The position numbers and the translations under genes are program-made. Shown in pieces: positions 1 through 36,639 of a stretch of DNA of 36,639 nt. Position 1 is the stretch's first letter. Each line of letters starts with the position of its first letter. The stretch covers positions 1-36,639 of the forward strand of contig CACVAW010000020.1 of assembly GCA_902727925.1 (NCBI GenBank), given 5' to 3'. The notes below the pieces were generated by a model. It saw nothing but the letters and a program-made list of their open reading frames with translations. It had not been told where the DNA came from and searched no databases. This DNA is from an uncultured Campylobacterales bacterium. GTDB taxonomy: Bacteria > Campylobacterota > Campylobacteria > Campylobacterales > CACVAW01.

Positions 1-1
1 A

Positions 2-3000
2 CAAGAACTAAAAAAAAGAATAAACAAAAGAAAACAATACGAAAACAAAAAAGAACAAGAAGCAAAACAACAACAAGCCCAAGAAAGAAGGACAGAACAA
101 GAATATAAAGAATACCAAAAAGAAATGGTAAAAAAATACCCAAGTATGTCCAAAGAGAAAAAAGAACAACTACTAGCCGAATATAACCAAAACCAAAAAC
201 TATACCAAGAACACTTAGCACGTCAAAATAGACAAGCCCAACAACAAAAGAGTAGACAAGAACAACAAAGAAGACAAAATTATCAAAATAAGCAACAACA
301 ACAAAAAGCCATGCAAACATATGATAGACTAGAACAAGCAAAAAAATCAAAAAGACCAGAAAAAGAAATAGCAAAAATAGAAAGACAGTACCAAAAAGAG
401 TTAAGAACACACTCTAAAAGTCCATTTAAAAAAACACAAAGATTAGAGTTTGGACAAAAAGAGATAGCAAAAGCAGCAAAAAAAATAGGAGTATCAGAAG
501 AGGGGTTAAACACATATATAACAAAACTAAGAAAAAGAGAAAGTTCAGATAACCAATTTGCAAGAAGATCAGGAAGTCAATACTGGGGATACTGGCAGAT
601 GGGGAAAGGTGCTAGAACAGATGGTGGGTATAGAGGTAGTAATGCAAATGCTTACATGCAAAGTAAAAGTACTCAATTACGGACTTTTTTAAATTACACT
701 GTGAGACAAGCAAAATCTCTAAAGAACAGAAACATATCAACAAAAAATGAAGCACATTTTCTTGGAGTACTAGCAGCAGGACACCTAAAAGGAATAGGTG
801 GAGCTGTAAAGATGCTTAAAGGTCAAGATAATGCAGATGCATTAGGAACTAAAACTAGTGAATATTATAAAATGATTCATAGTGCAGTAAATTCTGAAAA
901 ATCTAATAACCCTGGGGTAATAGCATACAACAAAGGAGTACAAGCATACGTACCAACTTCAAAAGATAGTGTAAATGATGGAAAATACCTAGAATCTAGA
1001 GTATTCTCAAAAACATCACAAGCCCAAAGATTTATAAAAGCAAAATATCCAGAATTAAAATATAAAATAGACTCAGAATATTATGAAAAGACTGGAAAAC
1101 TAGGTGGATATGATCCAAAAACAGGAATAACAACATTTGATGACAAAATAACAAAATATGTAATCCACCATGAAGCAATAACAGCTAAACGTCATAAAGA
1201 AGGTCAAGACTACAGTGAAGAAGCCGTAGCAAAAGAGCTTTATCAAAGAGCAGAAGAACTAAGACTAAATCCATACGAAATAAGAGATTCACAAGATTAT
1301 GTAAAAACTAAAAGATACCTACAAAAAGGTCGTGACGCAGAAATACAAGAGTTAGCAAAACTAACAGGAACAGCAGCACAAAAAGGTTGGATAGGAGATA
1401 CAAGAAGAGTACTAAAAGAGTGGAATGCAAAATATGCACTAGCTGGAGAGTGGGCAGCAGAACAATTAGGGTTTAAAGATGGCTTTCATACTCCAGAAGA
1501 AGAAAAGTATTTTGGATATGTACTTCAAAATATAGAAGACAAAAGAGACAAAAGAAGTAAAAGTGGACTTAGTCTGGAGAGGTTAGCTCAGAGGGAAGCT
1601 TTAGAAAAAAAAGGAGAAGCTGCAGAACAAGAGTATACACAGGCAAAAGGTGTTGTGCAAACTATGTCAGCTATTGGTAGTGTTGTAAAGTCTACAGCTA
1701 ATACTATTGTTGATAGTGCGAAGCATTATGAAGAGTGGACAAGAGAAGGTATTATCTCAGGGGTACTTGCTCCAGAAAACCTTGTTGGTGGAGGTATTGT
1801 AGCTAGGGTTGGAATGACAAGTATAAAAAAAGCTGCTCTTACCAGTACTGTTGTTGATATAGCAGCAGCTTCTGCAATTGAAGGAGGGGCTGCTGAGAAA
1901 AGAGGGAGAAGTGGAGTTGTAGCATCAATTGGTGTGGCAACAGGTTCAGCTCTTATTGGTGGCACAACAGGTGGTGCTGTTGCTGGGTATAATAAAGTTT
2001 CTGGTAGAGGTAATAGAATTACTATAGACAATACTATCAATAAGATAGATGACAAAGACAATCCTTTAAGTCCAGCTGAAAAACAACTTGTATCTGAACT
2101 TACTCAAGATGCTGTTAATACTAGTGATAATAGTATTAGTATGGATTCTGTTAGAAGGGCTACTCAAAACTCTATAAAACCTGATATTAATCAAGATGAA
2201 GAAGAAAGTTCATCTAACCTTGATACTCTTGAATCTGATACTTCTACTTCTTTTATTCCTCAAACCTTGGATAATACTGATAATGTCGTTCCCATTAAAC
2301 AATCAATAACCACTCAGCAACAACAAGCAAGACAACAGGAACAAGCAGCAATAACTTCAGAATATAACTTTATGGAAGTTAGCAACCCAGCATATAATCC
2401 TCTACCAACAAAAGAAGAGTTTGGTTTTGAGAGTATACCTCTTAAGGATAGTGAGTTAACAATACTAGATCCAAATAAAAACACTGATACAACAAATCCT
2501 CTTAGGATATCTAATCCCATAAATGATCCATTACCTAATAATGGGAATCAAACAAAAGATTTTATGAGGATAGAAAATCCAGCTAAAAATTTGGTAGACT
2601 CAGATGCACAAGTAAAAACTGAAAATAAACCTACTCAAGAACCTACCCAGACTCAACAGCAACAAGCTAAACCTCCTAGAAATTTAGATGAAGCTCAGAA
2701 AAGACAACTTGAGCAAGCAAAAGATGCTTCAAATAAGGTAACGTTTAATTTAAAAAAAACAGATGCAATAAAAGAAATAGAGAGTTCTACACATTGGCAT
2801 GGTAACAAACATAGAGGGAAAACCAAAACAGAGTTAAGAGATAGAGCTAGAACTGCTAAGATATCAGGCATAGGTAAAAATACAGGTTCTCTTACTGCAG
2901 GGGTGGATAGCTATAATGAACGAATTGCTTATGCAAAAGCTACTGGACATAAAAAAAGATTGACAAATGCGAGAGAGGCTAAAAGAGATTATTTAGACCA

Positions 3001-5446
3001 ACCTTTGGTTAGAAGTAGTTTTAAAAGTAATAATGAATTATATAAAGCATACTTACTTGTTAGAAATAGTGATGAATTTAAAGCTCAATATAATGAAGGT
3101 AATTCTAATACTATAATAACTTCAGTACCTATAAGCAAAAATATTAAATATCAATCTATAGATCAATTTGGAAATGAACATAATGTAAATAGAGTTATAG
3201 GTGTTTTTCATAGAAATATAGACGGTACAGTATCACCAGTTACCATTTATCCAGCTTATGGGCAAAGAGCGAAGCTGAGAAATTTAACAAAGAAAACTCC
3301 TGCTCAACAGCAACAAGCGAAAACTTCTATTGATAGTCAAGCTCAACAAAGGCAAGCAAGACAAGCTAACCCTAAAACTGATCCTACTAGTCCAGAGTTT
3401 GATCCAGAAGAATTTGTAAAAGGTAGAGCAAGCAAAAAACATGATGAATTAAGAGAAGTTTTAGATGATAGAAAACAAGTTTTAAAAAAAGGTTCAGGCG
3501 GACGGTCAAATAGAGTAACAGAATCAGACCCTCATCTTAAGCTAACAAGAGTTATGAATGAAGCAAGAGAAAGAGAAGCTGGTAAAAAACATTGGCAAAA
3601 AGAGTTAAATGAAAGATTTAATTCAGATGGTACACTAAGAGATGACTATGGTACATCAAGTCCAACTACAACACATAAAGACCGAGTTGATTCACTTTTA
3701 AGTGGAGAAAATTCAGTAAAAGATGAGTCAATTCAAACTAATAAGCCACCTACTAAAAAAACAGTTGATTATAATCAACCAGCTAAAGGGTTGAGTAGTA
3801 GTGTTGGAAGTAGAGGACTGGGTAATAACCCTCTAGCAGATATGAAAGATCTAAAGAATAGACAAAAAGGATTAGATAATATTTTGTCTTCTAAAAATAA
3901 GAAGAATAAAGATGAATCAGGTTCTGTAGGCGCTCAATTTATAGGAAACTCTTGGAAAGATAATCTAAAACAACAAACAAGAGATACAGAAGCTAGAATA
4001 AATCAACAAGGTTTAGATAGTGCAAGAAATAATCCACCTAAAAGCCAAGAAGTTGATAGACCTTTAACATCTGAGGATAGTAGGGGAATAGATAGACAAT
4101 TCTTACTTGGGGATAGCGAGAATCAAGTAAAAACTTCAGTACAACAGCAACAAGCTAAATCAGGTGTAAACGACTATAGAGTTAGTCAAAAGGTAAATGA
4201 ATTTGGTAAAAAACATGGAATAGAAGATTCATTATCTTCACATAGTAATGATTATATATATTCAAGTAAAAATGGAGTAGAAGGTTTTTATAAAGCATCA
4301 GATGATACCGATCCAATTATATTATATCACGGTACTCAAGACAAGTCGTTTAAGAGCTTAAATGATTTAGATTCAAGTTCTAATAGTCCTTTTTTTCTAA
4401 CAAAAGATAAAGAAGTTGCAAAAAGATATTCTTCAGATAATCATTATACACATCCTTCTCAAAGTGAACAAACTGGAAACACTTTAAAAGGTGTATTGGT
4501 AGTTAAAAATACAGAAGCTGTTAGTATTCATAATGCTGAAGGTGGAAGCCAACAAGATATAAATATGAATAATTTCTTAAATTCAGAATATAATCAGTCG
4601 ATTAACGTAAATCAAAATGTCCGTAACATTGGTATAGGTGAAACTACAAATATTACTATTACGCCAAATACACATAAAGATAATTTTTCTATAATAGGTA
4701 TAGGTGACTATAGAGAAAATGGTACAAGACAAAAACTTTATCCAATACAACAGCAACAAGCTAAGGCAGGATTAAATGATTATAGAAATAATGATAATGA
4801 GGGGGTAAGTGAACTAAAAAGTTATCCTCAGTATTTGATTGGGTCAAATACTCCAAACATATCGCAAGGAAGAAATAGGAATCAGTCTTTAATTGTTGAA
4901 TTTAAAAAAGATGAAAAGAGAACTAATGATGATACATATAACGTAAAATCTGGTGATAAAATCATAGGACAGGTTTCATTAAAAAGAAAAAATGATAAAA
5001 GAGTTCATTTAGCAGGTCTTGGGATTGACGATGATTATCGTCATACAGGAGCAGCACAAGCAACTGCTCATAAAGTAAAAAAATATTTAAAAGACAAAGG
5101 TGCAAAGTCTTTATCTATACAAGCTATACCAATGGCAGGAAGTTACGATAAAAATCAAATAGATTCTAACTCTTTAGTAAAACATTATTTAAAAAATTAC
5201 TATGATGTTGAAAATATAGATGAACTAAAGGATGTGAATAAAACTGATCAACAAAAAGTAGATGGGGTTGTGATAACAGGAAGCTTTATATCAGAAGGGA
5301 ATACTATTTTTGGTCACTTAAAAAATGAACGACAAAAATCTAATCAAGATCCTATTAAATCAGCTGCTTTTTTAGATTTTATGAAAGAGGAAGGAATAAG
5401 TTTGGGTAGTAATCATGGTTTTACAGACTATCGAGATGAGACTTAA
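2..5446 (+). CDS. Giant modular polyvalent-type protein (5' partial): lysozyme-like, ADP-ribosyltransferase-like and GNAT-like domains
   Basis: The frame is open from base 2, so the true start lies outside the window; residue numbers here count from the Met at 125. Residues 1-100 are Q/K/E-rich and probably coiled coil. Residues 110-256 look like a lysozyme or lytic transglycosylase: RESSDN with candidate catalytic E139, GYWQMG at 155-160, then AGHLKGIGGA at 218-227. Residues 300-480 are unassigned. Residues 510-625 are hydrophobic with a glycine zipper (GSALIGGTTGGAVAGY). Residues 870-1050 form a basic unassigned domain. Residues 1396-1515 resemble an ADP-ribosyltransferase (LYHGT, then PFFLTKDKEVAKRYS). 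Residues 1586-1700 resemble a GNAT acetyltransferase (GDKIIGQVSL, then YRHTGAAQA). QQQQA(K/R) linkers separate several modules. This layout matches the polyvalent proteins of phages and conjugative elements, which carry effectors into a recipient cell; that role is inferred. There are no phage structural genes nearby to confirm it. Confidence 0.75.
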   Translation, partial: QELKKRINKRKQYENKKEQEAKQQQAQERRTEQEYKEYQKEMVKKYPSMSKEKKEQLLAEYNQNQKLYQEHLARQNRQAQQQKSRQEQQRRQNYQNKQQQQKAMQTYDRLEQAKKSKRPEKEIAKIERQYQKELRTHSKSPFKKTQRLEFGQKEIAKAAKKIGVSEEGLNTYITKLRKRESSDNQFARRSGSQYWGYWQMGKGARTDGGYRGSNANAYMQSKSTQLRTFLNYTVRQAKSLKNRNISTKNEAHFLGVLAAGHLKGIGGAVKMLKGQDNADALGTKTSEYYKMIHSAVNSEKSNNPGVIAYNKGVQAYVPTSKDSVNDGKYLESRVFSKTSQAQRFIKAKYPELKYKIDSEYYEKTGKLGGYDPKTGITTFDDKITKYVIHHEAITAKRHKEGQDYSEEAVAKELYQRAEELRLNPYEIRDSQDYVKTKRYLQKGRDAEIQELAKLTGTAAQKGWIGDTRRVLKEWNAKYALAGEWAAEQLGFKDGFHTPEEEKYFGYVLQNIEDKRDKRSKSGLSLERLAQREALEKKGEAAEQEYTQAKGVVQTMSAIGSVVKSTANTIVDSAKHYEEWTREGIISGVLAPENLVGGGIVARVGMTSIKKAALTSTVVDIAAASAIEGGAAEKRGRSGVVASIGVATGSALIGGTTGGAVAGYNKVSGRGNRITIDNTINKIDDKDNPLSPAEKQLVSELTQDAVNTSDNSISMDSVRRATQNSIKPDINQDEEESSSNLDTLESDTSTSFIPQTLDNTDNVVPIKQSITTQQQQARQQEQAAITSEYNFMEVSNPAYNPLPTKEEFGFESIPLKDSELTILDPNKNTDTTNPLRISNPINDPLPNNGNQTKDFMRIENPAKNLVDSDAQVKTENKPTQEPTQTQQQQAKPPRNLDEAQKRQLEQAKDASNKVTFNLKKTDAIKEIESSTHWHGNKHRGKTKTELRDRARTAKISGIGKNTGSLTAGVDSYNERIAYAKATGHKKRLTNAREAKRDYLDQPLVRSSFKSNNELYKAYLLVRNSDEFKAQYNEGNSNTIITSVPISKNIKYQSIDQFGNEHNVNRVIGVFHRNIDGTVSPVTIYPAYGQRAKLRNLTKKTPAQQQQAKTSIDSQAQQRQARQANPKTDPTSPEFDPEEFVKGRASKKHDELREVLDDRKQVLKKGSGGRSNRVTESDPHLKLTRVMNEAREREAGKKHWQKELNERFNSDGTLRDDYGTSSPTTTHKDRVDSLLSGENSVKDESIQTNKPPTKKTVDYNQPAKGLSSSVGSRGLGNNPLADMKDLKNRQKGLDNILSSKNKKNKDESGSVGAQFIGNSWKDNLKQQTRDTEARINQQGLDSARNNPPKSQEVDRPLTSEDSRGIDRQFLLGDSENQVKTSVQQQQAKSGVNDYRVSQKVNEFGKKHGIEDSLSSHSNDYIYSSKNGVEGFYKASDDTDPIILYHGTQDKSFKSLNDLDSSSNSPFFLTKDKEVAKRYSSDNHYTHPSQSEQTGNTLKGVLVVKNTEAVSIHNAEGGSQQDINMNNFLNSEYNQSINVNQNVRNIGIGETTNITITPNTHKDNFSIIGIGDYRENGTRQKLYPIQQQQAKAGLNDYRNNDNEGVSELKSYPQYLIGSNTPNISQGRNRNQSLIVEFKKDEKRTNDDTYNVKSGDKIIGQVSLKRKNDKRVHLAGLGIDDDYRHTGAAQATAHKVKKYLKDKGAKSLSIQAIPMAGSYDKNQIDSNSLVKHYLKNYYDVENIDELKDVNKTDQQKVDGVVITGSFISEGNTIFGHLKNERQKSNQDPIKSAAFLDFMKEEGISLGSNHGFTDYRDET
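2315..4765 (+). repeat. Dispersed QQQQA(K/R) linker repeats inside the giant gene
   Basis: Five copies of a Gln-rich linker begin at 2315, 2654, 3305, 4142 and 4748. The last four share the identical 14-mer CAACAGCAACAAGC, followed by an in-frame Lys codon; the first is a CAG CAA CAA CAA GCA AGA variant. They fall between the recognisable modules. The last two are followed by similar residues (SGVNDYR and AGLNDYR). A related KQQQAQ occurs near base 63. Repeated short identities at module borders fit recombination-driven domain shuffling, although repeat-prone Gln codons alone could give part of the pattern. Confidence 0.75.
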
Positions 5447-5507
5447 TACTCCACTACTAAAATATTTTTTTGAATTCCTCAACAGAGTTACCCATGCTTT
5501 TTCAGAC

Positions 5508-5529
5508 CTAAGTATATATATACTTTTAG
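5508..5529 (+). terminator. Palindrome after the giant gene, candidate terminator
   Basis: AAGTATATATATACTT (5510-5525) is a perfect 16-base palindrome about 60 bases after the stop of the giant gene. It is followed by TT and flanked by CTA and TTTAG. It could be a weak intrinsic terminator or an operator for the moxR operon. The all-AT stem makes terminator function uncertain. Confidence 0.35.
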
Positions 5530-5579
5530 TATTATGCAAATTCAATACACAAGTTAAAAAACTGTTACTAATGATAAGG

Positions 5580-5585
5580 TATAAT
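5580..5585 (+). promoter_or_regulatory. Candidate -10 box of the moxR operon
   Basis: A perfect TATAAT lies 40 bases before the moxR ATG. No clear -35 hexamer sits at the normal distance, which is usual for sigma-70 promoters in Campylobacterota, where an AT-periodic upstream region replaces it. A GGAG at 5614-5617 is the ribosome binding site. Confidence 0.5.
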
Positions 5586-5625
5586 TTCACCATTATAATT
5601 TGGTTTAAATTTTGGAGTTTATTTG

Positions 5626-6561
5626 ATGGATATAAATTTAATAAAAAAAGAGGTAGGAAAAGTTGTTGTAGGTCAAGAGGAGATGGTAAATGCACTTCTT
5701 GTTGGTCTTATGACAAATTCTCATATTCTTCTTGAGGGTGTTCCTGGACTGGCTAAGACCACTACTGTGAATGCTCTTGCTTCTGTGTTGGGTCTTGACT
5801 TTAAGAGGGTTCAGTTCACTCCTGATTTGCTTCCTAGTGATATTACAGGTGCGCAGATATATAATCCAAAGACAAGTGAGTTTGAACTCAAAAAGGGTCC
5901 TGTGTTTACAAACCTTCTTCTTGCTGATGAGATAAATAGAGCTCCTGCAAAAGTTCAATCTGCACTTCTTGAGGTGATGCAAGAAAAGCAAGTGACTTTA
6001 GGAGTTGAGAGCTTTAAGATTCCAAAGCCGTTTTTGGTTCTTGCTACTCAAAATCCAGTGGAACAAGAGGGTGCTTATACTCTTCCTGAAGCTCAGCTTG
6101 ATAGGTTCATGATGAAAATCAAGATAGACTACAATACAAAAGAAGAAGAGCTTGAAATCATGAGACGAGTTGTGAATATGGCTAGTATAGAACTTAACAA
6201 GGTAGCTTCAAGTAAAGATATAGGACAAATTCAAGAAGATATCAAAAATGTACATATAGACAAAGAAGTAGAAGAGTATATTGTCGATCTTGTATTCGCT
6301 TCAAGGTATCCATCTAAGTACGGACTAGAAGATATCGCTAAGTATATAGAGTATGGTGTAAGTCCGAGAGCTTCTATTGACTTGCACAAGGCTTCAAAAG
6401 CACAAGCTTATCTTGAAGGGAAAGATTTTGTAACTCCTGTAAGTGTACTTAAGGTGTTAAAGCCTATATTTAGACATAGATTAATTCTTACTTATGAAGC
6501 AGATGAGATAGAGGTTGATGATATCATTCAAAGAATAGTGGATGCCATAAAAATACCATGA
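5626..6561 (+). CDS. MoxR-family AAA+ ATPase
   Basis: This is a MoxR-type AAA+ ATPase, thought to act as a chaperone on VWA-domain partner proteins. It has a Walker A (GVPGLAKTT), a Walker B (LLLADEINRAP), and the conserved ATQNPVEQEGAYTLPEAQLDRF stretch containing sensor I and the arginine finger. The lid domain contains GVSPRAS. About 311 residues is the normal family length. The ATG at 5626 is preferred over the TTG just before it because GGAG lies eight bases upstream. Its stop overlaps the next start as ATGA. It is the first gene of a moxR, DUF58, membrane protein, VWA operon, so the encoded VWA protein is its likely client. The specific substrate is unknown. Confidence 0.93.
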   Translation: MDINLIKKEVGKVVVGQEEMVNALLVGLMTNSHILLEGVPGLAKTTTVNALASVLGLDFKRVQFTPDLLPSDITGAQIYNPKTSEFELKKGPVFTNLLLADEINRAPAKVQSALLEVMQEKQVTLGVESFKIPKPFLVLATQNPVEQEGAYTLPEAQLDRFMMKIKIDYNTKEEELEIMRRVVNMASIELNKVASSKDIGQIQEDIKNVHIDKEVEEYIVDLVFASRYPSKYGLEDIAKYIEYGVSPRASIDLHKASKAQAYLEGKDFVTPVSVLKVLKPIFRHRLILTYEADEIEVDDIIQRIVDAIKIP

Positions 6562-7370
6562 TTGTTGACGAAAAAACTTACAAAAATATTCTTATAGAAT
6601 CTAAAAAGTTTGCTTCAAATGCAAAATACGGAACTCATCTCAGTAGTTTTGGTAGTGAGGGGATAGACTTTCGTGAGCTTAGTGAGTATAACGAGGGTGA
6701 TGATATAAGAAAGATTCATTGGCCGACAAGTGCAAAAAAACAGTCTTTGTATGTGAAAAAGTTTGATGAGAGTAAGAATCTTAGTATTCATATAATATCT
6801 CTTCTTAGTGGAAGTTTGTATTTCGGGAGTGATATATTAAAGCAAGAGCTACTTGCCCGTATAGTTGCTATTCTTTCGTATGCTACTATTTTTCAAAAAG
6901 ATACTTTAAATAGTGCTATTTTTATAGATGAAGTAAAACATAAGTTTAAAAATATCAAGAAATCTTCTTCTGTGACAAGTATAATAAAACAGATACTAGA
7001 ATATGAGGTAATAGGTTCAAGTATAGACTATGAAGCTCTTAGTAAATATATAAGCAGTATAAAAAAAAGATCAGTTATATTTCTTGTTGGAGACTTCATG
7101 AGTGATATTTCAGCGCTTAAGGTATCAAGTAAACATGATGTAAGAGCTATTGTCGTAAGAGATAAGTTTGAAGAAAATCCAAAGAACTTGAATAATATAT
7201 CATTCATTAATCCAGAGACTAATGAAATAGTCAGTTCGTTACCTTTACAAAATTATTCTAATATGGTAGAATGTCAAAATCATATTATACGCCAAAGTTT
7301 TTATAAATATAGAATTAAGTCTACACAATTAAATTCACACAATTTAAATAAAAAGATTAAGTTTATATAG
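6558..7370 (+). CDS. DUF58 domain protein, VWA-like
   Basis: This is a DUF58 protein, the regular partner of MoxR in this operon type. The signature is visible: GIDFRELSEYNEGDDIRKIHW, followed by a Lys/Phe motif (YVKKFDE). In most homologues the next strand carries an Asp-x-Ser-x-Ser metal site. Here the corresponding segment reads ISLLSGSLYFGS, so the metal-binding Asp appears to be missing. The C-terminal part (about residues 170-270) is poorly conserved, with a basic tail. It overlaps moxR by four bases, implying translational coupling. Its molecular activity is not established; a scaffold for the MoxR/VWA complex is a reasonable inference. Confidence 0.85.
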   Translation: MIVDEKTYKNILIESKKFASNAKYGTHLSSFGSEGIDFRELSEYNEGDDIRKIHWPTSAKKQSLYVKKFDESKNLSIHIISLLSGSLYFGSDILKQELLARIVAILSYATIFQKDTLNSAIFIDEVKHKFKNIKKSSSVTSIIKQILEYEVIGSSIDYEALSKYISSIKKRSVIFLVGDFMSDISALKVSSKHDVRAIVVRDKFEENPKNLNNISFINPETNEIVSSLPLQNYSNMVECQNHIIRQSFYKYRIKSTQLNSHNLNKKIKFI

Positions 7371-7392
7371 CTTTAATAAAATAGAGGTTTTT

Positions 7393-7758
7393 TTGGAAAA
7401 TTTAGAAGATATTGATATTCTTATGCATACAGGTAGTAACTTTTATATATTTATTATTCTGTTAATTATATTTAGTGTTTTAGCATTGATATTAGTTTTT
7501 ATAATAACTAAGTTTATTATAAGTGCTAAGTCTAACCCTAAGAAAAAAGCTTATGATAAAATTAAGAAATTGGATCTTGAAGATTCAAAACAAGCTTCTT
7601 ATAGGCTTACAAAGTATGCTACATATTTTGAAGATAATCCATATAAAGATCAACTACTTATTCAAATAGAACAATATAAATATCATAAAGAAGATATCCC
7701 ATTTGATGAGGAATCTTTAACTATTATTAGAAGGTTTACAAATAGTTGCAAAATCTGA
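7393..7758 (+). CDS. Small single-pass membrane protein of the moxR operon (DUF4381-like position)
   Basis: This 121-residue protein has one strong transmembrane segment (about residues 17-44, FYIFIILLIIF onward) followed by a basic, then charged cytoplasmic region. It occupies the slot where DUF4381-type proteins are usually found, between DUF58 and the BatA-like gene, and its size and topology fit, but I cannot confirm the family by eye. The TTG start at 7393 follows AGAGG at 7383-7387. An ATG at 7423 would remove ten residues. The 3' end overlaps the next gene by 13 bases. It probably anchors or couples the MoxR/VWA complex at the membrane. Confidence 0.7.
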   Translation: MENLEDIDILMHTGSNFYIFIILLIIFSVLALILVFIITKFIISAKSNPKKKAYDKIKKLDLEDSKQASYRLTKYATYFEDNPYKDQLLIQIEQYKYHKEDIPFDEESLTIIRRFTNSCKI

Positions 7759-8627
7759 GTTTTGAGTATCCTTATGCATTTTTAATTCTTATAGTTTTTG
7801 TCATATGTGACTTCTTTTTTAAAAAGCAGTTGTCGCTTTTATACTTTCCTTTTCTTCAAACCTCCCAGCTTAAAAAAAGCAAGAAAAACATATTTAAAAT
7901 CATCTTTAAATATCTAAGTATAATAGCTCTTGTCACAGCACTTGCTTCACCTATAACAAAAACAGAAATTTCAAATATCAAAAAAGATGGATATGCAATA
8001 TCATTATTAATAGATGCTAGTGGTTCTATGCAAAGACCTATCTCAAGAGTTCAGAGTAGGTTTGACGTATCAAAAGAGATTCTTATAGAGTTTATTAAAA
8101 ATAGATTAAATGACAAAATAGCTCTTGTGGTATTTGGTGGGTATTCTTATATAGCATCTCCACTTAGTTATGATAAAGTATCTTTAAGTGATATAGCATC
8201 TCGTATGACTCCTGGAATTGCAGGAGAAAATACTTCTATATATGATGGGCTTTTTACAAGTATTAAGACACTTAAAAACTCCAAAGCCAAATCAAAAATG
8301 ATAATACTTCTTACTGATGGTAGAAATACTGTTACTTCAGTGCCTCAAAATGTAATAATAAAATTGGCCAAGAAATATAATATCAAAATATATACCGTAG
8401 GTATATCAGATGAAGTTGACGTTTCTATACTCAAAAATATTGCTTTTAGTACTGGAGGTAAGTTTTTTCTAGCTCAAAATAAAACTCAACTTAAAAATAT
8501 ATATGAAACTATAGATAAACTAGAAAAGAGTGAGATAGAACAAAATAAATATTCATTAACAAAGTATTATTATCAATACCCTTTGGGATTATCTTTTCTC
8601 TCTATAGTATCATCTTTGTTTTTCTAG
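7746..8627 (+). CDS. BatA-like membrane protein with VWA domain
   Basis: This is an aerotolerance BatA-type protein. Two transmembrane segments sit near residues 8-25 and 51-70, followed by a von Willebrand A domain. The metal-ion-dependent adhesion site is intact: D90-A-S-G-S94, a downstream TS in GENTSIYDG, and LLTDGRN. A last hydrophobic segment (YPLGLSFLSIVSSLFF) closes the protein. The only plausible start is TTG at 7746, with AGAAGG about 11 bases upstream. The operon stops here: no second VWA gene (BatB), TPR (BatC) or BatD follows, as they often do elsewhere. It is the likely MoxR client. Confidence 0.85.
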   Translation: MQNLSFEYPYAFLILIVFVICDFFFKKQLSLLYFPFLQTSQLKKSKKNIFKIIFKYLSIIALVTALASPITKTEISNIKKDGYAISLLIDASGSMQRPISRVQSRFDVSKEILIEFIKNRLNDKIALVVFGGYSYIASPLSYDKVSLSDIASRMTPGIAGENTSIYDGLFTSIKTLKNSKAKSKMIILLTDGRNTVTSVPQNVIIKLAKKYNIKIYTVGISDEVDVSILKNIAFSTGGKFFLAQNKTQLKNIYETIDKLEKSEIEQNKYSLTKYYYQYPLGLSFLSIVSSLFF

Positions 8628-8664
8628 TTAAGTTCGCTTAATAGGCTCATAATAAAGATTTTGA

Positions 8665-8670
8665 TATAAT
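8665..8670 (+). promoter_or_regulatory. Candidate -10 box of glnA
   Basis: A TATAAT 33 bases upstream of the glnA ATG is preceded by TTTTGA, giving an extended TTTTGATATAAT pattern common in Campylobacterota. The ribosome binding site AAAGGA is at 8692-8697. There is no clear NtrC or sigma-54 site. Confidence 0.5.
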
Positions 8671-8702
8671 TTCATAAACTTTAAAAAATTCAAAGGAAAA
8701 AA

Positions 8703-10133
8703 ATGGGTAAATTCGTTAGTGATATAGAAGATTTCTTTAAATTTTGTGATAAGAATGACGTAAGATTTGTGGACTTTAGGTTTACAGATATCAAAGGCGT
8801 ATGGCATCATCTTACATATAATTACAAAGCTGTTAACAAAGAACTATTAGATAATGGAATGCCTTTTGATGGTAGTAGTGTAGATGCTTGGCAACCAATA
8901 AATAAGTCAGATATGATATTAAAGCCTGATATTGAGACTGCATTTCTTGATCCATTTACGGCTGATTCTACTATTATTGTTATTTGTGATGCTTTTGATA
9001 TATATAAGGGTGAATTATATGAAAAATGTCCAAGAAGTATAGCTAAGAAAGCACTTATTCATCTTGAGTCTACTGGTCTTGGTGATTCAGCATTTTTTGG
9101 TCCGGAGAATGAATTTTTTATATTTGATGATGTTCAAATAAGAGATGATATAAATTCTGCTTTTTATAGAGTTGATTCAAGTGAAGGTGAATGGACTGAT
9201 AGAAAGAGATTTGATGATGATATAAATACAGGACATCGTCCAAGAACAAAAGGTGGATATTTCCCAGTTGCACCAATTGATAGTATGGTTGATCTTCGTG
9301 CTGAAATGATGCAAGTACTTGAAGATGTTGGTCTTGAAGTAATGTTAGGACATCATGAAGTAGCACAAGCTCAAGGTGAAATAGGTATCAAATACGATAG
9401 TATGATCGAAGCTGCTGATAATGTTCAGAAGTATAAATATGTAGTTAAAATGATAGCTCACCTTAATGGTAAAACTGCTACTTTTATGCCAAAACCTCTT
9501 TATGGTGATAATGGTAATGGTATGCATGTACACCAATCAATTTGGAAAGATGGTAAAAATCTTTTTTATAAAGAGGGTGAATATGGAAATTTGAGTGATA
9601 CTGCTAGATGGTATTTAGGTGGAATATTCGCTCACGCAGGTAGTGTTGCATCATTTACAAATCCTACTACAAATTCATATAAGAGATTAATTCCTGGATT
9701 TGAAGCTCCTTCAATTCTTACATATTCTTCTCAAAATAGAAGTGCAAGTTGTAGAATTCCTTATGGTTCAGGTGAAGGTGCTACTAGACTTGAACTTAGA
9801 TTTCCTGATAGTACAGCGTGTCCTTATCTTGCTTTTGCTGCTATGCTTATGGCTGGACTTGATGGTGTTAAAAATAAAATGGAACCAGTAGGTCCAATGG
9901 ATGACGATTTGTTTAAATTAAGCTTAAATGAAATAAGAGAAAAAGGTATTCCTCAGCTTCCTCATACTCTAAGAGATGCCTTAGAGTCTATGATAAAAGA
10001 TAGAGATTATCTCAAACCTATAATGAGTGAATTATTCTTAGAGTCTTATAAAGATCATAAGTTTGAAACTCAAGTATTCCCAGATGAAGCTAGACCAACA
10101 GCATATGAGTTTAAAACTACATACTCTTGTTAA
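8703..10133 (+). CDS. glnA: Glutamine synthetase, type I
   Basis: It makes glutamine from glutamate, ammonia and ATP in the cytoplasm. All type I signatures are visible: DGSS (residues 57-60), [10 protein letters not shown] (133-142), the ATP-binding [10 protein letters not shown] (270-279), [18 protein letters not shown] and RLELRFPD. At 476 residues it has the usual length. The segment that carries the adenylylated Tyr in enterobacteria (NLYDLP) reads DDLFKLS here, with Phe404 (codon 9912-9914). The enzyme therefore cannot be adenylylated at that position, as reported for Helicobacter pylori. It is monocistronic, with its own promoter and strong hairpins after the stop. Confidence 0.97.
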
Positions 10134-10142
10134 TAAAAAGCA

Positions 10143-10175
10143 AATTTTCTTGTGAGTTTTACTCACAAGAAAATT
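10143..10175 (+). terminator. 15-bp hairpin after glnA
   Basis: A perfect inverted repeat: AATTTTCTTGTGAGT at 10143-10157, a three-base TTT loop, and ACTCACAAGAAAATT at 10161-10175. It begins nine bases after the glnA stop. The plus-strand flank has no long T run, so it may act as a transcript-stabilising 3' hairpin together with the next one. Confidence 0.7.
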
Positions 10176-10182
10176 AAATTCT

Positions 10183-10219
10183 AAAAATAATATTGAATTT
10201 AAGTTTCAATATTATTTTT
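10183..10219 (+). terminator. Second 15-bp hairpin, intrinsic terminator of glnA
   Basis: A second perfect 15-bp inverted repeat: AAAAATAATATTGAA at 10183-10197 and TTCAATATTATTTTT at 10205-10219, with a seven-base loop. It ends in five T residues, as an intrinsic terminator would, and separates glnA from accD. Confidence 0.7.
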
Positions 10220-10279
10220 GGAATTTTTATGTTCTATTAGAAGCTAAAGTAATTTAAAGAGTAAAAAAGGTATAAGTTA

Positions 10280-11119
10280 ATGAATTTTAGAACTTTATTT
10301 GGTAGAGATAAAAGATCAGCTGCAAGTTCAAGTGCTTGGATCAAATGTAAACAATGTAATGCTATGATGTATCATAAAGAAGTAAGAGATCAAGGTAATG
10401 TTTGTCCTAAATGTGATTTTCATATGAGAATTTCAGCTGATGATAGAATTAGACTTCTTAGTGATGAAAATACATTTGTTGAGTTTGATACGGAATTAAA
10501 ACCTACTGACCCTCTTAAATTTGTTGATTCAATATCTTATAAGAAAAGAATATCAAAGAATAATGCAAAAACTAAAAAGTTTTCATCTATAGTAAGTGGA
10601 GAGTGTCTTATTCATGGATTAGAAGTGCAGCTTGTAGTTATGGACTTTTCTTTTATGGGTGGAAGCCTTGGTTCAGTTGAGGGTGAAAAGATTCTTAGAG
10701 CTATTCATAGAGGTATAGAAAAAAAGAATCCTGTAATAATAGTAAGTGCGAGTGGTGGAGCAAGAATGCAAGAGAGTACATTCTCTCTTCTTCAAATGTC
10801 AAAAACATCAGCAGGACTTAAAAAACTTTCAGATAATGGCTTGCCTTATATCTCAGTTCTTACTGATCCTACTATGGGTGGAGTTAGTGCTTCTTTTGCT
10901 TGGCTTGGAGATATTATTATGGCTGAACCTGGTGCTTTAATAGGATTTGCTGGTCCAAGAGTTATTAAACAAACTATTGGTGCAGATCTCCCTGATGGAT
11001 TTCAAAGATCAGAGTTCTTACTTGAGCATGGGCTTATTGATATGATAGTACCAAGATTTGAAATGAAAGAAACTATTTCAGAATTATTAACACTTTTAGA
11101 TAATAAAAAAACAGCTTAA
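10280..11119 (+). CDS. accD: Acetyl-CoA carboxylase, carboxyltransferase subunit beta
   Basis: It works with AccA to transfer the carboxyl group from biotinylated AccB to acetyl-CoA, making malonyl-CoA for fatty acid synthesis. The N-terminal four-cysteine zinc ribbon is clear (C23, C26, C42, C45), followed by the carboxyltransferase fold: MDFSFMGGSLGSVEGEK, VSASGGARMQE, DPTMGGVSASFA and GFAGPRVI. At 279 residues it has the normal length. The ATG at 10280 follows AAAAAAGG by nine bases. ribA follows after 21 bases, so the two are probably co-transcribed. No accA is in the window. Confidence 0.96.
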   Translation: MNFRTLFGRDKRSAASSSAWIKCKQCNAMMYHKEVRDQGNVCPKCDFHMRISADDRIRLLSDENTFVEFDTELKPTDPLKFVDSISYKKRISKNNAKTKKFSSIVSGECLIHGLEVQLVVMDFSFMGGSLGSVEGEKILRAIHRGIEKKNPVIIVSASGGARMQESTFSLLQMSKTSAGLKKLSDNGLPYISVLTDPTMGGVSASFAWLGDIIMAEPGALIGFAGPRVIKQTIGADLPDGFQRSEFLLEHGLIDMIVPRFEMKETISELLTLLDNKKTA

Positions 11120-11140
11120 ACAAGCTTCTGTAGAATATTA

Positions 11141-11707
11141 ATGAATATAAAAATATCTAATAAGGCAAATTTGCCTACAAAATTTGGAGTTTTTAAAATA
11201 ATTTCTTTTAAAGAAAATGAAAAAGAACATTTGGCTCTATATAAAGAACCTAATACTAGTGTACCTGTTGTTAGAATTCATAGCGAATGTCTAACAGGTG
11301 ATGCTCTGAGTAGTCTTAAATGTGATTGTGGCGATCAACTTGATTATGCAATGAGTATTATAGCTAAATCAGGTGGATATATACTTTATCTTAGACAAGA
11401 AGGTCGAGGTATAGGCTTGTTTAATAAGGTTAATGCTTATAGCTTACAAGATAAGGGTATGGATACTATTGAGGCGAATTTAAAACTTGGATTTAAAGCT
11501 GACCTTAGGTCTTATGAGGTAGCTGAGTTTATGTTAGATTATTTTAATATAAAAGAAATAAAGCTACTAACAAACAATCCTAAAAAGATTAATTTTTCTA
11601 AAAAGATTATAGTAAAAGAAAGATTACCTATCCAAATTGATTCAAATAAATATAATGAAGATTATTTGAATGTTAAAAAAAATGAAATGGATCATCAATT
11701 ATTATGA
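11141..11707 (+). CDS. ribA: GTP cyclohydrolase II
   Basis: It opens the imidazole ring of GTP, the first committed step of riboflavin synthesis. The zinc ligands C50, C61 and C63 are in the RIHSEC...LKCDCGDQ motif. The catalytic loop RQEGRGIGL is intact, and the TNNPKKI signature ends the core. It is a stand-alone enzyme of 188 residues without a fused RibB domain. Campylobacterota often carry such a copy next to other metabolic genes. The start is ATG 11141. The end overlaps the next ATG by four bases (ATGA), so the DUF3817 gene is translationally coupled. Confidence 0.93.
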   Translation: MNIKISNKANLPTKFGVFKIISFKENEKEHLALYKEPNTSVPVVRIHSECLTGDALSSLKCDCGDQLDYAMSIIAKSGGYILYLRQEGRGIGLFNKVNAYSLQDKGMDTIEANLKLGFKADLRSYEVAEFMLDYFNIKEIKLLTNNPKKINFSKKIIVKERLPIQIDSNKYNEDYLNVKKNEMDHQLL

Positions 11708-11985
11708 ATATATTAAGTCAGTTTAGAATAGTTTCTTTGATAGAAGGAATTTCGTATCTTATCCTTTTGGGTTTTGCCATGCCTATGAAATATATATTTG
11801 ATAATGAAATTTTTGTTAAGTTCTTTGGTATGGCACATGGTGTTTTATTTGTACTTTTTATAGTTTTATTAGGAATTTGTTTTTTCTATTATAAGTTTAG
11901 TATTTTAAAAAGCATCAAAATATTCATTTATTCTTTAATCCCATTTGGGTTTATACTTATTGATAGGCTAGTTAAAAAAGCATAG
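11704..11985 (+). CDS. DUF3817 small integral membrane protein
   Basis: This 93-residue membrane protein has three predicted hydrophobic segments. It shows the DUF3817 signature: RIVSLIEGISYLILLGFAMPMKY at the start and FGMAHGVLFVLFIVLL in the middle. The family is widespread in bacteria and has no established function. It overlaps ribA by four bases and ends convergently with the restriction-modification gene about 50 bases away. A role in metabolite or flavin transport would be a guess. Confidence 0.85.
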   Translation: MNILSQFRIVSLIEGISYLILLGFAMPMKYIFDNEIFVKFFGMAHGVLFVLFIVLLGICFFYYKFSILKSIKIFIYSLIPFGFILIDRLVKKA

Positions 11986-12036
11986 TTATACGAGCTTATC
12001 AGAAGACTATAATTTTATAAGTTCAGTATATACAGC

Positions 12037-15000
12037 TCAAGCTTCCACTATCTTTATCTCTTCATCACTCAAGCCATAAAGTTTATAGACCATAGTATCT
12101 ATTTCATCATCTGTTTTATTGATTTGTGATTGTATCTCTAAAGCTTCTTTTTTGTCATTTTCAAAAAGTGCTTCCCAGTCGTTTTTGAAGTTTCGCTCTT
12201 CTAGTTTGTCGGCAAATTTTAGTTTTTTGGCTTTTTTATACACTTTTACAAACTCATCAAATTCTAATTCTTCAAAGCTTTGTAGTTTTTTAGGTATTTT
12301 TTCAAGTTCTAGTTCATTGATAAAGTTTTGTTTTGTTTTTTGTAGATTTTTGTTTAGTTCAAGCATTAAATCTGCTTTTTGAATAAATGGTTCTTGTTCA
12401 CCCAAGTTTTTAAGTTTTGGTAATGGAAAAGGTTCTAAGTATTTAGTTTTAAAATAATAATAACCACCACTAAATTCTGCACTAGTATTTTTAATAAAAA
12501 ACCACATTATAGAAGAGTTTAAAAGAGTTAGAAAATATTTATAGTTTTCTTGAATATTTTCTTTTTTTATTAAATTATATCCACCTGCATCACTATACAT
12601 TTTATGTTCATCAAATGTAAAACTAGGATAATTTTGTAATTGAGGTGTTATAATTTTCAAAGATTCTAATATTGTAATTTCTCTTGACCTATGAAGACTA
12701 TACCAATATTTCTCATTAGTTTTATATTTAATTTTTTTATTAACAAGGCTATCTTTAAAATTCAATAGATACTCATAAGCTAATGGATAATTATCTTTTA
12801 AGTATTCTTCTTCAAAGGGTTTTGTTTTATTATTTTCATTAAGGTAATGAGGGAAAATAATATAAATATTAGTTTGTAAAAAAGTATTTCTTTTAATATT
12901 TTTCCCTTTTAAAATGGGTTTTACAATTGAACTTTCTATTTTTACTTCTTTTTTCAAATCACTTGAATATCCAATAAAAACATTGTCGATAATATTACCC
13001 CTTAACATAAAAATACTATCTCCACAACTTACAATACCTTGGTAAATCCCTTCGAACACATCTTTTACTTTATATACTTGTTGATTTATTTTTTCTAAAA
13101 CTTTTGTAATATTTTGATTGGTTAAATTCCATTTATTAGAAGTTAATTTATCATAAGAAATACTATCATATTCAAAACCATCAAATATATCTTTTGGATT
13201 TATATGTTTGAATTTTAGTTCCTCATTATTGTGCGATAGAGTTATAATACAAGTATAAGTTGAAGCATCTTCAAAAACCATCTCACTACCAAAATGTAAC
13301 AAGTTTTCAACTGCTTTATGCTCAGATAAAAATCCCCTTATACCACTTCCAAAGTCTGATATTAGAAACTTGTGAGGTAAGATATATGACAATTTACCAC
13401 TTTTGTTTAACATATTGAAACTCATCTCTAAGAATAAAACATATAAGTCATATTTACCTGTTGCACTTTCAAACTTTTCTTCATATAGTTTTGATTCATC
13501 TTCATAATTACTTTTGAGTCCCTGCACTCTCACATACGGAGGATTTCCAGCTACTATATCAAAACTACCCTCTTCAAAAGGCATATCAAGTAAAGAGTTC
13601 GCACATAGTATCTTATCTGCTAAGCTTGTGAGTGATCTTCCTTTTTTAGCAGTTCTAAGCCACAAAGAAAGCTTTGCTATCTCCACTGCATCTTCGTTTA
13701 TATCTACCCCGTAGAGGTTGTTTTCTAGTACACTCTGCTCAACTGTATAAGAAGAGAACAAATCCCCCATAAGAGCTAAGTCGTTTTGTAGATTTGTGTG
13801 TTCTGTTATCAGGTAGTCTAAGGCTTGATTTAGAAATGCTCCACTACCACAAGCAGGGTCTAGGATTTTGAGTGCTAAAAGCCACTCTTTGTAAGTCTCA
13901 AGATTGTCTTTTGTTTGTTGTTCTATTTTGTTTAGTTTCTTTGGGTTTTTAGGGGCTACTACCTCTAGGATACTTAACTCTTCTCTTTTTTCAAGACATA
14001 TTTTGGCAAGTGTATTATCTACTATATACTTTGTGATATAAGAAGGTGTATAAAATACTCCATCTTTTTTTCTTTTGGTTTTTGTCTTGTCAAAGCTGAC
14101 ATTATCTATATTGGCTTGAAGTTCTTCTAGGTCTGTTAAGGACTGTTCAAATATATGACCTAAGATATTTACACCTACTTCACTCTCAAAGTCATAATCA
14201 CTTAACTTCTGAGCTTCTATATCTAAGATATCATTATCAATTATCAAGCTATCAAGTTCTTTGTCACTTGAGAATAAACCACCATTATATTTTGGTATTT
14301 TTAGTTTTTCATTTCCTTGATTGATAGCATTGAAGTAGAACTTATATATATCATAGAGTGTATACTCTGAGAATTTCTGGTTTGTAAAATCTTCTCGTAT
14401 TTCTTTAATTGTATTTGAAGTTAATAGTCCTCTATCTTCTGCAAATAGTATGAATATAATCCTATCACATAGCTTTTGAGTGAGTCTTAAGAGTTTTGAT
14501 TTTTCAATATGGGGATTGTTTTGAATTAAGTTTTGAAATAAGTTTGTTCTGAAGTTTGAAAAGTCTTTGTAAAGCTCTTTTGAGATTTGCTGTTCGTGGT
14601 TGTTTGACTTTGCTTTTAGTTGGAGTGGTATATTGTCTTTTATGCTCTCATAAGAAAGTAGTAAATGAAGTTTTTTAAAGTCTTCATAAGTAAGCTCAAA
14701 TAAACTAAACTTTTCATAAGAAGTACTTTTTTCTATGTAAAATCTAAGTTCATTGAAGTTTGAAATGATGACATATTTTGCATTTGAATTTTGATTAAGA
14801 TACCAAAATGCTTGTTCTTGTACATTGTCAAGGTTTTTGGTGTTTTGGGCTTTTAGTTCTATGACACCTACGACCTTATCATCTATATATATAACACCAT
14901 CTGCTTTTTTACTATCAGTTTCGTTTTTTTTCTCTCTTTCTAATGTGTAGTTCTCACTTTTGGTTTTAGAAATATATCCTAAACAATCTTCAAATATATC

Positions 15001-15165
15001 TTGTAAGAACCCATCTTGGTATTCCTCTTCTTTAAAGTCTTTTATACGGTCTATCTTCGCTAAGTATTTTTGATATTTAGGCCATCTTAAATCTATGAGG
15101 GTTTCGTCTTGTTTATTGATATAGTTTTGAAGTATTTTTTTATTGAATATTGGCGTATGGTTCAT
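12037..15165 (-). CDS. Type IIG restriction-modification enzyme (Eco57I-like, single polypeptide)
   Basis: One 1042-residue chain combines nuclease, methyltransferase and target recognition. The N-terminus has a PD-(D/E)xK site (D89, then E103-L-K105 in VIELKAQ). The adenine methyltransferase core has motif I LDPACGSGAF (about residue 435) and motif IV NPPYVRVQ (about 541). The C-terminal 400 residues resemble TaqI-like specificity domains, ending in a charged helical region. Such enzymes methylate DNA using SAM and cut a short distance from an asymmetric site. No separate methylase or specificity gene is nearby. It sits alone after dnaE with a weak ribosome binding site, typical of a horizontally gained defence cassette. 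The target sequence cannot be read by eye. Confidence 0.92.
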   Translation of the reverse strand: MNHTPIFNKKILQNYINKQDETLIDLRWPKYQKYLAKIDRIKDFKEEEYQDGFLQDIFEDCLGYISKTKSENYTLEREKKNETDSKKADGVIYIDDKVVGVIELKAQNTKNLDNVQEQAFWYLNQNSNAKYVIISNFNELRFYIEKSTSYEKFSLFELTYEDFKKLHLLLSYESIKDNIPLQLKAKSNNHEQQISKELYKDFSNFRTNLFQNLIQNNPHIEKSKLLRLTQKLCDRIIFILFAEDRGLLTSNTIKEIREDFTNQKFSEYTLYDIYKFYFNAINQGNEKLKIPKYNGGLFSSDKELDSLIIDNDILDIEAQKLSDYDFESEVGVNILGHIFEQSLTDLEELQANIDNVSFDKTKTKRKKDGVFYTPSYITKYIVDNTLAKICLEKREELSILEVVAPKNPKKLNKIEQQTKDNLETYKEWLLALKILDPACGSGAFLNQALDYLITEHTNLQNDLALMGDLFSSYTVEQSVLENNLYGVDINEDAVEIAKLSLWLRTAKKGRSLTSLADKILCANSLLDMPFEEGSFDIVAGNPPYVRVQGLKSNYEDESKLYEEKFESATGKYDLYVLFLEMSFNMLNKSGKLSYILPHKFLISDFGSGIRGFLSEHKAVENLLHFGSEMVFEDASTYTCIITLSHNNEELKFKHINPKDIFDGFEYDSISYDKLTSNKWNLTNQNITKVLEKINQQVYKVKDVFEGIYQGIVSCGDSIFMLRGNIIDNVFIGYSSDLKKEVKIESSIVKPILKGKNIKRNTFLQTNIYIIFPHYLNENNKTKPFEEEYLKDNYPLAYEYLLNFKDSLVNKKIKYKTNEKYWYSLHRSREITILESLKIITPQLQNYPSFTFDEHKMYSDAGGYNLIKKENIQENYKYFLTLLNSSIMWFFIKNTSAEFSGGYYYFKTKYLEPFPLPKLKNLGEQEPFIQKADLMLELNKNLQKTKQNFINELELEKIPKKLQSFEELEFDEFVKVYKKAKKLKFADKLEERNFKNDWEALFENDKKEALEIQSQINKTDDEIDTMVYKLYGLSDEEIKIVEA

Positions 15166-15192
15166 ATGTTTTTCTTTATATTTAGGTTAGTG

Positions 15193-15220
15193 TTAGCACA
15201 TCCTAACTGGGATGTGCTAA
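15193..15220 (-). terminator. 11-bp hairpin directly after dnaE
   Basis: TTAGCACATCC (15193-15203) and GGATGTGCTAA (15210-15220) form a perfect 11-bp stem with a six-base loop, beginning three bases after the dnaE stop on the minus strand. No T run follows, so it may be a weak terminator or processing site. It marks the border between dnaE and the restriction-modification gene. Confidence 0.55.
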
Positions 15221-15223
15221 TTT

Positions 15224-18200
15224 CTAAGCTATCTCTTTTTTTAATCCATCTAAGACATTTGCATCTATTAAGAATGGTGTTTCCATTATGATATTACCTT
15301 GTTCGGTGGATAGTACAAGATGAAGAGGGTGATCTCCTCTATTATATTTTGATACTAAGTCGTAGAGTTTTTCAAGTTGAGTATGGTTTTTATACTCTAT
15401 TATTATTTCTATTGGGTCTTTTAGTATTTTTGTTTTTTTAATTTGTACTTTTTCTTTTTTCGCTTTTTTGAGATCTATAATTTTAAGTATTTTCATTCTT
15501 GTAAATTGTTCATTTTTTGAGATGTTGACTTTAAAACATAGTGGTTTATCTAGGTTCATTTCTTGAATTTCTTCAAGCATACTAGCAAAAACAGTAAGTT
15601 CGATACTACCATGAAGGTCCATGATTTTTAGTATTCCGAATTTATGACCTTTTTTACTGATCTTTTCTTGAATTTCTTCGATTTTACCAACTATAAGAAT
15701 ATTACTCCCATCATCAAGTTCATCTATTTGTGAAGATAAAGTATAGTTTATACTAGCAAGCTCTTCTTTAAATGCATCAAGAGGATGTCCTGATACATAG
15801 AATCCTAAGGTTTCTTTCTCAAACTCTAGAACAGTTTTATTATCATATGGTTCAAGCTCGTCTAGTACGATACTAATGTTTGTAAGCTCTTCTGTATTGT
15901 CCCCAAATAAAGAGTTTTTAGCCATCTCTTTTGCTCTGTTTATCTCACCAGCTTTATCTATAATATGTTCTATGTTCTCAATTAATGTTCTTCTAGTATG
16001 TCCAAAACAGTCTAATCCACCTGATTTTGTAAGGCTTTCTAGTACCCTTTTGTTTACTTTTCTTGAGTCTATTTCTGAAATGAATTCACTTAAACTTTCA
16101 AATTGTTTTGTTTCTCTGGCATTAATTATACTCTCAACTGCACTTGCTCCAACACCTTTAATTGCACCTAATCCAAAAAGAATAGATTTTCCCTCGGAAC
16201 TAAACTCAACAAAGCTTTTGTTAATATTTGGTGGAAGAAGTTCAATTCCCAGACGTTTAACTTCATCCACATATTTTACAATTTTGTCTGTATTGTTTTG
16301 TTCACTTGTTAATAATGCTGCCATAAACTCAGTTGGGTAGTATGCTTTTAGATATGATGTCTCAAATGTAATCATAGCATAAGCGGCGGAATGAGATTTA
16401 TTAAACCCGTATCCAGCAAACTTTTCGATAAGTACAAAAAGCTCTCTTGCGTGTTCTTTGCTGTATCCTTGTTTTTGCGCACGTGCAGCAAACTCATTAG
16501 CATACTCTTCCATAAGGTCGAGTTTTTTCTTACCCATTGCACGTCTTATTACATCAGACTCTCCAAGACTAAATCCACCAATACTTTGAACTATTTGCAT
16601 AACTTGTTCTTGATATACAATTACTCCATAAGTTGGCTTTAGTATTGGTTCAAGAATCTCTGTGAACTCATCGAAAAAATATGAAATAGGAGTTTTACCA
16701 TGTTTTCTATCAATAAAATCATCAAGCATACCTGATTCCATAGGACCTGGTCTATAAAGTGCAAGTACAGCAATAAGGTCCTCAAAATTTGTAGGTTTTA
16801 GCTTTTTATTTAGGTCTTGCATACCTGATGATTCGATCTGAAATAGTCCTAGTGTATGACCTGTTTGTATGAGTTCATATACTTTTTTATCATTTGTATC
16901 AATAGTATCAAAGTTAATTGTCTTGTCATACTTTTTTTTGATTAGCTTAAGTGCATTATCAATTACAGTAAGAGTTTTAAGTCCCAAGAAGTCAAATTTG
17001 ATTAAGTCTACATCTTCAAGGTAATTAAGTGAGTATTGAGTTACTAGATGATCCATACCTGCAGGTTTGTATAATGGGCTTTTGTGCCAAAGTTCTTCAT
17101 CACTAATTACAAGACCCGCTGCGTGCATCCCAGCATTTCTATTAAGACCTTCAAGCTGGATTGATAAGTCCCATACTCTTTTTGCAAGTGCGTCACTATT
17201 TACAAGCTCTTTAAGTTTTGGTTCTTTCTCATAGGCACTTTCAAGTGTTATTTTGAGCTCATCTGGTATAAGCTTAGACATCGCGTCAGCTCTAGCGTAT
17301 GGCATACCCATAACACGGGCTACATCCCTTATCACTCCTTTAGCAAGAAGTTTACCAAAGGTAATAACTTGTGCCACATTATATCTACCATATTTTTCTA
17401 CTACATAATCTATGATTTCAGATCTTCTATGCTGGCAAAAATCAATATCAATATCAGGCATACTAACACGCTCAGGATTAAGAAATCTCTCAAAAAGAAG
17501 GTTATATTTCATAGGATCGATATCTGTGATACTTAATGAATATGCTACAAGACTTCCAGCAGCACTCCCACGACCTGGACCTACTGGAATATCCATCTCA
17601 CGAGCAACTTTAATGAAATCCCATACTATAAGCATATAGCCAGGGAATTTCATATTATTTATGATTTTTATTTCATAATCTAATCTTTTTTTGTATTCAT
17701 TGTGGAGGGCTATATCTACTATTTTTAATCTTTTTTCTAGACCTTCTTTACATTTGTATTCAAAGTACTCTTCATCATTAATGATATCAAGGCCTTCATT
17801 TTTTGCATATTCAGCTGTGAATTTGAATTTTGGAGGTGTTGGGTTTCCTAGTTTTATTTCTAGGTTACATTTATTTACTATTTCTTGGGTATTTTCTACA
17901 GCGTCAGGTATATCAGCAAAGAGTTTGTGCATTTGTTCAGGTGTTTTGATATAAAACTCTTGAACAGAGTGTCTAAGTCTATTTGGATCATCAAACTCTT
18001 TATTCATCGCTATACACATAAATGCTTCATGTGCTTCTGCGCTTATTTTTTCAGTATAGTGGGCATCATTTGTTGCTATTAGTTTGATACCTGTTTCTTT
18101 TGATATCCGTATTAGTTTTTCGTCTATTAGTCTTTGATCTTCTATACCATGTCTCATTATTTCTATATAGAAATCTTCACCAAATGTTTTTTGGTACCAA

Positions 18201-18706
18201 AGAGCAGCTTTTTTTGCTCCCTCATATCCACAAGCTCCGAACTTTACATTTCTTGGATTGTTGGTATTAAGCTCCCAAGAAATCTCACCTTGAAGACAAG
18301 CTGAGGAGCATACTAGTCCTTCACTTCTTTCTTCTAACATTTTTTTATTGATTCTTGGAAAATAGTAAAACCCATTTATATATGATTGTGAGCTTATATA
18401 CATTAGGTTTTTATATCCTATTTCATTTTTAGCATATAGGCATACATGATGTCTTCTTCTTGTCTTTTTATTATCTACTTCATCTTCATTATGTAAATAT
18501 GCTTCAAGACCAATGATGGGTTTGATTCCCTCTTTTTTCATAGTCTGATAAAAGTCAATTGCCCCAAACATATTACCGTGATCAGTCATTGCGACAGATT
18601 CAACGCCTTGTGATTTTAGTTTTTTTGCAAGTAGTTTTATTTTATTTGCACCATCAAGTAATGAGTATTCAGTATGTAGGTGAAGATGAGTGTATTTTCC
18701 AGTCAT
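15224..18706 (-). CDS. dnaE: DNA polymerase III subunit alpha
   Basis: This is the replicative polymerase catalytic subunit, 1160 residues, normal for the DnaE1 type. The N-terminal PHP domain is clear (THLHLHTEYSLLDG, then MTDHGNMFGA). The C-family polymerase palm carries GPGRGSAAGS and the catalytic PDIDIDF motif. The fingers contain YQEQVMQI and GYGFNKSHSAAYA. A helix-hairpin-helix and an OB-fold domain follow (NILIVGKIEEIQ). The start ATG (18704-18706) overlaps the stop of the upstream M48 gene by one base (TAATG), which indicates translational coupling. A hairpin follows the stop. Confidence 0.98.
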   Translation of the reverse strand: MTGKYTHLHLHTEYSLLDGANKIKLLAKKLKSQGVESVAMTDHGNMFGAIDFYQTMKKEGIKPIIGLEAYLHNEDEVDNKKTRRRHHVCLYAKNEIGYKNLMYISSQSYINGFYYFPRINKKMLEERSEGLVCSSACLQGEISWELNTNNPRNVKFGACGYEGAKKAALWYQKTFGEDFYIEIMRHGIEDQRLIDEKLIRISKETGIKLIATNDAHYTEKISAEAHEAFMCIAMNKEFDDPNRLRHSVQEFYIKTPEQMHKLFADIPDAVENTQEIVNKCNLEIKLGNPTPPKFKFTAEYAKNEGLDIINDEEYFEYKCKEGLEKRLKIVDIALHNEYKKRLDYEIKIINNMKFPGYMLIVWDFIKVAREMDIPVGPGRGSAAGSLVAYSLSITDIDPMKYNLLFERFLNPERVSMPDIDIDFCQHRRSEIIDYVVEKYGRYNVAQVITFGKLLAKGVIRDVARVMGMPYARADAMSKLIPDELKITLESAYEKEPKLKELVNSDALAKRVWDLSIQLEGLNRNAGMHAAGLVISDEELWHKSPLYKPAGMDHLVTQYSLNYLEDVDLIKFDFLGLKTLTVIDNALKLIKKKYDKTINFDTIDTNDKKVYELIQTGHTLGLFQIESSGMQDLNKKLKPTNFEDLIAVLALYRPGPMESGMLDDFIDRKHGKTPISYFFDEFTEILEPILKPTYGVIVYQEQVMQIVQSIGGFSLGESDVIRRAMGKKKLDLMEEYANEFAARAQKQGYSKEHARELFVLIEKFAGYGFNKSHSAAYAMITFETSYLKAYYPTEFMAALLTSEQNNTDKIVKYVDEVKRLGIELLPPNINKSFVEFSSEGKSILFGLGAIKGVGASAVESIINARETKQFESLSEFISEIDSRKVNKRVLESLTKSGGLDCFGHTRRTLIENIEHIIDKAGEINRAKEMAKNSLFGDNTEELTNISIVLDELEPYDNKTVLEFEKETLGFYVSGHPLDAFKEELASINYTLSSQIDELDDGSNILIVGKIEEIQEKISKKGHKFGILKIMDLHGSIELTVFASMLEEIQEMNLDKPLCFKVNISKNEQFTRMKILKIIDLKKAKKEKVQIKKTKILKDPIEIIIEYKNHTQLEKLYDLVSKYNRGDHPLHLVLSTEQGNIIMETPFLIDANVLDGLKKEIA

Positions 18707-19497
18707 TAGATATTTGCTTTGTATATTTTATATGCTTGTACTGAAAGTTTTTTTAAGTCATTTATTCTGGTTTCTGGTAATGGGTGAGTTGAAAGAAATT
18801 CAGCACCTTTTGAGCTTGTTGCTTCTTTCATATTTTGCCAAAATGATATTGACTCTCTTGGATCATAGCCTGCTTCTGCCATTATCATTATTCCTATATG
18901 GTCGCTTTCACTTTCTTGGGAACGTGAGTGTTTTAATACACCTAGTCCTGAGCCTATTCCAAATGCAGTATTTATTAGTTGTAAGTTTCCTGATGAAACG
19001 TTGCCGCTTAAACTTGCTAGTCCTATTTGTGAAACTAGATTTACTCCCATCTGGGTGGTCATTCTTTCAGCTGAGTGTCTAGCTATTGCGTGAGCTACTT
19101 CATGAGCTATTACGGTTGCAAGCTGGGCATCGTTTTTTGCTATGTTCATAATTCCAGTATAAACAAATATTTTACCACCTGGCAAACAAAATGCATTTAT
19201 TGTTTTGTCGTCACTTATTACATGAAACTCCCATTTAAAATCAGGTAAACCTGATTTTGTTACATATTTATTTGCAACATTAGCAATTTTTGAACTTATA
19301 GCTTGAACCTTGGCTAGAGCTTGGAGATCAATATCAACTTTGTCTTTATTTTCTGTGATTGTTTGTACTGAAGCTTCAGCTCCAAGAGCTAGTTCTTTTT
19401 GTGTATCTATTAGAATAAATTGATTTCTTCCTGTAATTGGAGCTTTTGTACAGCTTACTATAAAAGTTATGATTAGTATTGATAGTATGATTTTCAT
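18706..19497 (-). CDS. M48-family metalloprotease lipoprotein
   Basis: This is a periplasmic, membrane-anchored zinc protease of the M48C (BepA/LoiP-like) type, probably acting in envelope protein quality control. The N-terminus has a lipoprotein signal with lipobox IVSC. The zinc site is HEVAH within VIAHEVAHAIARHS, and the third ligand lies in ESESDHIG. FWQNM and STHPLPETRI are also family signatures. There is no C-terminal TPR region, so it is the short form of 263 residues. Two Met codons stand in tandem; the second (19497) is preferred because AAAGGA lies five bases upstream of it. It is 27 bases after spoT and overlaps dnaE. Confidence 0.92.
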   Translation of the reverse strand: MKIILSILIITFIVSCTKAPITGRNQFILIDTQKELALGAEASVQTITENKDKVDIDLQALAKVQAISSKIANVANKYVTKSGLPDFKWEFHVISDDKTINAFCLPGGKIFVYTGIMNIAKNDAQLATVIAHEVAHAIARHSAERMTTQMGVNLVSQIGLASLSGNVSSGNLQLINTAFGIGSGLGVLKHSRSQESESDHIGIMIMAEAGYDPRESISFWQNMKEATSSKGAEFLSTHPLPETRINDLKKLSVQAYKIYKANI

Positions 19498-19526
19498 CAT
19501 AGTCCTTTATTTGAAATTTTTAGTTT

Positions 19527-21734
19527 TTATATACTCCAATTAAAAATTGAAGTTTCTTTTTTAGGTAAATATATTTTTTTATTGCCGCGTCTGTCTCTTC
19601 TTATTTCTGAAATTTTTATATTTGAAAAAGTATCTATTATTTTTTGATTAATTCTTTTTATATTTGAAACTTCAGAGTAATTTACTTCCAGAAGAATATA
19701 AGATAAATTTTCTTCATTAAAGTTTTCAAGAGTTTTTATCTTGAGTATAGCTAACTTAAAAGTACTAAGCAGTTCAAAAAGTTTTGTTATATCACTACTA
19801 TTGTCTTTTAGGGGTAATAGTATCTCAAATTGATTAATAGTTTTAATTTTCCAATTAGTATAACAAACATTTTTTAAATTATTCTTTAAATTATCTTTTG
19901 AAAATGAGCATAATTTATTATGTATTTCTAAAGTATTCTTAGAATCTAAAAAACCTACTATTTCATCTCCAACCTTTGGATGACAGCAGTGCGCAATTGA
20001 AGTTTTGGTGACATTAAAGTTTGAATATATTACAAGGTTTGATATGAACTGTGGAGTTAATGTATATCTTTTTATAAGAGTTTTTTTTAGAGACTTATTA
20101 GATATTTTAGAAAATATATAAAATTTTATTAGTCTTTTTATACTTTCTATGCTTAAAGAGGATTTAATATATTTATCAAGTAGTCTGTTTTCATTAATCC
20201 ATTCAAGTATATAATCTCCAGACTTATCAAAAATTTTAGAAAATATTTGTACTACTATCAAAATATTTATTTTTGACAACTCATGTAGGTATGCTTCTTC
20301 TAAGTATTGTTTAGCTTTTGGGCTGTTTACTGCGTATCTCCAAGAATGTTTTATACTATTTTTTGTAGATGTAACTATTTTTATATGATCGTTATTATTT
20401 AGTTTATATATTGGAGGAACTTTTTTACCATTAACTATACCATATGATATGTTTTTACCTAAGACTTCATCTATCTTGTATGCAAAATCTATTAACGTAT
20501 CATTTTTCTGTACTTTATGTTTTTTTTTATCAGGAGTGAATATTGATATTTCGTCTATTTGATCTAAACTATCTGTTTTATAAAATGATTGAAAGGTTTT
20601 TTGATATTTTTTATGGCTTATTGATCTTTCTTCTAGTGTCTCATTTATTTCTCCTGAATTTTTATATCTCCAGTGAGCTGCAATTCCTAATTTTGCAGAT
20701 TGATCCATTTCGAAAGTTCTTATTTGATTTTCTATAGTATGGTTTATTTGGTTTGTTATTGTTGTATGTAGAGTTTGATATCCATTATCTTTAGGGCTTG
20801 CAATATAGTCTTTGAATTTTTTGAATTCTGGAGTGAAGTGCTCGTGTATGAGCCCCATAGCATGATAGCAGTCAGATTTTTTAGGTAGGATTATTCTTAC
20901 AGCTAATATATCTGAGAGTTCATGTATTTTTATACCTTTTCGTTGAGTTTTTAGATATATTGAGTATTTTTCTTTAATTCTTTTTTCTACACGATAATCT
21001 TCTTTATTAAATCCGCTTTTCATTAAAATTTCTTCGACTTTTAAGATGTAATTATTTAGTACTATTTGAAACTCATTTTGATGTTCATCTATAAAAGATG
21101 AGACTTCTTTATATCCTTGCGGAAAAAGGTATTGAAAACAGATATTTTCTAGAACAAGTTTTATTCTGTTCATACCAAGTCTATTGGCTAGTGGGATATA
21201 AAAAGATAATGTTTCTCTACATTTTTCTTCTATTTTTTTTGGTATCATCGCACCAATTGTAATAAGATTATGAGTTCTATCACATAGCTTTATAACAAGG
21301 ACTCTAACATCTTTAGATGCATTAGACGTTAGTTTAGCAAAGGTTAGTTCTTTGATTTTGATTTTATCTACATCTTTATCTATAGGCTTTGTAAGTGCAT
21401 CTACTAAAAACTCTACAGTTGTACCAAATTCTTGTTTTATGTATTTAAGGGTTACTTTTGTGTCTTCAACGGTATCATGAAGAAGTGCTGCACAGATAGA
21501 TTCTTCATTACCACCCAAAAAACCAATATATCCAGCAACACTAAGAGGATGTATTATATATGGATGGCCAGTTTTTCTATTTTGCCCTTCATGAGACTTT
21601 ATACTAAGTTCAAGAGCTTTTTCTATTAGTTCTGAGGTAGGACAATAAGCACGAAAAAATCTTTTAGCAGATAGTAGATCTATGCATTGCTTTGAAGATT
21701 CTACTAGGTCTAGAAAGTTTTTAACATTTTTCAA
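19527..21734 (-). CDS. spoT: Bifunctional (p)ppGpp synthetase/hydrolase
   Basis: It makes and degrades the alarmone (p)ppGpp. The HD hydrolase domain has H48, H62 and HDTVED (residues 86-91), so hydrolysis should be intact. The synthetase domain has KEKYSIYLK, DYIASPKDNGYQTLHTT and ENQIRT. A TGS domain follows (ISIFTPDKKKHKVQKNDTLIDFA), then a helical region, a Cys/His zinc-finger-like motif (AHCCHPKVGDEI) and an ACT-like C-terminus. At 735 residues it is the usual single long RSH of Campylobacterota. The start is TTG at 21734, overlapping the rpoZ 3' end by 14 bases. Coupling to rpoZ is conserved widely, and omega forms part of a ppGpp site on RNA polymerase in proteobacteria. Confidence 0.96.
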   Translation of the reverse strand: MKNVKNFLDLVESSKQCIDLLSAKRFFRAYCPTSELIEKALELSIKSHEGQNRKTGHPYIIHPLSVAGYIGFLGGNEESICAALLHDTVEDTKVTLKYIKQEFGTTVEFLVDALTKPIDKDVDKIKIKELTFAKLTSNASKDVRVLVIKLCDRTHNLITIGAMIPKKIEEKCRETLSFYIPLANRLGMNRIKLVLENICFQYLFPQGYKEVSSFIDEHQNEFQIVLNNYILKVEEILMKSGFNKEDYRVEKRIKEKYSIYLKTQRKGIKIHELSDILAVRIILPKKSDCYHAMGLIHEHFTPEFKKFKDYIASPKDNGYQTLHTTITNQINHTIENQIRTFEMDQSAKLGIAAHWRYKNSGEINETLEERSISHKKYQKTFQSFYKTDSLDQIDEISIFTPDKKKHKVQKNDTLIDFAYKIDEVLGKNISYGIVNGKKVPPIYKLNNNDHIKIVTSTKNSIKHSWRYAVNSPKAKQYLEEAYLHELSKINILIVVQIFSKIFDKSGDYILEWINENRLLDKYIKSSLSIESIKRLIKFYIFSKISNKSLKKTLIKRYTLTPQFISNLVIYSNFNVTKTSIAHCCHPKVGDEIVGFLDSKNTLEIHNKLCSFSKDNLKNNLKNVCYTNWKIKTINQFEILLPLKDNSSDITKLFELLSTFKLAILKIKTLENFNEENLSYILLEVNYSEVSNIKRINQKIIDTFSNIKISEIRRDRRGNKKIYLPKKETSIFNWSI

Positions 21735-21933
21735 TGTTCTTTAATCCAATTTTACCTTCAGCTATCTCTTTTAGAGCGATATCAGTAAATTGAAGGTTGT
21801 CTTCAGTAACTTGAACTAGTGGTATATCACCATCAAGAAGTTGTTTAGCTCTTTGACCTACAAGTAGGGCTAGTTTATAAGAGTCATTTTCAGTATATTC
21901 TAGTGCTTTATGTATTATTTCTTCTGGTCTCAA
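21721..21933 (-). CDS. rpoZ: RNA polymerase subunit omega
   Basis: This 70-residue omega subunit helps fold and hold the beta' subunit. The N-terminus MRPEEIIHKALEYTENDSYKLALLVGQRAKQL matches the omega signature (xxALxxxxNxYxLxxxVxxRAxxL). The start is TTG (21931-21933) with AAAAAGGA six bases upstream. It lies 12 bases after hsrA and overlaps spoT by 14 bases, giving an hsrA-rpoZ-spoT unit. Confidence 0.94.
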   Translation of the reverse strand: MRPEEIIHKALEYTENDSYKLALLVGQRAKQLLDGDIPLVQVTEDNLQFTDIALKEIAEGKIGLKNIEKC

Positions 21934-21945
21934 TATTTTTCCTTT

Positions 21946-22602
21946 TTATACGCCGTAGCAAAATTTGTATCCACGTCTTCTAACCGTTTCTATACATTTT
22001 TTGTCTATAGCTTTGTCAAGTTTTTGTCTTATCGCATTTATTGAAGTTTCGATTACATTTGGTGTTATATATTCAGGCTCTTCCCAAATTGCATTGAGTA
22101 GTCTATCTTTTGATATTACTTTGTTCTTATATTTTATTAAGTATACAAGAATATCAAAAGGTTTACCTCTAATATCAAGTTTTTTGTCACCAAAATATAC
22201 GCTTTCTTGATCTAATTCAATTACTAGTTTTTCACCACAGTATATTTTATTGTTTACATGGTTTCTTAGTTTTGAGTCTATTCTTGAGAGTATTATATCT
22301 ACATCAAAAGGTTTTTTTACAAAGTCATTTGCTCCCTCTTCGAGAAAGTCTATTTCTGTAGATTTTGAGGTTTCAGAAGATATTACTATTGTTGGAGTCT
22401 TATATTTTAATTCCATATTTTTAATAAATTTTGATGTTTTTTCAAAGTCAGATTTATAACTAAGAAGTATTAAGTCATAACTTCTAAATATCAAAAAGTT
22501 AGAACTATCATACATATTATATGATTCATCAAATATGTATCTACCATTCTTTGATAAACTTTCTAATAACTCTTTATCTAATCCAACGGAAAGAATCCTC
22601 AA
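21946..22602 (-). CDS. hsrA: Atypical orphan response regulator HsrA/CosR
   Basis: This is an OmpR/PhoB-type regulator, essential in Helicobacter and Campylobacter, where it controls metabolism, redox and cell division genes. The receiver lacks the phospho-acceptor Asp: the strand reads YDLILLSYKSD, as in H. pylori HsrA (YDLVMVSDKN). The DNA-binding domain is very close to HsrA: AIWEEPEYITPNVIE and ETVRRRGYKFCY. No histidine kinase is nearby. The start is best placed at the TTG at 22602, giving MRILSVG, which aligns with known HsrA starts and has TTGAGGAT just upstream. A TTG at 22617 would add five residues. Transcription into rpoZ and spoT is likely. Confidence 0.93.
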   Translation of the reverse strand: MRILSVGLDKELLESLSKNGRYIFDESYNMYDSSNFLIFRSYDLILLSYKSDFEKTSKFIKNMELKYKTPTIVISSETSKSTEIDFLEEGANDFVKKPFDVDIILSRIDSKLRNHVNNKIYCGEKLVIELDQESVYFGDKKLDIRGKPFDILVYLIKYKNKVISKDRLLNAIWEEPEYITPNVIETSINAIRQKLDKAIDKKCIETVRRRGYKFCYGV

Positions 22603-22732
22603 TATATATATCCTCAAATTTTATTAAATAGTGCCTATATATAGACTATACTAAACCCATCTTTAAAATTTTTTTGTTATTATATCCTTTTATTTTATTT
22701 CATGCAAGTTATTGTTAATATTAGGGTTAGTT

Positions 22733-23404
22733 TTGGAAATAAGAGATAAGTTTTATGAGATGTTAGAGTTACAATTAGTCCTAAATAATGAAACAAATGG
22801 ACTAGAATGGACAAAAGGTTATAATAAAAACAATAAGTTAATTGATTGGAATAGATGCATTTATATGGAAAGTGCAGAACTTATTGATAGTTTTTCTTGG
22901 AAGCATTGGAAAAATATTAATAGTGCTACTGATTGGGATAACGTTTATATTGAACTTGTTGACATATGGCATTTTATATTGAGCTTAAAGCTAGAATCTA
23001 ATCAAAATAATATTGTAAATACAGATGAATTATCAAAAAATGAGTTTACAAAGCTTAAAAACCTAAAAGCTCAAGAAAATATTTATGATATTTTAGAGAT
23101 TACAAGAGAGCTAATTAATAACACTTCGAGTCAAAATTCAGATTTGAATAAAACAATAGAAATATATTTTAGACTGTGTACTTCTTGTGGTATGAGTTTT
23201 GATAATATTTATGATTTATATATAGGCAAAAATGTACTGAATAAATTCAGACAAGATAACGGCTACAAAACAGGAAAATACATTAAAATCTGGAATGGAA
23301 AAGAAGATAATCAAATAATGATGCAAATCATGCAAAGTTTAGAAAAAATCAACTTCAATATTCTTTACAATGAACTTGAAGTTGAATATAAAAAAGTAAG
23401 TTAG
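22733..23404 (+). CDS. dut: Dimeric all-alpha dUTPase
   Basis: It hydrolyses dUTP to dUMP and pyrophosphate, keeping uracil out of DNA. It belongs to the dimeric, all-alpha dUTPase family (Campylobacter jejuni type), not the trimeric beta fold. Magnesium ligands appear in YMESAELIDSF and IELVDIWHF (ExxE and ExxD). ETNGLEW and SWKHWK are family signatures. The TTG at 22733 is preferred over an upstream TTG at 22712 because AGGG lies six bases before it. It is transcribed divergently from hsrA, with an AT-rich 130-base promoter region between them. Confidence 0.9.
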   Translation: MEIRDKFYEMLELQLVLNNETNGLEWTKGYNKNNKLIDWNRCIYMESAELIDSFSWKHWKNINSATDWDNVYIELVDIWHFILSLKLESNQNNIVNTDELSKNEFTKLKNLKAQENIYDILEITRELINNTSSQNSDLNKTIEIYFRLCTSCGMSFDNIYDLYIGKNVLNKFRQDNGYKTGKYIKIWNGKEDNQIMMQIMQSLEKINFNILYNELEVEYKKVS

Positions 23405-23429
23405 ACATTAAAGCAAGTTATCAATATTT

Positions 23430-23447
23430 AAGAAGTTGTTACTTCTT
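23430..23447 (+). promoter_or_regulatory. Small hairpin between dut and luxS
   Basis: AAGAAGT and ACTTCTT form a 7-bp stem with a TGTT loop, about 28 bases before the luxS ATG. It could be a weak terminator of dut or a leader hairpin of luxS. It is too small to match the known SAH riboswitch. Confidence 0.35.
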
Positions 23448-23474
23448 TGAACCGAATAAAAAGGATTTATAAAT

Positions 23475-24002
23475 ATGCCATTATTAGATAGTTTTAAAGT
23501 TGATCATACAAAAATGAAAGCACCACTTGTAAGAGTTGCAAAGGTTATGAATACCCCTAAAGGAGATACTATAACTACATTTGATCTTAGATTTTGTACT
23601 CCAAATGAAGAAAAAATGAAATTTAACGGACTTCATACATTAGAACATCTTTTTGCAGGGTTTATGAGAGATCATCTTAATTCTGATGGAGTAGAAATTA
23701 TTGATATATCTCCTATGGGATGTGCTACTGGATTTTATATGAGTTTAGTAGGAACTCCAAGTGAGGATAAAGTTATAAGTGCTTGGAAGTCATCTATGCA
23801 AGATGTTTTAGATGTAAAATCTCAAAACAATATTCCAGAATTAAACCTCTATCAATGTGGTTCATACGAGCTTCATTCACTAACAGAAGCAAAAGAGATA
23901 GCAAAAATGATATTAGATGCTGATATATCAGTACTAGATAATAAAGAAGTACTTTTAAGTGATGAAAAATTAAATAAAATAGCAAAGGATGCTAATGTCT
24001 AA
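23475..24002 (+). CDS. luxS: S-ribosylhomocysteine lyase
   Basis: It cleaves S-ribosylhomocysteine to homocysteine and DPD, the precursor of autoinducer 2, in the activated methyl cycle. The metal ligands are H54 and H58 (HTLEH) and C128 (QCGSYELHS). The catalytic Cys83 is in MGCATGFY. At 175 residues it has the normal length. ATG 23475 follows AAAGGA. The 3' end overlaps the flavoprotein gene by eight bases. No pfs gene is in the window. Confidence 0.97.
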
Positions 24003-24954
24003 AGTTTATGATTTAGTTGCAGTTGGAGCGGGACCTGCTGGAATTGGCGCTGCTTATGAGGGAATTCAATCGGGATTTAAAGATGTGTTATTGCTTGAAA
24101 AAATGGGTGAATCATCACATACTATTAGGAATTATTATAAAAAAGGCAAAAGAGTAGACAAGCTTTATAAAGGTATAGACCTAGAATTAAAAGGGCATAT
24201 ACCTTTTACAGATTCTACAAGAGAGCCTACCCTTGATTACTTTGAAGAGTTTATTAATACTACAGGAATTGAATATAAAGTTTGGTCAGAAGTGAGTAAA
24301 ATCACTAAAGACAAAGATATTTTTACTGTATATTCAAATTCAGGTGAATATCAATGTAAAAATGTGGTGATCGGTATTGGTAATATGGGTAAACCAAATA
24401 AACCAAGTTATAAGATACCTGGATCAATTAAAAAGCAAGTGAACTTCAACCTTGATAAAGTTGTTAACGGCGAAGCGATACTTGTTGTTGGTGGTGGAGA
24501 TAGTGCCGTTGAATATGCTTTTGATTTAGCTTTTAGAAAACTTGATGTTACTCTTAATTATAGAAAAACAGAGTTCACAAGAATAAATGATATCAATAAA
24601 AAAGATCTTAATTCAGTACTTGATGATGGAACTCTAAAAACAGTTTTAGGTATAGATGTAGATTCGATAGAAGATGCAGATGATAACAAAATCAAAGTTA
24701 ATTTTAATAATGGTTCATCACAACTTTTTGATAGGATAATATACGCAATTGGTGGTACTACTCCAGTTGATTTTCTAAAATCTTGCGGTATAGAAGTAGA
24801 TGACAAGAAAGTACCTTTTCAAAATGAGAATCATCAAACAAATGTAGAAGGTCTTTATGTAGCTGGTGATATAGCTTGTAAAGGTGGTGGATCAGTATGT
24901 TTGGCACTTAATCATAGCTATGAAGCTATAATAGACATAGTAAGTACTAATTGA
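23995..24954 (+). CDS. FqrB-like NAD(P)H:flavodoxin/quinone-type flavoprotein oxidoreductase
   Basis: This is a two-dinucleotide-fold flavoprotein. FAD binds at GAGPAG (residues 11-16) and NAD(P)H at [20 protein letters not shown] closes the FAD domain. There is no CxxC pair, so it is not a thioredoxin reductase although it has that fold. Size and motif order fit the FqrB group of H. pylori and C. jejuni, which passes electrons between NADPH and flavodoxin, linked to pyruvate oxidation. YpdA-like bacillithiol reductases are an alternative. ATG 23995 is chosen because AAAGGA lies six bases upstream; an ATG at 23989 would add two residues. It overlaps luxS and tilS. Confidence 0.8.
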
Positions 24955-25919
24955 TTAGACCTAATTATTTAAATAATAAAAAAAACCTTTTAGCATACTC
25001 AGGAGGAGTCGATTCAACGGCTCTTTTCTTTTTACTCTTAAATGCTAAAATTGATTTTGATATAGCTATAGTTGATTATCAAGTTCGTCCAGAATCAAAA
25101 GAAGAAGTAGAGTATGCTAAAACTCTTGCAAATGAATACAACAAAAAGATATATATTCACACATCTACCTCTATAAAAACTAACTTTGAATCAAATGCAA
25201 GAGCTATTAGATACAAGTTTTTTGAAAAATTAATAAATGAACACAAATATGAAAATCTTATTACAGCTCATCAATTAAATGATAGAGTTGAATGGTTTAT
25301 GATGCAGTTTGCTAAAGGTTCAGGACTTGTAGAGTTAATAGGGTTTGATGAAATAGAAGCTAAACAAAATTATAAGTTAGTAAGACCATTACTTAATACC
25401 TCAAGAAGTGATATAGAAAAATACTTGAGTACAAATAAGATAAAGTATTTTCAAGATGCTAGTAATAGTGATCCTAAATATAAAAGAAATGAAATAAGAA
25501 CTCTTTTTAATCAGTTCACTGAAGATAATATAAATGGTATTAAAAAAAGCTTTGAGTACTTAAACGTTGATAAAAGTTCTTTTTTTGACTTGAAATACAA
25601 AGAAATTACAAAAGAGTTATTTTTGATATCTAGAAATAAAGATGATAATATAAACATAAGATATATCGACAAGGTATTAAAAATACTGGGAATATTAATA
25701 TCAAAATCTCAAAGAGATGAAATTATAAACACAAAAGATTGTGTGATATCCAATACTGTAGCAGTTTGTTTTACTGATACATATATATGGATTGGAAATT
25801 ATATCACTGGCGTAATAATGCAAAAAGATAAAAAAGAAGAATATCGTAGACTTTGTATTCCTCCAAAAATAAGACCATATCTATATAAAAACAGTATAGA
25901 TATAAAAGAGTATATATGA
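24951..25919 (+). CDS. tilS: tRNA(Ile)-lysidine synthase
   Basis: It attaches lysine to C34 of the AUA-reading tRNA-Ile, using ATP. The PP-loop SGGVDST is at residues 17-23. AHQLNDRVEWFMM and YFQDASNSDPKYKRNEIR are strongly conserved TilS signatures. The C-terminal region is short, giving 322 residues as in other Campylobacterota. No ATG is near the expected N-terminus. The start is taken as TTG 24951, overlapping the previous stop by four bases (TTGA), and the gene ends overlapping acpS by four bases (ATGA). Confidence 0.93.
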   Translation: MIRPNYLNNKKNLLAYSGGVDSTALFFLLLNAKIDFDIAIVDYQVRPESKEEVEYAKTLANEYNKKIYIHTSTSIKTNFESNARAIRYKFFEKLINEHKYENLITAHQLNDRVEWFMMQFAKGSGLVELIGFDEIEAKQNYKLVRPLLNTSRSDIEKYLSTNKIKYFQDASNSDPKYKRNEIRTLFNQFTEDNINGIKKSFEYLNVDKSSFFDLKYKEITKELFLISRNKDDNINIRYIDKVLKILGILISKSQRDEIINTKDCVISNTVAVCFTDTYIWIGNYITGVIMQKDKKEEYRRLCIPPKIRPYLYKNSIDIKEYI

Positions 25920-26275
25920 TAGGTATAGATTTAGTATCAATAAATAGAATACAAAAAATTGTAGATAGATTTGGAGATAAAGGTCTTAGAAAGTTTTTGA
26001 GTGAAAATGAAATAAAAATAGCTAAAAAAACAGAGACTATAGCAGGTTTTTATGCAGCTAAAGAAGCAGTATCAAAAGCTCTTAAATGTGGTATTGGCAG
26101 TGAATGTGGTTTTTTAGATATAGTGATAAAAAAGAGTGATAAAAATGCTCCTTTTTTAGAGTTTTCGGATGAACTTATAAAAAGATTTGATATTAAAGAT
26201 AGTTCACTTTCTATTACTCATGATGGTGGATTTGCTGTTGCTGTTGTGGCTATTGAATGTGGGGGAATAGGTTGA
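25916..26275 (+). CDS. acpS: Holo-[acyl-carrier-protein] synthase
   Basis: It transfers 4'-phosphopantetheine from CoA to apo-ACP. Magnesium-binding Asp5 lies in IGIDLVSI, and the catalytic Glu in GFYAAKEAVSKAL. SLSITHDGGFAVAVV is the C-terminal signature. At 119 residues it has the usual AcpS length. The start ATG overlaps the tilS stop, so it is the last gene of the dut/luxS run. It faces radA across a hairpin-rich gap. Confidence 0.95.
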   Translation: MIGIDLVSINRIQKIVDRFGDKGLRKFLSENEIKIAKKTETIAGFYAAKEAVSKALKCGIGSECGFLDIVIKKSDKNAPFLEFSDELIKRFDIKDSSLSITHDGGFAVAVVAIECGGIG

Positions 26276-26331
26276 AACTTAGTTTTATATCTAAATGAAA
26301 TTTACGAGTAGTTTTGTTTAATGAGTTTATT

Positions 26332-26349
26332 GTAAAAACAAGTTTTTAC
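26332..26349 (+). terminator. Palindrome after acpS, candidate terminator
   Basis: GTAAAAACAAGTTTTTAC is a near-perfect self-complementary 18-mer (about 7 bp of stem plus a four-base loop), with T5 in its 3' arm. It lies 57 bases after the acpS stop and is a reasonable plus-strand terminator. Confidence 0.5.
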
Positions 26350-26400
26350 GACATTAAGGTGTTCCGATTTATGGTACTTCGTACACTACAAATTCGGTTC

Positions 26401-26442
26401 GAAGCGGAAAAGAGTGAAGAAATTCACTCTTTTCTACGCTTC
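26401..26442 (-). terminator. Long hairpin between convergent acpS and radA
   Basis: The inner stem AAAAGAGTGAA / TTCACTCTTTT (26408-26418 and 26423-26433) closes on GAAA. An outer stem GAAGCG / CGCTTC (26401-26406 and 26437-26442) extends it across a small internal loop. It overlaps the radA stop codon, so it probably terminates radA, and possibly both strands. Confidence 0.7.
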
Positions 26443-27775
26443 ACATCCAATCCAACACTTGTGTTACTTTTGACACCTCGTAATACTTAAGTCCTTTTTC
26501 ACTTAGTGTTGGTTTTTTGGGTAGTATGATTTTTTCAAACCCTTGCATTAAAGCTTCTTTGAGTCTAACATCAAGGTTAAAGACTTCTCTTATATCGCCA
26601 GTCAGGCTAACTTCACCTAAGAATATGGTATTGGGGTTAATTGCTCTATCTTTAAAACTACTTATAATTGCAGCAATTACTGCTAAGTCTATAGATGTTT
26701 CATTGATTTTTAAACCTCCTGATATATTTAGGAATATATCATAGTCACCTAGCTCAAAGCCTAGCTTTTTTTCAAGTAAAGCTATTAGCATATTAAGTCT
26801 ATTTAGATCAAATCCAGTTGAACTTCTTTTTGGTGTGGGGTAAGATTTGTCTGATACTAGTGCTTGTATTTCAAAGACTATAGGTCGTGATCCTTCCATT
26901 GTTATGCTTAGGGTTGAGCCAGCTTGGTTATTCGACCTTGAAAAGAATTTATTAGATATATCTGTAGCACTTATTAGACCCTTGCTTGTCATTTCAAAGA
27001 TACCTATTTCGCTAGTACTCCCAAATCTATTTTTAAATCCTCTTAGTATTCTGAAGTCTTTAGAGTTGTCACCTTCAAAGTATAATACGGTATCAACCAT
27101 ATGTTCAAGTACTCTTGGACCTGCAATTGCACCGTCTTTTGTGATGTGTCCTACGATGAATGTTGAGATTCCTTTTTCTTTACTTATTCTCATAAGTTCA
27201 AAAGTGTTCTCTTTTACTTGGGATACACTTCCTGGCGCCGAGTTTAGCTCTTCTGAGTATATAGTTTGGATTGAATCTATGATAAGAAGTTCATAATTTC
27301 TTTTTGAGAGTTCTTGCAAAATTCGTTCAAGTTTAAGTTCAGACAAAAGATACAAGTTCTCTTCGTTTGCATCAAGTCTGTTTGCCCGAAGCTTTATTTG
27401 TGCTGGGGATTCTTCTGCACTCACATAAAGAACTAGTTTATTATGTTTTGCAATATCTGAAGCAAGTTTAAGAAGTAGGGTAGACTTACCAATACCAGGA
27501 GCTCCACCTATTAGTATAAGCGAAGCTGGAACTATGCCCCCACCAAGAACGATATCAAGCTCTTTGTTATATGTTGAAAATCTATGTATAGCATCTATTT
27601 TGATATCAGTTATTTTTGTAGCTTCATTATATGAACTTTTGTCTTTTGACGCTGTTTTTGATACAGTATTTTCAACAAAACTATCCCAGGTATCACAGTC
27701 TGGACATTTGCCCAGCCATTTAGGAGTACTAAAACCACAAGACTGGCATTCAAATAGAGTTTTTGTTTTTTTCAT
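26441..27775 (-). CDS. radA: DNA repair protein RadA
   Basis: This is a RecA-like ATPase with helicase activity that promotes branch migration in recombination. An N-terminal four-Cys zinc finger is present (C10, C13, C24, C27), then Walker A GAPGIGKST (91-99), the RadA-specific KNRFG in RGFKNRFGSTSEIG, and a C-terminal Lon-protease-like domain (NISGGLKINETSIDLAV). At 444 residues it has the normal length. It overlaps ftsY by four bases (ATGA), forming a TlpA-ftsY-radA operon. Confidence 0.96.
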   Translation of the reverse strand: MKKTKTLFECQSCGFSTPKWLGKCPDCDTWDSFVENTVSKTASKDKSSYNEATKITDIKIDAIHRFSTYNKELDIVLGGGIVPASLILIGGAPGIGKSTLLLKLASDIAKHNKLVLYVSAEESPAQIKLRANRLDANEENLYLLSELKLERILQELSKRNYELLIIDSIQTIYSEELNSAPGSVSQVKENTFELMRISKEKGISTFIVGHITKDGAIAGPRVLEHMVDTVLYFEGDNSKDFRILRGFKNRFGSTSEIGIFEMTSKGLISATDISNKFFSRSNNQAGSTLSITMEGSRPIVFEIQALVSDKSYPTPKRSSTGFDLNRLNMLIALLEKKLGFELGDYDIFLNISGGLKINETSIDLAVIAAIISSFKDRAINPNTIFLGEVSLTGDIREVFNLDVRLKEALMQGFEKIILPKKPTLSEKGLKYYEVSKVTQVLDWM

Positions 27776-28626
27776 TCGCCGTATATTGAGTTGAGTATCG
27801 TATCTATATATTCAGTCTTGTCAAACTTCACTAGATTAGATTCTTTTTCACCTACACCTATATATGTGATAGGGATTTTAAGCTCATCTACGATACTAAG
27901 TATCGCTCCACCTTTTGCTGTACCGTCAAGCTTTGTTATTATTATCGAGTCGATTTTAGCTATTTCATTAAAGGCTTTTGCTTGAGCAATTGCAGAGTTT
28001 CCTTGTGTTCCATCAAGAATCAGTATTGTATTGTCAGGTGAATCTGGTTTTGCTTTTGTGCATACTCTTTTTATTTTTTCTAATTCAAGAGCTAGGTTTT
28101 TTTGATTGTGCAATCTTCCTGCTGTATCTATTATTACATTATCTATATTTTTTGCCATGGCTGAGCTTATTGTATCATATGCTACAGATGACGGGTCATG
28201 ACCTTTTTGTGAAGCTATTACATTGATATCAAGCTTTTGTCCCCATAGCTTTAGCTGTTCTATAGCGGCAGCTCTAAAGGTGTCACTCGCACCTAGAAGT
28301 ACACTTTTATCGCTACTTTTATACATTGAGGCAAGTTTGGCGATGGTTGTAGTTTTTCCTGCTCCATTTACGCCTATGATTAGCTCTATCTTTGGACTGA
28401 CGAACTCTTTTTCTTCATTCAGACCATCAAAAAGGCTCATCATATTAGATCTAAGTTGTTCTTTGGTTATTTTGTTTGGGAGTTCTCCAAGAAGTTTTTC
28501 TATACATTCATAAGCAACATCACACTCAAGTAATATCTCTTCTAATACTTCTTTTTCTAAGCGCTCTTTTGAAGAGGGTGCTATATCTTTTATTAAGTTT
28601 ACAGTCTTTTTTAGAAATCCCAACAT
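27772..28626 (-). CDS. ftsY: Signal recognition particle receptor FtsY
   Basis: This GTPase docks SRP-ribosome complexes at the Sec translocon. The NG domain is complete: G1 GVNGAGKTTT (residues 85-94), DTFRAAAIEQL, DTAGRLHN, TKLDGTAKGG and the closing GVGEKESNL. The acidic A domain of E. coli FtsY is absent, so the protein is the short 284-residue form seen in Campylobacterota. It begins one base after the upstream lipoprotein gene and overlaps radA. Confidence 0.96.
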   Translation of the reverse strand: MLGFLKKTVNLIKDIAPSSKERLEKEVLEEILLECDVAYECIEKLLGELPNKITKEQLRSNMMSLFDGLNEEKEFVSPKIELIIGVNGAGKTTTIAKLASMYKSSDKSVLLGASDTFRAAAIEQLKLWGQKLDINVIASQKGHDPSSVAYDTISSAMAKNIDNVIIDTAGRLHNQKNLALELEKIKRVCTKAKPDSPDNTILILDGTQGNSAIAQAKAFNEIAKIDSIIITKLDGTAKGGAILSIVDELKIPITYIGVGEKESNLVKFDKTEYIDTILNSIYGE

Positions 28627-28627
28627 A

Positions 28628-29167
28628 TTATTGCGCTTTAGTTAAAGATGAAAGGTCAAGGTCTATTAACTCTTGAAGTACAGCTCCAAGATAGTGAGTA
28701 TAATAATCCCCGTTACTATCAAACACCATACTTATAGGTGTAATATTGATCTTTAGACCTAACTCATTTTTGATTTTTTGTACATCTGCATTTGCTATGA
28801 TTGGATAGTTTAAGTCCATCTTAGAAACAAATTTCTTTAAAGAAGCATCTGAAATATTTTGGTTTACTAGTACACCAATGAATTCTATATCTTTATACTT
28901 TTCTTGTAATGATTTGAGTGAGTACATCTGAGCGATGCAAGGTTTACATCTAGTTGAAAAAAAGTTTAAAAATACAGGTTTATTTATATCTGTTTTAAAT
29001 GTTTTTTTCGAGAGTTTTATTACATTTAGTGAGTTGTTTGCATCATAGTAGTCTAGGACTAATATATTTGATGTTTTTTGAGTTTGTATTGTTGTGTTTT
29101 TTTCTTGTGGTGTATCAGAGTTACAACCTAGAAAAAATAGAGTTGCTATTAGAAGTAGTTTTTTCAT
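28628..29167 (-). CDS. TlpA-like thioredoxin-fold lipoprotein
   Basis: This is a periplasmic thiol-disulfide oxidoreductase of the TlpA/ResA type, anchored by lipidation at Cys15 (FFLGC). The active site is C74-K-P-C77 in FLNFFSTRCKPCIAQM. A cis-Pro-like ITPISMVFD segment follows. Such proteins reduce apo-cytochrome c or copper-site thiols; the substrate here is unknown. At 179 residues it has the usual size. It is three bases after the TauE-like gene and one base before ftsY, an order that looks translationally coupled. Confidence 0.9.
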   Translation of the reverse strand: MKKLLLIATLFFLGCNSDTPQEKNTTIQTQKTSNILVLDYYDANNSLNVIKLSKKTFKTDINKPVFLNFFSTRCKPCIAQMYSLKSLQEKYKDIEFIGVLVNQNISDASLKKFVSKMDLNYPIIANADVQKIKNELGLKINITPISMVFDSNGDYYTHYLGAVLQELIDLDLSSLTKAQ

Positions 29168-29170
29168 ATT

Positions 29171-29902
29171 TTAGAGTCCTTTAATTCCTTTATAAAGAAA
29201 TATAAATCCGCAAAGAAGTATAACATAAGAGATATATTTTGAGAAGTTTTTATCAGAGATTTTATTTTTTATTTTTATACCAATGATTGATGAAAGAATA
29301 GTAATCGGTATTATAGGCCAGTATTTAATATATTGTACAATATCAAAATTCCCCTGCATTTGGTATTGGACTATTCTACTTATATTTGAAGTTAAAGCAA
29401 ATACACAAGAACCTATTCTGAATTTGTTTTTGTTATTTTTGTAAATATCTCTAATACCCATAGCATTTAATGGACCTCCTGTACTTGTAATTCCCTGAAC
29501 AACTCCAGCTACAAATATAAGTATTTTACTAAAAAAATGATTTACTTTTAGATTAAGAGTATTAAAGAGATATGAGAACATAAGCACAATCCCAAGGACA
29601 ATAAGAAGATATTTGTGGTTAATTATATCAAATATATAAGAGCCTAAGATAGTTCCAAGAAGAGCAAAAACAAAAATAAAAATTGCACTTTTGAAATCAA
29701 AGTTTTTATATGATTCAAAAATAATCATAGTAGATACACCAATACTAGGATAAACACAAAGATAGATCAAACTAGCAATATCGTTGGTAAAAGTCATTGC
29801 TATTAGCATAGTTGTCATTGCTCCAGCAAATCCAAATATTCCCTGGATACTAAATCCAATAAAAAAGCTCAAAAATATAAATATAATAGAGATATCAAAC
29901 AA
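29171..29902 (-). CDS. TauE/SafE-family membrane permease
   Basis: This inner-membrane protein has about seven or eight hydrophobic helices in 243 residues. The TauE/SafE (DUF81) pattern is visible in both halves: GIFGFAGAMTTML near the N-terminus and GVVQGITSTGGPLNAMG in the middle. The family exports sulfite, sulfoacetate or other sulfur anions, but the substrate here is not known. The start is TTG at 29902, with AAGG about nine bases upstream. It is first in the TauE-TlpA-ftsY-radA run. Confidence 0.87.
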   Translation of the reverse strand: MFDISIIFIFLSFFIGFSIQGIFGFAGAMTTMLIAMTFTNDIASLIYLCVYPSIGVSTMIIFESYKNFDFKSAIFIFVFALLGTILGSYIFDIINHKYLLIVLGIVLMFSYLFNTLNLKVNHFFSKILIFVAGVVQGITSTGGPLNAMGIRDIYKNNKNKFRIGSCVFALTSNISRIVQYQMQGNFDIVQYIKYWPIIPITILSSIIGIKIKNKISDKNFSKYISYVILLCGFIFLYKGIKGL

Positions 29903-29981
29903 ATTTTAAGCCTTATGTTGTTATTGTTTTGGAATTTTAGAGATGAAACTCTAGCTAAAAGATATGAAAAGAGTGATATAT

Positions 29982-30515
29982 ATGGACAAAGATCAATTTA
30001 GAAAAAAATCAATACAAGAACTTAAAAATATACTTCCTCATCCAAATATCTATTACAAACAAAAGATAATAGAAAAACAATTATTAAATATAATTAAACA
30101 AACAAATTCCAAAAATATACTAGCTTATATACCTCTTAAAATGGAATTTAATACAAAAAATTTGATAAAAATAATCAGACGAAAATCAAATATTAATATA
30201 TTTGTACCTTTTATGCAGACTGTTAGTTTTAAGTCGGTAAAATACAGACTTCCTATCTATAAGAAGAAATTTGGTATATATGAACCAAATAATTCTTTAT
30301 TTAAAATTAGAAATATTGATTTAATCATAGTGCCAGTTGTTGGAGTTGATGGCGTTATGAAAAGAGTAGGCTTTGGCAAAGGTATGTATGATAGATTCTT
30401 TGAAAACTTGCCAAATAAACCTACTGTAGTTTTTGTTCAACTAAAAACTTGTTTTACTAAAAAAATAATCACAAACGAATATGATATTAGAGCTGATTAT
30501 TATATAACTTCATAA
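29982..30515 (+). CDS. 5-formyltetrahydrofolate cyclo-ligase family protein
   Basis: It converts 5-formyl-THF to 5,10-methenyl-THF using ATP. The family signature is present as VGFGKGMYDRF, plus a basic N-terminal Lys/Arg segment (DQFRKKSI), MEFNTKNL and IVPVVGVDG. The expected GxGGGYYD motif is changed to GFGKGMYD, a conservative variant seen in this phylum. ATG 29982 is preferred over 29964 because AAGAG stands about eight bases before it, whereas the first ATG has no ribosome binding site. It is transcribed divergently from the TauE-like gene. Confidence 0.88.
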   Translation: MDKDQFRKKSIQELKNILPHPNIYYKQKIIEKQLLNIIKQTNSKNILAYIPLKMEFNTKNLIKIIRRKSNINIFVPFMQTVSFKSVKYRLPIYKKKFGIYEPNNSLFKIRNIDLIIVPVVGVDGVMKRVGFGKGMYDRFFENLPNKPTVVFVQLKTCFTKKIITNEYDIRADYYITS

Positions 30516-30518
30516 ATA

Positions 30519-30543
30519 AAAACTTTTATATTTTAAAAGTTTT
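30519..30543 (+). terminator. Terminator hairpin after the cyclo-ligase gene
   Basis: AAAACTTTTA (30519-30528) and TAAAAGTTTT (30534-30543) form a 10-bp stem with a TATTT loop, ending in T4. It starts four bases after the stop codon. Confidence 0.6.
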
Positions 30544-30661
30544 ACTAATAAAAAATTTGTGGGTAAATAGCCCAGCTTCTTGAGCTTTATTGAAAATTTC
30601 ATTTGTATTGATAGGGTTTAAAATTTTGATAAACTTAAGAGGACTTATAAGGTCTTAGATT

Positions 30662-32197
30662 ATGTTAATAGAACTTTCAATAGCTGCTTCATGCGCTATT
30701 ATTGGTGTAGGAATAGGCGTTTTTGTATCTAAAAAAATACAATCAAATAAATCAAACGATATAATTTCTAATGCAAGTGCAAGAGCAAAAGCAATAGAAT
30801 CAGAATCAGAAAAAATTCTTGCTGAATCAAGAATTAAGCTAAAAGATGCAGAACTTGAAGCAAAGAAAAAATATGAAGAAAAAACACAAAAACTTGAAAT
30901 TAAAGATCAAGAGTTAAATGAATTTTTAAAAGAAGAAAGAAGACTCTTAAAAGAAGAAAAAGTAGAGATAAAAAACAGAGCTAAGAAAATTGAAAGTTCA
31001 CAAAAAAATCTTGAAGTATTAAAAGATAATTATAATGATAAACTAATAGAAACTACAAAAGTATTAGAACGTTCAGCCGGTCTTACTGCTGATGAAGCAA
31101 AGACATTAGTTATTGCTCAAGCCAAAAATGACGCAAGAGCAGATATAGCAAATATCGTAAGAAAATACGAAACAATAGCAAAACAAGATGCTAAGAAAAA
31201 AGCTAACTGGATACTTGCTCAAGCTACTACAAGATTTGCAGGAGAGTTTGCAGGAGAGAGACTAATAAATGTTGTTTCGATTCCTTCAGATGATCTAAAA
31301 GGCCGTATAATAGGTAAAGAAGGGCGAAATATAAAAGCCCTTGAAATGCTTCTTGGTGTAGATATAATCATAGATGATACTCCTGGAAGTATAATAGTAA
31401 GTAGTTTTAATTTATACAGAAGAGCAATAGCTGTTGATGTTATCAAAAGTCTTGTAGAAGATGGACGAATACAACCTGCTAGGATTGAAGAACTATACAA
31501 AAAAATCTCATCTGAATTTGAAGAAAAGCTTCTTGAAGAGGGTGAGAATATATTAATAGATCTTGGAGTTACAGGTGTGCATCCTGAGATTGTTAAGCTT
31601 ATTGGGAGACTAAGGTTTCGTGCTAGTTATGGTCAAAATGCACTTGCTCACTCGCTTGAAGTGGCAAACTTAGCTAGTATTATTGCAGCTGAGTGTGGTG
31701 GCGATCCAATACTTGCGCGTCGTGCTGGGATACTTCATGATATAGGAAAAGCTCTTACTCATGAAATGGCGGGGTCTCATGTAGACCTGGGTGCTGAAAT
31801 ATGTAATAGATACAATGAACATGAAGCTGTAATTAACTGTATATATGCACATCATGGTATAAGAGAAGCTACATCAATAGAATCATTTGCAGTTTGTAGT
31901 GCTGATGTTCTTTCAGCTGCGCGTCCAGGTGCTAGACAAGAAGTGCTTGAAAGCTTCTTAAAGCGTGTAGAAGAGATTGAAGATATATCGACAAGTAAAA
32001 CAGGAGTTATCAAAGCATACGCAATAAATGCAGGACGCGAAGTAAGAATCTTAGTAAATGCAGATCTTGTTAATGATAATGAATCAAATCTAATAGCAAA
32101 AGAAATAGCAGCTGAAATACAAGAAAAAGTTCAGTATCCAGGTGAAGTAAAAGTGACAGTTATAAGAGAAAGAAGAAGTGTAAATTACGCAAGATGA
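30662..32197 (+). CDS. rny: Ribonuclease Y
   Basis: This membrane-anchored endoribonuclease starts bulk mRNA decay. The order is an N-terminal transmembrane helix (residues 2-24), a long charged coiled coil (about 30-150), a KH domain (GRIIGKEGRNIKALEMLLG) and an HD domain (HSLEVANLA and ILHDIGKAL). At 511 residues it has the usual length. The start is ATG 30662 with AAGG about nine bases upstream. The gene overlaps the CDF transporter by four bases. A gap of about 145 bases upstream holds a terminator and possibly a promoter; no RNA gene is evident there. Confidence 0.97.
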   Translation: MLIELSIAASCAIIGVGIGVFVSKKIQSNKSNDIISNASARAKAIESESEKILAESRIKLKDAELEAKKKYEEKTQKLEIKDQELNEFLKEERRLLKEEKVEIKNRAKKIESSQKNLEVLKDNYNDKLIETTKVLERSAGLTADEAKTLVIAQAKNDARADIANIVRKYETIAKQDAKKKANWILAQATTRFAGEFAGERLINVVSIPSDDLKGRIIGKEGRNIKALEMLLGVDIIIDDTPGSIIVSSFNLYRRAIAVDVIKSLVEDGRIQPARIEELYKKISSEFEEKLLEEGENILIDLGVTGVHPEIVKLIGRLRFRASYGQNALAHSLEVANLASIIAAECGGDPILARRAGILHDIGKALTHEMAGSHVDLGAEICNRYNEHEAVINCIYAHHGIREATSIESFAVCSADVLSAARPGARQEVLESFLKRVEEIEDISTSKTGVIKAYAINAGREVRILVNADLVNDNESNLIAKEIAAEIQEKVQYPGEVKVTVIRERRSVNYAR

Positions 32198-33078
32198 TAA
32201 AGTCAGATAATATTCCATCAAAAGCTACTATTGTATCATCATCAGTAGCTTTTATTCTAATAATAATTAAACTCACTTTTGGAATATTTAGTGGTTCTGT
32301 AGCATTACTAGCCAGTGCTATTGACTCTGTACTTGATTTTTTTGTCTCACTATTTAATTACTTTGCTATTAAAAAAAGTGTAGAAAACCCAGATAAAATA
32401 TTCAATTATGGCAAAGGTAAACTTGAATCACTTGCAGCCTTTGTTGAGGGAATAGTTATTGTTCTTTCAGGTCTATATGTATTATATATATCCATTACAA
32501 AGGTTTTTAATCCAGAAGAGTTAAAACATTTAAATATCGCTATTATTGTTATGTCTATTTCTGTTGTTATAACTTTTTGTTTGGTTTTATATCTAAACAG
32601 TATCTATAAAAAAACAAAAAATATACTTATCAAAACAGATGCTTTACATTATAAAATGGATTTGTATACTAATATAGCGATACTTATATCACTGTTTATT
32701 GTTAATATATTTGGGTTTGTCTTAGTTGACGCGGTATTAGGTATATGTATAGGTATATATATAATATATGAAGCCACAAAGCTTATAAAAGAGAGTTCAC
32801 TTATACTATTAGATCATTCACTTGATAGAGAAATGGTTCTTAAAATTAGAGAGATATTTAAGTCCCATGATGAGCTTATAGATTTCCATGCTTTAGCTAC
32901 TAGGACATCAGGAGTTATGAATTTCGTTAATGTTGATGTTGTTTTTCAAGATACTGATATATTACTCATAGATGCACATAAAGTTAGTGATGAAATAGAA
33001 GAAAGTATCAAAAACTTAGACAAAACTATCAAATGGAAAATCAATATTCATCTTGACCCTTATGATGACGAGGATTAA
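32194..33078 (+). CDS. Cation diffusion facilitator transporter (FieF-like)
   Basis: This is a proton-coupled divalent metal exporter (Zn, Fe or Mn) of the inner membrane. Six transmembrane helices precede a cytoplasmic domain. Metal-site residues are visible as SAIDSVLDFF in helix 2 and DALHYKMDLYTN in helix 5, and FNYGKGKLES matches the loop after helix 2. The cytoplasmic part contains HALATRTSG, DVVFQD and IDAHKVSDEIE. At 294 residues it fits the FieF group. It overlaps rny by four bases. Metal specificity cannot be settled from sequence alone. Confidence 0.9.
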   Translation: MIKSDNIPSKATIVSSSVAFILIIIKLTFGIFSGSVALLASAIDSVLDFFVSLFNYFAIKKSVENPDKIFNYGKGKLESLAAFVEGIVIVLSGLYVLYISITKVFNPEELKHLNIAIIVMSISVVITFCLVLYLNSIYKKTKNILIKTDALHYKMDLYTNIAILISLFIVNIFGFVLVDAVLGICIGIYIIYEATKLIKESSLILLDHSLDREMVLKIREIFKSHDELIDFHALATRTSGVMNFVNVDVVFQDTDILLIDAHKVSDEIEESIKNLDKTIKWKINIHLDPYDDED

Positions 33079-33120
33079 GATTCTTTTAGACTAACAATCT
33101 GTTTCTTGAATCTTTTAAAA

Positions 33121-33603
33121 TTATTTTAGTAACTTAAGCGGTATCATTACAGAAGGTCTTCCTCTATATTTTGGGTGAGGTATATTAATACCCTTTTTAT
33201 AACAAAACTTATCATTATTATAGGTTATTATATCTATATCAAGAGTTCTCGGTGCATTTTTAAAACTTCTTTTTCTATTAAATTTTTTTTCCACATAATG
33301 AGCGAACTGTAATAACTCAGTAGCACTAAAGTCAGTCTTGATTTGTATGACAGCATTATAGAAGTATGCTTGTTTAAGATATCCAAATGGAGGATTTTTA
33401 AGTATAGGTGAGGTTTGAATTATAGCTATTTTTTTATGTGCTTTAAGACAAAAAAATAGTCTTTTTAGAGTTTTGATACTATCACCTATATTTCCACCGA
33501 CACCTAGTACAGAAATATTTTTCTTTGATGATTTTTTATTAGTTTTATATGGATAAAATTGTTCATAATATAGTGAATTTTTAGAATCTAGAACTTTTAC
33601 CAT
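33121..33603 (-). CDS. folK: HPPK (6-hydroxymethyl-7,8-dihydropterin pyrophosphokinase)
   Basis: It transfers pyrophosphate from ATP to hydroxymethyl-dihydropterin in folate synthesis. Signatures are VGGNIGDS, TSPILKNPPFG, FYNAVIQI and the metal site PRTLDIDII, followed by PHPKYRGRPSVMIPL. About 30 residues precede the normal start at the GGNIGD strand, as in other Campylobacterota FolK proteins. The ATG at 33603 follows AAGG by six bases. It lies downstream of dnaK behind a terminator, so it probably uses its own promoter. Confidence 0.94.
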   Translation of the reverse strand: MVKVLDSKNSLYYEQFYPYKTNKKSSKKNISVLGVGGNIGDSIKTLKRLFFCLKAHKKIAIIQTSPILKNPPFGYLKQAYFYNAVIQIKTDFSATELLQFAHYVEKKFNRKRSFKNAPRTLDIDIITYNNDKFCYKKGINIPHPKYRGRPSVMIPLKLLK

Positions 33604-33704
33604 AAAATACCTTAGTTATTTATATAATCATATCTAAGGCTATTTAAGATTTGTACATTGTATATAATTTAGTAGAACCTAAATTACATACAATGTTAGA
33701 CGTC

Positions 33705-33742
33705 GTAAGACTTCCTCTTGCTCCTAGCAAGAGAGATCTTAC
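33705..33742 (-). terminator. Terminator of dnaK
   Basis: CTCTTGC / GCAAGAG (33715-33721 and 33727-33733) closes on a five-base loop. An outer GTAAGA / TCTTAC pairing (33705-33710 and 33737-33742) lengthens it across a short internal mismatch. It overlaps the dnaK stop codon on the minus strand. Confidence 0.65.
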
Positions 33743-35616
33743 TCTACCTCTGCGTCAATGACATCGTCATCGTCTTTTTTCTCTTCACTTTTAGGAGCAT
33801 CCGCCCCATCTTTTGAGTACATTGCTTCAGCTAGCTTATGGCTTACTGCTGAAAGATTTTTTACAGCTTCATCGATTTGTTCTTTTGAAGCATTTTCGTC
33901 TTTTAGTACAGTCTTAAGTTCATCTAAGGCTTTAGTTATATTTGTCTTATCAGTCTCTTCGATTTTGTCTTTCAAATCTTCAAGAGATTTTTCTGTTTGG
34001 TGTACTAGAGCGTCAGCTTGATTTCTTGTATCTACAAGCTCTTTTTTCTTACCATCTTGCTCTTTGTTCGCTTCAGCGTCTGATACCATTTTATTGATCT
34101 CTTCTTCGCTTAGTCCTGAACTTCCACTTATTGTTACGCTTTGTTCTTTACCACTTGCATTATCTTTTGCACTTACACTTAGAATTCCGTTTGCATCAAT
34201 ATCAAATGTAACTTCTATCTGTGGTACTCCTCTTGGACTTGGTGGTATTCCTTCAAGGTTGAATTGTCCTAAAGACTTATTATCTTTAGCAAACTCACGT
34301 TCTCCTTGTGTCACATGAATTGTAACTGCTGGTTGATTGTCTTCAGCAGTAGAAAAAGTCTTTGATGCCTTAAATGGTATTGCAGTTCCTTTTTCTATAA
34401 TCTGGGTAGTCACTCCACCCATAGTTTCGATTCCTAAGCTTAACGGTGTAACGTCAAGTAGTAATATATCACTATCACTTGTACCAGTAAGAACTGCACC
34501 TTGGATTGATGCACCACGAGCTACAACTTCATCAGGGTTTACAGACTTATTAAGATCTTTACCAAAGAACTCTTTTACTTTTTCTTGTACTAAAGGTATT
34601 CTTGTACTACCACCTACCATTACTATTTCTTTAATGTCACTCTTAGCAACACCAGAGTCAGCTACAACATTTTTTATAGTCTCAATAGTCTTTGCTACAA
34701 GGTCTTCTATCATACCCTCAAATTTACTTCTTGTGAGCTTCTTTACTAAGTGTTTTGGTCCAGTTGCATCCATCGTGATAAATGGAAGATTTATTTCTGT
34801 TTCATTTGCACTTGAAAGTTCTTTTTTTGCATTTTCAGCAGCTTCTTTTAGTCTTTGAAGAGCCATAATGTCATTTTTAAGATCTATTCCAGTATCATTT
34901 TTGAACTCATCAGCTAACCAGTCAATTACTCTATTATCAAAGTCATCACCACCAAGGAATGCATCTCCACCAGTAGCATTTACTTCAACAACATCATCAC
35001 CAGTTTCAAGTACTGTAACATCAAATGTACCACCACCAAGATCATAAACTACTATTTGCTCACTTGTCTTTTTATCTAGTCCGTAACTTAGAGCTGCTGC
35101 TGTTGGCTCATTGATTATTCTAAGTACATTTAGACCAGCTATTGTACCAGCTTCTTGCGTAGCTTTTCTTTGAGCATCATTAAAATATGCAGGTACTGTT
35201 ATAACTGCGTCAGTTACATCTTCACCAAAATAACTCTCAGCATCACTTTTAAGCTTACCAAGAACTTTAGCAGATATCTCTTGAGGAGTATATATCTTAC
35301 CATCTATTTCAATAGCACAAGCACCATTTCTGTCAGTTATATGATATGGTAATTTAGTCTGAGCTTCTTTAGCTTTTTCTTCATTACTCATAAGACCCAT
35401 TATTCTTTTGATTGAGAATATTGTTTTTTCTGGATTTGTTACAGCTTGTCTTTTTGCTGTATCACCTACAAGTATGTCACCTTTGTCTGTAAAAGCTACT
35501 ATCGAAGGAGTTGTATTCTTACCTTCTTTATTTGCTAAAACTTTTGCTTCTCCACCTTCGTATGTTGCCATACAAGAGTTTGTTGTCCCTAAATCTATAC
35601 CTATTACTTTTCCCAT
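33739..35616 (-). CDS. dnaK: Chaperone DnaK (Hsp70)
   Basis: This ATP-driven chaperone works with GrpE and DnaJ. The N-terminal ATPase has [23 protein letters not shown] and VGGSTRIP. The substrate domain contains [17 protein letters not shown]. The C-terminal lid ends in an acidic tail ([11 protein letters not shown]). At 625 residues it has the normal length. A good ribosome binding site (AAGGAG) lies before ATG 35616. It is 55 bases after grpE, so the two form an operon. dnaJ is not in the window. Confidence 0.98.
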
Positions 35617-35671
35617 AATTTAAAAGTCTCCTTAAATAATTTATAATTCATCACTCATAATTTTTCAGTAG

Positions 35672-36205
35672 TTACTTTGCTACTGAAACCATTGCGGCTC
35701 TTAACACTCTATCTTTTATTTTATATCCCTTTTGTAGGACTTGTACTATTTCGCCACTCTTCTTATCTTCACTTTCAACCTTTATCACAGCTTCGTGAAA
35801 ATTGGGATCAAATTCACCTTCACACTCTATTTCAGTAATACCAGCTCTCTCAAAGACCTTGTTAAACTGATCAACAGTAATATTAATACCATTTTTCAAA
35901 TCTTCCAAGCTAATTTCTTCATTTTTGATAGAAAGGTCAAGAGAATCAATCACACTTAACAAATCCCTAGCAAAGCTTTGAGTCGCATACGCAATAGAAT
36001 CAGCTTTTTGCTTTTCTAACCTTCTTTGCATATTAACAAACTCTGCATTTGCACGAAGAAACTTCTCTTCAAGTTCTTTATTCTTTGCTTTAAGTTCTTC
36101 TATAGACTCAGTAACACTTTCTTTTTCATCAGAATTTTCTATGTTTTCGTCTACATTATCATCAATATAAGATTGCTTCAGATCATCTATATTTTCTTCA
36201 TCCAT
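35672..36205 (-). CDS. grpE: Nucleotide exchange factor GrpE
   Basis: This is the nucleotide exchange factor of DnaK, 177 residues. An acidic N-terminal tail is followed by a coiled coil (ELKAKNKELEEKFLRANAEF), the AEFVNMQRRLEKQK signature, FARDLLSVIDSLDLS, and the beta domain GEFDPNFHEAV...VLQKGYKIKDRVLRAAMV. ATG 36205 follows AGGAG. Upstream lies a strong sigma-70 promoter. In many Campylobacterota hrcA directly precedes grpE; no hrcA is found in the 211 bases before the next gene. Confidence 0.97.
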   Translation of the reverse strand: MDEENIDDLKQSYIDDNVDENIENSDEKESVTESIEELKAKNKELEEKFLRANAEFVNMQRRLEKQKADSIAYATQSFARDLLSVIDSLDLSIKNEEISLEDLKNGINITVDQFNKVFERAGITEIECEGEFDPNFHEAVIKVESEDKKSGEIVQVLQKGYKIKDRVLRAAMVSVAK

Positions 36206-36243
36206 TTAGACTCCTAAATAAAAACATTATTTTTATGTTTGGA

Positions 36244-36272
36244 ATAATATAAAAAAAAATCTTTTTTGTCAA
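36244..36272 (-). promoter_or_regulatory. Near-consensus sigma-70 promoter of grpE-dnaK
   Basis: On the minus strand a perfect TTGACA (36272-36267) is followed, after exactly 17 bases, by TATTAT (36249-36244). This is unusually close to the E. coli consensus for a low-GC Campylobacterota genome. The transcript would begin about 30 bases upstream of the grpE ATG. No CIRCE inverted repeat is recognised here. Confidence 0.7.
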
Positions 36273-36276
36273 GACT

Positions 36277-36322
36277 TTAGTTTAGTGTATTTTGTATAGA
36301 TTAGTTTAGTCTTATGGACTAA
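36277..36322. repeat. Direct and inverted repeats in the grpE upstream region
   Basis: TTAGTTTAGT occurs at 36277-36286 and again at 36301-36310, 24 bases apart start to start. The second copy runs into an inverted repeat TTAGTC / GACTAA (36306-36311 and 36317-36322) around TTATG. The pair stands between two divergent promoters, so it could be an operator for either one, or a junction relic of an inserted element. Confidence 0.5.
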
Positions 36323-36370
36323 CATTATGAAGGCGATAGAATATAGTTTTAATTTACATATAATATATGA

Positions 36371-36376
36371 TATAAT
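36371..36376 (+). promoter_or_regulatory. Candidate -10 box of the right-edge gene
   Basis: A TATAAT with an AT-rich upstream region lies about 40 bases before the ATG at 36417. A very strong purine-rich ribosome binding site (AGAGGGGG) follows at about 36404. Confidence 0.5.
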
Positions 36377-36416
36377 AAATGTAGATACATTTCATAAGAA
36401 AGAAGAGGGGGCAAAG

Positions 36417-36639
36417 ATGTTAACACTACTATTACTGTTAGCAGGAGGAGCGTTAGCATCAGGATTTTTTGGTAAATTCCTAAGTCCAGATGGGATGGGC
36501 AAAGTAGGTGTTGAACAAGAAGAGCCAGAAATAAATGAAGAAGAATTATTATACAACATGGGAGACCAAGCATCAGAGTCACAAAACGATGATGTCTTTG
36601 CTAATACAGAGGAACTAAGTGAAGAAGAAAAACAAGACT
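36417..36639 (+). CDS. N-terminus of an unknown membrane/acidic protein (3' partial), possible second giant polyvalent-type gene
   Basis: The frame is open to the window end: 74 codons and one base. ATG 36417 is preceded by AGAGGGGG, the strongest ribosome binding site in the window. A hydrophobic, glycine-rich N-terminus (MLTLLLLLAGGALASGFFGKF) is followed by a strongly acidic region rich in Glu, Asn and Gln. No family is recognised. Codon choice (TTA, CTA, ACA, GGA, ATA) resembles the first 1.5 kb of the left-edge giant gene rather than its chromosomal neighbours. It could be the start of a homologous gene. The first segment could be a signal peptide or a membrane anchor. Confidence 0.6.
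   Translation, partial: MLTLLLLLAGGALASGFFGKFLSPDGMGKVGVEQEEPEINEEELLYNMGDQASESQNDDVFANTEELSEEEKQD

Follow-up and report, generated by a model that had tools for sequence, protein, structure and literature searches.

Polyvalent proteins are usually read as phage or plasmid cargo. The left edge of one contig from an uncultured Campylobacterales bacterium encodes a giant modular protein that resembles them, here called P0001, and raises the question of what such a protein does in a chromosome, among housekeeping genes. The window (the whole stretch of DNA analysed, 36,639 nucleotides) is the entire contig C20 of one fragmented draft genome (1.50 Mb, 69 contigs), which also holds a complete relative of P0001, the C2 paralogue. 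The features of the window are as follows.

2..5446, + strand: P0001, giant modular protein; 1814 codons, the 5′ end being lost at the left contig edge
2..292, + strand: conserved block A (aa 1-97), Q/K/E-rich and coil-like; 82% aa and 88% nt identity to the C2 paralogue
443..901, + strand: predicted lysozyme-like muralytic domain (aa 148-300); candidate catalytic Glu E180, codon 539-541
1481..2041, + strand: charged, then Gly-rich hydrophobic domain (aa 494-680), common to the C2 paralogue and the prophage protein L006
2060..2221, + strand: conserved block B (aa 687-740), NPLSPxExQLVSELTQDAxNTS...DEEESSS; 74% aa and 82% nt identity to the C2 paralogue over 53 codons
2654..2670, + strand: QQQQAK linker motif 1 (pattern match)
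3305..3321, + strand: QQQQAK linker motif 2 (pattern match)
4142..4158, + strand: QQQQAK linker motif 3, preceding the ART module, with a similar xGxNDYR after it
4310..4510, + strand: N-terminal half of an ART-PolyVal-like domain (aa 1437-1503), PF18760; H1443 and Y1476
4748..4764, + strand: QQQQAK linker motif 4, preceding the GNAT module, with a similar xGxNDYR after it
4898..5119, + strand: GNAT acetyltransferase domain (aa 1633-1706), PF00583; R1680xxG1683xA1685
36417..36639, + strand: 5′ end of another family copy, MLTLLLLLAGGALASGFFGKFL..., truncated by the right contig edge; aa identity with the N-terminus of the C2 paralogue about 70%

Domain architecture of P0001

P0001 is encoded in one uninterrupted frame, as the initial annotation had claimed, which is open from base 2 to a stop ending at 5446. 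We number window base 2 as residue 1, so that residue n of the initial annotation, counted from an ATG at base 125, becomes n + 41. That ATG, previously taken as the gene start, is internal, because the C2 paralogue has 221 residues ahead of the residue matching window base 2. The codon composition of P0001 is host-like (GC3 of 0.147 vs 0.147 for glnA), and on its 3′ side lie a MoxR-like gene, called as an ATPase from reading its sequence, and then a BatA-like gene.

Residues ~148-300 resemble the tail lysozymes of T4-like rhizobiophages and a cyanophage protein (tblastn, best E 1e-4), and a PHROG tail lysozyme family matches the same domain (4.9e-6). The catalytic candidate named earlier as E139 is E180 in the present numbering and is invariant in all seven aligned sequences, together with G196, Q199, G201, H261 and others. 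AlphaFold models most of this domain with confidence (pLDDT blocks of about 80-95, apart from one at 58), and a PDB search with the model ranks MltC, Slt, phiKZ gp144 and destabilase highest (E about 0.01-0.06, probability 0.99-1.0). The lytic assignment is thereby borne out, with lytic transglycosylase and lysozyme folds matched by the model. By predicted fold and aligned catalytic Glu, P0001 belongs to the lysozyme superfamily, and muralytic activity is predicted.

For the ART-like domain, PF18760 aligns to aa 1437-1503 with an E of 1.7e-5 and 26.0 bits, below the curated cut-off of 31.2, and covers model positions 5-62 of 140. Aligned against 24 viral ART sequences, P0001 has H1443 and Y1476 in place. 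The active site of the ART-PolyVal clade is H-Y-D (PMC5512222), and the strand-5 Asp was sought in the same alignment. Specifically, the near-invariant Asp column of YDGI, which we infer to be the catalytic strand-5 position of the clade, holds G1546, followed by E1547. The ART activity of P0001 is doubtful, because this Asp was not found. The AlphaFold model of the domain is poor (pLDDT 57), and a PDB search with it often returned members of the ART superfamily (KptA/Tpt1, diphtheria toxin, tankyrase), none of them significant. A combined ART and GNAT alignment for modelling (A5) was rejected, as MAFFT stretched the C-terminal half of the ART over the GNAT. The earlier ART call therefore stands only in part: the half-model match and the aligned His and Tyr speak for it, while the sub-cut-off score, the failure to find the Asp and the outcome of structure prediction speak against it. 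The C-terminal GNAT call holds in full, with PF00583 scoring 34.4 bits vs a curated cut-off of 20.7 and the (R/Q)xxGx(G/A) motif intact as R1680HTGAA. As far as sequence comparison can tell, the domain matches of P0001 are not chance patterns, the ART being the weakest of them.

The Gly-rich hydrophobic segment noted earlier is real and spans aa ~590-680; its Kyte-Doolittle maximum is 1.36 over 19 residues, below that of a confident transmembrane helix, and the N-terminus of the gene family is transmembrane-like, with a value of 1.92. The four QQQQAK joints are near-identical in codons and, in a whole-genome pattern search, confined to the P0001 gene. A Pfam scan of the middle regions gave no significant match.

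A constant scaffold with interchangeable modules

The C2 paralogue (L005 127-3762, minus strand) is a complete protein of 1211 aa with a hydrophobic N-terminus, and has block A, the hydrophobic domain and block B in common with P0001. Its muralytic domain, between blocks A and B, is an SLT domain (PF01464), of another family than that of P0001, and block B is followed, at the C-terminus, by a zeta toxin domain of which only the first half is present (PF06414, 27.2 bits vs a cut-off of 22.3). Comparison across the family shows that the scaffold, made up of a hydrophobic N-terminus, the two conserved blocks and the Gly-rich hydrophobic domain, is constant, and that two parts are interchangeable: the middle, lysozyme-like in P0001 vs SLT in the C2 paralogue, and the C-terminus, ART plus GNAT vs zeta kinase. 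The zeta domain ends at L005 1-127, a sequence also present at the ends of contigs C25 and C36; this is probably the end of an insertion sequence, with the start of an ORF, that cuts the zeta-toxin domain. In PHROG, the C2 paralogue matches internal virion proteins and lytic tail proteins, by virtue of the common SLT domain.

In addition to the 5′ end at the right edge of the window, a further 5′ end encoding MLTLLLLLAGGALASGFFGKFL... lies at C28 2-223. The window and contig C28 have their final 127 bases in common, as expected of a repeat collapsed during assembly. These two copies become similar about 20 bases ahead of the ATG; further upstream their flanks are unrelated, one being the grpE side and the other the side of a tRNA-methyltransferase-like gene. 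As read from the assembly, the gene family has at least three copies, because the C2 paralogue is accompanied by these two 5′ ends, one of which is possibly P0001's own. Housekeeping genes lie on every flank seen (P0001's own 5′ flank is off the contig). A match on C45 was rejected as a family member, being an ordinary MltD-like lytic transglycosylase by sequence and context. In the material examined, one draft genome, the occurrence of several copies at housekeeping loci, with predicted modules swapped between conserved blocks, appears to be new.

Outside the genome, the hydrophobic domain matches L006, a prophage giant protein of another Campylobacterales genome (G113), and both paralogues match the same part of it (43.9 bits for P0001, with a best of 24.3 among 100 shuffles, and 39.7 bits for the C2 paralogue). 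At the level of sequence similarity, this domain is shown to have prophage-protein ancestry. The L006 protein (7238-12478, 1746 aa) elsewhere matches PBECR nucleases (PBECR3, PBECR2-like) and, weakly, the N4 virion RNA polymerase. Viral contigs, queried with the entire protein, the ART, the lysozyme, the C2 N-terminus and block B, gave no close relative, nor did plasmids; the searched relatives and the phylum and order genome samples gave only the hydrophobic domain in the G113 prophage, plus marginal matches. The relatives compared are all from the same order and none from the source organism's own family. A contig scan by low-complexity patterns returned only SLT domains of Bacteroidota among the matches listed, and is uninformative on wider spread.

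ART-PolyVal occurs in 21 of 397 Campylobacterota genomes including the source genome (20 of 396 others). Of the initial annotation's overall picture, the polyvalent-type architecture of wall-cutting domain, hydrophobic segment and ART/GNAT modules stands, and the suggestion that the ART plus GNAT pair was unreported in Campylobacterota does not. The pair is not new, because Iyer et al. 2017 (PMC5512222), who described polyvalent proteins of phages and conjugative elements combining lysozyme, ART-PolyVal, GNAT and zeta domains, had already reported ART beside GNAT, and because L184, from another Campylobacterota genome, encodes ART, PBECR1 and GNAT in a single chain, downstream of an integrase-like ORF.

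Possible delivery and rival explanations

Phage or conjugation genes were found on none of the flanks seen of the family copies. Searches of the genome for VirB4 (PF03135), VipB (PF05943; T6SS sheath) and Terminase_6N (PF03237) gave no match, no other long Walker-type candidate was found, and PADLOC returned nothing. The genome does carry a mobilisable element, on C27 (L049 1089-4326) and C55 (L075 206-2543), that encodes MobC, a MobA/VirD2-type relaxase (PF03432) and a VirD4-type T4SS coupling protein (PF02534). The coupling proteins of C27 and C55 are 70% identical, a membrane-associated DnaJ-domain protein adjoins, and next to an integrase-like gene on C56 lies a truncated copy of the element's end. 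This gene set is predicted to be mobilisable rather than self-transmissible, because no VirB4 was matched. No giant gene adjoins the element.

Other long proteins were noted in the same genome. Contig C41 consists of a 1230-aa Q/N-rich protein (L062 136-3825) without a Pfam match, alone between two copies of one terminal sequence and perhaps within a mobile element. On C30, an RHS/YD-repeat protein of 1835 aa (L051 2008-7512) is encoded in this genome without a VipB (T6SS sheath) match, and on C22 a secreted protein of 3068 aa (L044 9303-18506) is possibly of filamentous haemagglutinin type. The window itself encodes, at 12037-15165 on the minus strand, a 1042-aa protein with a GNPPY motif that is probably a type II restriction-modification fusion, and contig C44 (L122) has a similar 997-aa ORF.

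The reading that we favour, and to which we give about an even chance, is that P0001 is a member of a small family of phage-type polyvalent effectors, present in several copies, which stands alone in the chromosome, has interchangeable modules and is delivered into another cell. Judging by how polyvalent and ejection proteins are known to behave, the protein would be exported or packaged and then delivered into another cell, where the muralytic domain would open the peptidoglycan locally and the hydrophobic domain would lodge in or cross the inner membrane. The GNAT, and perhaps the ART, could then act on cytoplasmic proteins of the recipient, while the cytoplasmic target of the C2 paralogue's zeta module would be wall precursors. 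The QQQQAK linkers may serve as flexible joints between modules. As vehicle, a helper T4SS or a virion of other origin may serve, or the protein may deliver itself after lysis. Against this reading, no delivery apparatus was matched by the VirB4, VipB and Terminase_6N searches, the ART is below its cut-off, its expected Asp was not found and its model is poor, and the Gly-rich segments are weaker than typical transmembrane helices. A variant that we consider rather unlikely is a phage-free chromosomal family in which one scaffold is reused at several loci and wall-cutting and killing modules are exchanged, making it a self-penetrating polymorphic toxin with its own muralytic and membrane-crossing parts.

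Alternatively, the proteins might serve a phage or satellite virion as ejection (pilot) proteins, the structural genes of that particle being missing from the bin, too divergent for the models to catch, or supplied by a helper; the hydrophobic N-terminus and muralytic domain would then form a trans-envelope conduit as in podovirus ejectosomes, with the C-terminal modules co-injected. The hydrophobic domain in common with the prophage giant L006 and the similarity of the muralytic domain to phage tail lysozymes point in this direction, as do the internal virion and lytic tail proteins among the PHROG matches of the C2 paralogue, but those matches depend on the common SLT domain. Moreover, Terminase_6N was not found in the genome, a limited comparison of genome ORFs with collected phage-bearing loci gave no obvious virion or other phage structural homologue, the viral contigs searched gave no relative, all flanks seen carry housekeeping genes, and several single-gene copies would be odd for a phage; we therefore place this explanation among the improbable ones. 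The integrated mobilisable element suggests another route, in which its relaxase, MobC and VirD4-type coupling proteins could pass polyvalent proteins through a helper T4SS. Conjugative elements are known to encode polyvalent proteins (PMC5512222), and the PF02534 coupling proteins accompany the PF03432 relaxase and MobC on C27 and C55; however, the genome yielded neither VirB4 by PF03135 nor another long Walker-type candidate, a set of MobC, relaxase and coupling protein without VirB4 is not self-transmissible, and no giant gene stands beside the element, which leaves cargo of type IV secretion or conjugation a slim prospect.

It is likewise quite unlikely that P0001 is a resident, membrane-anchored cell-wall enzyme built of phage parts, with the C-terminal ART, GNAT and zeta modules as decaying baggage. 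The intact muralytic domain with its invariant Glu, the half-degenerate ART and the truncation of the C2 zeta domain by an insertion sequence would fit such a history, but the long linkers and C-terminal modules still form one open frame of 1814 codons, the GNAT motif is intact, and the GC3 equals that of glnA. A genome in which several copies sit at housekeeping loci, with muralytic and effector modules swapped between conserved blocks, would illustrate a route from polyvalent protein to domesticated weapon or tool, and offers a clear test of whether the penetration part can do without a virion.

Comparison with known systems

Podovirus and N4-like ejection proteins (T7 gp16, N4 vRNAP; PMC8954989, PMC12633501) resemble P0001 in combining muralytic and hydrophobic domains, and the hydrophobic domain is common to L006, which is weakly N4 vRNAP-like in another part. 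Unlike these proteins, the present family has its effector modules at the C-terminus and no virion genes were found beside it. MuF and other polymorphic toxins (PMC5576092, PMC3482391) are alike in having a constant N-terminal part, a variable toxin-like C-terminus and several copies per genome, whereas in the present family no MuF, PAAR, RHS or filamentous carrier was recognised and the middle domain is swapped too. The hallmark of polymorphic toxins, a known trafficking domain with an adjacent immunity gene, is absent from P0001, with no carrier domain found by Pfam and no immunity gene beside the sole intact 3′ end seen. The Campylobacterota ART-PolyVal giants (for example L169, L171, L181, L184 and L185) likewise carry an ART module, in chains of some 700-5000 aa; the ones inspected combine it with LPD or PBECR domains and show no close similarity to P0001 beyond the ART half-domain.

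Polyvalent proteins (PMC5512222) differ from P0001 in lying in phage late-gene or conjugation loci, whereas here several single-gene copies stand among housekeeping genes, and no LPD, metallopeptidase or PBECR domain was found by the searches made. Like P0001, they are single, very long chains with several unrelated enzymatic domains, and the domains typical of the class are present in P0001 and the C2 paralogue (GNAT, lysozyme and zeta supported, ART below cut-off), here with a middle muralytic domain and a C-terminus that vary between copies.

What the first reader, a model, noticed from the sequence alone, without database searches (positions are those of the whole stretch)
36417..36639. 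Both contig ends lie in similar plus-strand genes: a possible multi-copy family
The right edge starts a gene with a hydrophobic anchor and an acidic, E/Q-rich region, in codon style like the left-edge gene. Contigs often break inside repeated conserved segments. If N-termini are conserved between copies and C-termini vary, as in polymorphic effectors, a contig would end exactly like this on both sides of a housekeeping block.
Basis: inference. Interest (0 to 1): 0.55.

Follow-up and report, generated by a model that had tools for sequence, protein, structure and literature searches.

The report
Repeated giant mosaic phage-like effector genes
Both ends of this DNA piece cut through copies of one family of giant, multi-part genes whose beginnings are nearly the same and whose ends carry different enzyme-like parts, which suggests a set of interchangeable weapons related to phage proteins.

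Summary
The finding holds up. The window is contig C20 of a 1.50 Mb, 69-contig genome. Its right edge starts a gene whose first 74 residues are identical on contig C28, despite four (synonymous) base changes. Both contigs stop at the same base and share their last 127 bases: an assembly fork at a repeat. A third copy, on contig C2, matches the right edge at its N-terminus and the left edge further in (88% DNA), so both window edges belong to one family.

Further on, the copies are mosaic. One slot holds an SLT transglycosylase (C2) or a tail-lysozyme-like domain (window). The tails differ: a partial zeta-toxin-like domain (C2); ART-PolyVal-like (weak) and GNAT domains (window), set off by QQQQA linkers. 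A middle segment is homologous to a prophage giant protein. The C2 copy is broken by an insertion sequence.

Best reading: chromosomal, multi-copy relatives of phage 'polyvalent proteins', diversified by cassette exchange. Delivery and target are unknown: three marker families of delivery machines were not found, and I saw no adjacent immunity gene. Family-specific parts found only one convincing relative (the middle segment, in G113) among 397 other same-order genomes.

The parts
36417..36639 (+). N-terminus of family copy B: hydrophobic anchor, then acidic region; runs off the contig
   Evidence: 74/74 aa identical to C28:223-2(-), 48/71 aligned residues identical to the C2 gene; terminal 127 bases shared with C28L
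36400..36416 (+). shared ribosome-binding-like stretch; the match to C28 begins here
   Evidence: (match starts at query base 401 = window 36400) and alignment
2..5446 (+). family copy A, C-terminal 1814 residues of a giant gene, 5' cut by the contig end
2..304 (+). conserved Q/K/E-rich stalk block, same as C2 residues 222-322
   Evidence: 88% DNA; 79% aa over 222-322; 80/97 aa; dN 0.086, dS 0.445
650..967 (+). tail-lysozyme-like domain, roughly in the slot where the C2 copy has an SLT transglycosylase
   Evidence: phrog_27932 E 2.5e-6; tblastn to annotated tail lysozymes of Sinorhizobium phage phiM9 (33%, 4e-4) and Ochrobactrum phage ORM_20 (29%, 1e-4)
1547..1831 (+). middle segment homologous to the N-terminal part of a prophage giant protein (G113:C10)
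   Evidence: 29% over 102 columns, E 2e-7; the C2 copy matches the same place independently (E 5e-7, E 3.8e-9)
2060..2216 (+). second conserved block between copies (83% DNA)
   Evidence: dN 0.154, dS 0.414
2315..2653 (+). module 1 after a QQQQAR linker, no family match
2654..3304 (+). module 2 after a QQQQAK linker, only sub-threshold family matches
3305..4141 (+). module 3 after a QQQQAK linker, no family match
4142..4747 (+). module 4 after a QQQQAK linker; ART-PolyVal-like (about 4310-4510)
   Evidence: PF18760 E 2.2e-5, 25.7 bits against a cut-off of 31.2, profile positions 5-62 of 140; not listed when the whole protein was scanned
4748..5443 (+). module 5 after a QQQQAK linker; GNAT acetyltransferase (about 4898-5119)
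   Evidence: PF00583 E 2.4e-8, above cut-off; also in the whole protein, E 4.1e-7
5417..5443 (+). C-terminal end with the motif GFxDYRDE, also at the end of the fragment on contig C25
5623..6561 (+). MoxR-type ATPase gene, 176 bases after the giant gene's stop
35672..36205 (-). grpE, divergent upstream neighbour of the right-edge copy
   Evidence: PF01025 E 2.4e-49

Best explanation
A family of giant chromosomal genes related to, and probably descended from, phage (or plasmid) polyvalent proteins, with three N-termini seen beside three different housekeeping genes. Each codes one long protein in a fixed order: membrane anchor, acidic and Q-rich stalk, peptidoglycan-cutting domain, a middle segment shared with a prophage giant protein, then payload domains, in the window gene joined by QQQQA[KR] linkers. 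SHOWN: the repetition, the assembly fork, conserved 5' blocks with exchanged domains, dN below dS on the shared parts, homology of the middle segment to a prophage protein, family-level matches for SLT and GNAT (whole protein) and zeta (segment only). INFERRED: that new payload sets arise by recombination at shared blocks and linkers; that the anchored protein opens peptidoglycan and passes payload domains into another cell or against an invading element, where they modify proteins or nucleotides; and that the host keeps them as weapons or anti-invader factors.
For: Multi-copy. Identical 74-aa N-terminus with 4 of 4 changed codons synonymous; dN/dS about 0.31 (N-terminus against C2), 0.19 (block 1), 0.37 (block 2). 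Exchanged domains: SLT PF01464 E 1.2e-21 in C2 against tail-lysozyme-like in the window; Zeta_toxin PF06414 E 2.2e-6, above cut-off, in the C2 tail given alone, against ART-PolyVal-like and GNAT in the window. Linkers: QQQQA[KR] 5 times and [DN]YR 5 times in residues 741-1814, 0 of 2000 shuffles reaching either count (motifs chosen after looking). Phage kinship: both paralogues match the same part of a 1746-aa prophage-like protein of a same-order genome, which carries PBECR3 (above cut-off), PBECR2 (below) and a virion-RNA-polymerase-like stretch and resembles proteins of four phage records with host Helicobacter pullorum. A host-genome context without element genes is described for polyvalent proteins (PMC5512222 sections 6 and 32).
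Against: No activity, expression or delivery is shown. ART-PolyVal is below its cut-off and covers less than half its profile; zeta covers positions 5-103 of 199 and is cut short by an insertion sequence; neither was listed when the whole proteins were scanned at E up to 1. NCBIfam gives the C2 tail only weak FlhF/FtsY-type matches, so 'a P-loop domain' is the safe part. Modules 1-3, C41 and C25 have no convincing family match. By the 19-residue hydropathy scan only C2 has a borderline hydrophobic stretch in the middle segment, the window gene none. The C2 copy is interrupted, so it is probably not made whole. VipB, CagE_TrbE_VirB and Phage_sheath_1 were not found. What follows the N-termini of copies B and C is not in the held contigs. 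AlphaFold models of two window segments were unusable.
Confidence: 0.52

Rival explanations
1. Decaying remnants of integrated phages: only the large virion ejection protein gene has survived at each site, without a function for the host.
For: Phage-like SLT/tail-lysozyme and middle segment; insertion sequence in the C2 copy; no convincing N-terminal relative in 397 other same-order genomes.
Against: dN below dS on the shared parts, and 4 of 4 changed codons synonymous between two loci. The window copy is open for 1814 residues. I saw no phage gene beside the five flanks held (by listing and Pfam of the nearest genes, not of every frame).
Confidence: 0.2
2. Companion proteins of a mobilizable or conjugative element in the same genome, carried into the recipient with the DNA.
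For: Contig C27 carries a relaxase and a T4SS coupling protein (PF03432 E 8.9e-11, PF02534 E 2.3e-49); C55 has a similar coupling-protein frame by eye. Conjugative elements are the largest reported home of polyvalent proteins (PMC5512222 section 6).
Against: No VirB4-type match by PF03135 in the genome (one family only). At the five flanks held, the neighbours are grpE, a SpoU-type methylase, an HMGL-like gene, moxR and tex, not mobility genes.
Confidence: 0.15
3. A classical polymorphic toxin system: a dedicated secretion apparatus exports it and a downstream immunity gene protects the producer.
For: Constant N-terminal part with variable C-terminal enzyme-like domains.
Against: At neither of the two 3' ends held is there a likely immunity gene: moxR starts 176 bases after the window gene's stop (only mechanical frames overlapping other genes lie there, such as 5415-5735), and C25 is followed by a convergent tex. 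No T6SS sheath by PF05943. No Pfam match in the N-terminal parts.
Confidence: 0.1

Closest known systems
Polyvalent proteins of phages and conjugative elements (Iyer et al. 2017, PMC5512222)
   Same: Giant multi-domain proteins that combine unrelated enzymes (peptidoglycan cutting, GNAT, ART-like, zeta-like) in one chain; middle segment homologous to a prophage giant protein; a stand-alone host-genome context is described there too.
   Different: Here one family in several chromosomal copies shares an anchored N-terminus, an acidic stalk and a C-terminal end motif, with repeated QQQQA[KR] linkers in the window gene. I did not see that arrangement in the sections read (abstract, 6, 10, 32, 34, passages).
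MuF polymorphic toxins (PMC5576092, passages read)
   Same: Phage-linked, constant N-terminal part with variable toxic C-terminus.
   Different: No MuF match in the window, C2, C41 and C25 proteins, and no phage genes seen beside the flanks held.
Internal virion/ejection proteins and tail lysozymes of tailed phages
   Same: The SLT region of C2 matches phrog_2013, 669 and 342; the window copy matches a baseplate hub/tail lysozyme family.
   Different: No other virion genes seen beside the copies; the payload modules did not match those families.

Membership tests
Polyvalent proteins | two or more domains of unrelated biochemical activity in one polypeptide | tested here: met
   tail-lysozyme-like + GNAT (+ ART-like) in the window gene; SLT + partial zeta in C2, zeta only when its segment is scanned alone
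Polyvalent proteins | carries a domain type named for this class (ART-PolyVal, PBECR and so on) | tested here: inconclusive
   ART-PolyVal PF18760 at E 2.2e-5 but 25.7 bits against a cut-off of 31.2, segment only
Polyvalent proteins | encoded in a phage, prophage or conjugative element, or in a host genome and related to such a version | tested here: met
   host-genome context only: five flanking genes are housekeeping types; the middle segment is homologous to a prophage giant protein
Polyvalent proteins | delivered with parasite DNA early in infection | not testable with these tools
   needs experiment
Polymorphic toxin systems | constant N-terminal region with variable C-terminal toxin domain | tested here: met
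   that the C-terminal domains are toxic is not tested
Polymorphic toxin systems | known trafficking domain or secretion system | tested here: not met
   no such domain in Pfam or NCBIfam scans; VipB, CagE_TrbE_VirB and Phage_sheath_1 not found in the genome, the controls ringing in 1, 1 and 3 of 14 genomes; other systems not tested
Polymorphic toxin systems | adjacent immunity gene | tested here: not met
   0 of the 2 3' ends held (window 5446, C25:895) shows a likely one
MuF toxins | MuF domain | tested here: not met
   no MuF match in the window, C2, C41 and C25 proteins

The most novel reading that the evidence does not exclude
A bacterium has turned captured phage ejection proteins into its own dispersed, self-diversifying effector repertoire: several chromosomal loci keep the same anchored 5' part while payload cassettes are swapped through a recurring QQQQA linker whose DNA word is nearly the same at each joint, without any neighbouring mobile element, dedicated secretion system or immunity gene.
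Probability: 0.35. Interest if true: 0.7.

Novelty: new variant of a known kind. Interest (0 to 1): 0.5.

Why it matters
If the reading is right, polyvalent proteins are not only cargo of phages and plasmids but can be multiplied and reshuffled by a host genome, and the linker-bounded modules without a convincing database match (window modules 1-3, and the repeated unit on C41) are candidates for new enzyme families. Practically, such families are easily lost from fragmented genomes: here contigs break inside them and what follows the two identical N-termini is not among the held contigs.

Tried and rejected
Circular replicon: the window's right end could lead into its own left end; the fork with C28 and the housekeeping content argue against a plasmid, but no test excludes it. 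Match of window 5435-5465 to C67: about 30 bases beside a transposase-like remnant (by eye); not counted as a copy. SLT-only hits: the 80 listed of 212 viral stretches, the hits in 88 of the 99 other genomes, two genome-contig loci and the 15 listed of 445 plasmid records all lie in or around the SLT domain of the C2 protein and say nothing about the family; the unlisted rows I did not see. G294 (E 5.8e-4) lies in the Q/K/E-rich stretch and I treat it as chance. The C45 hit I take for an ordinary cellular transglycosylase, untested. Viral scans with alignment A1, window 494-1501, 2714-3424, 4190-4813 and the G113 segment confirmed no relative. P0002 in plasmids: no match; C2 residues 506-1211 in phages: no match. 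PADLOC: only a weak BrxF match to C41, not followed. Two single-sequence AlphaFold jobs gave mean pLDDT 46 and 34, so no fold search was made. PDB sequence search with module 4: nothing (best E 0.26). Rfam: no match in the window.

Full report
What the window is. It is contig C20 of a genome of 1,504,492 bases in 69 contigs (completeness 99.2, contamination 1.8). G+C is about 29% in the left parts held. The 99 relatives listed share only its order. The window's glutamine synthetase scores far best against chain 5zli (672 bits, next 482), which I recall to be from Helicobacter pylori; I take the genome as campylobacterotal, by inference.

The right edge is a repeat. DNA of window 36000-36639 finds C28:1-240 (98%, E 5.7e-117) and C2 (82%, E 2.2e-35, and a second piece) besides itself (40 of 85 first-look candidates were scored). 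As protein, 74 of 74 residues equal C28 and 70% equal C2. C28 ends at exactly the base where the window ends, and the two contig ends share their last 127 bases. Among 138 contig ends (8 belong to four all-N contigs and are set aside) 11 pairs share a terminal 127-mer and none 141, which fits an assembly word of 127. The match starts 17 bases before the ATG. The upstream neighbours differ: grpE here, a SpoU-type methylase at C28, an HMGL-like gene at C2.

The left edge belongs to the same family. The C2 gene (1211 residues) matches the right edge with its residues 1-71 and the left edge with 222-384 and 759-1001; in DNA, window 1-306 matches at 88% and 2060-2216 at 83% (40 of 173 candidates scored). 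Thus one gene bridges both window ends. The window begins inside the conserved block, but no held contig shares its exact terminus, so the left break is explained by inference only. The smallest contig is 2531 bases, so short collapsed repeat pieces may have been filtered out.

Fixed and variable parts. Window right edge against C28: 4 changed codons, all synonymous. Against C2: dN 0.21, dS 0.69 (12 synonymous, 23 other changed codons); block 1 dN 0.086, dS 0.445 (11, 17); block 2 dN 0.154, dS 0.414 (4, 14). dN is below dS each time, but the stretches are short and the values rough. Between the blocks the copies differ. C2 has SLT (PF01464, E 1.2e-21); the window gene has a tail-lysozyme-like domain at about the same place (phrog_27932, E 2.5e-6; phage phiM9 tail lysozyme, 33% over residues 176-296, E 4e-4; three records in all). 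After block 2, C2 leads into a zeta-toxin-like domain (PF06414, E 2.2e-6, above cut-off, first half of the profile only), the window gene into five modules, of which module 4 is ART-PolyVal-like (E 2.2e-5, below cut-off) and module 5 GNAT (E 2.4e-8). Zeta and ART appear only when the segment is scanned alone; in whole-protein scans at E up to 1 they are not listed. The five modules of the window gene are each introduced by QQQQA[KR], a motif chosen after looking, absent from 2000 shuffles; C2 has QQQQAQ before its zeta-like part. The 5' parts have an A-rich codon style (0.63-0.87 A at four-fold sites), which drops at about codon 525 in the window gene and 375 in C2; later stretches vary between 0.13 and 0.57, against 0.22-0.47 in nine other window genes. 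I read the drop as a seam.

The C2 copy is broken. At the end of the C2 reading frame an insertion sequence with 16-base inverted ends begins. The same ends bound contig C41 on both sides, and lie at C25L, C36R and C26L. C41 carries 1230 residues with a unit that starts three times (residues 504, 784, 1128; 29-35 of 50 residues identical pairwise). C25 carries about 266 residues ending in GFDDYRDEDI, like the window gene's GFTDYRDET, and resembles a part of C41 (24% over 217, E 6e-13 without composition correction; E 1.2e-7). The four bases beside the element match between C2 and C41 (chance about 0.007 per pair; 7 of 15 pairs match, 6 of these because four ends have the same bases, so the C41-C25 match does not discriminate). 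I infer that C2, C41 and C25 are one gene of about 2,700 residues cut by two insertions. The pieces were not joined.

Phage kinship. Among 398 same-order genomes, this one included, drawn evenly from a larger group and with at most six candidates scored per genome, the middle segment of C2 has one relative besides its own genome: a 1746-residue protein in G113 (E 3.8e-9), in a stretch that by eye also holds portal-like and lysozyme-like frames. Both family copies match its residues 47-149 independently. That protein carries PBECR3 (above cut-off), PBECR2 (below) and a virion-RNA-polymerase-like stretch, and resembles proteins of nine phage records, four with host Helicobacter pullorum. The N-terminal query found only a weak hit, G294, in the same kind of draw of 398 genomes. 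Elsewhere the listed rows are SLT relatives or, for the window gene, three tail-lysozyme records.

Delivery and protection. VipB, CagE_TrbE_VirB and Phage_sheath_1 were not found in the genome; their controls rang in 1, 1 and 3 of 14 genomes. These are single-family tests. I see no likely immunity gene after the two 3' ends held: moxR follows after 176 bases, tex converges on the C25 fragment. The 74-residue N-terminus and C2 residues 1-351 have no Pfam match at E 0.01. A relaxase and coupling protein lie on contig C27.

Literature. PMC5512222 (abstract, sections 6, 10, 32, 34 and passages) defines polyvalent proteins, describes a third context, host genomes without element genes, with a suggested defensive use, and for Verrucomicrobium spinosum cassette-like clusters. 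PMC5576092 (passages) describes MuF toxins. In five searches (only the listed titles and abstract starts seen, 10 of 1,304 in the last) I saw no report of a multi-copy chromosomal polyvalent family like this; that is a statement about those listings only.

Verdict. I file the family as works-like, and probably derived from, polyvalent proteins: a new variant, because of the multi-copy anchored architecture. On the tests made it is not a classical polymorphic toxin system.

Noticed in passing
window 12037-15165: Eco57I/MmeI-type restriction-modification methylase with TaqI-like specificity domain, next to a DNA polymerase III alpha gene.
   Followed up: no
G000:C27 (L155) and C55 (L182): Relaxase, T4SS coupling protein and a DnaJ-like frame on C27, with a similar coupling-protein frame on C55 by eye: perhaps a mobilizable element in two versions.
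   Followed up: partly
contig ends C2L, C25L, C36R, C41L, C41R, C26L: One insertion-sequence family with 16-base inverted ends lies at six contig ends, with a partial match at C64R.
   Followed up: partly
G000:C41 (L168:136-3828): A 1230-residue frame with a unit starting 'TVGAAWN' three times, kinase-like by eye, no Pfam match above cut-off.
   Followed up: partly
G000:C25 (L153:3033-5070): RloB-like protein beside an AAA-type ATPase, close to the C25 giant-gene fragment and tex: a possible defence pair.
   Followed up: partly
C3R, C33L, C40L, C62R: Ig-like repeat proteins at contig ends by eye, apparently a second repetitive gene family.
   Followed up: no
G113:C10 (L251:8238-13478): Prophage-like giant protein with PBECR2/PBECR3 and virion-RNA-polymerase-like parts, similar to proteins of Helicobacter pullorum phage records.
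   Followed up: partly
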